Below are positions 1-43,099 of a stretch of 43,099 nt of DNA, piece after piece. The stretch comes from a virus. The stretch is taken from the IMG/VR virus record IMGVR_UViG_3300021247_000816, positions 1 through 43,099 of that record, one strand, 5' to 3'. The position numbers were made by a program, and so were the translations under genes. The notes below the pieces were generated by a model. The model was not told the DNA's origin. It searched no databases and worked only from the letters and a program-made list of their open reading frames with translations. Position 1 is the first letter of the stretch. The number at the start of each line of letters is the position of its first letter.

Positions 1-281
1 GTCTTGACCCAGATGAATTCAAACATCCTACGAATTTTGTATTCATCAATTAAATGAATGTTTTCAAACAAAAACAAAAAGAACTCGATGCAGATGATTG
101 AGAAAATGCAAATCTTCGCTCACGACAAACAAAGTAAGTTTCTGCGTTCACGGGCGAAAAGAAAAAGTTTTATTGGCGGGCGTGGCAGCGGCAAAACACA
201 TACGTTAGGGTATGCCGTTGGTATGGCATATCGCACGCTCCCACGTGAAAAAATAGTGCTTGCAGGTCTAACTTATGTTCA
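1..281. repeat. left copy of the terminal overlap (circular closure)
   Basis: This stretch matches the last 281 bases of the window, ungapped at an offset of 42,818. It contains the 3' end of the small terminase gene and the 5' end of the large terminase gene. Mismatches are scattered (positions 17, 52, 135, 199 and 209) and then clustered after about 226. The A at position 52 turns the Ser codon of the other copy into a TAA stop, so the terminase junction is intact only in the right-hand copy. Contig-end sequence error is the simplest cause; real variation between phage molecules is possible. Confidence 0.9.
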
Positions 282-1665
282 GCTTGACCTTGTGGTTTTG
301 CCTGTTATCCGTGAAGCTCTTGAATGGATGGGTATTGTAGAATACTCGAAAAGAAATCCCTATGGTCATTATGTAATAGGAATTAAGCCACCAGAGAAGT
401 GGATTAGAGCAAAAAAACCAGTTGGAAAGTTAGGTCATCAATATTGTATGTCATTTATCAATGGTTTTACCTTACAATTTGTATCTCAGGACCGGGCAGA
501 AACTCATCGGGGTCTTAATGTGGTTGGGCTTTTGAATGATGAATCTGCCACAATGGAAGATGATTTTATTACAAAAGTTTTGAAAAAAGGAGTTAGAGGT
601 TCTGATTATGTTAGAGCTGCTAACCAAATAATGTATAAATGCCACTATGATTTTTCATCAGCTTCATGGACTCAAGAAGGTATGCACGTGTACAAAGTTG
701 AAGAGCTTTGGAAAGCCCAGCTTGAAGAAAGAATGAAATGGAGTCAAAAACAGCTAAAAGATATACCTCCTTATTATCTTTTTCTTGAATCAACTTGCCT
801 CGATAACCCAGTTACTGGTCAGGCATATTGGGATGCTCAGAAAGAAGAATCTGACCCAATCGAATTTGATATTGAAGTTGCAAATCAACGAATATCAACT
901 CTACCCAATGGTTTTTATTTTAATTTTCGAACTGGTATTCATACTTATTCAAAATCTTATAGATATGAGTATGATGATAAAACAGGATTAACCTTACATC
1001 GCTCTAATGATTATAGAGAAAATTTACCGCTCGATGTAACATTAGATTTTAATGCCGACATTGTTTGGGGACTTGTAGGGCAGGAAGTCAGTAGCGAAGC
1101 AAGGGTTATAAATGGTCATTTTCAGAAACCTGAAATAGATAAAACGCCTATTAATCAACAAAATAAAGATGACCCAAAAGGCTTGCCAGGAAAATGGTCA
1201 AAGTGGTTTTGTGATACCTACGAAAACCATGAAGAAAAGATAGTGTACATCTATGGAGACCCAGGAGGTAATAGTCGCAATGCTAATACATCAGAAGATA
1301 ATAAACCATTTTTCGATGAAATACATGACTATCTGAAAAAGAATAGTTGGACTGTGTTTAGGAGAGAACTTAAGTCATATCCCAGACATAAGAAAAAGTA
1401 TAAATTAGTTAACCTTCTATTAGGAGAAAGCTCTGTACGTACACCACGCCTACGTATCAATATGAATATCAAAGCACTCAAGGTATTGATAATGATGATG
1501 CAAACAACAGGCATTGATAGTCTCACATATCAAAAGGATAAGAGCAGTGAGAAGACAGCCAAGCAACGTGAGTACGCAACCGATGGCACAGATGCCCTTG
1601 ACTATTGGATTTGGGCTAAGTACTCAAAGCTCCTACCAAATGAAAGTGGGTTTAGAAGTACATAG
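88..1665 (+). CDS. terL: terminase large subunit (DNA-packaging ATPase/nuclease)
   Basis: This is the motor that pumps phage DNA into the prohead and cuts it. Counting from this start, Walker A is GGRGSGKT at residues 30-37 and Walker B is VVGLLNDE at about 155-162. An RNase H-like nuclease follows, with acidic residues in LDFN (about 319-322), IYGDPGG (about 388-394) and the C-terminal TDGTDALD motif. The 525-aa length is normal for the family. The ATG at 88 (or 94) overlaps the end of the small terminase gene, as seen in the right-hand copy. An in-frame ATG at 58 is available only because the left copy carries a probable error stop just before it. No terminator is obvious before the next gene. 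Confidence 0.95.
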   Translation: MQMIEKMQIFAHDKQSKFLRSRAKRKSFIGGRGSGKTHTLGYAVGMAYRTLPREKIVLAGLTYVQLDLVVLPVIREALEWMGIVEYSKRNPYGHYVIGIKPPEKWIRAKKPVGKLGHQYCMSFINGFTLQFVSQDRAETHRGLNVVGLLNDESATMEDDFITKVLKKGVRGSDYVRAANQIMYKCHYDFSSASWTQEGMHVYKVEELWKAQLEERMKWSQKQLKDIPPYYLFLESTCLDNPVTGQAYWDAQKEESDPIEFDIEVANQRISTLPNGFYFNFRTGIHTYSKSYRYEYDDKTGLTLHRSNDYRENLPLDVTLDFNADIVWGLVGQEVSSEARVINGHFQKPEIDKTPINQQNKDDPKGLPGKWSKWFCDTYENHEEKIVYIYGDPGGNSRNANTSEDNKPFFDEIHDYLKKNSWTVFRRELKSYPRHKKKYKLVNLLLGESSVRTPRLRINMNIKALKVLIMMMQTTGIDSLTYQKDKSSEKTAKQREYATDGTDALDYWIWAKYSKLLPNESGFRST

Positions 1666-1721
1666 TCGCTCACAATTAATCATACTTTCTTTATACTTAC
1701 TTTACTATATTCTATTTTTTG

Positions 1722-1741
1722 GAAGTGGCAATTGCCACTTC
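1722..1741. repeat. perfect 20-bp palindrome downstream of terL
   Basis: GAAGTGGCAATTGCCACTTC is a perfect palindrome in the terL-to-portal gap. No T-tract follows on either strand, so it does not look like an intrinsic terminator. A dimeric protein-binding site or an RNA hairpin are the likely alternatives. Confidence 0.6.
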
Positions 1742-1783
1742 TGCCAAAGTGCGGGTTGGGAGGTTGCGACAGATTATGAGAAA

Positions 1784-1805
1784 ATTAAGTAAATATTTAC
1801 TTAAT
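1784..1805. repeat. perfect 22-bp AT-rich palindrome
   Basis: The sequence is symmetric about the central AAATATTT and starts ATTAAGT. It lies 43 bp after the previous palindrome and about 70 bp before a TGTCCTGTT element. It could be an operator or a cruciform-forming site; no function can be assigned. Confidence 0.55.
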
Positions 1806-1873
1806 GGGTTGATAGATAAATGATTAGAAAATAAAACGTTGCAAAAGGATATTAAAACTACTTCTAATTAATG

Positions 1874-1882
1874 TGTCCTGTT
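1874..1882 (+). promoter_or_regulatory. TGTCCTGTT element, copy 1 (putative late promoter element)
   Basis: This is one of six exact copies on the + strand. It lies 47 nt upstream of the ATG at 1930, which begins the portal operon. No hairpin stands next to this copy. The role as a late promoter element is inferred from its position at the head of each late gene block. Confidence 0.55.
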
Positions 1883-1929
1883 GTGTGTTTTGGCTATTTG
1901 GTAATATTGTATCAAAGAAAAATGGTGTA

Positions 1930-2205
1930 ATGGAGAAAATTTTGATTGGTCAGGTGCTTGCTGAAGTGAATAAACCTAATGCGATTTTTGAGTTGGCATT
2001 TAGGAAGGATAATGGTGATATATCAATTAAGAAGCAGGTGTTTAATCGGAGCAATAGCTTGAATGACAGAAAGGTATTTAATCGGAATGGGTTGCTTCGT
2101 TGCTTCAATAAAGAGACTGGCGAAAAGTTTGATTGCACGATTGATTGTATTGTGAGATTTAATGGAATGAAAATATTTAGACCAACTACCGATGGTAACA
2201 ATTGA
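1930..2205 (+). CDS. hypothetical protein upstream of portal
   Basis: A 91-aa protein that I do not recognise. It is basic, with KK/RK clusters and an RCFNKETGEKFDC stretch, and has no signal peptide or membrane segment. I chose the ATG because the longer frame begins with a GTG inside the TGTCCTGTT element. Its last 14 bases overlap the start of the portal gene, so the two are probably translationally coupled. By position it may be a head-completion factor or a packaging accessory protein, but nothing in the sequence proves this. Confidence 0.7.
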   Translation: MEKILIGQVLAEVNKPNAIFELAFRKDNGDISIKKQVFNRSNSLNDRKVFNRNGLLRCFNKETGEKFDCTIDCIVRFNGMKIFRPTTDGNN

Positions 2206-3505
2206 CAGAATTTCTAAGAGTACTTATGTGCTTACTAATGCAAAGATTGATACTTCGGTGGAAGTTGTGTTTGGTGATGCTTCTTATTCTGACCAAAAGG
2301 GTTCTCGTTCTGGCTCGGTTGGCGACCATGTGGCTTGGGGCGAGAAAGATGCTACACTTTTTCGATTGCATAAGTTAGCTTCTTCCAGCCCAAATAAATG
2401 GGCGTTGATGAAAACTCGTAGAGATTTTTTGTTGGGTCTTGGTCTTCAGGTTGTTACGAGGATTGTGAAAGATGGCAAGATGGTTTTTGAGGTGCAGGAC
2501 GACGAAGAAACGATGAAAATTTATGATTGGCTTGAAAGTGCTAATTATAATAAGTTGCTGAAGAAAAAAGCAATGGATTTTATTTTCAGTGGTAGGTTTT
2601 TTATCAAGGTTGTTAATCTGCTTGATGGCGGTGTGAAGCTTGAGTGTATTGATGTTTTTCATTGCCGACCAATGAAAAAGGATGTTGGGCAGGCTGAGAT
2701 TAGCCAGTATGTTTTGAATGGAAATTTTGGCAATAAGTATTTCAGGAAAACTGATAATGTGTATGTGCCTGCTTTTGATAAGGAGAATCCGAAAAAGTAT
2801 GCTGTATCTATTTTGGATGTGAAGGACGAATGGACTGGGATGGTGTATAATACTTTTGCGGAATGGTGGGGGACTGAGTTTTGGACGGATGTAGCGAATG
2901 ATATTCCACAGTTTCATAAGTCGGGGTTGAAGAATGGCTATAATATAAAATATCATTTGTCGATTCCTGATGATTATTTTTTGAAAGAGGAATATCCTGA
3001 AGGGAAGAATGAGGAACTATATAAGCAGGATGTTTTGAAAGAAATGGCTGATGCTTTGGGTGGGGTTGAGAATGCGGATAAAACTTTGGTGACTTACCAT
3101 AAGGTGCTGAGTGAAGGCAGATTTGCGGAAAGTGGTGTGAAGATTACGCCTTTGAAAAATGAGATGTCGGATGATGCTTATACGAAATTGTTTAATACGG
3201 CTAATGTTGTGCAGGCTACTGGACATAGATTATTGCCAAGTTTGGCTGGTATTGATACTGGCGGAAAGCTTGGAGGGAGTGGGAAGGAGCTTGAGGTTTC
3301 GGCTAATTATCAAATGAATTTTTTGACTTTTTCTGATAGAGAATTATTGCTTGAAGATTTGGTGTATGTGAAAAAGATAATGGGCTGGAGTAAGTTTTTC
3401 AGATTTGAAAATATTGAGATGTACAATTTTGACACTACGCCGAAGGGTTCTGAACAAAATCAGCAACAAGACTTAACTCAAACAAATGATGGCAACGCTA
3501 ATTAA
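2192..3505 (+). CDS. phage portal protein
   Basis: A 437-aa protein directly downstream of the terminase region. The portal is the dodecameric ring at one head vertex through which DNA enters and leaves. The sequence fits the diverged portal type of Bacteroidota phages: an N-terminal alpha/beta part around a RRDFLLGLGLQV segment, a middle part with ECIDVFHCRP, and an alpha-helical C-terminal half with TGHRLLPSLAGIDTGGKLGGSG. A polar Gln-rich tail follows (about residues 420-437). It overlaps its upstream neighbour by 14 nt and the DUF6712 gene by 20 nt. The call rests on gene order as well as family resemblance. Confidence 0.8.
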   Translation: MVTIDRISKSTYVLTNAKIDTSVEVVFGDASYSDQKGSRSGSVGDHVAWGEKDATLFRLHKLASSSPNKWALMKTRRDFLLGLGLQVVTRIVKDGKMVFEVQDDEETMKIYDWLESANYNKLLKKKAMDFIFSGRFFIKVVNLLDGGVKLECIDVFHCRPMKKDVGQAEISQYVLNGNFGNKYFRKTDNVYVPAFDKENPKKYAVSILDVKDEWTGMVYNTFAEWWGTEFWTDVANDIPQFHKSGLKNGYNIKYHLSIPDDYFLKEEYPEGKNEELYKQDVLKEMADALGGVENADKTLVTYHKVLSEGRFAESGVKITPLKNEMSDDAYTKLFNTANVVQATGHRLLPSLAGIDTGGKLGGSGKELEVSANYQMNFLTFSDRELLLEDLVYVKKIMGWSKFFRFENIEMYNFDTTPKGSEQNQQQDLTQTNDGNAN

Positions 3506-4559
3506 GGATGTAACAAAATATAAAGAAACGATTGGCGGTGTGCAGCAGTCGCTTGAATGGGATACGATTAAGGGTATCGTTCGGACGGCTGAAATGCTGT
3601 ATATTATTCCTGTGTTGGGTGACGAGTTCTATGAAGAATTGGTCGCTTATACTGGTAATGATGTTAATATTCTTGCTTTGATTGATAGACTTCAACAGGC
3701 TATTGGTTATTACACGCTGGCATTATCAGTGCCGCAAATGGTGGCTTCGATGGGTGATGGCGGTATGGCTGTGAATACTCAAGGAAGTGGACAGGCTGTG
3801 GCAAAATGGATGAATGTGCAGCTGATTGATAATAGCATGGGATTGGCTGATAAGGCTCTTGAGAGTGCTATTCAGTATTTGGTGAAGTATGGTAATAAGA
3901 AGATTTCTTCGTTTGATGACGAAGATTTTTCGGAAGAGTATTCGACTCCTGAAGGTTATAGGGAAGGACAGGTTTATGTGTTTGAGACTTGGCGAAATAG
4001 TGATACTTATTTGGCTTCAAAAAAACTATTTATTTCTACGGCTACAATTTTGACTGAGCATTTTCCTGTGGCAAAGGGTTCGCATCGAGTTTATATTTCA
4101 ATGCTTCAATATTTGAAACGTGCTGAAAAAACTTTTATTCAGCCGCTACTTGGCAAAGCTTTTTTTGATGATTTGAAAGCTAAAATAGCGGATGATGAAA
4201 CTGAATTGAGCGAAGAAGAAGAAATAGTGATTGATTTGATTCGGTCTGCGTTGGCTCATAAGGCATTCTCGATGGGGCTTCCTTATTTGAATTTTAATGC
4301 TGATTTTCAGTTGGTGAGCGAAACGGATGGTGTTAAGAATCAGGACCCGGCTACTCGTGGTAAGGTTGATGGAATGAAGGTGGATTGTGATGATAATGCA
4401 AAGATTTTTGGTAATAAGTTGAAGGCTTATATTGATAGTGTAGCAAGTGCTGATGTGCTGAGTGCTTATTTTGATTCGCCATCCTACATTCCTTCTGTTA
4501 CGAATAAGGTTTACTATCGCAAGCCGATTGACCCAAGGCAACCTTTTGTTTCATTTTAA
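3486..4559 (+). CDS. DUF6712-family head-tail connector-like protein
   Basis: A 357-aa protein that appears to contain two related helical halves. Residues about 1-170 hold EFYEELVAYTG followed by ALIDRLQQAIGYYTLALSVP. Residues about 180-345 hold AFFDDLKAKIADDE followed by VIDLIRSALAHKAFSMGLP. Each half reads as 'planned cleft, helix, helix, small C-terminal segment', as in DUF6712 proteins of Bacteroidota phages. In those phages the gene sits next to the portal, and a role in head completion or the connector is usually assumed. The start may be either of two adjacent ATG codons (3486 or 3489); the gene overlaps the portal gene by about 20 nt. Confidence 0.7.
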   Translation: MMATLIKDVTKYKETIGGVQQSLEWDTIKGIVRTAEMLYIIPVLGDEFYEELVAYTGNDVNILALIDRLQQAIGYYTLALSVPQMVASMGDGGMAVNTQGSGQAVAKWMNVQLIDNSMGLADKALESAIQYLVKYGNKKISSFDDEDFSEEYSTPEGYREGQVYVFETWRNSDTYLASKKLFISTATILTEHFPVAKGSHRVYISMLQYLKRAEKTFIQPLLGKAFFDDLKAKIADDETELSEEEEIVIDLIRSALAHKAFSMGLPYLNFNADFQLVSETDGVKNQDPATRGKVDGMKVDCDDNAKIFGNKLKAYIDSVASADVLSAYFDSPSYIPSVTNKVYYRKPIDPRQPFVSF

Positions 4560-4589
4560 TTTTTCTTAACTATTTAATTTTTGTATTCA

Positions 4590-5474
4590 ATGAAAAGATT
4601 TCTTAGTGGTTTGGTGATGTTGCTGATTAGCATTTCTGCCATTTGCCAAGTGCCGGTCCAGGTCAATGAAAAAATGTTTGTTGGCTTTCAGCGAGAAGAT
4701 GGGGTTTTTGTGATTTATGATGCTAAGGGTGTTGTGAGTGTTCAGGATGATAAGTTTGCGGTACGACTTGAAACTACTGACTTGAAGCTTTCAAAGTTTT
4801 TGGCTATTACGGATTTTTATAGTACGCTGGACGAAGCTCGTGCAAAGCTTGGATTGCCGCCTATTACTGACGGAAAACCGAAGATTGAAAATAAAGGAGA
4901 TTGGGGGGCTGGTCAATATCGGATACAGTATGGTACTCAATATGCTGATTATATTATGGAGCTTTCGGGTGGCAGTGCTGTGTTTGATTTTTGGGGTCAG
5001 GATGTTAAGTATCCAACTTTCAATTCTACTTCAAAGCCTTCGACAGATGAACTGGTTGTGGTTGATTTTCCTACTCATTCAATAATCAATTTTGCTGGTA
5101 CTGATTTTCGGAGTGCTATTGAAATGAAGCTGTATGACATGGAAAATAAGTTGATTTGGTATATTAATGATAGTAAGAGCGGTTATCATCCATGTATTTA
5201 TAATAGCAATTGTGATGCAAAGCTTAGAGGCAATAACCATCCTGACGATGCGGCACGCTGGCTGAAGTATGGGCATTATTATTTGACGGTGCGTAATCTG
5301 AGTAGTGATAAGAGAGCTGTGCAAAGCATTTGGTGGGGAACGACTTCGGGTATTACTTTTTTTGATTATGATGTTGAAGCTGGCGGCATACAAACTTTTG
5401 ATTTGTATGTGAACAAACTCAGCAATGAATTTGATGCGTATAAACTGAATTGTAACGTTTTTACTCCAAGATAA
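4590..5474 (+). CDS. secreted or envelope-exposed hypothetical protein
   Basis: A 294-aa protein starting with a clear type I signal peptide (MKRF, a hydrophobic core LSGLVMLLISISAI, then C-Q at about 20). The in-frame TTG at 4581 is less likely than this ATG. The mature part is beta-rich and has four cysteines, including the CIYNSNCDAK segment. I see no catalytic motif. It stands just upstream of the lysis genes, so it could act in the periplasm during lysis or superinfection exclusion, or decorate the cell surface. It is not an obvious virion protein, because a signal peptide would export it. Confidence 0.7.
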   Translation: MKRFLSGLVMLLISISAICQVPVQVNEKMFVGFQREDGVFVIYDAKGVVSVQDDKFAVRLETTDLKLSKFLAITDFYSTLDEARAKLGLPPITDGKPKIENKGDWGAGQYRIQYGTQYADYIMELSGGSAVFDFWGQDVKYPTFNSTSKPSTDELVVVDFPTHSIINFAGTDFRSAIEMKLYDMENKLIWYINDSKSGYHPCIYNSNCDAKLRGNNHPDDAARWLKYGHYYLTVRNLSSDKRAVQSIWWGTTSGITFFDYDVEAGGIQTFDLYVNKLSNEFDAYKLNCNVFTPR

Positions 5475-5477
5475 GCC

Positions 5478-5873
5478 ATGAAAATAGAGATTTTGAGAAG
5501 TTACGGAGTTACTGGAGCAAATGGCACGCTCAGTATTGATGGTGTTGAGATTTGCTCTACGATTGAGTTACCATGGAAAGAAAATGCTACTGGCGTGAGC
5601 TGTGTGCCTGAAGGGAAATATGAGGTAAAAAGGCGTTACTCTGAGAAGCATGGTAAGCATTTGATTTTGCTTAATGTTCCTGGGCGTGAGCTTATTTTGT
5701 TTCATCCTGCTAATAATGCTTTGCAGGAATTGCGTGGTTGTATTGCTCCAGTGAGTAAGACGGCTGGCTTTGGTCGTGGGATTTTGTCGAGAGCTGCTTT
5801 TAGGAAGTTGATTGATTTGACTTATCAGGCTTTTGACAATAATGATAGCGTATTTTTAACTATTAAATCTTAG
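5478..5873 (+). CDS. DUF5675-family protein, lysis-module candidate
   Basis: A 131-aa protein with the DUF5675 pattern: GTLSIDG near the N-terminus, a TIELPW segment, the CVPEGKYEV motif, and ELRGCIAPV before a helical C-terminus. The biochemical role of DUF5675 is not firmly established. The family recurs next to holins in phages of this host group, and here the holin gene begins 4 nt after the stop. I therefore infer a part in cell-wall breakdown. No other endolysin (lysozyme, amidase or CHAP domain) is recognisable in the window, which makes this gene the best endolysin candidate. Confidence 0.75.
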   Translation: MKIEILRSYGVTGANGTLSIDGVEICSTIELPWKENATGVSCVPEGKYEVKRRYSEKHGKHLILLNVPGRELILFHPANNALQELRGCIAPVSKTAGFGRGILSRAAFRKLIDLTYQAFDNNDSVFLTIKS

Positions 5874-5877
5874 TGAT

Positions 5878-6327
5878 ATGAAAACTTTTCTTTTAAAAAT
5901 ATCTTTTCCTTTGCTTTTGGCAATTGTCTTACCTCCTGCAACACTATTAGTTTGGCTTGGTGTGTCGATGGCGTTGGATTTGATTACTGGAGTTGCGAAG
6001 GCAATCAAGAATAATGTACCAAGAACATCGACTGGTTTTAGGCGAACTGTAACAAAGTTTATTCAGTATGGTGGTGCAATTGCTATTGGGATTATATTGG
6101 CAAATATAAGTGAGTTTAGAAAGGATGACTCGAGTGAGTGGATTTATAAATATTTCTCAAATTCGATGCTTTTATTTATGATTTATATCGAAATAAAAAG
6201 TGTTTTTGAGAATTTAATTGAGGTTTCTCCAGATAGTGATTTTACACGTTTTTTCCTGAAACCTATTCATGATATACTAAGTGTAGATTTTAGTCGATTT
6301 ATTAAGAAACCTGAAAACCAAAACTAA
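5878..6327 (+). CDS. phage holin family protein
   Basis: A 149-aa membrane protein with hydrophobic segments at about residues 6-36, 59-79 and 92-108. The motif DLITGVAKAIKNN is typical of the Phage_holin_4-type families, in which an Asp and Thr-Gly pair lie at the end of the second transmembrane stretch. Holins make lesions in the inner membrane at a set time and so start lysis. The gene sits between the DUF5675 and spanin-like genes with gaps of 4 and 1 nt, forming a compact lysis cassette. Confidence 0.8.
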   Translation: MKTFLLKISFPLLLAIVLPPATLLVWLGVSMALDLITGVAKAIKNNVPRTSTGFRRTVTKFIQYGGAIAIGIILANISEFRKDDSSEWIYKYFSNSMLLFMIYIEIKSVFENLIEVSPDSDFTRFFLKPIHDILSVDFSRFIKKPENQN

Positions 6328-6328
6328 G

Positions 6329-6727
6329 ATGAATAAGATAGGGATTTTCTTTTTGTTGCTGGTGGCAACTAACTTGGGGTCATATTTTACGTGTTATTTT
6401 CAGTCGAATTCTGAAATAAAAATTATGACGAAGGCTCTAAAAAATAAAACTGATACGCTGAAGCTTACGCATGATTCGGTGAGTGTGCTGAGTTTTATGA
6501 ATTACCATCTGAAACAATCGGATAGTATGGGTCGTGCTTTATCGGCTGAAAAAGATAAGGTTGTGCTTGAGCTTAGAAATAACAATTTGTTTCTGAAGGG
6601 AAAAGTAGCCGAGCTTGAGGCTTGGAAATTAGATGCTCAGGATGGTATTATTATTCAGCTTGATACGATTAAGGTTAGGAAGAAAGGCTTATTTGGTCTT
6701 GGGAGTGGCTATAAGGTAATTAAATGA
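6329..6727 (+). CDS. putative inner-membrane spanin-like protein
   Basis: A 132-aa protein with one N-terminal membrane anchor (about residues 4-22, IGIFFLLLVATNLGSYFTC) followed by a charged region likely to form a coiled coil (about 60-100). This N-in, C-out layout matches i-spanins, which span the periplasm and disrupt the outer membrane after wall degradation. No separate outer-membrane spanin lipoprotein is evident. The position after holin supports the call, but the topology is also that of other phage membrane proteins. Confidence 0.5.
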   Translation: MNKIGIFFLLLVATNLGSYFTCYFQSNSEIKIMTKALKNKTDTLKLTHDSVSVLSFMNYHLKQSDSMGRALSAEKDKVVLELRNNNLFLKGKVAELEAWKLDAQDGIIIQLDTIKVRKKGLFGLGSGYKVIK

Positions 6728-6885
6728 AAACGACTATCATTATTTGGCAAAACTCAGTTGAAGAGTGGGTTGAGTTTACGGCGAAAGGCAAAACGAAACG
6801 CTTTGGTAGTGCTTTTGAATTGATTAACTATATTCGTATGAAAGTACCCAAGGGTGATATTAATTTGAAAATAGAACAGGTATGA
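6724..6885 (+). CDS. small hypothetical protein (53 aa)
   Basis: A short frame joined by ATGA overlaps to the genes on both sides, which strongly suggests it is translated. The product starts MKTTIIIWQNSVEEWVEF and ends in NLKIEQV. It has no signal or membrane segment and I do not recognise it. The sequence NSVEEW...FGSAFELINYIR suggests a compact alpha/beta fold. Confidence 0.6.
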   Translation: MKTTIIIWQNSVEEWVEFTAKGKTKRFGSAFELINYIRMKVPKGDINLKIEQV

Positions 6886-7721
6886 GAGAGGTAAGGATTG
6901 GTAAAAATAAATATGATGTAAAAAGTAGTTTTGAGGAGTGTGATGTTGATGAGATTAGTCATGTGTTGGTTTCTCAAAATTATTTATCGGCCTTGAAAAA
7001 ATCGGCGGCTCAGATGGCAAGATTGAAGATTGGTATTTTGATTAAGTTGTCTGCCATACCTGCTGATATTTTTATGAAGCTTAGTAGTGGACAGCAGATT
7101 GCTATTTTGAATACTGTCAGGTGGTCGTTTAAGGCGAGAGTTGAGAAAAAACCTTTTGATTTTTTTGAGGTTGATGGTATGAAATTTTATTTGCCTGATG
7201 ATAGTTATGTAAATACAAGCTCTATCGAGATGGCATTGCTGAATATTTATTATTTGAGCTTTACAAGGAAAAACAATGCTATTACTGATATGCTGTACTT
7301 GATTGCAGCCACTATCTGCCGACCAGAAAGGAAGGACTTGAATGTTTTTAAGAAAATAGTTGAGAAGTGGACTGGTGACAGGAGGGAGGTATTTAATTCA
7401 GTACTGGCTGACGAACGTGCAAAGTTTTTTAGGGAAAAAGCTCCTTTGGGGGTTATGATTGCGGTTTTGCAGTATTGGGAAGCAATGAACAATAGATTTG
7501 TGAAACGCTTTGATGATGTGTTTAATGGTGGCGACGGAAAGGCATTATTTCAGAATGGTGAGGGATGGCTTGCCATGCTTGAAGATATTGCAGAGATTGG
7601 CGTGATTGGCAATTTGGAAAAAGTGCATGAAACTAATGCTTACTCGATGATGATGTATGTAGAGCATAAACAAAAGAAATTGGAGCGACTTGAAGAAATA
7701 AGGGCTTCGCAAGAAAATTAG
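6882..7721 (+). CDS. hypothetical tail-module protein, possible tail assembly chaperone
   Basis: A 279-aa mostly helical protein. The first 40 residues look like a small beta domain; the C-terminal third (LEDIAEIGVIGNLEKVHETNAYSMMMYVEHK) resembles the C-termini of phage proteins encoded ahead of tail genes. Its place before the tail genes would suit a tail assembly chaperone, but it is not directly in front of the tape measure and I see no slippery frameshift site. It ends the operon: a strong terminator follows after 27 nt. Confidence 0.45.
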   Translation: MREVRIGKNKYDVKSSFEECDVDEISHVLVSQNYLSALKKSAAQMARLKIGILIKLSAIPADIFMKLSSGQQIAILNTVRWSFKARVEKKPFDFFEVDGMKFYLPDDSYVNTSSIEMALLNIYYLSFTRKNNAITDMLYLIAATICRPERKDLNVFKKIVEKWTGDRREVFNSVLADERAKFFREKAPLGVMIAVLQYWEAMNNRFVKRFDDVFNGGDGKALFQNGEGWLAMLEDIAEIGVIGNLEKVHETNAYSMMMYVEHKQKKLERLEEIRASQEN

Positions 7722-7748
7722 TTGATTAATTGATTAGGGTTGAATTTT

Positions 7749-7780
7749 AAAGGCTATGAGAATTACTTGTAGCCTTTTTT
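7749..7780 (+). terminator. intrinsic terminator
   Basis: The stem is AAAGGCTA/TAGCCTTT, followed directly by six Ts. It closes the portal-lysis operon, and TGTCCTGTT copy 2 begins one base later. Confidence 0.85.
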
Positions 7781-7781
7781 G

Positions 7782-7790
7782 TGTCCTGTT
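7782..7790 (+). promoter_or_regulatory. TGTCCTGTT element, copy 2
   Basis: An exact copy of the late-block motif. It abuts the T-tract of the preceding terminator and lies 40 nt upstream of the first tail gene. Terminator plus new initiation signal is the layout expected of an operon boundary. Confidence 0.6.
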
Positions 7791-7830
7791 GTTTTTGATT
7801 GCCATGTATTTATTTTAATGAAAAAAAAAT

Positions 7831-8301
7831 ATGCTAATTACTTCAATAATTACTTTGAAAGAATATTTTGAGGCTTTTGCGGTGGCTCAAAATATTGCTT
7901 TTGTGTATGGTCCAGCAAAGAAGCTTATTGCAAAGTCGAAGAGTTCGGGCGAGTTTGGGTATCCAATATTGCATCTGAATCGACCTGTGATAAGTTCGAT
8001 GGATAATGATATGTCGAATTTTATGAGGTCGTTTCATTGTGAGGTTGTTTGCTTGCAGAAATATAGTAAGAAAGGTGAGCCAGGCGAAATTGATGCGTCA
8101 GAGCTGAATGCTGAAGATGTAACATTTGAGCTATTGATGATGCTTGAGAAAAAAATGAAGCAAGATAATGATGCCGATTTGATTATTTTCGATTTGAATA
8201 GCACGCTTACTGAGCCTGTAAGTGATACGTTTATTGATTTTCATTCAGGCTGGAAGATGGGTTTTAAGATTGATTTTTATGCTAATTCCAAACTACAATA
8301 A
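7831..8301 (+). CDS. hypothetical tail protein
   Basis: A 156-aa protein that I cannot place in a named family. It has an N-terminal helical stretch (LKEYFEAFAVAQNIAFVYG) and a C-terminal beta region (TLTEPVSDTFIDFHSGWKMGFKIDFYA). The frame is followed after 2 nt by the large adhesin gene. Proteins of this shape and position are common in Bacteroidota phage tail clusters and may serve as tail terminator or completion proteins. In-frame alternatives further upstream are absent; the ATG follows an A-rich stretch. Confidence 0.6.
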   Translation: MLITSIITLKEYFEAFAVAQNIAFVYGPAKKLIAKSKSSGEFGYPILHLNRPVISSMDNDMSNFMRSFHCEVVCLQKYSKKGEPGEIDASELNAEDVTFELLMMLEKKMKQDNDADLIIFDLNSTLTEPVSDTFIDFHSGWKMGFKIDFYANSKLQ

Positions 8302-8303
8302 AT

Positions 8304-10391
8304 ATGGATATAATCTATGCCAGTGGGCTTTCGTATGATAATTTGAGGTTATCGAAAAATGAAATTGAGCTTAATATTAAGCCTATTAACCCAACAATAG
8401 TTGATAGGGAAAAGATGCGGTATTTTTTGGAAGTGTATATTCCGACTGTAAAAAACGGCACTTCGCTGAAATTGCTGCCAGTGTTGGATGCTCCTGAAGA
8501 GCCATTTGTACAGGTTGGTGATGAGTATATTGCATCAGGTGCTTTTTTTCTGATTAATGAGTTGCTTCATTCTTACTTGAGTGTTGAAGTGCCTGACTCC
8601 AGCCGAAATAAAATATTGCCAATGCCAAATCATATTTTGCCGTTTAAGACTAAGAAAATCAGCAAGAATGATGGTGTTATGGTGGAAACTATTGAATCTG
8701 ATTTTGAATATGTCATTAGAGGCGGCATAAAAGAGGAACATTTGAGAGAGTGGGAAGGACAATTATTTTCAGAATATTTCGGTCCTAATAGACGGTTTTT
8801 GACTTGGAATCCTACTGTGATGGTTTTGCCTGAGCAACCTAATTATTTGTGTTTTTTGACAAATATGAAGCCTACACCAACGGTTTTGACCTTGAGACTA
8901 TATAGGTATTATGACGATGGTAGTGAAGATAGTACGGCTCTGAGTGTGATGGCTATCGGTGATGTGCAGTATATGACTACTTATAATGTGCCTGTTGGTG
9001 CAAAGCAGCTTGGTATTACTGAGCTAACAAAAAAAGTTGTAAAGTATGTTGTTTGGCTTAATAATCAGGATGGAGAGATACTATCAGAGCTAAAAACGTA
9101 TGTTATAGATTGGCGTTATTATCGTGAGCAAAGATATGTTTTGTTTCGGAATTCGCTTGGTGCTTATGATAGCTTGGGGCTTACTGGCGATTTTTCGGTT
9201 AGTGTGAATATGAGCCGTGACGAATCGGAGCGATATAAGCCTTATTTGTCATTGCCTTCTTTTTCGGAGGTTGAAGTATCGAAGGTAACTGGTAGCCGTG
9301 AGATTAGAATTAATACTGGATGGCTCAATAAGAATGAGCGTGATTGGCTCGAAGAGCTTGCCTTGAGTGAAGATATTTTTTTGGTAACTGATAGGGCTTA
9401 TATTCCGTTGGTAATACAGGATAGCAGCTATATTAGTGAAGATAGTACAGAGCGAGCGATTGGGCGAAGTTTTGTATTGAGGTATGCAAATGCTCATCGA
9501 AATTGGAGTAGATTGCCGATTTCGGTTGTAAGTAGTGAGCGTGCTACTGGTTGGCGGTCGTATTCGGCTGGAGCTTGTCAGCTTGATAGCTTTGGGAAGC
9601 GAACTGGGAAGCAATATGTAACATTGCTTGAGAAGTATTATATTGATAATGATGAGAGTGTGCAGCCTTTTGTAGTGAAAAATAATGCTACTGGTACTGA
9701 GGGCTATATTGCTCCTTTTGTGTCTGGTGCTTGTAGTACTACTCCTTATGTTAATGTGGCTTATAGTGCTAATGGTACTTATAGAAAAAATGATTGTGGC
9801 AATGGGCAGTATGGTAGCTTTGCTTTGATAAGTATTCCTGCTGGGCGGTGGGGGAGCGAAATATCTCAAGCGGATGCTAATGCTAAGGCTGTGGCTGAAT
9901 ATAATGCTTTGAATACTCAGGCTTATGCTAATATGTTTGGTACATGTGCGGTATTGTTGGCTGGACTTGCTGGCAAGATTTGGCAGTATTTTCTTAATAT
10001 AGTGCCTGTGAATTTGAATAGTATGGGTGCGGCTGATAGTAGCCGAACGGATACTACTGGTAATTTGAGTGCGGTGGCGTTTCCTTATGCCAATACTTTT
10101 GCGGCTCGTTGGGATGGATTTGTTAAGGCTCCGATTTCGGGCGTGGTTACGTTTAAGGCTCAGGCTGATGATGGTATAAGGGTTTGGATTGATGATGTAC
10201 TCAAGGTTGATTCTTGGAGTGAAGGGATTCATGTTGATACGTTCTCGATGACGCTTGAGCTTGATAGATTTTATAAGCTTAGAGTTGATTATTATCAATA
10301 TTATGGAGGTATTGATTGTGGCTTGAAATGGTCATATACTGGTCAGGCTGAGATTTATGTACCATCAACAAAACTTTTTAGAGAGCCATGA
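8304..10391 (+). CDS. large virion adhesin with DUF5977 and PA14-like domains
   Basis: A 695-aa protein. The first 400 residues are beta-rich and unassigned. A DUF5977-like Cys-containing module lies at about 454-545: GACSTTPYVNV, then RKNDCGNGQYGS, then SQADANAKAVAEYNA. A PA14-like domain lies at about 589-693, with the pattern RWDGFVKAPISG, FKAQADDGIRVWIDD and a final GLKWSYTG segment. PA14 domains often bind glycans, and DUF5977 modules occur in surface proteins, so I infer a tail adhesin that recognises a host surface carbohydrate. It overlaps the next gene by an ATGA. Confidence 0.7.
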   Translation: MDIIYASGLSYDNLRLSKNEIELNIKPINPTIVDREKMRYFLEVYIPTVKNGTSLKLLPVLDAPEEPFVQVGDEYIASGAFFLINELLHSYLSVEVPDSSRNKILPMPNHILPFKTKKISKNDGVMVETIESDFEYVIRGGIKEEHLREWEGQLFSEYFGPNRRFLTWNPTVMVLPEQPNYLCFLTNMKPTPTVLTLRLYRYYDDGSEDSTALSVMAIGDVQYMTTYNVPVGAKQLGITELTKKVVKYVVWLNNQDGEILSELKTYVIDWRYYREQRYVLFRNSLGAYDSLGLTGDFSVSVNMSRDESERYKPYLSLPSFSEVEVSKVTGSREIRINTGWLNKNERDWLEELALSEDIFLVTDRAYIPLVIQDSSYISEDSTERAIGRSFVLRYANAHRNWSRLPISVVSSERATGWRSYSAGACQLDSFGKRTGKQYVTLLEKYYIDNDESVQPFVVKNNATGTEGYIAPFVSGACSTTPYVNVAYSANGTYRKNDCGNGQYGSFALISIPAGRWGSEISQADANAKAVAEYNALNTQAYANMFGTCAVLLAGLAGKIWQYFLNIVPVNLNSMGAADSSRTDTTGNLSAVAFPYANTFAARWDGFVKAPISGVVTFKAQADDGIRVWIDDVLKVDSWSEGIHVDTFSMTLELDRFYKLRVDYYQYYGGIDCGLKWSYTGQAEIYVPSTKLFREP

Positions 10392-10903
10392 CAGGGAATA
10401 TTTTTGAGGTTAATGAATCGGTTATTGATGATTTGGCAGTTGATGGGCTTAATGTTTTTCAGAATGCTATTGATAGGGCTGGACTGGTTTTTTCGGAAGA
10501 ATTGTTGAATGATTGGAGTACTACTGTAATTAAGAATGACGAAGTACTGGCAGTTGAGTGGCAATTTAGGATGTATGGCAGGTATAAGGATATGAAACGA
10601 ATACCTGGTTATATGCCACCAGTTGAAGTAATGATGGAGTATGTTGAGAAGATTGGGGTTAGTAAATTTGCTTGGGTGCCAGGTTATGATATTAAAAGTA
10701 GTGTGCCGACTGATGTAGCTATTGAAAGGATTGCTTGGGGAATAGCAAAGCACAGAGCTTCAGTACCAGTATTGAAAAGAAGTGGCACTGGATGGTATAA
10801 TACTAATGTAATGAAATTAGTGAACCAAACTCGGTATAATATCAGAAAAAAAACTGCTGAATGGATTGCCAAGCAAGGAGCTGAAACGCTTGAATCAGCT
10901 TAG
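10388..10903 (+). CDS. hypothetical tail-module protein
   Basis: A 171-aa protein coupled by an ATGA overlap to the adhesin. It is helical and basic toward the C-terminus (NQTRYNIRKKTAEWIAKQGAE). The central stretch MKRIPGYMPPVEVMMEYVEKIGV, with conserved-looking Trp and Pro residues, and the shape of the protein resemble the HK97 gp10-like or tail-completion proteins of other phages, but the similarity is too weak to name it. It is the last gene before the tape-measure block. Confidence 0.55.
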   Translation: MTGNIFEVNESVIDDLAVDGLNVFQNAIDRAGLVFSEELLNDWSTTVIKNDEVLAVEWQFRMYGRYKDMKRIPGYMPPVEVMMEYVEKIGVSKFAWVPGYDIKSSVPTDVAIERIAWGIAKHRASVPVLKRSGTGWYNTNVMKLVNQTRYNIRKKTAEWIAKQGAETLESA

Positions 10904-10943
10904 GAAAAAGGTGTAAATAATACATGATATAATAAAAATGCGG

Positions 10944-10975
10944 AATAGCCACTGGACCCACTCGGGCAGGCTATT
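10944..10975 (+). other. bulged RNA hairpin in the gap before the tape measure
   Basis: AATAGC pairs with GCTATT, then CTG with CAG and CCC with GGG, separated by two-base bulges, around an ACTC loop. A T-tract starts 15 nt later, too far for a classical terminator. It may be a processing or regulatory hairpin in the leader before TGTCCTGTT copy 3. Confidence 0.4.
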
Positions 10976-11007
10976 GAAGAAATTATCTGCTTTTTTGTAT
11001 CTCATGC

Positions 11008-11016
11008 TGTCCTGTT
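11008..11016 (+). promoter_or_regulatory. TGTCCTGTT element, copy 3
   Basis: An exact copy lying 49 nt upstream of the tape-measure start codon and 7-8 nt upstream of a terminator-like hairpin. This motif-hairpin-ATG layout is repeated at copy 6. Confidence 0.6.
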
Positions 11017-11023
11017 TTGCCAT

Positions 11024-11062
11024 AAAGGTACGATGCAACTTGCATTGTACCTTATTTTTTTT
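11024..11062 (+). terminator. terminator-like hairpin abutting the tape-measure start
   Basis: AAGGTAC(G)ATGCAA pairs with TTGCAT(T)GTACCTT, leaving a two-base turn, and is followed by an interrupted run of Ts. The run ends 3 nt before the start codon of the tape-measure gene, so a ribosome-binding site would have to lie in the T-run or hairpin. It may be an attenuator, a leader hairpin, or a read-through terminator. Confidence 0.75.
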
Positions 11063-11065
11063 ACG

Positions 11066-14000
11066 ATGGCTGAAGAAATAGCAAAGATACGGGTAGAGAT
11101 TGATGGCAAAGATGCTCAAAGCGTTTTTGAATCTCTAACGGAAGAATCAAAAGAAATTAATCGCCAGTTGCAGGCAATGAAGAAGTCTGGCGATGATGGA
11201 AGTGAAGCCTGGCAGGAACTTAAAATTCGACAAAAGGAAGTTAATGCTGAGTTGAAAGATATGAAGCATAATATTGATGTGAACGATGCGAGTATTGACC
11301 AGCTCTCGTCGTCGCTTAAATATTGGCAGACAGAAGCAAGAAAAGCTAAAGAAGGCACTGAAGAATGGATTGAGGCAACGGATAAAATAAAGGAAATAAA
11401 GCCACGGCTTAATGAGCTACGTGATGAGATGAACGGTCTTGGCGATGTAGTTGAAGAACAGGGCAAACCAAGTGGCGGTGTTTGGTCGAATTGGAAACAA
11501 TCGGTTTTGGCTGTTTTTACTGGTACTGGATTGTTGGAGCTTGCTAAATCGGCAGGACAGGCAATACTTGAATTTGGTGCGGAAGTATTTGAGATAACAG
11601 CAAAATTCGAGAAATATGAAGCTGTTTTGAAAAATGCTATCGGTACTCAGGAAGGTGCCGCAGCGGCTATGGCTGATATTAAGAAGTTTGCGGCTGAAAC
11701 GCCATTTTCTGTTGATGAATTGACAGAAAGCTATATTAAGTATGTGAATCGGGGATTAACACCGACGATGGCTGAAATGACTAAACTTGGTGATATTGCC
11801 AGCTCTCAAGGCAAAAGTTTTGACCAACTTACGGAAGCCGTTCTCGATGCGGCCACTGGTGAATTTGAACGGCTCAAGGAATTTGGTATTCAAGCTTCAA
11901 AAAGTGGTGACGAAGTTTCTCTTAGTTTCAAAGGTGTGCAACAAACAGTTGCGAATACTCCTGAAGCAATCAAAGGAGCTTTGCTTGCATTTGGTGAGCT
12001 TGAAGGTGTACAGGGTTCAATGGCGGCAATCAGCCAAACGCTTGAAGGTAGGGTATCGAATCTTGGAGATAATTTTGATGAACTCAAGTTAAGTATTGGT
12101 GAGCGGCTTACGCCAGTTTTCGGGGTCATAATTGATGCCATGAGCTTCGGAATTGAAGTTGTAAAAAGCTTATTTCAGTGGTTTGGAAATTTGGGTGAAA
12201 ACTCATCTTTTTTGGGGGGTGTTTGGGAAGCTTTTGTTGATATAGGCAAAACAGTTTGGAATACTTTCAAAGGGATATTTGAGATAGGTAGTCAATTGAT
12301 TGGAACTATTGTAGAGATTGTTGATGGTTGGATTGGTCTTTCGGGTCAGGGTAGCATCCTGAAAGGAATACTTGAAGCTGTTGGATTTGCTTTTCGGATT
12401 GTTGGTACGGCAGCTATTACGGCACTTACGGGCTTGCAAATAATTGCTGATGGCTTGAATATTTTGATAAATAAGGGTAAGGAAGCGGCAAACTTCTTCG
12501 GTGCGGATTTCAAAATTGACCCAAAAGCAAATTTTGATACACTTGCTACTAATGCTCAGACTAACTTCAAAAAAATAGAAACGCTGTGGCAATCTACATC
12601 AACCGCCCAAGTAAAAGCTGCTGAAGAATCTAATACAAAAGTTGCAGATACTCATACAAAAACTCAAACCAAACTTACTGAAACTGAAAAGAAGGAAGCC
12701 GAAAAACGGAAGAAAGAAGCTGATAAATTAGCCACTGATAAGGCAAAGGCTGAAACCGATATGCTCAAGAAAATTGAGGATATGCAGATAAAGGCTATTT
12801 CTGATGATACGAAAAGGAAGATTGCACAGGCAAATCTTGACTTAAAACGTGAGCAGGATAAAATAAAAACGAGCCTTGCGAGTGAATCAACAAAGCAAAA
12901 ATCTCTTCAACAATTAGAAAAAACACATCAGGCTACCATCAAGAAAATTGAAGATGATGCCAGAACTAAAAAAGCGAAGCTTGATGCTGATGAAATTAAG
13001 AAAAGAGAGGCTGAAGACAAAAAACGTGAGGCTGATGAAAAGAAGCAACGAGATGATAAGCTGAAGGCTGATAAATCAACGCTTGATGCTGGATTTCGGG
13101 CGGAAATTGAACGTGCAAAATTGGATTTGTCTCTTACCAAGGAAAATTCGCAAGCACAATGGAATGCTAAACAGGCATTGCTTCAGCAGGAAATAGCGTA
13201 TAAAAATGCTAAACTTCAGCAAGAGGCGGCGGCTGAAAAACAGCGAATTGCTGAGAGTGTAGCAGATACCGCACAAAAAGCAGCTACTATACAGGCAATA
13301 GATGATAGGCTGAGTAGTCAATTGCGACAAAATGAAACGCAACTACAAAACGATAAGAAAAAGCTACAAGAGCAGGCAAATGAAGCTCGTCAGAAAAACA
13401 ATGAGGCGTTTTTTAAGGCTTTAGACCAAGCGATGACTGGCGATTTTAACCAGTTTATTAAGTTTATTCAGTCGAAAACTAAGTCTGAGTTATCTGAGAA
13501 TCAGAAGCGTTTTGCGGATTTCTCGAAAACTACAAATCAGACGCTTGAAATGATGCAAATGGCGGTTGATTTGCTGAATAAGTTGAATGAAAGCTATACC
13601 AAGAAGCAACTTGATAGGCTTACAACTGAAAAAAATGCCAATATAGCCAAACTTGATTCGGAATATAAAAAGGGAGTATTGACGAAAGAAGAGCTTGAGT
13701 CTAAAAAAGCACAATTGGATGTAGAATATGATGCGAAGGAAAGAGAGCTAAAAAAACAGGCTTTTGAGCGACAAAAGAAACTCCAGATTGCTGCGGCATT
13801 AATTCAAGGGAGTATGGCTGTTCTTTCTGCCCTTGCAACCCCTCCTTTTCCATTGGGTATTGCTTTGGCGATTGTAGCAGGTGTGAAAACTGCGATTGAC
13901 ATCAAAAAAATTAAGGATACGAAATTTGAAGGGCGTTCGGGTGGTGTATTCAGGAATGTCGGTATTGCTGAAGGAAGTAGGCACGGCTCGAAATATGGTG

Positions 14001-14512
14001 AGGCTGGAATTGTGATGTATGACCGAATGACTGGCTCGGAAGTAGGAGAAATTGAGGGTGGTGAGCCTGTGATGGTATTGAGCCGAAATACTTTGCGGAA
14101 TAACGGCCCAGTGATTAATCGTTTGTTGGACTCTTCGCTTAATAAAAATGGTGCTCCTATTAGTATGCGTGATGGTGGTGCTTTTTCGGTGAGTGATAGT
14201 AATCATATTGCCAGGAGAATGTTTGAATCTGGTGGAATTGTTGACCAAGAAGGTGCTTATGCTGAATCGACGGCTACGAGTACGGCCAGTACTGGTGATA
14301 CTAATGCCATGATTGAAAAACAAAGCAAGCTGAATGAGGATATTAAGAAAGCGAGCGAGAAAAGTGCTGAGAATTCGGGCAAAATACTTGATGAACTGAA
14401 AGGACAAACGGGATTGCTTCAGCAAATAAAAAATAAGCCTGATGGTACTTCGCAGGTGCTTCATGCGATTGATTCTCTTAGAAATAATATGATTAAAGCA
14501 AACGCAAAATAA
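11066..14512 (+). CDS. tape measure protein
   Basis: An 1148-aa protein that sets tail length and is ejected with the DNA. Residues about 1-130 are charged helices. A tape_meas_nterm-type domain follows at about 160-310, with KYEAVLKNAIGTQEGAAAAM, AAETPFSVDELTESY and LGDIASSQGKSFDQLTEAVLDAATGEFERLKEFGI. Hydrophobic segments lie at about 340-470. A long Lys/Glu/Ala coiled coil (about 520-880) and a hydrophobic segment IALAIVAGVKTAIDIKKIK (about 935) complete the pattern. I chose the ATG at 11066 because the upstream in-frame ATG at 11033 lies inside the leader hairpin. At about 3 nt per 1.5 angstrom this predicts a flexible tail of roughly 170 nm, which is an inference from length alone. Confidence 0.93.
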   Translation: MAEEIAKIRVEIDGKDAQSVFESLTEESKEINRQLQAMKKSGDDGSEAWQELKIRQKEVNAELKDMKHNIDVNDASIDQLSSSLKYWQTEARKAKEGTEEWIEATDKIKEIKPRLNELRDEMNGLGDVVEEQGKPSGGVWSNWKQSVLAVFTGTGLLELAKSAGQAILEFGAEVFEITAKFEKYEAVLKNAIGTQEGAAAAMADIKKFAAETPFSVDELTESYIKYVNRGLTPTMAEMTKLGDIASSQGKSFDQLTEAVLDAATGEFERLKEFGIQASKSGDEVSLSFKGVQQTVANTPEAIKGALLAFGELEGVQGSMAAISQTLEGRVSNLGDNFDELKLSIGERLTPVFGVIIDAMSFGIEVVKSLFQWFGNLGENSSFLGGVWEAFVDIGKTVWNTFKGIFEIGSQLIGTIVEIVDGWIGLSGQGSILKGILEAVGFAFRIVGTAAITALTGLQIIADGLNILINKGKEAANFFGADFKIDPKANFDTLATNAQTNFKKIETLWQSTSTAQVKAAEESNTKVADTHTKTQTKLTETEKKEAEKRKKEADKLATDKAKAETDMLKKIEDMQIKAISDDTKRKIAQANLDLKREQDKIKTSLASESTKQKSLQQLEKTHQATIKKIEDDARTKKAKLDADEIKKREAEDKKREADEKKQRDDKLKADKSTLDAGFRAEIERAKLDLSLTKENSQAQWNAKQALLQQEIAYKNAKLQQEAAAEKQRIAESVADTAQKAATIQAIDDRLSSQLRQNETQLQNDKKKLQEQANEARQKNNEAFFKALDQAMTGDFNQFIKFIQSKTKSELSENQKRFADFSKTTNQTLEMMQMAVDLLNKLNESYTKKQLDRLTTEKNANIAKLDSEYKKGVLTKEELESKKAQLDVEYDAKERELKKQAFERQKKLQIAAALIQGSMAVLSALATPPFPLGIALAIVAGVKTAIDIKKIKDTKFEGRSGGVFRNVGIAEGSRHGSKYGEAGIVMYDRMTGSEVGEIEGGEPVMVLSRNTLRNNGPVINRLLDSSLNKNGAPISMRDGGAFSVSDSNHIARRMFESGGIVDQEGAYAESTATSTASTGDTNAMIEKQSKLNEDIKKASEKSAENSGKILDELKGQTGLLQQIKNKPDGTSQVLHAIDSLRNNMIKANAK

Positions 14513-14513
14513 T

Positions 14514-15908
14514 ATGTACGAAATAACTATTGACGGCCAAAAGGCTGACCTTAATTTTGGAGAATCGGTTGTGCTGGAAAGGCACAACCCACTTCTGAAT
14601 TTTGATACAATACCAGGAGCGATTGTGAATGATTTTCAATTGCCTTTTTCGCCCAAAAATGACCAAATTTTTAATTTTGCGGTTCACTCTCAAACACGTT
14701 TTACGAAACGAAGCTATTATTGTGAAAAAAAAGCCGATGGTGTTGTGATTGAAAAGGGAACGATTGAGCTGATTGATATTTCGGCTGATGGTTATGTTGT
14801 GGCTTTTACTTCAAATTTGAGCGAGTTTTTTGGTGATTATCAGCGAATAATGCTGAATAAATTGGCTCTTGGAAGTGAAACGATACCAGTTTCTCCTGAA
14901 AAAAATCCTGATTATTTGACTGCAAAATATTGTTGGCCAACGGTTTTGAATGCTGAGTTTTATGGTACGGAGGTTCAAGCTGGATGGAATGGAAAGATGA
15001 ATGAATGGACTGGAGCTGTGCTGAATGCTCATGCCCGTGTGCCAATGATGTTTTTTAGGTTTGTGCTTGATAAGTTGGCTACATTATGCAATTTTACTTA
15101 TTCAGGAAGTTTTGTTGATAGTGAAGTTTTCAAGCGATTATTGATTTATAATACTTTTTCACTCGATGATGCTACAAGTATTAGTTATGCTAATCATTTG
15201 CCCGAATTAAGTGTTATAGATTTATTTTTGGAGCTTCGTAAACTATTGAATCTTAGAATTACGCTTAATCCAGCGAGCCGTGTTGTGAGTATTGATTTTG
15301 GTGATGCTTATTTTGGTCAATCTGCAAAACTCGATTGGACAACGAAGGCTGTGCCGACCAAAAGCCGTTCGCCAATTCGTGATAATAGGCTGGAGCTTGA
15401 TTGGGAAATTGATAGCAATGATGGAGTATTGAAAGTTGTACCTGCTGATTTTGATGTTTATAGAACTGTTGGCGATGGGTTTCTTTTTCCTATTAAGTCG
15501 GCATTTTCGACATTGAAAAAAGATGTTGGTGGTTTTTCAATTACGAGTCAGAAAGGTATTACGCCTCGATTTGCTCAGGGTGGAGAGAAGTTTTCGCCAC
15601 GGCTATTATTTTGGAATGGAAATTCGGTGGCTACGAATGAGTATAGTACATACCGATTAGCATGGAATGGAGCTAACAGCATACCCGTAAGATTTTGGGC
15701 GAATTTTGAAAAGTTTAGACTTAATACGGCTTATAAAACGAATCCAATTAATTTGAATGCTGTTGATGTAGCAGCTATAAACTGGATAGAGCCTGATGCT
15801 GAAAATATCATATATATTAAAGGAAAGGAATATGCGATTGATTATATGAAGGTTATTTTGCCACTGGAGGGCGTGGCTGAGATTGGTTTGTTTGAAAGAA
15901 ATTTTTAG
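14514..15908 (+). CDS. tail-tip / distal tail-like protein
   Basis: A 464-aa beta-rich protein starting one base after the tape-measure stop. The N-terminus reads MYEITIDGQKADLNFGESVVLERHNPLLNF and continues IVNDFQLPFSPKND. This 'xPGxxxxDFxLPFSPxN' segment recurs in Bacteroidota phage proteins placed after the tape measure. By position it should be a distal tail or baseplate hub protein that closes the tail tube. No peptidoglycan hydrolase motif is visible. It is the last structural gene before the cassette region, and the first attC-like site begins 17 nt after its stop. Confidence 0.65.
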   Translation: MYEITIDGQKADLNFGESVVLERHNPLLNFDTIPGAIVNDFQLPFSPKNDQIFNFAVHSQTRFTKRSYYCEKKADGVVIEKGTIELIDISADGYVVAFTSNLSEFFGDYQRIMLNKLALGSETIPVSPEKNPDYLTAKYCWPTVLNAEFYGTEVQAGWNGKMNEWTGAVLNAHARVPMMFFRFVLDKLATLCNFTYSGSFVDSEVFKRLLIYNTFSLDDATSISYANHLPELSVIDLFLELRKLLNLRITLNPASRVVSIDFGDAYFGQSAKLDWTTKAVPTKSRSPIRDNRLELDWEIDSNDGVLKVVPADFDVYRTVGDGFLFPIKSAFSTLKKDVGGFSITSQKGITPRFAQGGEKFSPRLLFWNGNSVATNEYSTYRLAWNGANSIPVRFWANFEKFRLNTAYKTNPINLNAVDVAAINWIEPDAENIIYIKGKEYAIDYMKVILPLEGVAEIGLFERNF

Positions 15909-15925
15909 ATTTGTGTAGGAGTGAT

Positions 15926-16004
15926 TCTCAACACTCATAATTTTGATGAGCAAGTGTAAAAGTTACTTTTATTGCTGCCTTTTACGCATTTGTTTATGTT
16001 GGAA
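15926..16004 (+). repeat. attC-like site 0 (left boundary of cassette array)
   Basis: The boundaries are TCTCAAC and GTTGGAA. The interior shows imperfect symmetry, with CAAGTGTAAAAG opposite CTTTTACGCATTTG. It shares GATGAGCAAGT and TGCTGCCTTTTAC with site B, so the two are related by descent. R'' is one base off the TTCCAAC of the other four sites. It either ends a cassette whose gene is gone or acts as an attachment point for the array. Confidence 0.6.
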
Positions 16005-16428
16005 GCGAGGAACTATTAAGCAATTTTTCTAATTTCATTTCGCCAATAACTAAAAAAATGAGGAACATTTCAAAGAAAGTAGTTATTTCTACTATTGCAT
16101 TAAATTTTGTTTTTTATGTGGGTAGTTTTATAATAATGTTTGCTTATAAATTTAGCTATAAGTATGTAGATATAATTTTCTGTATTGCATTTATAATGGC
16201 TGTCTGGGGTTTTAAAATATTTAAGCATTGCCCCATAAAAGTCTTTTGTCGAAACTATAAATTATTGAACAAAGTTTACGGAAGAAAAACTCAAAAAGCA
16301 TATTTCTATTATGGAACTTGCTTGGTAATAATGATATTGACTTTGTTTTTTTAATTCCAACGATACGCAAATGAGATGCAGAAGTTAATTAAGAATTAAT
16401 TATGCTCTCGTTTGCTTATTTGCCAGAG
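15999..16428 (+). mobile_element. gene cassette A
   Basis: By the integron cutting rule (G/TTRRRY), this unit runs from site 0 to site A. It holds one membrane-protein gene plus the shared leader AATTTTTCTAAT and TCGCCAATAACTAAA. The 430-bp length is normal for a gene cassette. Confidence 0.6.
16058..16354 (+). CDS. cassette gene: small multi-pass membrane protein
   Basis: A 98-aa protein with three hydrophobic segments (about residues 8-28, 35-53 and 78-97) joined by basic loops, including KHCPIKVFCRNYK and YGRKTQKAY. I do not recognise the family. Its TAA stop is immediately followed by the first base of attC-like site A, the tight packing typical of integron cassettes. The leader carries AATTTTTCTAAT and TCGCCAATAACTAAA, shared with neighbouring cassettes. 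Possible roles such as phage defence, superinfection exclusion or toxin are guesses from context only. Confidence 0.65.
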   Translation: MRNISKKVVISTIALNFVFYVGSFIIMFAYKFSYKYVDIIFCIAFIMAVWGFKIFKHCPIKVFCRNYKLLNKVYGRKTQKAYFYYGTCLVIMILTLFF

Positions 16429-16434
16429 TTGGAG
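16355..16434 (+). repeat. attC-like site A
   Basis: An 80-bp site bounded by TTCCAAC and GTTGGAG. Internal boxes GCAAATGAG and CTTATTTGC are complementary, and GTTAATT/AATTAAT symmetry marks the centre. It directly follows the stop codon of the preceding gene. Confidence 0.7.
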
Positions 16435-16939
16435 AAAACTAAACTTGAAAACTTCGCCAATCTCCTGTCCACAGGACATGAAGCGAACTTTGAAATAAAA
16501 TAAAACCTGGCACTTCGCTTTGATGTTGTCGCAAATAACTAAATTTATGAAAAAGAATAATATTGATAGAGCAGAAGTTAGACGAAGATTGTTTGATTGT
16601 GAAAGATGTGGAAATGAAGAAAAAGGGGGTGGGATAGGAGGATGGAGTGTAAATGGTAAATTATGGAATGAAACAATGTTGGCAAATGGATATACAAAAA
16701 TGAGCAAGCATGGCTCTGTAAAAGGAATGATTTGCATAGATTGTTTTGAGAAAATGCTTGGTAGGAAATTAAATAAAGATGATTTTACAGATACATTTGA
16801 TAATAAAACAAGTTCAGTAGTTAAAAAATATTTCACCTAACGAGCATAGGTTATCGTTGAACTAATTTTCCAACTGGGGTATAAAAGATGAGCAAGTCAA
16901 GGCGGCACGAATTGTGCTGCCTTTTACTTTTATATAGAG
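16429..16939 (+). mobile_element. gene cassette B
   Basis: The unit lies between attC-like sites A and B and holds one zinc-ribbon-like gene. Its long leader contains a hairpin (TTCGC/GCGAA around TCCTG/CAGGA, 16453-16487) and the shared TCGCAAATAACTAAA box just before the ATG. Confidence 0.6.
16547..16840 (+). CDS. cassette gene: protein with two CxxC pairs
   Basis: A 97-aa protein with cysteine pairs at C18/C21 (FDCERCGNEE) and C63/C66 (GMICIDCFEKM), fitting a four-Cys zinc-binding site. Between them lies a Gly-rich stretch, GGGIGGWSVNGKLW. The spacing recalls zinc ribbons and HNH-like folds, but no catalytic His-Asn-His set is visible. I chose the ATG at 16547, just after the shared TCGCAAATAACTAAA box, over an upstream in-frame TTG. 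Function is unknown; nucleic-acid binding is plausible. Confidence 0.65.
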   Translation: MKKNNIDRAEVRRRLFDCERCGNEEKGGGIGGWSVNGKLWNETMLANGYTKMSKHGSVKGMICIDCFEKMLGRKLNKDDFTDTFDNKTSSVVKKYFT

Positions 16940-16945
16940 TTGGAT
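16868..16945 (+). repeat. attC-like site B
   Basis: A 78-bp site bounded by TTCCAAC and GTTGGAT, the latter a perfect GTTRRRY core. Internal pairing includes TATAAAAG/CTTTTATA and AAGGCGGCAC/GTGCTGCCTT with one mismatch. It is the most symmetric site of the set. It starts 27 nt after the stop of the preceding gene. Confidence 0.72.
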
Positions 16946-17014
16946 TTAAAGGGCTGTAAAACTTAGCTCTTTCCGAATGTCCACAAAAAATAAATATTAA
17001 AAAACACTTGTATT

Positions 17015-17036
17015 ATATAGTACAATTATACTATAT
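17015..17036. promoter_or_regulatory. operator-like inverted repeat in cassette C
   Basis: ATATAGTA and TACTATAT are separated by 6 bp and end 7 bp before the ATG of the first cassette C gene. This suits binding by a dimeric regulator, possibly the HTH-like product of that gene. Confidence 0.5.
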
Positions 17037-17043
17037 TTAAACT

Positions 17044-17235
17044 ATGAAAGCATCTGAATTTATAGAATCTCAAACACCTGCTGAAATCGCAAAAAACTTA
17101 GAGGTTTCACAAACAAATTCGACCAAATATAAAAAATGGCTCAAAAAAAAGGCTGTTGATTTAGAAAAATATTTTGAAAAAATTGGTAAAATTATAAAAA
17201 TTGAAGAAGATGAAAAACAAAATAATGGACGTTGA
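17044..17235 (+). CDS. cassette gene: small HTH-like protein, possible antitoxin
   Basis: A 63-aa Lys-rich protein. The stretch TPAEIAKNLEVSQTNSTKYKKW looks like a helix-turn-helix, followed by a charged helix ending DEKQNNGR. It overlaps the next gene by about 11 nt. The upstream inverted repeat would fit autoregulation. Together these hint at an antitoxin/toxin pair, but neither product matches a family I can name. Confidence 0.6.
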   Translation: MKASEFIESQTPAEIAKNLEVSQTNSTKYKKWLKKKAVDLEKYFEKIGKIIKIEEDEKQNNGR

Positions 17236-17401
17236 TTTCGATATGAACAAGGCTGCTCTTGTCCAAATTAATAAAAAATACCTTGAAAAAGAGGGAATAC
17301 TTGAAGACTATTATAGTCTAAGAGGAAATGTTGAATTTGACGAAGACGGATTTGATTATATTTATATTCATCAAGCAAGATTACTTGGTATTATTCAATA
17401 A
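17225..17401 (+). CDS. cassette gene: small acidic protein, possible partner of the HTH-like protein
   Basis: A 58-aa acidic protein starting MDVDFDMNKAALVQINKK, with EGILEDYYSLRGNVEFDEDGFDY in the middle. An alternative in-frame ATG lies 15 nt upstream. Its TAA ends exactly where attC-like site C begins. The overlap with the upstream HTH-like gene suggests coupled translation. Role unknown; a toxin or DNA-mimic type partner is only a guess. Confidence 0.55.
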   Translation: MDVDFDMNKAALVQINKKYLEKEGILEDYYSLRGNVEFDEDGFDYIYIHQARLLGIIQ

Positions 17402-17482
17402 TTCCAACAGCCCACAAGGGTTGATGACATAGTATTTTTGCAGGCAAAAATTGCTTGCTTTTGCACCCTTGTATCGTTGGAG
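17402..17482 (+). repeat. attC-like site C
   Basis: An 81-bp site bounded by TTCCAAC and GTTGGAG. CCACAAGGGT near the left end mirrors ACCCTTGTA near the right end. AGGCAAAAATTGCTTGCTTTTGC in the right half gives further partial pairing. It abuts the preceding stop codon. Confidence 0.7.
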
Positions 17483-18094
17483 CTAAGGGTAGTTAAAATT
17501 TTTCTAATCAAGTGTCGCAAGTAACTATGAACAACGGTGCAATTATTAGCGAATGTAAAAATTACAGATATTCACTTTGGCGAATTTGGGATAATTCAAA
17601 GCCTAAAATAATGTTTTTAATGCTAAATCCTTCTACCGCAGATGAAACTAAAGACGATGCAACAATAAGAAGGTGTACAGGATTTTCAAAAGATTGGGGC
17701 TACGGAGGTTTTTATGTCTGTAATTTATTCGCATTTCGGGCTACAAATCCAAATGAACTTTTAAAACAAGATAATCCTTTCGGAGATAGAAATATTTTTG
17801 AAACAAGAAAATTAGTTGATAAGGTAGATAAAGTGGTTTGTGCTTGGGGAAATAAACCAATAATTAAAAAGGTATTGAAAGGACAGTCAGAATTTAATTT
17901 ATTGTCAATAACGGCTGATAAATTATATTATTTGGAGTTGTCGAAGGATAACACACCCAAACACCCTTTGTATTTGCGAAAAACTTTAATTCCGCAAAGG
18001 TTTTAATTTCATTCCAACGAAAAGTGGGACGAGAAAAAAAATGATAGCGTGTGAGCGAAAGCGAACCGCTATTTTTTTTGTTGGCTCACGTCTG
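17477..18094 (+). mobile_element. gene cassette D
   Basis: The unit between sites C and D carries a DUF1643 gene. Its leader shares AATTTTTCTAAT and TCGCAAGTAACTA with cassette A at identical spacing (18 nt). Confidence 0.6.
17527..18006 (+). CDS. cassette gene: DUF1643-family protein
   Basis: A 159-aa protein with the DUF1643 hallmarks: IMFLMLNPSTADETKDDATIRR at about residues 27-48, GYGGFYVCNLFAFRATNP at about 58-75, DNPFGDRN, and VVCAWGNKP near residue 110. The biochemical function of DUF1643 is unknown. As I recall, members are found among integron cassettes and on mobile elements, which fits this context. I prefer the ATG at 17527 to the in-frame GTG at 17512, which lies within the shared leader box. 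It is followed after 5 nt by attC-like site D. Confidence 0.8.
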   Translation: MNNGAIISECKNYRYSLWRIWDNSKPKIMFLMLNPSTADETKDDATIRRCTGFSKDWGYGGFYVCNLFAFRATNPNELLKQDNPFGDRNIFETRKLVDKVDKVVCAWGNKPIIKKVLKGQSEFNLLSITADKLYYLELSKDNTPKHPLYLRKTLIPQRF

Positions 18095-18100
18095 TTGGAA
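18012..18100 (+). repeat. attC-like site D (right boundary of array)
   Basis: An 89-bp site bounded by TTCCAAC and GTTGGAA. AAAAAAAATgATAGCG pairs with CGCTATTTTTTTT with one bulged base, the kind of extrahelical base seen in attC stems. GTGGGACG opposite GGCTCACGTC gives the outer boxes. It lies between two convergent genes and could also act as a terminator. Confidence 0.7.
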
Positions 18101-18144
18101 CGCAAAGCACGAAAGCTTATAGAATTATGATGTTGAAGGCGATT

Positions 18145-19347
18145 TTATAATTCAGGAAATTTGTTGATTTGTTCGTAATCAATAAACAGCCCTAAGTCTC
18201 TAAGATATTTTTGAGTTGTGGCAATGTCGGAGTGTCGGCATTGTTGGCGTATTAGTTCAATGTTTTGTGTTGCCATCCATAAGGCAATTACCCCAGTATG
18301 CTTCCATGAATACATATCATAGTTTTGATTGAGTAGTTCTGCTTTTGCAAGTATTTGTCTATGCTTATTATACATGTAGTCACGTCCGAGCGGTTTTGGT
18401 CCAGGTACTCCATCTTCAGAAAACACATAGAATGTTTCATCAAAGCTTCTTAGTTTATGTTTTTGAATGAGTACTTCCAAAGCTGCTGGAATCATTACGT
18501 GTTCGGTAGCATTGTTTTTATTGTTTTCAGCTCTTGTTAGAATTGTTTTTTCCTTAATATCTCCGATTTTCAGTAATCTTAGCTCATACCGTGGGCGGAT
18601 GAAAGTGAAATAGATGAAATTGATGAATAACCAAAGCTGTTGCTCTGATTTGCACTCTTCTTTGAATATATGAGTTTGGTTTTTTGAGTATGCTGCGTGC
18701 TTTGTGGCAATCTGTGATATTTTGCTGATGTCGGCAAATGGATTATTGTCAGTGATTTTTCTTTTTCTGAAGAAGTTGAAAAATGTTGACATAGTGCCTT
18801 TAACATTATTTCTTGAGCGATTTGATAGCTTTTTCTTAACTATTAGAAAATCAAGAAATTGTAATGATATTCCATCATGGAATTGTTCAAGCGTAATGTT
18901 TTGTAGGTTTGATTCTGTAAGAAAATTTGTAAATCGTTTTATATCTGTTGAGTAACTTTCAAAAGTTCGAGGTTTCAATATGTTTTTGTTGAACTCAAGA
19001 AAGTATATTGTTGCTTCTAATAGTTTTGAATTTTTTGTGATTATTTGTAGTTCTTCTTTCTTTTTTGGTAATGGATTAACAACGGTAGAGCCATCTTTTA
19101 GCATGGCATCTATTTGTTTGGAGTGAATTTTTCCAGCAGCGTACCTTTCTTTTGCGGTTGGTTGGTTAAGAACAACTCTTTTACGCTTGAGAACTTCGTT
19201 AGTTTGGTCCCAGGCATAATACTCAACATACCACGGTTTTGACAAGTCGCCGTCAGAATCGCAGATACGACAAAGCTTGTGAGGTGTTGGCTGATTCACG
19301 ATAATTAGGTCGTATTTTTTTTGAAAGAAGTTATTCTGTATTGTCAT
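18145..19347 (-). CDS. int: tyrosine recombinase, phage integrase
   Basis: A 400-aa integrase expected to catalyse attP/attB recombination. Residues about 38-62 (WYVEYYAWDQTNEVLKRKR) look like the beta-sheet arm-binding domain, the core-binding SAM-like domain covers about 105-195, and the catalytic domain about 225-385. The first catalytic Arg lies in FIRPRYELRLL (251-257), the Lys in ENNKNNATEH (about 277), His in WKHTG (350), R371-H372 in CRHSD, and the nucleophile Tyr381. The canonical HxxR box reads HTGV, a form often seen in Bacteroidota phage integrases. I see no IntI-type insertion, so it is unlikely to move the adjacent cassettes. Its start codon overlaps the first arm-type repeat. 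Confidence 0.92.
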   Translation of the reverse strand: MTIQNNFFQKKYDLIIVNQPTPHKLCRICDSDGDLSKPWYVEYYAWDQTNEVLKRKRVVLNQPTAKERYAAGKIHSKQIDAMLKDGSTVVNPLPKKKEELQIITKNSKLLEATIYFLEFNKNILKPRTFESYSTDIKRFTNFLTESNLQNITLEQFHDGISLQFLDFLIVKKKLSNRSRNNVKGTMSTFFNFFRKRKITDNNPFADISKISQIATKHAAYSKNQTHIFKEECKSEQQLWLFINFIYFTFIRPRYELRLLKIGDIKEKTILTRAENNKNNATEHVMIPAALEVLIQKHKLRSFDETFYVFSEDGVPGPKPLGRDYMYNKHRQILAKAELLNQNYDMYSWKHTGVIALWMATQNIELIRQQCRHSDIATTQKYLRDLGLFIDYEQINKFPEL

Positions 19348-19398
19348 GGTTTTGTCATTAAGTTGTCATTAATGCAAAACACAAGTGTCTGAAAACAA

Positions 19399-19425
19399 GT
19401 AAAGCCTTGATTATCAAGGCTTTAC
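19399..19425. terminator. perfect inverted repeat beside the attP core (tRNA terminator-like)
   Basis: A 13-bp perfect stem (GTAAAGCCTTGAT with ATCAAGGCTTTAC) separated by one base. Read on the minus strand it follows the tRNA-like segment and is succeeded by a T-rich stretch, so it may be the transferred terminator of the host tRNA gene. Confidence 0.6.
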
Positions 19426-19430
19426 AAAAG

Positions 19431-19451
19431 TACCGAGGACGGGAATCGAAC
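19431..19451 (-). other. tRNA 3'-end fragment (probable attP core)
   Basis: On the minus strand the segment reads GTTCGATTCCCGTCCTCGGTA: T-loop, T-stem 3' side and acceptor 3' side of a tRNA. The bases upstream do not complete the T-stem, so this is a fragment and not a tRNA gene. Which tRNA it restores is not decidable here; the acceptor sequence suggests a 5' end near GCCGAGG. Confidence 0.65.
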
Positions 19452-19585
19452 TTGTGATTTTGTTCCGTACAAAGTACTTAAACATTTGAGTATAAGCCAC
19501 TTATGTTATTTGCTTTTTGTCATTATTGCATTTATACTTGTCATTTTGTGTTTTTTGATGTCATGGCTTTGTCATGGTTTTGTCA

Positions 19586-20005
19586 TCATTTGCACCAAGA
19601 CTCGCCTAATAATATCCCATAAGCATTATCTTTTTTGGGGTCATTGGTTGAGCCAAACTTTACTAATTTTACTCTCATTGATACTCCGTATTTTTTTAGG
19701 ACGCTACATAGATACTCTGCATATCCATCTCGTCGAGTACCATCATCCACGATAACAGCATACAATACATTTGCTTCTGTCATTATCGCATCTTTTACTT
19801 TTTGTTCTTTTTTTATAGCTGCTAATGCCTTGTCTTTAAAATTAATGTTATTCACTTTTGAAATTGAATCTGCAATATATTCTTCTTGTACTTTTTTAGC
19901 TCTTTCAATATTAGCTTTGTCAATTTTATCTCCATTTACAACTCGTTGATAAACTGCAAAAGCAATAATTACTAATACTATTGATATTATAAGTTTTTTT
20001 TTCAT
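19586..20005 (-). CDS. membrane-anchored periplasmic protein in lysogeny module
   Basis: A 139-aa protein with one N-terminal signal anchor (about residues 4-20, KLIISIVLVIIAFAVYQ), a Lys/Glu-rich helical linker (about 27-75) and a compact C-terminal domain. That domain reads ANVLYAVIVDDGTRRDGYAEYLCSVLKKYGVSMRVKLVKFGS and ends GESWCK. It lies between integrase and repressor in the same direction, the usual place for lysogenic-conversion or superinfection-exclusion genes. The function is not recognisable. Its stop overlaps the end of the last arm-type repeat. Confidence 0.65.
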   Translation of the reverse strand: MKKKLIISIVLVIIAFAVYQRVVNGDKIDKANIERAKKVQEEYIADSISKVNNINFKDKALAAIKKEQKVKDAIMTEANVLYAVIVDDGTRRDGYAEYLCSVLKKYGVSMRVKLVKFGSTNDPKKDNAYGILLGESWCK

Positions 20006-20131
20006 AATGTATATTTTTAGTTTAATAAGTAAAAATACTTGTTAAAATGCGTATTTCTACGCTATAAATGGTAAGTAGTAACCCGTATGTTTGCATTTGC
20101 GAAATACCTCCAAATTGCCTATTATCCCTAA

Positions 20132-20476
20132 TTATGCCTTGTCAGAAAGAACTTTAATATTTTTAGTTTCTTTTAGCTCTTTTTCGGCTTTTTCAGCTCT
20201 TCTATAAGCATTTAGTGCCTCTTTCATTAATTCATTTTCTCGCTTGAGTGTCTCAATCTCGCTATCTTTATTGTCTTTAACTCCTAAAAGCAAAAAATTT
20301 GGTGTCGTTTCAAGTATTTCTGCCAACTTAACTAATACGTCTGCATGAGGTTTCGACCTATCATTAATCCAAGCTGATATTGTTGATTTTCCAGCAACAT
20401 TCAATAATTCTGCTAATTTTTCTTGCCCTATTTTCTTTTCTCTAAGAAGTAATTGCAATCTGTCTCCGAATCCCAT
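20132..20476 (-). CDS. XRE-family HTH repressor (CI-like)
   Basis: A 114-aa DNA-binding protein. Residues about 3-62 form an XRE helix-turn-helix: GFGDRLQLLLREKKIGQEKL, then KSTISAWINDRSKPHADVLVKLAEILETTPNFLLLG. A coiled coil follows (about 66-105), probably for dimerisation. No S24 peptidase domain is present, so induction cannot occur by RecA-assisted self-cleavage. I chose the ATG at 20476 over an upstream in-frame start because the HTH begins immediately there. It is divergent from the early operon and most likely maintains lysogeny by binding the operators between them. Confidence 0.88.
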   Translation of the reverse strand: MGFGDRLQLLLREKKIGQEKLAELLNVAGKSTISAWINDRSKPHADVLVKLAEILETTPNFLLLGVKDNKDSEIETLKRENELMKEALNAYRRAEKAEKELKETKNIKVLSDKA

Positions 20477-20508
20477 AAAAGTATTTGTTAAAAATAAAGT
20501 ACAAATTA

Positions 20509-20539
20509 TTTGCACTATTCTATTTTATTTATACCTTTG
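20509..20539 (+). promoter_or_regulatory. early rightward promoter (Bacteroidota type)
   Basis: TTTG at 20509-20512 and TACCTTTG at 20532-20539, separated by 19 bp, match the -33/-7 consensus TTTG / TAnnTTTG. It should drive the early operon starting at 20617. Confidence 0.8.
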
Positions 20540-20548
20540 TGTATGATG

Positions 20549-20563
20549 TTTTACACCGTAAAA
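20549..20563. promoter_or_regulatory. putative repressor operator
   Basis: TTTTAC and GTAAAA separated by 3 bp lie just downstream of the early promoter. The right half extends into ACCGTAAAAGTAC, which recurs exactly at 20635-20647 and nearly at 20602-20614, giving three candidate binding sites. Confidence 0.6.
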
Positions 20564-20572
20564 GTACATCGC

Positions 20573-20603
20573 AAACTTACAACGTACAAAAATGAAAAAC
20601 AAC
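20573..20603 (-). promoter_or_regulatory. leftward repressor promoter
   Basis: On the minus strand, GTTG then 19 bp then TAAGTTTG. The -7 box is a full match and the -33 box matches three of four bases. Its transcript would start near 20566, opposite the early promoter, so the two face each other. Confidence 0.6.
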
Positions 20604-20616
20604 AGTAAAACTACTT

Positions 20617-20931
20617 ATGAAACAGAAAAATGATACCGTAAAAGTACTTGATAGTAGTGTTGAAGAGTTTACAATTGATTATTGGAGGAATGAATTTAAT
20701 CGACTCTTTAAACTGCATCCTAACTTTAAAAGGGTTGATTTAGTTGCTTTTGATAGTTATTATCTGACTGCCATCGGCAAAGATGATATTCAAAATATCA
20801 AGCTTGGAAAGGCTGGTTTAGCTAAAACCAGACGTTTGGTTTTAGCATTGCAAAAAATGTCTGATTACTTATCAGACAAAGAATTATCTACTCAAAAATT
20901 AATTAAACGCCAAAAACTTATAACAGTATGA
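20617..20931 (+). CDS. early protein, possible transcription regulator
   Basis: A 104-aa protein, the first gene of the rightward operon and divergent to the repressor. Helices with the pattern FDSYYLTAIGKDDIQNIKLGKAGLAKTRRLVLALQKMSDYL could form a DNA-binding domain, as expected of a Cro- or CII-like protein. I cannot match it to a family. One operator-like repeat (20635-20647) lies inside its first codons, so its expression would be sensitive to repressor binding. It overlaps the next gene by an ATGA. Confidence 0.6.
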   Translation: MKQKNDTVKVLDSSVEEFTIDYWRNEFNRLFKLHPNFKRVDLVAFDSYYLTAIGKDDIQNIKLGKAGLAKTRRLVLALQKMSDYLSDKELSTQKLIKRQKLITV

Positions 20932-21101
20932 CACCAGAGCCTTTCTTATTTGGAATCCTGACGGTCTTAGGTAGTTATTTGCTTGCTGTTGTGGTGAATA
21001 ATATTACTGACAGTAAAAAAGACCCTTTACGTAATTTTCAACCCTTTAATTTCAAATACTATGCTAAGTTTTTTTCAAAAAATAAAAGAGGCAATAGATA
21101 A
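20928..21101 (+). CDS. small membrane protein (57 aa)
   Basis: It begins at an ATGA overlap with the previous gene. One hydrophobic segment (about residues 6-24, FLFGILTVLGSYLLAVVV) is followed by a polar, basic tail. It overlaps the next frame by 41 nt in another reading frame. Small early membrane proteins of this kind often act in superinfection exclusion or host takeover, but that is inference only. Confidence 0.5.
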   Translation: MTPEPFLFGILTVLGSYLLAVVVNNITDSKKDPLRNFQPFNFKYYAKFFSKNKRGNR

Positions 21102-21426
21102 CCAAATACCTACTGAGCTATTGATGAGTGATTACGAGTTTCGTAATATAATTCAAGTGCATGATATTGCCCAAGAAGATGCTACACATCAGAAGGCTAT
21201 CAATAAGGCTATCCATCGCATTATTCTACAGTTGGGCTATATTGAATGTAGCAGCTACAAAGTAAGTATTTTGCTGTATCCTGAAGATATAGCAGCATTG
21301 AAGGTTTTGCTGAATAATCATTGCCTTATGATTGCTGAGTTATATCCTGAAACCGAAGGCATATTGGCGTTTTTTGCAGAACAGAAATATGAATATTACA
21401 CTAACTTAATGCTAAAATTGAAATGA
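21061..21426 (+). CDS. hypothetical early protein
   Basis: A 121-aa soluble protein, mainly helical, starting MLSFFQKIKEAIDNQIPTEL. It contains the stretch ATHQKAINKAIHRIILQLGY and no motif that I can name. The start lies inside the preceding small membrane ORF; a later ATG at 21125 (MSDYEFRN) would avoid that overlap and is an alternative. It ends at an ATGA overlap with the next gene, so it belongs to the early operon. Confidence 0.6.
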   Translation: MLSFFQKIKEAIDNQIPTELLMSDYEFRNIIQVHDIAQEDATHQKAINKAIHRIILQLGYIECSSYKVSILLYPEDIAALKVLLNNHCLMIAELYPETEGILAFFAEQKYEYYTNLMLKLK

Positions 21427-21620
21427 ATATAGACTACGTAGTATCTGCTATTACAAAAGGAAGCATAAGACTTGAAGAAGTATGTGAAGCAAAAGAAATG
21501 CTGAATAATGAAATTATGCAGTGTGAAGATATTCTTCAAGACCAAGAAACTGAACTATACTCAAGGAGAGAGTTTCAGGGCAAATTAACTCTTTATAAAA
21601 AACTTTTAAATCGTTTGTAA
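21423..21620 (+). CDS. small coiled-coil early protein (65 aa)
   Basis: A 65-aa acidic, helical protein with likely coiled-coil heptads (LEEVCEAKEMLNNEIMQCEDIL). It overlaps both neighbours (ATGA upstream, TAATG downstream) and directly precedes the primase-helicase gene, so it may be a replication accessory factor. No family is recognisable. Confidence 0.6.
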   Translation: MNIDYVVSAITKGSIRLEEVCEAKEMLNNEIMQCEDILQDQETELYSRREFQGKLTLYKKLLNRL

Positions 21621-24613
21621 TGGCTTCATTAAAAGACATTTTGGCTGTTGATGGCGGTCGAAGTTATATAGAACATCGTTTTCCTGATTCGGTTAGGAGC
21701 TTCGATGATAAACGCCGAAAGTTTAAGGTTAGAGAAGAAAAAACACCTTCAGCTTCAGTTTACCAAAAGGATGGAACTTGGTATGTAACAGATTTTGGAG
21801 GTGAGCAAAAAAGAATGCACGCCATTGATTTGACTATGTTTGAAGATGGTTGTGAATTTATTGAAGCTCTTAATAAGGTAGCTACTTTTTACGGACTTAG
21901 TAAAGGTGGTGGCAGTGATAATAAACCTGAAATTGATAAGTGGCCTGCAAAACCAGAAGAAGCTGAAGGCGATTTTGATGTCAAATATAAAGAGTTTGAC
22001 ATGTTTGAACTCAAAACCTTATTTGCTGAGTATGCCTGGCGTGCGATGGGAAAAAATGATGATGAACGCAAAATTATTGCGATTCAGAAATGTAAGTATT
22101 TGCACTATAAAGCTATCGAATCTTATCGAATCACAAAAGATGGTGTTACTATTCAGTATAGCTCAAACGAATCTTTTCCGATGTTTGCGATTGACGAAGG
22201 TAGCTGGAAGAAGATTTATAAACCTAAAGCTGAAAAACAGTATCGTTTTTTTAGCCGTGGCGAAAAGCCTCAAAACTTCATTCATGGACTTGAGCAGCTT
22301 ACAAACTTTGTAGCTGATAAGCGTGGCTCAAGTAATATCAATATTAATATTGATGATGAAAATGATGGCAAAAAGAAAAGTAAATCTGACAATATTGATT
22401 TTAAGGTTGATAAGCTAATTATATGTACTGGTGGTAGTGATGCTTTGAATGTTCATGCTCTTGGCTATCATGTTGTTTGGCTCAATTCGGAATCAGCTGA
22501 ATTAACCAGAAGTCAATATAAGATTTTCAAAGAAAAATCATGGAATGTTTTTAACCTCCCTGATATTGATGAAACTGGAAAACGTGAAGCTCATAGTTTG
22601 GCTTTGGAATACCTTGATATTTTGACTATTCGTCTTCCTGAAGAGCTTAAAAAGCACAAAGACCACCGAGGAAATGCTTGCAAGGATATTCGAGATTATT
22701 TGAAATATCATACTAAATATGATTTTGACCAATTGGTAAAAGTAGCAATACCCTACCAGTTTTGGGACCAGGAACAAAAGCTTGATAAAGATGGCGAACC
22801 TGTTTTTAAATTCAAAAAGCCTGTTACGAGTTATGTTTTCAATAATGTACGGGCATATAACTTTTTGTTTCATTCTGGTTTTTCGAGGTATAAATCTGAA
22901 AAGGAAAAAGAAGGGTTTTTCTTCATCAAAATTGATGGCCATGTTGTGCGTAGAGTTGAGACTTCTGAAATCCGTGATTTTATCAATGGTTTTCTTGAGT
23001 CAAGGTTTATGCCTGAAGATTTGCGAAATATCGTGTATCGGTCGCCACAGCTGAGCGAAACAAGTCTTGCAAATTTGCCATTATCAGAGCTTGATTTTCA
23101 GCCTTATGATGCCGAAACTCAGTATTATTTTTTTCAAACCTACAATGTACACAAACGTGCTTATGATGGCTCAGTTTGGAAAATAACGAAAAATGGTATT
23201 GAAGAAGTAAAAGGAGCTGGTGGTAAATATGTATGGCAAGAAAAAGTGATTGAGCGTAAGATAAATATTTTGCCTAAATTTTTTAAGAGCTGGAAAGATG
23301 ATCATTGGGATATTGAAATTGTTGATGATAGCCCAATGGTATTGAGATTCTTAGTTCAAACCTGCCGTGTTCATTGGAGAAAAGAGCTTGAGGAACGCCT
23401 TGGAATTTGCTCAAGACTCAAGACTGACCAGGAGCGTAAAGAGTATGCCTCAAAACATAGTTTTAGTGCAGAAGATTTTGAGCGTGTTTTTACTAAAGAT
23501 AATCGTGATGGTAGCAAATTTATTGATGAATATAGAGAGAAATACAAGTTTTCATTGGTTGGGAGTTTACTGACTGAAGCAGAACAAATTGAACAAAAGC
23601 TTCACTTCCTTAATCGTTTGTATGCTATCGGATATCTACTTCATAGGTATAAAAATCCCTCGAAACCCTGGGGCGTATGGGTAATGGACAATAAGATTAG
23701 TGATGAAGGCGAATCGCATGGAGGTAGCGGAAAATCTTTGCTCGTCAAGCTGCTTATCTACATGAATTTGATAACTGTGCCATTGGATGGCAGAAATGCC
23801 AGGCTTACTGATAATCCTCACATTTTTGAAAATGTTGATTTTTCTACTGACCTTATTAATACAGACGACTGCTATGATTATTTTAATTTTGGGTATTTCT
23901 ATGCCAGTTTGACCAGTGATTTATCTGCCAACCCCAAAAATAAGAAAGGCTATACCATTCCATTTGATAAATCACCAAAATTTATTTTTTCGAGTAATTA
24001 TGGTGATAGGCAAACAGACCCTTCTTCGCTTCGTAGAAAACTCTATACTGTTTATAGCGATTATTACCACGAAAATAATGGTGAGTATAACGAAACTCGT
24101 AAGCCTGATGAAGAGTTCGGTCGTAATTTGTTTACGGACTGGAAGCATGAGGATTGGGAACACTATTACAATTTCATGGGCCAGTGCTTGGCTTTTTATC
24201 TTCAGGTTGATGAAAAGATAGTGCCGCCGATGGGGAATGTGATGAAGCGAAATATGATTGCTGAAATGACAGAAAGCTTTAAGGCATGGGCTGATTCTTA
24301 CTTTTCGTTGGAAGGTGATAGAGTAAACGATTGGTATAGAAAAGACATTGCTTTTGAAGATTTTAAGCGTGAGACTGGCTTGAAAAACTCAACGGCCACC
24401 AGTTGGAAAAAGAAGCTTGGAGTGTATTGTAAGTATATGAAATATGAGCTTAATCCACATGGTATGGGAAGTACTACTCGAAAGGTAACCATACAGGATG
24501 ATTATGGTAAACCTAAAGAAACCAGTAAAGAATTTATTTATATCCAAACTAATTCGATTGAAAAAAAGAATGCTATTTCTCAAAATTCAGACCGAAATGA
24601 TTTTCCTTTTTAA
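21620..24613 (+). CDS. primase-helicase (TOPRIM plus SF3 ATPase)
   Basis: A 997-aa replication protein. The N-terminus (KTPSASVYQKDGTWYVTDFGG, about residues 40-60) resembles the DnaG zinc-binding fold but lacks the cysteines. A TOPRIM-like domain covers about 264-350, with KLIICTGGSDALN and LPDIDETGK. The C-terminal SF3/D5-like helicase has Walker A GGSGKS at 701-706, an acidic Walker B-like pair in LINTDDC about residue 753, and KFIFSSNY (motif C-like) near 790. It ends in DFPF. Such a protein would unwind DNA and lay primers at the phage origin. No phage DNA polymerase is present, so the host replisome is needed. Confidence 0.85.
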   Translation: MASLKDILAVDGGRSYIEHRFPDSVRSFDDKRRKFKVREEKTPSASVYQKDGTWYVTDFGGEQKRMHAIDLTMFEDGCEFIEALNKVATFYGLSKGGGSDNKPEIDKWPAKPEEAEGDFDVKYKEFDMFELKTLFAEYAWRAMGKNDDERKIIAIQKCKYLHYKAIESYRITKDGVTIQYSSNESFPMFAIDEGSWKKIYKPKAEKQYRFFSRGEKPQNFIHGLEQLTNFVADKRGSSNININIDDENDGKKKSKSDNIDFKVDKLIICTGGSDALNVHALGYHVVWLNSESAELTRSQYKIFKEKSWNVFNLPDIDETGKREAHSLALEYLDILTIRLPEELKKHKDHRGNACKDIRDYLKYHTKYDFDQLVKVAIPYQFWDQEQKLDKDGEPVFKFKKPVTSYVFNNVRAYNFLFHSGFSRYKSEKEKEGFFFIKIDGHVVRRVETSEIRDFINGFLESRFMPEDLRNIVYRSPQLSETSLANLPLSELDFQPYDAETQYYFFQTYNVHKRAYDGSVWKITKNGIEEVKGAGGKYVWQEKVIERKINILPKFFKSWKDDHWDIEIVDDSPMVLRFLVQTCRVHWRKELEERLGICSRLKTDQERKEYASKHSFSAEDFERVFTKDNRDGSKFIDEYREKYKFSLVGSLLTEAEQIEQKLHFLNRLYAIGYLLHRYKNPSKPWGVWVMDNKISDEGESHGGSGKSLLVKLLIYMNLITVPLDGRNARLTDNPHIFENVDFSTDLINTDDCYDYFNFGYFYASLTSDLSANPKNKKGYTIPFDKSPKFIFSSNYGDRQTDPSSLRRKLYTVYSDYYHENNGEYNETRKPDEEFGRNLFTDWKHEDWEHYYNFMGQCLAFYLQVDEKIVPPMGNVMKRNMIAEMTESFKAWADSYFSLEGDRVNDWYRKDIAFEDFKRETGLKNSTATSWKKKLGVYCKYMKYELNPHGMGSTTRKVTIQDDYGKPKETSKEFIYIQTNSIEKKNAISQNSDRNDFPF

Positions 24614-24615
24614 TT

Positions 24616-24906
24616 ATGAAAACAACACCAACCATTTATCCTATTTTCTTTCGAAGCTCTACGGGTTATGATTTTTGGAAGATTGACAGCCCTGAAAGTG
24701 GGCATTTTATCAGAAATATGATTGCAAAGGATGGGGGCTATTGCTATCAGTCGAATAATGTATGTGAGGGTGAAATCTCTCTTGTGATGAAAGGTGACAA
24801 GGTTGAGCAAATAGAAGAGCGGGAATACCTTGAAGCTGCAAAACATCAAATGAAACGCAACCAAGCGGGCTTATTGAAAATAACTGAAAAACTGATTCAA
24901 CTATGA
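24616..24906 (+). CDS. hypothetical early protein
   Basis: A 96-aa protein starting 2 nt after the primase-helicase stop. The N-terminal half is probably beta-rich (YPIFFRSSTGYDFWKID) and the C-terminal half is a basic helix (YLEAAKHQMKRNQAGLLKITEKLIQL). No signal or membrane segment is present and no family is recognised. It ends with an ATGA overlap. Confidence 0.6.
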   Translation: MKTTPTIYPIFFRSSTGYDFWKIDSPESGHFIRNMIAKDGGYCYQSNNVCEGEISLVMKGDKVEQIEEREYLEAAKHQMKRNQAGLLKITEKLIQL

Positions 24907-25061
24907 CAACCTACGTTTGTTTTTTTGAACTCATGCGAGGACGTGAGCTTCGGTATAAAGTAAAGCGATTGAGTTTTGTAGAAGCTCAAGCTGCTTTTGG
25001 TAGTTATTGTGCAAAAAATCACTTGAAGCCGCTGAAAGGTTGGCGATGGGTAGAGAAATGA
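24903..25061 (+). CDS. small basic protein (52 aa)
   Basis: A 52-aa protein held between ATGA overlaps on both sides, which is the main support for translation. It is strongly basic (RGRELRYKVKRL, then LKPLKGWRW) and may bind nucleic acid. No family recognised. Confidence 0.55.
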   Translation: MTTYVCFFELMRGRELRYKVKRLSFVEAQAAFGSYCAKNHLKPLKGWRWVEK

Positions 25062-25267
25062 GTATCAAGCAAAAGCTTGTCAATAGGCTAATAGGTCATG
25101 GCATTGTTTTGTCGGGTAATGAGCTTGAAGTGCATATTTTTCATTATAAGAAAGTATATAATGGCAAGTATAGAGGCATTGATTTATTACTTAACATGCT
25201 TGATTATGAAGAAGATTTTTCAAAGTTTTTAGAATTTATAAACAAACGTGGCGACGTAAACGCATAA
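25058..25267 (+). CDS. hypothetical early protein (69 aa)
   Basis: It starts at the ATG coupled to the previous stop (ATGA); a longer in-frame GTG start at 25007 would overlap that gene by 55 nt and is less likely. The 69-aa product begins MSIKQKLVNRLIGHG, is helical in its C-terminal half (GIDLLLNMLDYEEDFSKFLEFI), and has no recognisable motif. Confidence 0.6.
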   Translation: MSIKQKLVNRLIGHGIVLSGNELEVHIFHYKKVYNGKYRGIDLLLNMLDYEEDFSKFLEFINKRGDVNA

Positions 25268-25270
25268 TAT

Positions 25271-25468
25271 ATGGCACAAACAGAAATAGAACTACCTGAT
25301 AGTTTAGCTACTTCAAAGATTTATGCGATTGTAAATAGTGAAGATTATGCAAATAATATTCATAAATCAAATGAAGGTAATAAATCTGCTAAGCGTAGGC
25401 TTAGAAAGCAACTATTGGAAATTACCAAACTTGCAAAGCAAAGAAGAAAAGAGCTTAATGAGGTTTGA
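25271..25468 (+). CDS. small basic protein with histone H1-like C-terminus
   Basis: A 65-aa protein. Its C-terminal half, EGNKSAKRRLRKQLLEITKLAKQRRKELNE, follows the pattern of short histone H1/Hc1-like proteins of Bacteroidota, in which a GNK(A/S)A motif starts a basic helix. Such proteins bind DNA and may help compact it. The N-terminal half is unlike that family, so the assignment is tentative. It is the last gene before an intrinsic terminator. Confidence 0.55.
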   Translation: MAQTEIELPDSLATSKIYAIVNSEDYANNIHKSNEGNKSAKRRLRKQLLEITKLAKQRRKELNEV

Positions 25469-25536
25469 ACTTGTGGAGCTGAAGAGCATTTTACGATTAT
25501 AGCTTGCTTTAATTATGATTGTAGATGTGACAAAAA

Positions 25537-25562
25537 AAAGAGCAGTTGCGGAGCTGCTCTTT
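25537..25562 (+). terminator. intrinsic terminator-like hairpin
   Basis: The 9-bp stem AAAGAGCAG/CTGCTCTTT with an 8-nt loop ends the primase operon. The preceding run of As makes it a better terminator on the minus strand, so it may work both ways. Confidence 0.65.
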
Positions 25563-25604
25563 AAAAATTAAATAAATTTTTAACAATTAAACAGTGCAAA
25601 TGTA

Positions 25605-26075
25605 ATGGAAAAAATTAAAGTTTTTATAGGTCCACCAGCCAGTGGTAAAAGTAGGAAGGCAAGAGAGTTAGCAGAAGGTAGAAACGTATTTTGGAAATTC
25701 CCAAAGAGCGACAACTCTGTTTTTACTCCATTTATGCTTTATGGATTAGATAAAGATACGGAAATTATTATAATTGAAGAGATTCAGAGTAAGAAAAAAT
25801 TAGAAACTCTTATTTACGAATTTTTTAATGACAAATTGGTTATAAACATTCCTCGAAGGACATTTTTTGAAATTCCACGTCCAGAAATAATATTGATTTG
25901 TGATTTTGATTCATATATACCGAAAGAAGAAAGCATAAAAAGAAGAATTGAAATAACTGATTTCGGGAAGCCTGAAAATCAATATACTGATAATATAAAG
26001 AGTGAAGCTCAGATTGAGATGGATAATAGAAAAAAGTATATTGATTACTTTACAGCAAATGATACAAAGAAATGA
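25605..26075 (+). CDS. P-loop NTPase
   Basis: A 156-aa protein with a clear Walker A motif GPPASGKS (residues 9-16) and a Walker B-like strand TEIIIIEEIQS (about 51-61). The segment IPRRTFFEIPRPEIILICDFDSYIPKEESIKRRIEI resembles the sensor/arginine-finger end of small AAA-type ATPases. The substrate is unknown; a role in DNA metabolism, or a kinase-like fold, would both fit. It overlaps the next gene by ATGA, forming a short operon with two small genes. Confidence 0.7.
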   Translation: MEKIKVFIGPPASGKSRKARELAEGRNVFWKFPKSDNSVFTPFMLYGLDKDTEIIIIEEIQSKKKLETLIYEFFNDKLVINIPRRTFFEIPRPEIILICDFDSYIPKEESIKRRIEITDFGKPENQYTDNIKSEAQIEMDNRKKYIDYFTANDTKK

Positions 26076-26257
26076 GTGCTTATGACAACTTCATGATTCA
26101 GTACCAGGATATTGACTTGATAGATATTAATAACATCATTTGTGAAGCCATTCGTGATACTGGCACCGACATTGATAGCGTAGAAATGATTGCTCCAGCA
26201 TTATATGCTCGTGGGTATATTATAGTACCAATCGAAAAGGAGGATAGTAATGCTTGA
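26072..26257 (+). CDS. small acidic protein (61 aa)
   Basis: An acidic 61-aa protein with many Asp and Ile residues (DIDLIDINNIICEAIRDTGTDID). It overlaps the P-loop gene and the zinc-finger gene, so the three are probably co-translated. The charge pattern might suit a DNA mimic or a partner of the P-loop protein; no evidence beyond this. Confidence 0.55.
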   Translation: MSAYDNFMIQYQDIDLIDINNIICEAIRDTGTDIDSVEMIAPALYARGYIIVPIEKEDSNA

Positions 26258-26552
26258 GAATACTAAACTATCATTAATTGAAAATACTATTTCGGCACTT
26301 AAAAGCGATGATTCATTAAAGATTATGAATGCTGAGAAAGTTTTACGGGTGCAATGCCATCATAGTAAGGTTTCGATGTTGAGATTTATTGCAAATGAAA
26401 TAATGCCTGTATATCTTGGCACCAGTACTGACGTTGAAATCAAAAAAATCAAATGTGAGTATTGCAATGCTATGTACGGAAGTAGTAATGCCCTCAAATC
26501 GCACCTTGGTCGGTCGCATAAGGATAAAAAGCACCTTTGGTCAAAGACATAA
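26250..26552 (+). CDS. C2H2 zinc-finger protein
   Basis: A 100-aa protein with one classical C2H2 finger: C69-x2-C72-x12-H85-x4-H90, in IKCEYCNAMYGSSNALKSH. The tail is basic (GRSHKDKKHLWSK). C2H2 fingers are uncommon in bacterial proteins; prokaryotic examples usually bind DNA. Residues 1-60 are helical and could mediate dimers. A terminator follows within 30 nt. It could regulate the downstream fibre genes, though this is only suggested by position. Confidence 0.75.
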   Translation: MLENTKLSLIENTISALKSDDSLKIMNAEKVLRVQCHHSKVSMLRFIANEIMPVYLGTSTDVEIKKIKCEYCNAMYGSSNALKSHLGRSHKDKKHLWSKT

Positions 26553-26575
26553 TTTCATGGCTTATAGTTGAATAA

Positions 26576-26608
26576 GAAAAAGCACCTGCATTGTGGGTGT
26601 TTTTTTTG
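26576..26608 (+). terminator. intrinsic terminator
   Basis: AAAAAGCACC pairs with GGTGTTTTTTT (one G-T pair) around an 8-base loop, with a run of eight Ts. It ends the early region. Confidence 0.75.
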
Positions 26609-27163
26609 TTTTATATTAAAATAATTCAATTCCTTTTCCATTTTTAGAGGTTTCGCAAGCGGCTGCCTTATTCCTTTGCAATCCTTTAGCGATTATATCA
26701 ATATTTTTTTTAACTTTTTATTATTTTTATTCTGATACTGTTAATAGTCTGAAATTCAAGTAGTTATGTTTTTATTATTTTTTTATTCTTTGAATAAAAA
26801 GTATAAGAAATAATAAAAAGTATAAAAATATAGAGGACGGAATTTTTGAGAAAAATACTTGGTTAGAAAATTTTGAAGCATTGGATAAAAAAAATAAGAA
26901 GTTAAAAAGGTGTGGTCTAAAAATATAAGTTACTTATAATCAATACTTTATATTCAAAGAATAAACTGAATAAAAAAATAGAAAAAAAATCGTACTCTGA
27001 GCCATGAGTGTACATAAATATATAAATAGTTTTATGTGATGGTTATGTGATTGATTATTAGAATTATACAATTGAGTTTGTGTCCTTTATTTATTGTATT
27101 AAGCTATTGAGATTTGATTTTCAAACAACGATTCAATATTGTTTCACTAAAATCAATTCTCAG
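26609..27163. other. AT-rich non-coding region with repeats (origin candidate)
   Basis: About 555 bp without a credible gene. It holds a 14-bp direct repeat (AATAAAAAGTATAA at 26793 and 26812, 19-bp step) and two copies of the palindrome TATTC-NNN-GAATA (26784-26796 and 26951-26963). The first direct repeat overlaps the first palindrome. Low melting energy and clustered repeats would suit a replication origin or an operator field for the fibre genes. A degenerate late motif (TGTCCTTTA, 27080-27088) lies near the right end. Confidence 0.45.
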
Positions 27164-28888
27164 ATGAAAAAAATACTTTCATTTTTATTTGTTCTGCTAA
27201 CATCTTTGACCTTTGCCCAAAATTCGGCCACAACGAGCATTAACAATAATATTGTTAGTCAAGGTACTAAAGGTATTACTGCCACAAAGCTAACGAGTGC
27301 ACTGAATGCAATAGTAAGCTATGTAGGTTCTCCTGCTCCAAAACGCTTGACAGTGAGTCAGGTCAGGTTACTTTCTACTGATTATCCAGTGATGGTGTAT
27401 GTTACGGATATTGATGGCATTTTTACGCTTGATGCCAGTGATGTAAGCTCAAGCGATGATGGAGTTAATGTAATTGTAGCTGCATCAGGCGGCAAGCGTT
27501 ATAAGAAAACTCTTAGTAGTAAAGCAGATATTAATTCTCCAAGTTTTACGGGTACACCAACTTTACCGACAGGTACAATAGGAGTTACACAAACGGCAGG
27601 TAATAGCACAACAGCACTTGCTACAACTGCTTTTGTTACGACAGCAGATAACTTGAAAGCAAATATTGCCAGTCCGACCTTCACAGGTACACCAACTTTA
27701 CCGACAGGTACAATAGGAGTTACTCAAACGGCAGGGAATAGTACAACTGCACTTGCTACAACTGCTTTTGTTACGACAGCAGATAACTTGAAAGCAAATA
27801 TTGCCAGTCCGACCTTCACAGGTACACCAACTTTACCGACAGGTACAATAGGAGTTACTCAAACGGCAGGAAATAGCACAACAGCACTTGCTACAACTGC
27901 TTTTGTTACAACAGCAGTTAATTTGAAAGCAAACATTAACAGCCCTACATTCACAGGTACGGTCGGTGGAATTAATAGTTCTATGGTTGGCTTAGGAAAC
28001 GTTGACAACACGAGCGACTTGAATAAGCCAATTTCGACAGCTACACAAAATGCCTTGGATAACAAGGAAAATAAGTTTGCTCAATATAGTGGCGAATATG
28101 GCGTATTGACCTCACAAAAGATTTATGGTACACCTGCTCCGCCCCTTTTTTTACCTAACATTTATTGGGTGAATCAATATGTGGATGCGAGCAATGTTGA
28201 CCTTCAAATAGCGTTAGGGCTCAATTCAAAAGAAACGGTTATTGGAAATGGGACAACCTCACAATATTGGCGAGGAGATAAGACTTGGCAAGACTTGAAC
28301 ACTTTGCCAGTTTCAACCGCTACTCAAACAGCTTTGAATTTGAAAGCCAATCTTGCCAGTCCGACATTTACTGGTACTGTAGTTTTGCCAGCCACAACCT
28401 CTATTGGAACTGTAAGTAATACTGAGCTAAGTTATGTTGATAATGTAACAAGTTCTATTCAGACACAATTGAATAGCAAAGAATCAACATTGACTTTTTC
28501 AAGTGGGTTGACTCGAAATACTAATACTATACGGAATGATTTAGTAACTGGAAAACAAGGAGGTGGACTAATATATGGTGATATAGACCCTAATGGATTG
28601 TTGAATATTAGTTCTACTATTAATGCTACTAAGGGAAAAATAACTTTTGGAACATCAGCTTATGATGAAGCAAATAATAGATTTGGAATTGGCAATTTTT
28701 CTCCTTCATATACTTTGGATGTCAATGGAATAAGTCAAGCTACACAATATAAACTTTCAGCTTTGAATACTGCTCCTGCATCAGCAACAGCAACTGGAGT
28801 TTTGGGTGAAATTAGAGTTACCGCTACTTATATTTATGTTTGTACTGCAACAAATACGTGGGTTAGGTCAGCATTGGCTACATGGTAG
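27164..28888 (+). CDS. tail fibre protein with tandem 45-aa repeats
   Basis: A 574-aa protein. It starts with a signal-like peptide (MKKILSFLFVLLTSLTFAQ), seen in many Bacteroidota phage fibre proteins although virion proteins are not usually exported. Three near-identical 45-aa repeats cover about residues 123-258, each holding FTGTPTLPTGTIGVTQTAG and ending in DNLKAN; a fourth partial copy follows. The middle carries 'SKETVIGNGTTSQYWRGDKTW'-like fibre repeats, and the C-terminus (GVLGEIRVTATYIYVCTATNTW) is a fibre end typical of this phage group. It likely forms a trimeric host-binding fibre. I chose the ATG with the signal-like peptide over an upstream start. Confidence 0.85.
   Translation: MKKILSFLFVLLTSLTFAQNSATTSINNNIVSQGTKGITATKLTSALNAIVSYVGSPAPKRLTVSQVRLLSTDYPVMVYVTDIDGIFTLDASDVSSSDDGVNVIVAASGGKRYKKTLSSKADINSPSFTGTPTLPTGTIGVTQTAGNSTTALATTAFVTTADNLKANIASPTFTGTPTLPTGTIGVTQTAGNSTTALATTAFVTTADNLKANIASPTFTGTPTLPTGTIGVTQTAGNSTTALATTAFVTTAVNLKANINSPTFTGTVGGINSSMVGLGNVDNTSDLNKPISTATQNALDNKENKFAQYSGEYGVLTSQKIYGTPAPPLFLPNIYWVNQYVDASNVDLQIALGLNSKETVIGNGTTSQYWRGDKTWQDLNTLPVSTATQTALNLKANLASPTFTGTVVLPATTSIGTVSNTELSYVDNVTSSIQTQLNSKESTLTFSSGLTRNTNTIRNDLVTGKQGGGLIYGDIDPNGLLNISSTINATKGKITFGTSAYDEANNRFGIGNFSPSYTLDVNGISQATQYKLSALNTAPASATATGVLGEIRVTATYIYVCTATNTWVRSALATW
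27551..27955 (+). repeat. three 135-bp tandem repeats in the fibre gene
   Basis: The period is exactly 135 bp, anchored on GGTACACCAACTTTACCGAC at 27551, 27686 and 27821, with a divergent fourth unit from 27956. The copies differ at only a few bases, which suggests recent expansion and possible length variation by recombination. Confidence 0.9.
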
Positions 28889-28894
28889 AAAATT

Positions 28895-28938
28895 ATTTTG
28901 TCATTATTACAGGAATAATCCTGTGGTAATGACAAAAT
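28895..28938 (+). terminator. long hairpin after the fibre gene
   Basis: A 20-bp stem with two G-T pairs (ATTTTGTCATTATTACAGGA opposite its complement) and an ATAA loop. T-rich sequence follows after a few bases. It probably terminates fibre transcription or protects the mRNA end. Confidence 0.7.
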
Positions 28939-28970
28939 ATTGTTATTTTTGAAGAAACAATCACAGCTCT

Positions 28971-29483
28971 ATGATTCTTTCTGTTCCTGTCAAACCGTGG
29001 GTTAAGCATCTTCTGAAAAAACAATATGGAAAAGAACCGATTGAGGTTCGGGCAAATACTGACCTTGGGTCTATTTTATTATTGGCAGTTTCTGCAAAAG
29101 ACAGGTTTAGATTAACGGTAGGAGAATTGACTGAGGAACAATCTGGAGATATTATGCCTACCGATGAGCAGTATGAAGTTATCTCATTTTTGCTTGGTGG
29201 TGTTTTTTTGAAAGGTGTAATTATTGCCGATTCATTGCCACTTATTTCAGCTGCTTTAGAATCTTATTGTAAGGTTTTTGCAAAAGGATATTCGATTGGT
29301 TATAGAAGTTTGCTTAATTCTGAGCTTGGAAGTGCAGTTGCATTATATAGACTTTATGATTTTAAAGAGAAAATAATCAAGCAGGATACACTTATTAAAA
29401 TTATTCAGCGTGAGTTTAAGGAAATGAAAAATGTGTTTACTGAATTCTATTTACCACGTAGGTTGAAAGAAAAAATACAGTAA
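28971..29483 (+). CDS. hypothetical protein, possible regulator
   Basis: A 170-aa basic protein. It begins MILSVPVKPWVKHLLKKQYG, followed by EPIEVRANTDLGSILLLAVSAKDRF, and has a helical C-terminus (KIIQREFKEMKNVFTEFYLPRRLKEKI). I recall similar proteins of unknown role in other Bacteroidota phages and prophages. The KPWVKHLL...RRLKEK pattern hints at nucleic-acid binding. It stands alone between a terminator hairpin and TGTCCTGTT copy 4, so it may be a single-gene unit, possibly a late-gene regulator. That last idea is speculation. Confidence 0.55.
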   Translation: MILSVPVKPWVKHLLKKQYGKEPIEVRANTDLGSILLLAVSAKDRFRLTVGELTEEQSGDIMPTDEQYEVISFLLGGVFLKGVIIADSLPLISAALESYCKVFAKGYSIGYRSLLNSELGSAVALYRLYDFKEKIIKQDTLIKIIQREFKEMKNVFTEFYLPRRLKEKIQ

Positions 29484-29485
29484 GA

Positions 29486-29494
29486 TGTCCTGTT
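29486..29494 (+). promoter_or_regulatory. TGTCCTGTT element, copy 4
   Basis: An exact copy lying 69 nt upstream of the next start codon. A hairpin (TTTTTAG/CTAAAAA, 29499-29516) follows after 4 nt. An inverted near-copy (AACTGGACA, 29536-29544) follows further on, so two elements face each other here. Confidence 0.55.
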
Positions 29495-29563
29495 AAAGTT
29501 TTTAGCGTCCTAAAAATAGTGTTTTTATAAAAGTTAACTGGACACCTTTAATTTGAATTAATT

Positions 29564-30127
29564 ATGCCTGAAATTAGAGAAATTGGCAATGTAGATGGTG
29601 GTAGTAATCCCGGTTATGTGCGTGAGCTTTTTTTGATTAGGAAAGAAGATGTTTTGAGCATTGAAAATCCTTTTTATGGAGTGACTTCATCAACTGCTTA
29701 TATTTTTTCGCCCGATATGCTAAGGTTGGTTCATTCGGCTGAAATAACCAAAATCAATTTTGTTTGGCGTAGCTGCATTTGTGTTGAGACTTCAGAGCCT
29801 GTTTTTCCAATCATATATAATAACACAATTAATTTTGAGCTTTCAGGCAACGAGGCTGAAATAAGCAAATGGGTAATAGATAATGTTGGCCATGAGTTTA
29901 TTGCCATGTTTGGCAATAGAGTTCAAGAAACATTTATTGTTGGTAATACTGATGTTGGTTTAGAATTAAGCTATTCAAAGAATCAAACTCAAAAAAATTT
30001 TATTGCGGTTTTGCTTTCGGGAAAAATGGTTGTACCAACTTTTCATACTACTGAAATAGATGTTGATTCTTTCTTCAATGGATATGAATTTTCTAATGAG
30101 TTTAATGTTGGCGTAGAATTTAACTGA
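29564..30127 (+). CDS. virion-associated hypothetical protein, paralogue 1
   Basis: A 187-aa protein, mostly beta-strand. It shares with the next gene product a pattern of FVWR-x-C, KW-x-IDN, FI(V/I)G-x-x-xVGL-x-(L/I)S, and a C-terminal FF-x-G-(Y/R)-(E/D)F...FN motif. The two look like tandem duplicates that have diverged strongly. No catalytic motif is visible. Placement after the tail fibre and before secreted proteins suggests a tail-tip or fibre-associated protein. Confidence 0.6.
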   Translation: MPEIREIGNVDGGSNPGYVRELFLIRKEDVLSIENPFYGVTSSTAYIFSPDMLRLVHSAEITKINFVWRSCICVETSEPVFPIIYNNTINFELSGNEAEISKWVIDNVGHEFIAMFGNRVQETFIVGNTDVGLELSYSKNQTQKNFIAVLLSGKMVVPTFHTTEIDVDSFFNGYEFSNEFNVGVEFN

Positions 30128-30128
30128 T

Positions 30129-30614
30129 ATGGTCAATTTCATTACAGATATGATACTTATAGAAAAAAGACACTTGATAAGTGTTTTTGGAGGTATCGGA
30201 ACGCCAAATAATGTTTTGATTAGCTCTTATGCAATGCCTACTCGGATGAAATTTGTTTGGCGTGGGTGCACTTGGAATTATTCTGTTAAGAATAGTGTGA
30301 ATGGTGAGCTATCTGATAATAATGTTGTTTTTGGCTTTGTGAAGCCTTATTTGGCTTTGAAAAAATGGCAAATTGATAATGAGCAAAAAGAGTTTGTTGC
30401 TTTTGTTCAGCTTAGAAATGGAGTGTCATATATAATAGGAAGTAATAATGTAGGTCTTACTATTTCTATGAAAAATGAATTGAATGTTAGTAATAGCTTA
30501 TTCATTTTTTTGAAAGGCTTGATAGATGTTGAGCCACTTCAATCAACTTATCATATTAATGATTTTTTTGTAGGAAGAGATTTTGGAGATGATTTTAACA
30601 TAGACTTTGGATAA
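30129..30614 (+). CDS. virion-associated hypothetical protein, paralogue 2
   Basis: A 161-aa protein starting 1 nt after paralogue 1. The matching blocks are KFVWRGCTWN, LKKWQIDNEQKEFVAF, YIIGSNNVGLTISM and FFVGRDFGDDFN. It lacks the first 25 residues of paralogue 1. Shared fold and tandem placement suggest two subunits of one structure. Confidence 0.6.
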   Translation: MVNFITDMILIEKRHLISVFGGIGTPNNVLISSYAMPTRMKFVWRGCTWNYSVKNSVNGELSDNNVVFGFVKPYLALKKWQIDNEQKEFVAFVQLRNGVSYIIGSNNVGLTISMKNELNVSNSLFIFLKGLIDVEPLQSTYHINDFFVGRDFGDDFNIDFG

Positions 30615-30615
30615 T

Positions 30616-30984
30616 ATGGCTGTTAATTCGACAACAATCAAAAATTCGATAAATACGAATTTAGCTACAAATAATGCTGGATTAATTGTGGCAACTATCA
30701 TGCGAGCTACATTAATAGTTGTAGTTGATTGGATTGCTGGTATTTTAAATTCAGTGCCAACCTCTCAGAATATACCTGTAAGTGGAATAGTTACAGAATC
30801 ATTGGTAACACATACGCTTGATTCAGTTAAACTGAGTGTTGAGTTTTATATTAATAATAGGTTAGTTAATAATATTGATTGGGAGCCAGTAAGCACAACA
30901 CAAATAAGGGTGTATTTGTCTTACAGCGATACACCGATAGAAGATACATTTAGTGGGGATATTTTTATCATCAAACGAGTATAA
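30616..30984 (+). CDS. hypothetical protein of the fibre region
   Basis: A 122-aa protein. Residues about 15-48 are moderately hydrophobic (NNAGLIVATIMRATLIVVVDWIAGIL) and the C-terminal half is beta-rich (LSVEFYINNRLVNNIDWEPVSTTQIRVYLSYSDTP). I prefer the ATG at 30616, 1 nt after the upstream stop, over a TTG at 30607. No family is recognised; by operon position it is a virion or fibre accessory protein. Confidence 0.55.
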   Translation: MAVNSTTIKNSINTNLATNNAGLIVATIMRATLIVVVDWIAGILNSVPTSQNIPVSGIVTESLVTHTLDSVKLSVEFYINNRLVNNIDWEPVSTTQIRVYLSYSDTPIEDTFSGDIFIIKRV

Positions 30985-30985
30985 A

Positions 30986-31546
30986 ATGAAAAAACTACTT
31001 TTGCTTTTATTGATTACTTTTAATGTATTTGCTCAACCGAAACGAAAGGTCTTGTTTGATGCTGATACAACTACACGCCCAGATGCTGGTTTTTATGGAG
31101 TTGGTATAAGAGATTCTCAGCCGTATTTGGTTCGCTCAAGTGGTGATAATTTAATGTTTGATGTTTATCCGACAAAGGTTGCTGGTTGGCAATTTAATAA
31201 TTCTGGTATTGTTCCTACATCAGTAAGGGTATTTACTGTTAATAAAGATAGTCTAACTATTGATTTGCCTGATGCGAGTGATACATTGAATCGCAATTTG
31301 GCTTATACTGCCATTTATTTGGGTTATAGCCAAAACAATGATTTTAGCTTTGCGGATAATACATATTTGCTTTCGTTTTCGGATACAATTTTTGTTTATA
31401 ATCCGGTGAATGGTATTACCTATTGGACTCAAAGTTTTTATAATACTCATACTTATTCATTTTTCAAGGTTAAGCCTTTCGATGCTTTTTGTCTTTATGT
31501 TGACAAAAAACGTTGGTGGTTGTCTGCTCAAAACTTCAAATACTAA
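30986..31546 (+). CDS. secreted or fibre-associated hypothetical protein
   Basis: A 186-aa protein with an N-terminal signal peptide (MKKLLLLLLITFNVFAQ). The mature part is beta-rich and aromatic, with GFYGVGIRDSQPYLVRS and a C-terminal DAFCLYVDKKRWWLSAQN. It is one of three consecutive short genes with near-identical signal peptides. The ATG starts 1 nt after the previous stop. Adhesion or fibre-capping is possible, but nothing proves it. Confidence 0.6.
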   Translation: MKKLLLLLLITFNVFAQPKRKVLFDADTTTRPDAGFYGVGIRDSQPYLVRSSGDNLMFDVYPTKVAGWQFNNSGIVPTSVRVFTVNKDSLTIDLPDASDTLNRNLAYTAIYLGYSQNNDFSFADNTYLLSFSDTIFVYNPVNGITYWTQSFYNTHTYSFFKVKPFDAFCLYVDKKRWWLSAQNFKY

Positions 31547-31550
31547 TTTT

Positions 31551-31898
31551 ATGAAAAAGCTATTTTCAATTTTTGCCATCTTTTTTCTTTTTGCTTTTAC
31601 GATTCCGACCAGAACGGTATCTACGACGAGTACTACTATTGCCAGTGGGGATGATGGCTATGTGATTATTCATACTGGAGCTAATGCAACTTATACTCTC
31701 GGCACTGTATCGAGCGGTTTTACTTGCAATATTGTCAATCATGGCACTGGGAATATTACATTTTCAGGTAACATCCGTACAGCAAATGCCCAAAATATTA
31801 CAGTACTGACTTATTATTCATCTGAAATTAACCCTGGAGTGGTAGGCAATAGCATTAGATTGCTTTATGATGGCTCTGTGTGGCGTTCAATAAATTAA
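31551..31898 (+). CDS. small secreted beta-rich protein
   Basis: A 115-aa protein with a signal peptide (MKKLFSIFAIFFLFAFTIP) and a Thr/Ser-rich mature part. The end, GNSIRLLYDGSVWRSIN, resembles the last strands of phage fibre tips ('L.YDG..W..'). I infer a short fibre-tip-like or adhesin module. The true start is this ATG after the upstream TAA, not the longer in-frame extension. Confidence 0.6.
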   Translation: MKKLFSIFAIFFLFAFTIPTRTVSTTSTTIASGDDGYVIIHTGANATYTLGTVSSGFTCNIVNHGTGNITFSGNIRTANAQNITVLTYYSSEINPGVVGNSIRLLYDGSVWRSIN

Positions 31899-31906
31899 AC
31901 TGAATT

Positions 31907-32272
31907 ATGAAAAAGCTTTTCTTCTTGCTACTAATCTGTTATGGTAGCTGTTATGCACAAAAAGATACAACTATCATTAAAAGAAAGGTTGTGAAGTTTG
32001 GTAACAAATTTTTCATCGAGCAGACAAGTACATCAGTAAGTTATCAAGAATTCAACATTAGTTTGATTGAAGATATTGATAAAAAAGATGATGATGAAAA
32101 AACTATTCAGTCAGAAATTGATAGAAAGAGTGCTGAGTTGGTTGAAAAAAAGAGTGAAAATAAAGAGTTTCAAAAACATTTGAAGGATGCTATCAAACAA
32201 GGATATGTGCCTGCTATAAGCAACTCAAGAGAGCAGGAAATATATCAAAAAACTCTGAAAAAAATAAAGTAA
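31907..32272 (+). CDS. small secreted coiled-coil protein
   Basis: A 121-aa protein with a signal peptide (MKKLFFLLLICYGSCYAQ; the cysteines could also mark a lipoprotein). The mature part is charged, with a predicted coiled coil (about residues 55-100, DIDKKDDDEKTIQSEIDRKSAELVEKK shortened here to its key heptads). It closes the fibre operon and is followed by a very strong terminator. A spanin or fibre-chaperone role are both conceivable. Confidence 0.55.
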   Translation: MKKLFFLLLICYGSCYAQKDTTIIKRKVVKFGNKFFIEQTSTSVSYQEFNISLIEDIDKKDDDEKTIQSEIDRKSAELVEKKSENKEFQKHLKDAIKQGYVPAISNSREQEIYQKTLKKIK

Positions 32273-32283
32273 CATTCAGTCCT

Positions 32284-32322
32284 AAAACGGCTAACTATCA
32301 GATAGTTAGCCGTTTTTTTTTT
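32284..32322 (+). terminator. strong intrinsic terminator
   Basis: AACGGCTAACTATC pairs perfectly with GATAGTTAGCCGTT and is followed by ten Ts. It ends the fibre operon, and the T-run merges into TGTCCTGTT copy 5. Confidence 0.92.
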
Positions 32323-32330
32323 GTCCTGTT
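32322..32330 (+). promoter_or_regulatory. TGTCCTGTT element, copy 5
   Basis: An exact copy at the end of a terminator T-run and 57 nt upstream of the head protease start. An AT-rich TATAATATATAAT follows at once. In the leader, TTTAGATT pairs with AATCTAAA around 32348-32380, close to the start codon. Confidence 0.6.
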
Positions 32331-32387
32331 GTATAATATATAATGAATTTAGATTTCGGAAAATTCAAATAATCTAAATTCCAAAAA

Positions 32388-33272
32388 GTGATAGAATCTC
32401 TGATTTCCGAAAAATGGGCGTTGCATGAGCATATACATAATACTCAAGCAGCCTTAATTCTACGCCGATTATCACAAGGATTATCAATACCAGATTATAC
32501 GGCTGAACGTGAAAAATTTGTTCCTCATTTTATCAGTACTGATGGTATAGAAAAAGATGCTTGGCATCAAGACCCTAACGGCAATCATCTGAATTGGGAT
32601 ATTGCAGCAAGTAAAAGTGGCAACGTCGCCATTATTCCTATTATCGGGACTATGACTCGTTATGGTGGTCTTTGTTCTTATGGAACTGAGGACATTGCAG
32701 GATGGATAATTGAAGCGAACCAAGCAAGTTATGTATCAGCAATTGTACTTGAAATCAATAGTGGTGGTGGTCAGGTTGATGGTACGGAGTTGCTTGGTTC
32801 TGTTGTGAAACAATCGAAAAAACCTGTGGTAGCTTATGTAGCAGGAATGGCAGCCAGTGCTGCTTATTGGGTTGCAAGTCAATGCAGTGAAATTGTGATG
32901 GAATCTGATGTTACGAGTGAAGTTGGCAGCATTGGTGTATTGGCAATGCACGTAGATATGTCAGGATTCTACGAAAAAGAAGGCTACAAAATTAAAATCC
33001 TTCGCTCTGAAGGTAGTCAAGATAAGGCATTGTTCAACGGTGTCGAATCTCTCACGCCAGAACTTGAGGCGGCTGTTAGAAGTGAGTTGACTGTTATTCG
33101 TGAACGTTTTGTGGCAACAGTCAAGTCTGGTCGTCAAAGCATTGCTTCTGATGTTTTTTCAGGAAAAATGTACACAGGAAAAGAAGCTATCAAAAAAGGT
33201 ATGGCAGACAGAATCGGCTTTTTGGGCGATGCTGTTTATCGTGCTGATTTGTTGGCTCGAAAATCAGCTTAA
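32388..33272 (+). CDS. S49-family head maturation protease
   Basis: A 294-aa ClpP/SppA-fold serine protease. Conserved blocks are EINSGGGQVDG (about residues 122-132), PVVAYVAGMAASAAYWVASQC (the AASA motif with the likely nucleophile Ser) and VTSEVGSIGV with the family Ser/Gly segment. SDVFSGKMYTGKEAIKKGMADRIG is the characteristic C-terminal stretch. In phages this type trims scaffold and capsid proteins during head maturation, and the next two genes are scaffold-like and capsid. The start is a GTG; the only upstream ATG in the leader ends after ten codons. Confidence 0.88.
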   Translation: MIESLISEKWALHEHIHNTQAALILRRLSQGLSIPDYTAEREKFVPHFISTDGIEKDAWHQDPNGNHLNWDIAASKSGNVAIIPIIGTMTRYGGLCSYGTEDIAGWIIEANQASYVSAIVLEINSGGGQVDGTELLGSVVKQSKKPVVAYVAGMAASAAYWVASQCSEIVMESDVTSEVGSIGVLAMHVDMSGFYEKEGYKIKILRSEGSQDKALFNGVESLTPELEAAVRSELTVIRERFVATVKSGRQSIASDVFSGKMYTGKEAIKKGMADRIGFLGDAVYRADLLARKSA

Positions 33273-33302
33273 TTATTTTTTTTCACTATAATTTTTGTAC
33301 AA

Positions 33303-33776
33303 ATGAAATTCAATTTTAAACCTCTTAGCTCTTTTTTTAAATCGACTTCAACCGAAGAAGATAAGGAAGAGAAGAATGAATCAAATGACCAAGGTGGAAA
33401 CCAAGGTGATAATAAAGATGATGCAGGTACTGACCAAGGTAACGACCAAGTTGATGACCAAGAAGAAGTTGGTGGCGACCAAGAAGAAAATGCTGGTAAC
33501 TCTGGTAAAGAATCTAATATTAGCATTACTCAAGCTGAGTATAAAGGTTTTGTTGCTGCACAAGTTGAGCTTCAAAAATTTGGCAAAAATGCTGAAGATA
33601 GAAATAACTTCTTAAAAGATGCTTCACAGCTACAAGAATGGTATGCCGCAGCGGCTAGGGTTGGTGCCACTTCAAACAGTGATGCAAATGCAGCTGAAAA
33701 AAGTAAAAAGTTAAGCAAGGTTACCTCAGAAGCAAAAGCTGCTTATGAGAAATCTGCATCGGCAAAGAAAAAATAA
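33303..33776 (+). CDS. putative capsid scaffolding protein
   Basis: A 157-aa protein with a low-complexity acidic region rich in Asp, Glu, Gln, Gly and Asn (residues about 17-75), then a helical, Ala- and Lys-rich C-terminus ending in KKK. No transmembrane or catalytic motif. A disordered acidic part plus a basic helical end, located between protease and capsid genes, is the usual profile of a scaffold that the protease later degrades. Confidence 0.7.
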   Translation: MKFNFKPLSSFFKSTSTEEDKEEKNESNDQGGNQGDNKDDAGTDQGNDQVDDQEEVGGDQEENAGNSGKESNISITQAEYKGFVAAQVELQKFGKNAEDRNNFLKDASQLQEWYAAAARVGATSNSDANAAEKSKKLSKVTSEAKAAYEKSASAKKK

Positions 33777-33836
33777 GAGCCGATAACTAAGACCTTATTT
33801 TAATTTTCAAATTTTTTAAACTCTTAATATACAAAA

Positions 33837-34835
33837 ATGGATAGCTTAGATTTAACAGGTGTTGCTGAAGAGTTACTCGACTATGCTCGTGATAACAAGG
33901 ACCACATTTTTACAGGTATCTATACGCCTGGTGTAACTGATGCAGATACTGCAAACAGCATATATTCGATGGATGAGTACTCCAATGAAATGGATACGCC
34001 CGACGAAGTAGTATTTACGGAAATATACGCAAATGCTTCATTAAAGCCAGGAGGTATTCGTGATGCTAATGGAAAGGTATTCCGACCAAAAGCTGATGCT
34101 GTAAGCATGGCAACTCGCAAGGGAAAAGTTCGTGATATTCAGCAAGATTTCATTTTCACAAGAGAAATGATTATTGCTTTGAAGCGTAGCTATTTTGCCC
34201 AGTGCAAAAGAATGAAAATTAATCCTGATGAATTGCCGTTTTCGCAATACATCATGGCAGAGTTAGAGAAAAAAGCGGCCTCAGAATTACGTATTGCCAA
34301 TTTCAAAGCAGTGCATAATACTGCTACTAATGCTCAGTCATTCCTTGATATGTTTGATGGTATTTTAAAGCAAATTGCTCTTGATATTGTATCAGGTGAT
34401 TTGCCTGAAGAAAATATTGTTGAGCAGGCAGCTTTATCTGTAACTAATACAGTTGCATCAATGGAGGCTATTGTTGATATTATTCCAACAGAAATGTTAG
34501 GTAATATGGTGTGCTTGGTTTCTCGAAAAGTAAAAGGATTCTATGAAAAAGACTATCGTGCAAGATGGGGTACTTTGAATTGGAATACTGGATTGAAAAA
34601 ACCTGAAATTGAAGGTACATCAATACCATTTTTGGTTGAGCCTGGCATGGATGGTTATGACAAACCTATTTTTGTACCTCGTATGAATATCACTCGTTTG
34701 TATGATTCTACTGGTAAGGCTGGCTTGGAGATTGACTATGATAAGCGTGAGCGTGACATTGCAATCGTAATGGATGGTCAAGCGGGTATTGGTTATGGCG
34801 TGGCTCGTAGAAACTTTACCATGGTTACGCCTTAA
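33837..34835 (+). CDS. major capsid protein
   Basis: A 332-aa protein directly after protease and scaffold, matching the size of HK97-fold capsid subunits. Segments expected of the fold are a long N-terminal helix region, an extended loop with GGIRDANGKVFRPKADAVSMATRKGKVRDIQQDF, the spine-like helix LPFSQYIMAELEKKAASELRIANF, and a C-terminal beta region (KPIFVPRMNITRLYDS). I rely on gene order and length as much as on sequence. A hairpin follows 21 nt after the stop. Confidence 0.85.
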   Translation: MDSLDLTGVAEELLDYARDNKDHIFTGIYTPGVTDADTANSIYSMDEYSNEMDTPDEVVFTEIYANASLKPGGIRDANGKVFRPKADAVSMATRKGKVRDIQQDFIFTREMIIALKRSYFAQCKRMKINPDELPFSQYIMAELEKKAASELRIANFKAVHNTATNAQSFLDMFDGILKQIALDIVSGDLPEENIVEQAALSVTNTVASMEAIVDIIPTEMLGNMVCLVSRKVKGFYEKDYRARWGTLNWNTGLKKPEIEGTSIPFLVEPGMDGYDKPIFVPRMNITRLYDSTGKAGLEIDYDKRERDIAIVMDGQAGIGYGVARRNFTMVTP

Positions 34836-34856
34836 TAATAACCTAATTATTGATTT

Positions 34857-34881
34857 AGCAATCTCCATTGAGGAGATTGCT
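34857..34881 (+). terminator. hairpin after major capsid gene
   Basis: AGCAATCTCC pairs with GGAGATTGCT around a 5-nt loop. The T-tract comes only after 8 nt, so it may be a partial terminator or mRNA-stabilising hairpin that keeps capsid message more abundant. Confidence 0.65.
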
Positions 34882-34919
34882 CTTCTAAAATTTTTCTCAC
34901 AAAATAAATTCTTAAATAT

Positions 34920-35471
34920 ATGTCAGTTATAGCACTTGCAACAATAGATGCACAAAACTTTCAGATAGGTAATCCTGGGGGTGTACGGAATGTATATGCG
35001 ATTCTCTCTCGTCAGATTACTGGAGTCTGGCCAAATGAAACTGTGATTGATGGAGAAGGCTTAGTAACAGCTTTGCCTACATTGGTAACTGGGGCAAAAT
35101 GGTCGCAATATTTATTTCCAGATGGAACTGCTGAGTTTTCATTTGATGGTGGTGGAGACCCTTCTTATCAGAGTTATAAGCACATGATTGAGTTAGCCTT
35201 GGCAGGCTCAAATACTGCTGTTAGAAAAGAAGTTAGAAAATTTCTTAATGCTGGTGGTGTTTTCTTGATTGAAGATAAGTCGGGCAATTTTGTAGTATTG
35301 GGTAATTCAGATGACCCTATATATTTGAAACCTTCATTCAAATCGGGAAAGAAAGGGAACGACAAGCGTGGTTATACGTTAAAGGGCGAGGTAGATGGGA
35401 TGATGTGGGAGCAGGTATTTTTGACTCCTTCGTTGATTGCTACACTTGAATTTAATGCCCTACCCAGTTGA
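34920..35471 (+). CDS. major tail tube-like protein
   Basis: A 183-aa protein of mixed beta content. It contains SFDGGGDPSYQSYKHMIELALAG in the middle and SGKKGNDKRGYTLKGEVDGMMWE near the C-terminus. The latter is a typical segment of Bacteroidota phage tail tube proteins. Its position after the capsid gene, away from the other tail genes, is unusual for siphoviruses but suits a highly expressed structural protein. A small hairpin (CCTGAC/GTCAGG, 35473-35488) follows. Confidence 0.65.
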   Translation: MSVIALATIDAQNFQIGNPGGVRNVYAILSRQITGVWPNETVIDGEGLVTALPTLVTGAKWSQYLFPDGTAEFSFDGGGDPSYQSYKHMIELALAGSNTAVRKEVRKFLNAGGVFLIEDKSGNFVVLGNSDDPIYLKPSFKSGKKGNDKRGYTLKGEVDGMMWEQVFLTPSLIATLEFNALPS

Positions 35472-35530
35472 ACCTGACATAAGTCAGGATTTCGATGATG
35501 ATTTTTCTAATTAATTAATAAATTTCAAAA

Positions 35531-35758
35531 ATGGAAAAAACTTATAAAGTCGTTAATGTTCCAAAAGAACCTACACGACATCATTTAGGCAACTTTGGCT
35601 TAGTTCAAATAAAAGAAGATTTGCCACAAGAAATATGCGAAGCTGGTTTTTCGGCTGGATTACCATATTTTGAAGAAGTAAAGCCAAAAGTTGAAGTAAA
35701 AACTGAACAGGTTGTGCAAAAACCTGAAGCTATTGAAGTAAAACCTGATAAGAAATAA
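35531..35758 (+). CDS. small hypothetical structural-region protein
   Basis: A 75-aa protein. The first 45 residues look folded (TYKVVNVPKEPTRHHLGNFG) and the last 30 are a Lys/Glu/Val/Pro tail (VKPKVEVKTEQVVQKPEAIE). The tail resembles the low-complexity segment of the next gene. It could be a head or tail accessory protein. Confidence 0.6.
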   Translation: MEKTYKVVNVPKEPTRHHLGNFGLVQIKEDLPQEICEAGFSAGLPYFEEVKPKVEVKTEQVVQKPEAIEVKPDKK

Positions 35759-35809
35759 AAATCTTTTAGATTTTGCTTATATTTTTTAACTTTTTAAACT
35801 TTGATTTCA

Positions 35810-36067
35810 ATGTCAAAAGATAATAAAAATACGAAAAAAATTACTCAACCGCCGATTGAAGAGCTACCAGTTGAGCAACCACCGATTGAAGAGCTACCAG
35901 TTGAGCAACCGCCTATTGAAGAGCTACCAGTTGAGCAAACACCGATTGAAGAACCAGAGTTGTCAAAGTCTGAACGTGTCAAGATAGCTGCTCAAAAATA
36001 TTTAGATTCAATTCAAAAAGCAGCTGATGACAGAACACCAAAAGTTGAAGAAGAAGAAGCTGAATAA
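35810..36067 (+). CDS. small protein with PPIEELPVEQ decapeptide repeats
   Basis: An 85-aa protein with three complete decapeptides PPIEELPVEQ and a partial fourth (TPIEEPELSK), encoded by 30-bp direct repeats. The acidic N-terminal tail resembles proline-rich linkers. The C-terminal part is charged and helical (SERVKIAAQKYLDSIQKAADD). I chose the ATG at 35810 over an upstream TTG. Function unknown; the repeat can expand or contract. Confidence 0.6.
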   Translation: MSKDNKNTKKITQPPIEELPVEQPPIEELPVEQPPIEELPVEQTPIEEPELSKSERVKIAAQKYLDSIQKAADDRTPKVEEEEAE

Positions 36068-36088
36068 GATTGAGTAGATATAAATATC

Positions 36089-36118
36089 AAAAGCCTTTGT
36101 CAAGTGCAAAGGCTTTTT
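36089..36118 (+). terminator. intrinsic terminator
   Basis: AAAAGCCTTTG pairs with CAAAGGCTTTT around a 7-nt loop and ends in Ts. It closes the capsid block; the structured RNA begins 13 nt later. Confidence 0.88.
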
Positions 36119-36130
36119 GTATATTTGAAA

Positions 36131-36232
36131 TGCGAAACACTTATTGATATATTACCATAGCCATCGGAATGACATTCCGAGTGGCATGGGTTGGAAGTAC
36201 CCAAATGGCTTTGGTAACAAAGGTGTTTCGCA
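36131..36232 (+). ncRNA. structured RNA candidate with two alternative folds
   Basis: The ends pair perfectly over 10 bp (TGCGAAACAC with GTGTTTCGCA). Fold 1 adds a 13-position helix (TTACCATAGCCAT with ATGGCTTTGGTAA, one T-T mismatch) that encloses two hairpins, CGGAAT-GAC-ATTCCG and TGGGT/ACCCA. Fold 2 instead extends the first hairpin (GCCA with TGGC) and makes CTTTG-GTAA-CAAAG with a GNRA loop. The two folds share bases and exclude each other, as in riboswitches. It lies 21 nt upstream of the next start codon. No known RNA family is recognised. Confidence 0.65.
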
Positions 36233-36253
36233 AGTGACCATCTCGGATTTATT

Positions 36254-36538
36254 ATGTCTTCAGCCTCAATTCCTCCTTTGCCGTTTTTCCTTTCAAAAGT
36301 TATTCATTTGAATAATCTTATAGCAGGTATATCGGCATATTTAGAGTTACTTCAAAATGAGCTTCAAGAAGTTGAGATATATGAGAATCCGATGTTGTAT
36401 GTTGAAAGAATTGATTACTACGAAAAAATTGCTTCATTTTTACAAATATTGACAAATGAGCGAGAGCGAAATCAAAAGCCAGCGAATGAAAGCGACAGCG
36501 TTGCTGGAGCTGATGAAAATGGAGAAAAGAACAGGTAA
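36254..36538 (+). CDS. hypothetical protein downstream of the structured RNA
   Basis: A 94-aa helical protein (FLSKVIHLNNLIAGISAYLELLQNEL) with a charged C-terminus. It overlaps the next gene by up to 83 nt in a different frame. Unrecognised. If the structured RNA upstream is a regulator, this gene and its partner would be its first targets. Confidence 0.6.
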   Translation: MSSASIPPLPFFLSKVIHLNNLIAGISAYLELLQNELQEVEIYENPMLYVERIDYYEKIASFLQILTNERERNQKPANESDSVAGADENGEKNR

Positions 36539-37094
36539 GTACTCCATTGGGCAACTTGCTGAACAGGAAGCCATCGTGCTATCTTTTCGGAACTACACAA
36601 ATGAAGCTCCAAAAAATCTACCAAGTAAGCCTACAATTGAACCCCAAGTTATAGAAAAGAAACCAGTAGTTGAACTCAATGCAGATGTTCAATTATTAGT
36701 TAATGCCATCAAAGCTGAGATGGATGCTATCGACGATGAAAAAAGTCGTTTGGCAAATAAAATGGCTGACATTGCTGACAATATTAATTGTGCTGATATT
36801 GTAGCTCAAATTAAAGCTTTACGAGGAAAGTGGGTTCAAAAAAACGATTTGTTTTGGTATGTCAAAACTCATGGTGAAATGCCTGAAGTACAGAGTATTG
36901 AACGTCCAATTAATCTTCCAAATGATAAGTTTGAATTGAATAAGATGTTACTTAATACAAGGTCTAATTTATCGAAGTATCGTTCTCGATTACGGGATGC
37001 AAAAACAGAAGTAAATAAGCAACATTACCAAAAACAAATCAGAATTTCAGAAAATCTTATCAGTGAAATTGACTTAAAAATGACTGTTGTATGA
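36456..37094 (+). CDS. coiled-coil hypothetical protein
   Basis: A 212-aa protein with helices likely to form coiled coils (about residues 80-125 and 165-205) and a Pro/Lys-rich linker (about 53-72). The N-terminal 28 codons overlap the previous gene. A second in-frame ATG at 36486 would shorten this overlap to 53 nt. Segment ALRGKWVQKNDLFWYVKTHGEMP may form a small folded part. It overlaps the next gene by ATGA. No family recognised. Confidence 0.6.
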   Translation: MSESEIKSQRMKATALLELMKMEKRTGKYSIGQLAEQEAIVLSFRNYTNEAPKNLPSKPTIEPQVIEKKPVVELNADVQLLVNAIKAEMDAIDDEKSRLANKMADIADNINCADIVAQIKALRGKWVQKNDLFWYVKTHGEMPEVQSIERPINLPNDKFELNKMLLNTRSNLSKYRSRLRDAKTEVNKQHYQKQIRISENLISEIDLKMTVV

Positions 37095-37456
37095 AAACAA
37101 ATGTTTTGCCAAAAACTCCAAATATGTTTGATTATTTCAAGGCTAAAGGAATTATTCTTGAGCATAACGAAATACAACATTGGATTGATAAGAAAATTGT
37201 AAAAGGCTCACGAAGGGTATTTTTTATAAATACATTTACTGAAGATGCTGAGTGCTTAATAACTGCGAAAGGCATGCTTGGTGTGCAGCACTACTATGCT
37301 AAGTTAGAATTGAAAAATGTTAGTTTTTTTTATATTGATATTCCAATCGGGCAATATAGATGTATTACGAAGTACCAAATAATCGTGCAAAAAGATAATA
37401 AAGCTATTTGGACAGGAATTGTAAAGCCAAGTGGCGAGTTTGAAAAATTAATTTAA
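37091..37456 (+). CDS. hypothetical protein
   Basis: A 121-aa protein beginning MKTNVLPKTPNMFDYFKAKGI, followed by a beta-rich middle (YYAKLELKNVSFFYIDIPIGQYRCITKYQIIVQ). It is coupled by ATGA to the previous gene and lies 4 nt upstream of the ParB-like gene. No motif is recognised; belonging to the modification block is inferred from position. Confidence 0.6.
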   Translation: MKTNVLPKTPNMFDYFKAKGIILEHNEIQHWIDKKIVKGSRRVFFINTFTEDAECLITAKGMLGVQHYYAKLELKNVSFFYIDIPIGQYRCITKYQIIVQKDNKAIWTGIVKPSGEFEKLI

Positions 37457-37460
37457 AATT

Positions 37461-38078
37461 ATGACAGAGCTATTTATAACCGAAAAAGTAAAGATTTCTG
37501 ATTTGATTCCGAATGAAATCAATCCTCGTAAAATTAAAGAGATTGAAAAACGTAAGCTGTGGGAACGCCTTCAAAAGTTTGGGATGATTGGCATACCAGT
37601 ACGTGATGCTAATGGCTCATTACTCAGCGGCCACCAGCGATGCCAAGTTTATTTGTCGTATGGACTTGGAGATAAAGAAATTGATGTTCGTACTGCTACC
37701 AGAAAGCTAACTGATGATGAGATTAGAGAAATAATGCTAATCGAAAATACTCATGCTGGAGAATTCGACATTGAAAAATTATTCGCTGAATTTGATGATT
37801 ACGTTAATTTAGATGATTTTGGGATTTCTTTTGATGAAATAACAAAAGAAATGGCTGAAGAGCATACAAAAGTTGATGAACCTCAATACCCGATTGTGCC
37901 AAAATATAGCGAGAAGTATTCTGCTGTTGTGATTGTAATCGAAAACTCGATTGATGAAAACTTTGTGCGTGAAGTACTTGGCTTACAAATCGCAAAGGAC
38001 TATAAGACCGAAAACGTTGGTGATTCTTATGTTCTTAACGCTAAACAATTTATAGAAAAATGGCAACAGAGAGCATAA
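37461..38078 (+). CDS. ParB/Srx-fold protein
   Basis: A 205-aa protein with an N-terminal ParB-like domain: the INPRKI strand-turn at about residues 20-25, IPVRDANGSLLSGHQRCQVYL (GHQR at 57-60), and a helical region to about 130. The C-terminal part (about 140-205) is unassigned. ParB folds can bind CTP and cut or bind nucleic acids. In phages they often sit beside DNA-modifying enzymes, and here the gene overlaps the glycosyltransferase gene by 19 nt. There is no HTH half or ParA partner, so plasmid-type partitioning is unlikely. Confidence 0.78.
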   Translation: MTELFITEKVKISDLIPNEINPRKIKEIEKRKLWERLQKFGMIGIPVRDANGSLLSGHQRCQVYLSYGLGDKEIDVRTATRKLTDDEIREIMLIENTHAGEFDIEKLFAEFDDYVNLDDFGISFDEITKEMAEEHTKVDEPQYPIVPKYSEKYSAVVIVIENSIDENFVREVLGLQIAKDYKTENVGDSYVLNAKQFIEKWQQRA

Positions 38079-38815
38079 AAGAGGGTAGCCTACCTGTATT
38101 AATTGCCAGCCACAAGAGGGCTGATAAAATCACAACGCATAAGAAGGTTTCAAACTCAATAATTTGCATACCTGAAAGCCAATTTTGCGATTATCGAGAG
38201 AAATGCCCAGACACGGAAATTGTATGCCATCCAGATAGTATTATTGGTCTTTCTTGGAAGCGTCAATGGATGTTCGAACATTTTGGCGATGCTTTTCATC
38301 TTGATGATGATTTATCTTATATGAAGCGTATTTATTCGGAACCAGGAGAAAAAGATAAATTAACTCCTGATGAGATTTACAACGTTATCCAATCAACAGC
38401 CATTGCAGCTCGTCAGGCTGGAGTGTATTTGTTTGGATTTAATACTTCAGGCAAACCATTTACTTACAGTTCACTTTCGCCAATTCAACTTAGTGGATAT
38501 GTAAATACTTGTGCATTCGGTCTGTTTACTGGCTCAAAGCTTTATTTTAGGCCCGAACAACGATTTCAGGAAGATTATTGGATTAGTGGTTTGAATGCCT
38601 ATCTAAACCGCAAAATTTGGCGTGATAATAGGTTTTACTTTCATTTCGGTGAAACTTGGGTCGGCTCTGGTGGATTGGCTGAGTTTCGTAATTTTGAAAC
38701 CCTTGAAAAAACACTCGATGAGCTTCAGGGATTTTTCGGTAAGGATGTTATTTGTGTAAGAAAGAAAGGCACAATTAACCATCCGTATCAAATGAACTTT
38801 AAAACTCCTTTTTAA
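38060..38815 (+). CDS. TAGT-like glycosyltransferase
   Basis: A 251-aa GT-A-fold glycosyltransferase. The N-terminal LPVLIASHKRADKI, the ICIPES element, the GLSWKRQWMFEHFG helix and the metal-binding FHLDDDLSYMKR (D82-D84) match the layout of the TAGT family. Those enzymes were proposed to glycosylate hydroxymethylated pyrimidines in phage DNA. The acceptor could instead be protein or lipid. No TET/JBP dioxygenase or hydroxymethyltransferase is visible, so the modified base it would need is unexplained. The start overlaps the ParB-like gene. Confidence 0.7.
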   Translation: MATESIKEGSLPVLIASHKRADKITTHKKVSNSIICIPESQFCDYREKCPDTEIVCHPDSIIGLSWKRQWMFEHFGDAFHLDDDLSYMKRIYSEPGEKDKLTPDEIYNVIQSTAIAARQAGVYLFGFNTSGKPFTYSSLSPIQLSGYVNTCAFGLFTGSKLYFRPEQRFQEDYWISGLNAYLNRKIWRDNRFYFHFGETWVGSGGLAEFRNFETLEKTLDELQGFFGKDVICVRKKGTINHPYQMNFKTPF

Positions 38816-38816
38816 T

Positions 38817-38996
38817 ATGGATTTTCTATGGTACTTACTTATTTGTTTTTGTGGTGTAGTGATGTTCTTCTATCTATTAGCTTTAATACTACACTTATTA
38901 TTTAAGTTATTGATATTTATACTTGATATAGCATTTGAATTATTTATTATATCTCGTAAAATAGCCTTTTGGATGTTCGGACTGTTAACTAAATAG
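38817..38996 (+). CDS. small hydrophobic membrane protein (59 aa)
   Basis: A 59-aa protein starting 1 nt after the glycosyltransferase stop. It is almost entirely hydrophobic (LLICFCGVVMFFYLLALI, then LLIFILDIAFELFII) with two probable membrane helices and a short basic end. No family recognised. Tight spacing supports translation. It might act in superinfection exclusion or as a membrane partner of the neighbouring enzymes. Confidence 0.5.
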   Translation: MDFLWYLLICFCGVVMFFYLLALILHLLFKLLIFILDIAFELFIISRKIAFWMFGLLTK

Positions 38997-39034
38997 TAAG
39001 AAGCAACCAAATTCTAAGCATGGTGAAAATGCTC

Positions 39035-39065
39035 AAAAAGCCTGTCATTTGTGATAGGCTTTTTT
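39035..39065 (+). terminator. intrinsic terminator
   Basis: AAAAAGCCT pairs with AGGCTTTTT; TCA/TGA extend the stem around a short TTTG loop. It separates the glycosyltransferase operon from the next genes. Confidence 0.88.
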
Positions 39066-39111
39066 GTTGTTCAGACTGCCATATTTACCGTGAAAATAAT
39101 TGATTAACTGT

Positions 39112-39142
39112 TTTGCCTACTTGCCTTCCAGTCGTACGTTCG
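39112..39142 (+). promoter_or_regulatory. Bacteroidota-type promoter
   Basis: TTTG (39112-39115), 19 bp, then TACGTTCG (39135-39142), seven of eight bases matching TAnnTTTG. The start site would be about 39149, some 27 nt before the next ATG. Confidence 0.7.
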
Positions 39143-39175
39143 TATTATAATTAATCACTTAAATATCAGGTAGTT

Positions 39176-39391
39176 ATGTTGTATTTTCTTCAAATAATTG
39201 AGTTAAAAAACAGAAATGGAAGATTCATTTTTCTACGTGAAAATGATGAATGTATAAAATTTCGTCATAATAACGAAATTCTTTACATACCTAAAGCAGA
39301 CTTCAAAAAAGAAGATGTAATTGAGCTTTACGAATCAGTTAAACTATTTGGAAAAGTACCTATAAAAAGAGTTTTACGAGCAATTAATTAA
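39176..39391 (+). CDS. small hypothetical protein (71 aa)
   Basis: A 71-aa alpha/beta protein (LYFLQIIELKNRNGRFIFLREND, then DVIELYESVKLFGKVPIKRVLRAIN). Unrecognised. It is the first gene behind a well-formed promoter and may be made early. The next gene starts 31 nt later with its own leader motif (AAATCAATCAC). Confidence 0.55.
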   Translation: MLYFLQIIELKNRNGRFIFLRENDECIKFRHNNEILYIPKADFKKEDVIELYESVKLFGKVPIKRVLRAIN

Positions 39392-39404
39392 TTTTTTCAT
39401 ATCA

Positions 39405-39420
39405 AGTAAATCAATCACAA
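39405..39420 (+). promoter_or_regulatory. repeated leader box (AAGTAAATCAATCAC)
   Basis: CAAGTAAATCAATCAC occurs here and again at 41509-41524; AAATCAATCACAAA also stands before the gene at 41044. All copies lie less than 30 nt upstream of a start codon, so a translation-initiation or regulatory role is likely. Confidence 0.5.
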
Positions 39421-39422
39421 AC

Positions 39423-40103
39423 ATGTCAAACAGAACAATTAAAATTGGGGCAAATTGCCAACGCCACATTGAAAAACATGAAGGAGCAACAATATCAAAT
39501 TATGTAGCTTTTTCAAAACTGACAGCTCAAAAAGTAGCCATAAGTAGAATGGATTCTGAGCTTTGTGAAAAGCTTAATGTCTATACAGTAGCACATTTAT
39601 TCAATTTCACAACCGATGCTCCAGAGCAATTTATGGATGAAAACGAGTATCATAATTATTTAGTGGAAAATAGTAAAAACCCTTATGAGTTAGCCAAGTT
39701 TTGGAAAAAATCCAAATCAGATGCAGAAAGTTGGGTTTGTAAAGAATCTATCATTAATGAGTATTTGCCTTCATTTCCAAAAATAGACTTTGAGCGATGG
39801 GGAGATAAAAACTGGTTGAAAGATGTAAGTAAGGCTTGGTTTAATGATAAGACAACCAATTTAGATGTGAAGGTTGAAGAAATCAATGCAAGCAGCTCTA
39901 TTCAGATTACAATAGATGATTGTATTGAATTTGTCAAAAAGTATAAGCCCAATGCTTATAAGAATCCAAAAGTAATTGAGAAAGAAACCATCGAAAAGCG
40001 ATTCAAGGAAGTAGCAGGGTTTAATATTAAGGACTACTACGCAGAACATCTAATTAGAAGTAATGAGTTTATAATTTTAAACCTTGAGACAGCACCATTT
40101 TAA
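39423..40103 (+). CDS. hypothetical protein
   Basis: A 226-aa protein. The N-terminus is basic (SNRTIKIGANCQRHIEKHEG), the middle has SWVCKESIINEYLPSFPKIDFERWGDKNW, and the C-terminus ends LETAPF. No domain is recognised. Its leader contains AAGTAAATCAATCAC, shared with other genes of this block. A perfect GC-rich terminator follows within 6 nt. Confidence 0.55.
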   Translation: MSNRTIKIGANCQRHIEKHEGATISNYVAFSKLTAQKVAISRMDSELCEKLNVYTVAHLFNFTTDAPEQFMDENEYHNYLVENSKNPYELAKFWKKSKSDAESWVCKESIINEYLPSFPKIDFERWGDKNWLKDVSKAWFNDKTTNLDVKVEEINASSSIQITIDDCIEFVKKYKPNAYKNPKVIEKETIEKRFKEVAGFNIKDYYAEHLIRSNEFIILNLETAPF

Positions 40104-40109
40104 ACCCAA

Positions 40110-40140
40110 CGCCCCGCTAAAAACGGGGCGATTTTATTTT
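40110..40140 (+). terminator. intrinsic terminator
   Basis: CGCCCCG pairs with CGGGGCG around CTAAAAA, followed by ATTTTATTTT. The next start codon follows the T-run immediately, so the methylase-like gene may rely on read-through, or on a start inside the terminator. Confidence 0.9.
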
Positions 40141-40923
40141 ATGGCAAAGACAGTAGATATACCTAAGCCTTTATGGGCTTTTAATACCGAATTTAATAAG
40201 CTATCATATAAATATGATACTGCTGATGTTTTTTCAGATTTGATTGATTTAATGGTCACTTTCTTTAAGTATGAAGGAGATAAAGAATTAGGAGATAAAC
40301 TGAAAAAACAATATAAAAATGACTACGAACAGCTTTGTATTTGTGTTCGTGAAATGTTTGTAGCCTATCGAAATGGCATTGGCGAAGGAGATGACAAGGA
40401 TTATAATTGGTACGATGGTATTGGCGAGTTTTATGAGGTTATTACTTCCTCGTATAAATCAAGCCGTTTAGGGCAGTTTTTTACGCCAACCTCAATTTGT
40501 GAAGTAATGGCGGCAATAACTGTATCAAATTGCCAAAATATAAAAATAAGCGACCCATGTTGCGGCTCTGGAAGAATGCTATTAGCTACGGGTAGATTTG
40601 CTCGAAATAGTCAATTTTTTGCAACCGACATTGACCAGATTTGTGCAAAAATGACAGCTATAAATATGTGCATACACGGATTAGTTGGGCAGGTCGTTTG
40701 TGCCGATGCACTTTGGTACGGTGACAGTTGGCGGTTCGGCTATCAAATCAATGATACCTTAAAGTATGGCTTGCCAAGCATTAGAAGCATTGCTCAAGCA
40801 GAATGTTTTCAAAGTAAAATCATACAGAAAGAAAAAAAAATTACGGAGGTTATTCCACCCGAATTTGAAGTAAAAATGCCAGTGATAAAAAAGCCTGGTA
40901 TTACTCAATTGACACTCTTTTAA
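40141..40923 (+). CDS. N-6 DNA methylase-like protein lacking motif IV
   Basis: A 260-aa protein. GQFFTP at 111-116 and the SAM-binding motif DPCCGSGRML at 138-147 identify the N-6 adenine methylase superfamily (HsdM-like); ATDIDQICAKMTAINMCIHG (161-180) is the next conserved block. The catalytic (N/D/S)PP(Y/F) motif that should follow is absent: the sequence continues ADALWYGDSWRFGYQ and ends. It may be a SAM-binding or DNA-recognising protein without methyltransferase activity, or use an unusual catalytic site. The C-terminus QLTLF matches the beta-clamp-binding pentapeptide. The start directly follows a terminator. Confidence 0.75.
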   Translation: MAKTVDIPKPLWAFNTEFNKLSYKYDTADVFSDLIDLMVTFFKYEGDKELGDKLKKQYKNDYEQLCICVREMFVAYRNGIGEGDDKDYNWYDGIGEFYEVITSSYKSSRLGQFFTPTSICEVMAAITVSNCQNIKISDPCCGSGRMLLATGRFARNSQFFATDIDQICAKMTAINMCIHGLVGQVVCADALWYGDSWRFGYQINDTLKYGLPSIRSIAQAECFQSKIIQKEKKITEVIPPEFEVKMPVIKKPGITQLTLF

Positions 40924-40982
40924 AAGATTAGCTATCAGGTCTTTATGTGGAAAACTATTTGTAAAAATAAAAGATTCACTGT

Positions 40983-41013
40983 TTTTACACCTTGTTAACC
41001 TTGCCTAAATTCG
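40983..41013 (+). promoter_or_regulatory. weak Bacteroidota-type promoter
   Basis: TTTT, 19 bp, then TAAATTCG. Neither box is perfect. The region shares its layout with the 39112 promoter, including TTCGTA followed by an AATCA stretch, and it lies just upstream of the leader box of the next gene. Confidence 0.45.
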
Positions 41014-41043
41014 TACTATCAAATCAATCACAAAACAAACAAA

Positions 41044-41469
41044 ATGAAAGAATTTACTAAAGAAAACCTGCCAAAGAGAGAAAAAAGTATCAAGCGATTA
41101 GTGCCTGGGACCTTTGTTATGAAAGTTAGTCCAGAAGAATACTATGCTTGCAAAAAAGCCCAAAACGGAGGCGTTTTTGTTGATGCCTGTAAGAATATTG
41201 CTAAGTATAATAAAGGGCGTGAAGACGCTGAAAAAGTTCTAAAATTTGAAAGTGAAGAAACAACCTTAAACTATCTAAACAACGTGAAAATCAAGGATTT
41301 TAAAAAGAAATTAGATAAGCTACCAATAGAGCAGCAAAAGGAAATCATCGAACAAATGAAAGAAAGACCAGATATGGTTTTCGGAGTTCAGAAGTCTTTG
41401 CTTAAAGGATTCTCGGACTTGCCATTGTTCAAAAGTGCATCAGATGCACAACAAACCAACTTATTCTAA
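41044..41469 (+). CDS. hypothetical protein with C-terminal clamp-binding-like motif
   Basis: A 141-aa protein. The N-terminus (KENLPKREKSIKRLVPGTFVMKVSPEEYYACKKA) is basic; the middle is helical (FKKKLDKLPIEQQKEIIEQMKERP). The C-terminus ends QQTNLF, which fits the Qxx(L/I)(F) beta-clamp-binding pattern, like the methylase-like protein upstream. No enzyme motif is visible. The two could form or recruit a complex at the replication clamp. Confidence 0.55.
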   Translation: MKEFTKENLPKREKSIKRLVPGTFVMKVSPEEYYACKKAQNGGVFVDACKNIAKYNKGREDAEKVLKFESEETTLNYLNNVKIKDFKKKLDKLPIEQQKEIIEQMKERPDMVFGVQKSLLKGFSDLPLFKSASDAQQTNLF

Positions 41470-41475
41470 AACGTA

Positions 41476-41501
41476 GAAAGCCCTGTTGTAGCAGGGCTTT
41501 C
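41476..41501 (+). terminator. perfect hairpin terminator
   Basis: GAAAGCCCTG pairs with CAGGGCTTTC around a 6-nt loop. There is only a short T-run within the stem end, so efficiency may be partial. Confidence 0.75.
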
Positions 41502-41549
41502 ATATTCTCAAGTAAATCAATCACGAAAAACAAAAGAACAATCAAAAGT

Positions 41550-41726
41550 ATGGAAATTTTCAGAAAAACAAAAATCTCAAAACGGTATGTTAGAACAACT
41601 TGGAATGCCAAAAATGTACCATTGATTAAAATGCAAGGCGAATATTTGCGAGAAGCAGGGTTCAAAATTGGAACTGAGTGTAGCGTAAAAATTGAACAGG
41701 GACGTATAATTATATTAGCATTATGA
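41550..41726 (+). CDS. SymE-like small protein
   Basis: A 58-aa protein not otherwise marked as a long frame. VPLIKMQGEYLREAGFKIGTECSVKIEQGRIII follows the SymE toxin pattern (P.I...G.WL..AGF..G....V....G.L.I), an AbrB-like beta fold. In other bacteria SymE is an SOS-induced RNA-binding toxin controlled by an antisense RNA. Its leader carries CAAGTAAATCAATCAC. The ATGA overlap with the RarA-like gene argues for a phage function linked to that protein and not for a stand-alone toxin. Confidence 0.65.
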   Translation: MEIFRKTKISKRYVRTTWNAKNVPLIKMQGEYLREAGFKIGTECSVKIEQGRIIILAL

Positions 41727-42298
41727 TACCACAGGAAATAAAAACAATCAATGGCTATGATTTCTTTGAATGTAGCTCGGCTCTTCAAAAATGTATTCGT
41801 AGGGGTATGGAAGATGACGCACTTTTTTGGATGGCAGAACTTTGCTTGAGTAATTACCACGAATATGTATGGAAGCGATTAAGAATCATTAGTTCAGAAG
41901 ATATCGGTTTAGCAGAGCCTCATATCTCAAGCGAAATTATGGCATTATATGAACTGCATAAGGAACAGGCTAAAAAGAAAGATGAAAAGCATTTTCCAGA
42001 ACGTTTATTCATAGTTCATGCTGTAATAATGCTTTGCAGAGCAAATAAGTCTCGTCTGATAGATTGGCAGACAGTATATATATTTGGCTGCCATAACAAA
42101 AGATTTCGTTCTATTCCAGATTTTGCTTATGACAAGCATACTAAGAAAGGCAAAAAAATGGGGCGTGGTTTCGGTCACTTCTTTGACGAAGGTTGTAAGC
42201 TTCAAAATCATTTGTTAATTGATGGAGAGATTGAAGCTGAAGAAAATGCTAAACAAGCACTAACTGGGGAGTGTAATAGCGGCCTTTTTTCTGAATAA
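41723..42298 (+). CDS. stand-alone RarA/MgsA C-terminal-like domain protein
   Basis: A 191-aa protein. ALQKCIRRGMEDDALFWMAEL (residues 20-40) and RLRIISSEDIGLAEP (52-66) are hallmarks of the RarA/MgsA C-terminal helical region, normally preceded by an AAA+ ATPase domain; HFPERLFIVHAVIMLCRANKS (90-110) matches the following helix. No P-loop is present. RarA/MgsA acts at stalled replication forks, and its C-terminal part forms the tetramer. A free C-terminal domain could act as a dominant-negative inhibitor or as a partner of host RarA; both ideas are inference. Confidence 0.7.
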   Translation: MIPQEIKTINGYDFFECSSALQKCIRRGMEDDALFWMAELCLSNYHEYVWKRLRIISSEDIGLAEPHISSEIMALYELHKEQAKKKDEKHFPERLFIVHAVIMLCRANKSRLIDWQTVYIFGCHNKRFRSIPDFAYDKHTKKGKKMGRGFGHFFDEGCKLQNHLLIDGEIEAEENAKQALTGECNSGLFSE

Positions 42299-42302
42299 TT
42301 AT

Positions 42303-42311
42303 TGTCCTGTT
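42303..42311 (+). promoter_or_regulatory. TGTCCTGTT element, copy 6
   Basis: An exact copy 50 nt upstream of the small terminase start and 7 nt before a terminator-like hairpin. The layout matches copy 3 before the tape measure. Confidence 0.6.
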
Positions 42312-42317
42312 TAATCA

Positions 42318-42356
42318 AAGTAGTCTGATGCAAGTTTGTGTCAGACTACTTTTTTT
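42318..42356 (+). terminator. terminator-like hairpin abutting the terS start
   Basis: AAGTAGTCTGA pairs with TCAGACTACTT around a 12-nt loop, with a T-run. The run ends 5 nt before the small terminase ATG, so it may be an attenuator or leader hairpin and not only the end of the previous operon. Confidence 0.8.
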
Positions 42357-42361
42357 ATGTG

Positions 42362-42919
42362 ATGGCAAATATTACACTCAAGCGAGCAAATGAAATCTTG
42401 AAGATTGATGAAACAAGGCTCGAACGATACCTAAGATACTACGCAGATGAGATTCTGTATGAAAAAGATGATTTATTTCCTAATAAACAATTTTTCACTG
42501 ATACAGAAAGAAAACAGTTTGAGCGTTATCGCAGGATTTTTGCCCTTTTCGATATTGGAAGAACTGACGAGTATATCCGAAATGTAATTTGCAAAGAATT
42601 TGAAGTTGATTGGCGTCAATCATACAATCTTGTCAATGAGGCTTACTATATCTACGGAGTAACAGGAAAAGCCGACAAAGAAGGTAAAAAACGTTCCTCT
42701 ATCAATTTCTATCGTACACTTGCCAACATCGCATTTAAGGAAAAAGACCTTGAAACCGCAGGAAAACTGTGGGAGAAAGCTGATAAGCTTGAAGGATTAT
42801 TTGATTCTGATGAAGTAGGTCTTGACCCAGATGACTTCAAACATCCTACGAATTTTGTATTCATCAATTCAATGAATGTTTTCAAACAAAAACAAAAAGA
42901 ACTCGATGCAGATGATTGA
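42362..42919 (+). CDS. terS: putative terminase small subunit
   Basis: A 185-aa protein immediately upstream of terL, which it overlaps by up to 14 nt. It is helical; residues about 1-25 (ITLKRANEILKIDETRLERYLRYY) and 45-100 (TERKQFERYRRIFALFDIGRTDEYIRNVICKEF) may hold a HTH-like DNA-binding part and oligomerisation helices. Position, size and coupling support the call, while the sequence is poorly conserved as is usual for small terminases. I chose the ATG at 42362; an in-frame GTG at 42338 lies inside the leader hairpin. The gene is intact only in this right-hand copy. Confidence 0.7.
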   Translation: MANITLKRANEILKIDETRLERYLRYYADEILYEKDDLFPNKQFFTDTERKQFERYRRIFALFDIGRTDEYIRNVICKEFEVDWRQSYNLVNEAYYIYGVTGKADKEGKKRSSINFYRTLANIAFKEKDLETAGKLWEKADKLEGLFDSDEVGLDPDDFKHPTNFVFINSMNVFKQKQKELDADD

Positions 42920-43099
42920 GAAAATGCAAATCTTCGCTCACGACAAACAAATTAAGTTTCTGCGTTCACGGGCGAAAAGAAAAAGTTTTATTGGCGGGCG
43001 TGGCAGCGGCAAAACAAATACGTTAAGGTATGCCGTTGGTATTGCCAATGCCACCCTCCCCCGTGAAAAAATAGTGGGTGCAGGTCTAACTTATGTTCA
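42819..43099. repeat. right copy of the terminal overlap
   Basis: It repeats bases 1-281. It includes the end of terS and the first ~194 bases of terL, cut off by the window edge. Mismatches to the left copy concentrate near its end (after about 43044), typical of decaying assembly quality. Confidence 0.9.
42906..43099 (+). CDS. terL: terminase large subunit, partial (window edge, duplicate of 88..1665)
   Basis: The 5' end of the same gene as at 88, read through the circular closure. It contains the complete Walker A (GGRGSGKT). Several amino-acid differences follow (for example GIANATLPREKIVGAG against GMAYRTLPREKIVLAG), which probably reflect sequence error at the contig end and not a second gene. 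Confidence 0.85.
   Translation, partial: MQMIEKMQIFAHDKQIKFLRSRAKRKSFIGGRGSGKTNTLRYAVGIANATLPREKIVGAGLTYV

Follow-up and report, generated by a model that had tools for sequence, protein, structure and literature searches.

A putative pseudoknotted RNA leader with competing pairings in prophages and chromosomal cassettes of Cytophagales

Comparative sequence analysis identifies an uncatalogued family of conserved structured RNA, one member of which lies upstream of a small gene in a virus genome (IMG/VR record IMGVR_UViG_3300021247_000816, positions 1 to 43,099; this stretch of 43,099 nt is referred to as the window). By this comparative evidence the element is real and is RNA, and we assign a probability of roughly 0.6 to its being a 5′ leader that switches translation of the downstream gene of ~80–95 aa. 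We rate it as a new family of a known kind, the structured regulatory leader, in which the combination of competing pairings is unusual.

The element in the window is predicted to form a compact leader of ~116 nt, in which the helices P1 and P2 are stacked, a junction carries the hairpins P3 and P4, and the strand that joins these two hairpins pairs with the 3′ tail as a pseudoknot (Table 1). Folded as a 121-nt stretch, it reaches −42.9 kcal/mol compared with −24.9 kcal/mol for shuffled sequences (z −5.2; 0/200 dinucleotide shuffles). An earlier note, made from the letters of the window alone, had described a perfect closing helix of 10 bp, an inner helix and several small hairpins between 36131 and 36232. 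All of these are present: the closing helix (TGCGAAACAC/GTGTTTCGCA) joins 36131–36140 with 36223–36232, the inner helix (P2) has 12/13 positions paired with a single T·T mismatch, and the small hairpins are P3, P4 and the alternative CTTTG-GTAA-CAAAG (P5). The placement was also read correctly, with the terminator ending at 36117 and the gene starting 21 nt past 36232. The boundaries had to be revised: the pseudoknot extends the element to 36247, and a −7 promoter box had been overlooked. The first T-A pair of the 10-bp helix probably lies outside the RNA, the predicted start of which is 36132.

Table 1 Position of the RNA element, its parts and the neighbouring features in the window.
Feature	Position	Strand	Basis
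Intrinsic terminator of the upstream structural-gene operon	36089..36117	+	Overlaps the promoter region of the RNA; arrangement repeated in homologous prophages
Bacteroidota −7 promoter box TATATTTG	36120..36127	+	Exactly 4 nt before P1
P1, 5′ strand (36132, predicted transcription start)	36132..36142	+	P1 99.5% paired, all 9 pairs covary
P2, 5′ strand	36152..36164	+	Fold, pair counts, swap test
P3 hairpin CGGAAU-GAC-AUUCCG	36165..36179	+	Fold, pair counts, swap test
Pseudoknot, 5′ strand UCCGAGUGG	36176..36184	+	92% paired; changes on both sides in 7/9 pairs
P4 hairpin UGGGU-UGGAAGU-ACCCA, conserved U-GNRA-G(U) loop	36187..36203	+	Fold, pair counts, conservation
P2, 3′ strand	36205..36217	+	Fold, pair counts, swap test
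P5 alternative hairpin CUUUG-GUAA-CAAAG, exclusive with outer P2	36209..36222	+	Swap test, clash count
P1, 3′ strand	36221..36231	+	Fold, pair counts
Linker GYGA, near-invariant, unpaired, between P1 and pseudoknot strand	36234..36237	+	Conservation
Pseudoknot, 3′ strand CCAUCUCGGA	36238..36247	+	Pair counts; 6 nt between its end and the ATG at 36254
Downstream gene of 94 aa, entirely helical, outside known families	36254..36538	+	A homologue comes after the RNA in nearly all phage copies
Second gene of 212 aa, helical; overlaps the first, with its start uncertain	36456..37094	+	Conserved partner of the 94-aa gene

Neither DNA-level searches of phage records with the element nor an exact DNA pattern in viral contigs yielded a homologue, and searching with the capsid or the 212-aa protein singly gave no relatives. 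Through the large terminase, one distant prophage of the same gene order was reached, in which the terminator is followed directly by a homologue of the gene at 36254, without the RNA. A profile of the 183-aa protein (34920–35471) was used to find syntenic prophages of Spirosomaceae, namely in Runella, Larkinella, Lacihabitans, Arsenicibacter, Siphonobacter and Spirosoma. The RNA copies in Runella, Arsenicibacter and Lacihabitans ranked highest among the weak matches of a sequence-profile scan, each precisely in the syntenic position; those in Larkinella terrae and a second Runella were recognised by inspection. Among 15 informative distinct syntenic stretches (window included) the RNA is present in 6/15 and absent from 9/15, so the 94-aa gene can do without it.

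A covariance model built from two Runella sequences with the window excluded (R1) recovered the window at E 3e-5, and the other copies as well, unaided. Rebuilt models found 26 copies in 22/222 genomes of the family and matches in 34/390 genomes drawn from the order and 4/395 drawn from the phylum, with about 70 copies in Cytophagales. Weak model scores on the minus strand (L020:7361-7480 and L024:7330-7444) fall on the same elements, owing to self-complementarity.

Three types of copy can be distinguished. Type 1 comprises prophages of the window kind, with the RNA before a gene of ~70–95 aa and a partner of ~215 aa; type 2 comprises other prophages, with genes of ~72–110 aa and ~240–257 aa; and type 3 comprises dispersed chromosomal copies before an ORF of ~95 aa beginning MQT or MRT. 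In a few copies, no intact ORF lies close by (L041, L047, L061, L068, L073, L075, L088, L092). For example, at L041:1501-1635 the RNA is intact, the start codon is unrecognisable and a DNA adenine methylase gene follows instead.

Pairing was counted at 33 pairs in 70 matches (66 distinct sequences). In the distinct sequences 91.5% of cells were paired, compared with 64.7% after shuffling and 35.5–47% after sliding by 1–3 columns; the alignment was fitted to P1–P4, so their counts lean towards the structure, and those of the pseudoknot do not. The earlier note had named homologues with uncompensated helix-breaking substitutions as evidence against its proposal. The opposite was found: both sides had changed in 31/33 pairs, with 570 double-changed cells compared with 170 in the shuffled control, and the outcome was repeated with the 25 distinct sequences underlying model R3. 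The pseudoknot was never in the structure of the model, and its pairing and double changes (Table 1) were found all the same, with UUGG/CCAA replaced by GUAAG/CUUAC, ACAGG/CCUGU, GGAGAGG/CCUCUCC or GGGGGAG/UUCCUCC. The covariance analysis suggested in that note thus supports a conserved structured RNA, with compensatory changes in excess of both the shuffled and the slid controls. About 15 positions are near-invariant, and near-invariant or sequence-conserved parts are the P1 start GCNAAC, a C following the pseudoknot strand, the loop U-GNRA-GU in P4 and the GYGA linker.

In mapped flavobacterial promoters the −7 box occupies −12 to −5 (PMC9723704). Since the box in the window ends 4 nt upstream of P1, +1 is predicted at the first base of P1. 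A strict TAnnTTTG was present 3–5 nt before P1 in 50/64 distinct upstream regions (expected ~0.002), with a spacing of exactly 4 nt in 46/64. There is no terminator between the RNA and the ORF. The gap between the 3′ strand of the pseudoknot and the ATG was 3–16 nt in the phage type, mostly 5–8 nt in type 1 (6 nt in the window), 18–22 nt in type 2 and about 25 nt in type 3. Because of the promoter, the spacing and an ORF not preceded by a terminator, we interpret the RNA as the leader of the downstream gene. No function could be assigned to the downstream genes from Pfam, NCBIfam, PHROGs or PADLOC, and no recognised domain or RNA-binding family was found in the two proteins; structure prediction and a fold search with the 94-aa protein returned helical-hairpin matches only (E above 0.5).

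The competing pairings were assessed by swap tests, in which strands were exchanged between sequences with one sequence per 70% cluster (42 clusters; 2000 permutations). For P1, P2, P5 and the pseudoknot, no permutation was as good (0/2000 each). P5 shares part of the 3′ strand of P2, and almost all P2 pairs clash with P5; the choice of CTTTGG to pair inward or across, which the earlier note had read from the window, holds family-wide. At about −1 to −7 kcal/mol, with one case at −11, P5 almost always falls short of P2 in strength and may therefore be only a folding intermediate. In the phage type, the P3 base can be lengthened by pairing with the pseudoknot strand, in the window as GCCA/UGGC. 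This competition was equalled in 2/2000 permutations in type 1 compared with 1343/2000 in type 3, and freeing the pseudoknot strand in type 1 costs mostly 7–17 kcal/mol. The proposed choice of GCCA between a near TGGC and a distant ATGGC survives as a part of this competition, although the main alternative partner is the pseudoknot strand beside the start codon, outside the coordinates then considered; as the main switch it has been replaced by the P3 base versus the pseudoknot. Mutually exclusive pairing as such is a conserved property, for P2 versus P5 throughout the family and for the P3 base versus the pseudoknot in phages.

Type 3 has a third competing pairing, which includes the start codon. 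Here, the sequence beginning at the G of AUG is a copy of the 5′ strand of P1 and can pair with the 3′ strand of P1 across 9–19 nt, usually with a Watson-Crick pair where P1 has G·U. Among the conserved features of the family are alternative pairings in which the initiation region is either engaged or released.

In the proposed mechanism, the transcript would begin at 36132 at a phage promoter set within the terminator of the preceding operon, and its first ~116 nt would fold into the pseudoknotted leader. In this phylum, Shine-Dalgarno sequences are lacking and local structure around the start codon tunes initiation (PMC6847099), which is why a helix in a tail that stops 6 nt short of the AUG of the 94-aa gene should lower initiation. 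With the pseudoknot formed, the region upstream of the AUG would be double-stranded and initiation low; a competing pairing would remove the pseudoknot, and translation would rise. We infer such switching because the competing pairings are conserved. Candidate triggers are a protein, a ligand or folding during transcription. As unrelated-looking genes follow the RNA in phages and cassettes, a shared host factor or ligand is favoured over control by the own product, and simple autoregulation by the downstream product is not favoured. The family could show how Bacteroidota and their phages switch translation without Shine-Dalgarno sequences; the same RNA serves unrelated-looking phage and cassette genes, and its trigger, once found, would explain both systems.

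A constitutive structural leader could account for part of these data. Here, the 5′ stem at +1 and the pseudoknot would guard the mRNA from decay or fix a low level of translation, and switching would be absent. P1 indeed starts at the predicted +1, P2 is much stronger than P5, and the chromosomal type lacks the P3-base alternative. However, a static protector would not require P5, the P3 base in phages or the start-codon copy of P1 to be selectively kept, and we regard this possibility as unlikely, if still a serious one. More speculative is an extension of the switching leader to a new bistable class of RNA switch, common to Cytophagales phages and a cassette of ~510 bp and answering to one cellular or infection signal. 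The 3′ strand of P1 in the cassette would then choose between the 5′ strand of P1 and the start-codon copy, and the cassettes could be infection responders using the same signal; we hold this wider proposal to be doubtful.

The sequence conservation of the first six pairs of P1 (GCNAAC/GUUNGC), the P4 loop and the linker, amid helices that vary freely, would suit an operator to which a phage or host protein binds in order to repress translation, with the U-GNRA-GU hairpin and the GYGA linker as further contacts. Phage precedent exists in T4 gp32 (PMC535899). Both downstream proteins are helical without a recognisable RNA-binding family, however, and in the chromosomal type the RNA precedes genes that look unrelated, which leaves the operator rather improbable. 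Very unlikely, in our view, is an independent small RNA or a processed or self-cleaving RNA whose position before the gene would be incidental. The compact fold, the own promoter and a number of near-invariant positions typical of a functional core fit such an RNA, but the missing terminator before the ORF, the spacing to the ATG conserved within types, the pairing of the coding start itself in the chromosomal type and the lack of a match to any ribozyme or sRNA family argue against it. A DNA-level element (recombination site or repeated operator) with hairpins acting in single- or double-stranded DNA is hardly credible: the P1 arms form an inverted repeat with a third copy at the start codon in the chromosomal type, and the type-3 unit is dispersed, but the covariation of pseudoknot, junction and GNRA hairpin comes with strand-specific features, and the promoter keeps a single orientation and a fixed distance of 4 nt upstream.

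The preferred reading as a switching leader has several counterparts among known RNAs. In translational pseudoknot riboswitches of the SAM-II, SAM-V, preQ1 and c-di-GMP-II type, pairings that involve the 3′ tail block the initiation region or leave it open. The window RNA would work in a similar way, but its topology differs, Rfam gives no match and the downstream genes are not metabolic. The T4 gene 32 leader, too, belongs to a phage mRNA and places a pseudoknot ahead of the start codon (PMC535899). Its pseudoknot is simple, about 28 nt long and bound by gp32, whereas the RNA in the window comprises ~116 nt with a P1–P4 junction, its pseudoknot strand abuts the AUG and the downstream protein is unrelated to gp32. 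Comparative genomics has revealed further phylum-restricted orphan RNAs of Bacteroidota by covariation, for example Bacteroidales-1, Bacteroid-trp, Flavo-1 and 6S-flavo (PMC2864571). Those with Rfam models do not match the present family, which is associated with phages and cassettes and has a different architecture.

The earlier impression that the element belongs to no known family is borne out by Rfam 15, with 0 matches at the gathering threshold for the window and five prophage homologues. Rfam scans at relaxed thresholds, covering the element in the window, a stretch of L057 and four other loci, gave only sub-threshold matches or none, the window element gave no tRNA match, and no description of this RNA was found in the literature searched, which was covered in part. 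A hairpin-ribozyme identity was rejected at a sub-threshold score (E 8.2; 11.4 versus 65 bits), and the hairpin-ribozyme-like loop GAAACA...UAUAUUACC is attributed to chance, with GAAACA inside P1. An integron attC reading was dropped, P1 being without the boxes, as was a circularly permuted HDV-like topology, for which the would-be catalytic nucleotides between P4 and P2 are not conserved. P4 (GGGUGNRAGUCCC) resembles the epsilon-prime hairpin of group II intron domain I, a lead only; the stretches scanned gave no group II match even with relaxed thresholds, and the setting is not that of an intron.

The chromosomal copies of type 3 form dispersed cassettes of ~510 bp with a promoter, the RNA, the ORF of ~95 aa and a terminator, set in unrelated flanks (L047, L048, L053-L064, L066-L068, L073-L094). 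Homology is confined to the stretch from the promoter (about −22) through about +480–490, and up to six copies occur in one genome. The 95-aa protein had no relative in plasmid or phage records. In L053, L057, L061 and L066, the sequence at the G of AUG (GCAAACTTC...) lies 20–32 nt downstream of the RNA, and in several cassettes, e.g. L057, L061 and L066, the start-codon copy is flanked by CCATTT and AAATGG. Directly downstream of two cassettes we found a PDDEXK-type nuclease matching the candidate defence family PDC-S02 (L062:2088-3119, L085:2738-3769).

Elsewhere in the window, the gene just before the terminator contains tandem coding repeats of ~30 nt (PPIEELPVEQ) at 35850–35950, and the syntenic relative L003 has a low-complexity gene rich in Pro, Glu and Ser at this position. 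At 38060–38815, just downstream of a ParB-like gene, the window encodes a TET-associated glycosyltransferase domain (Pfam TAGT, E 8e-13), which suggests hypermodified phage DNA.
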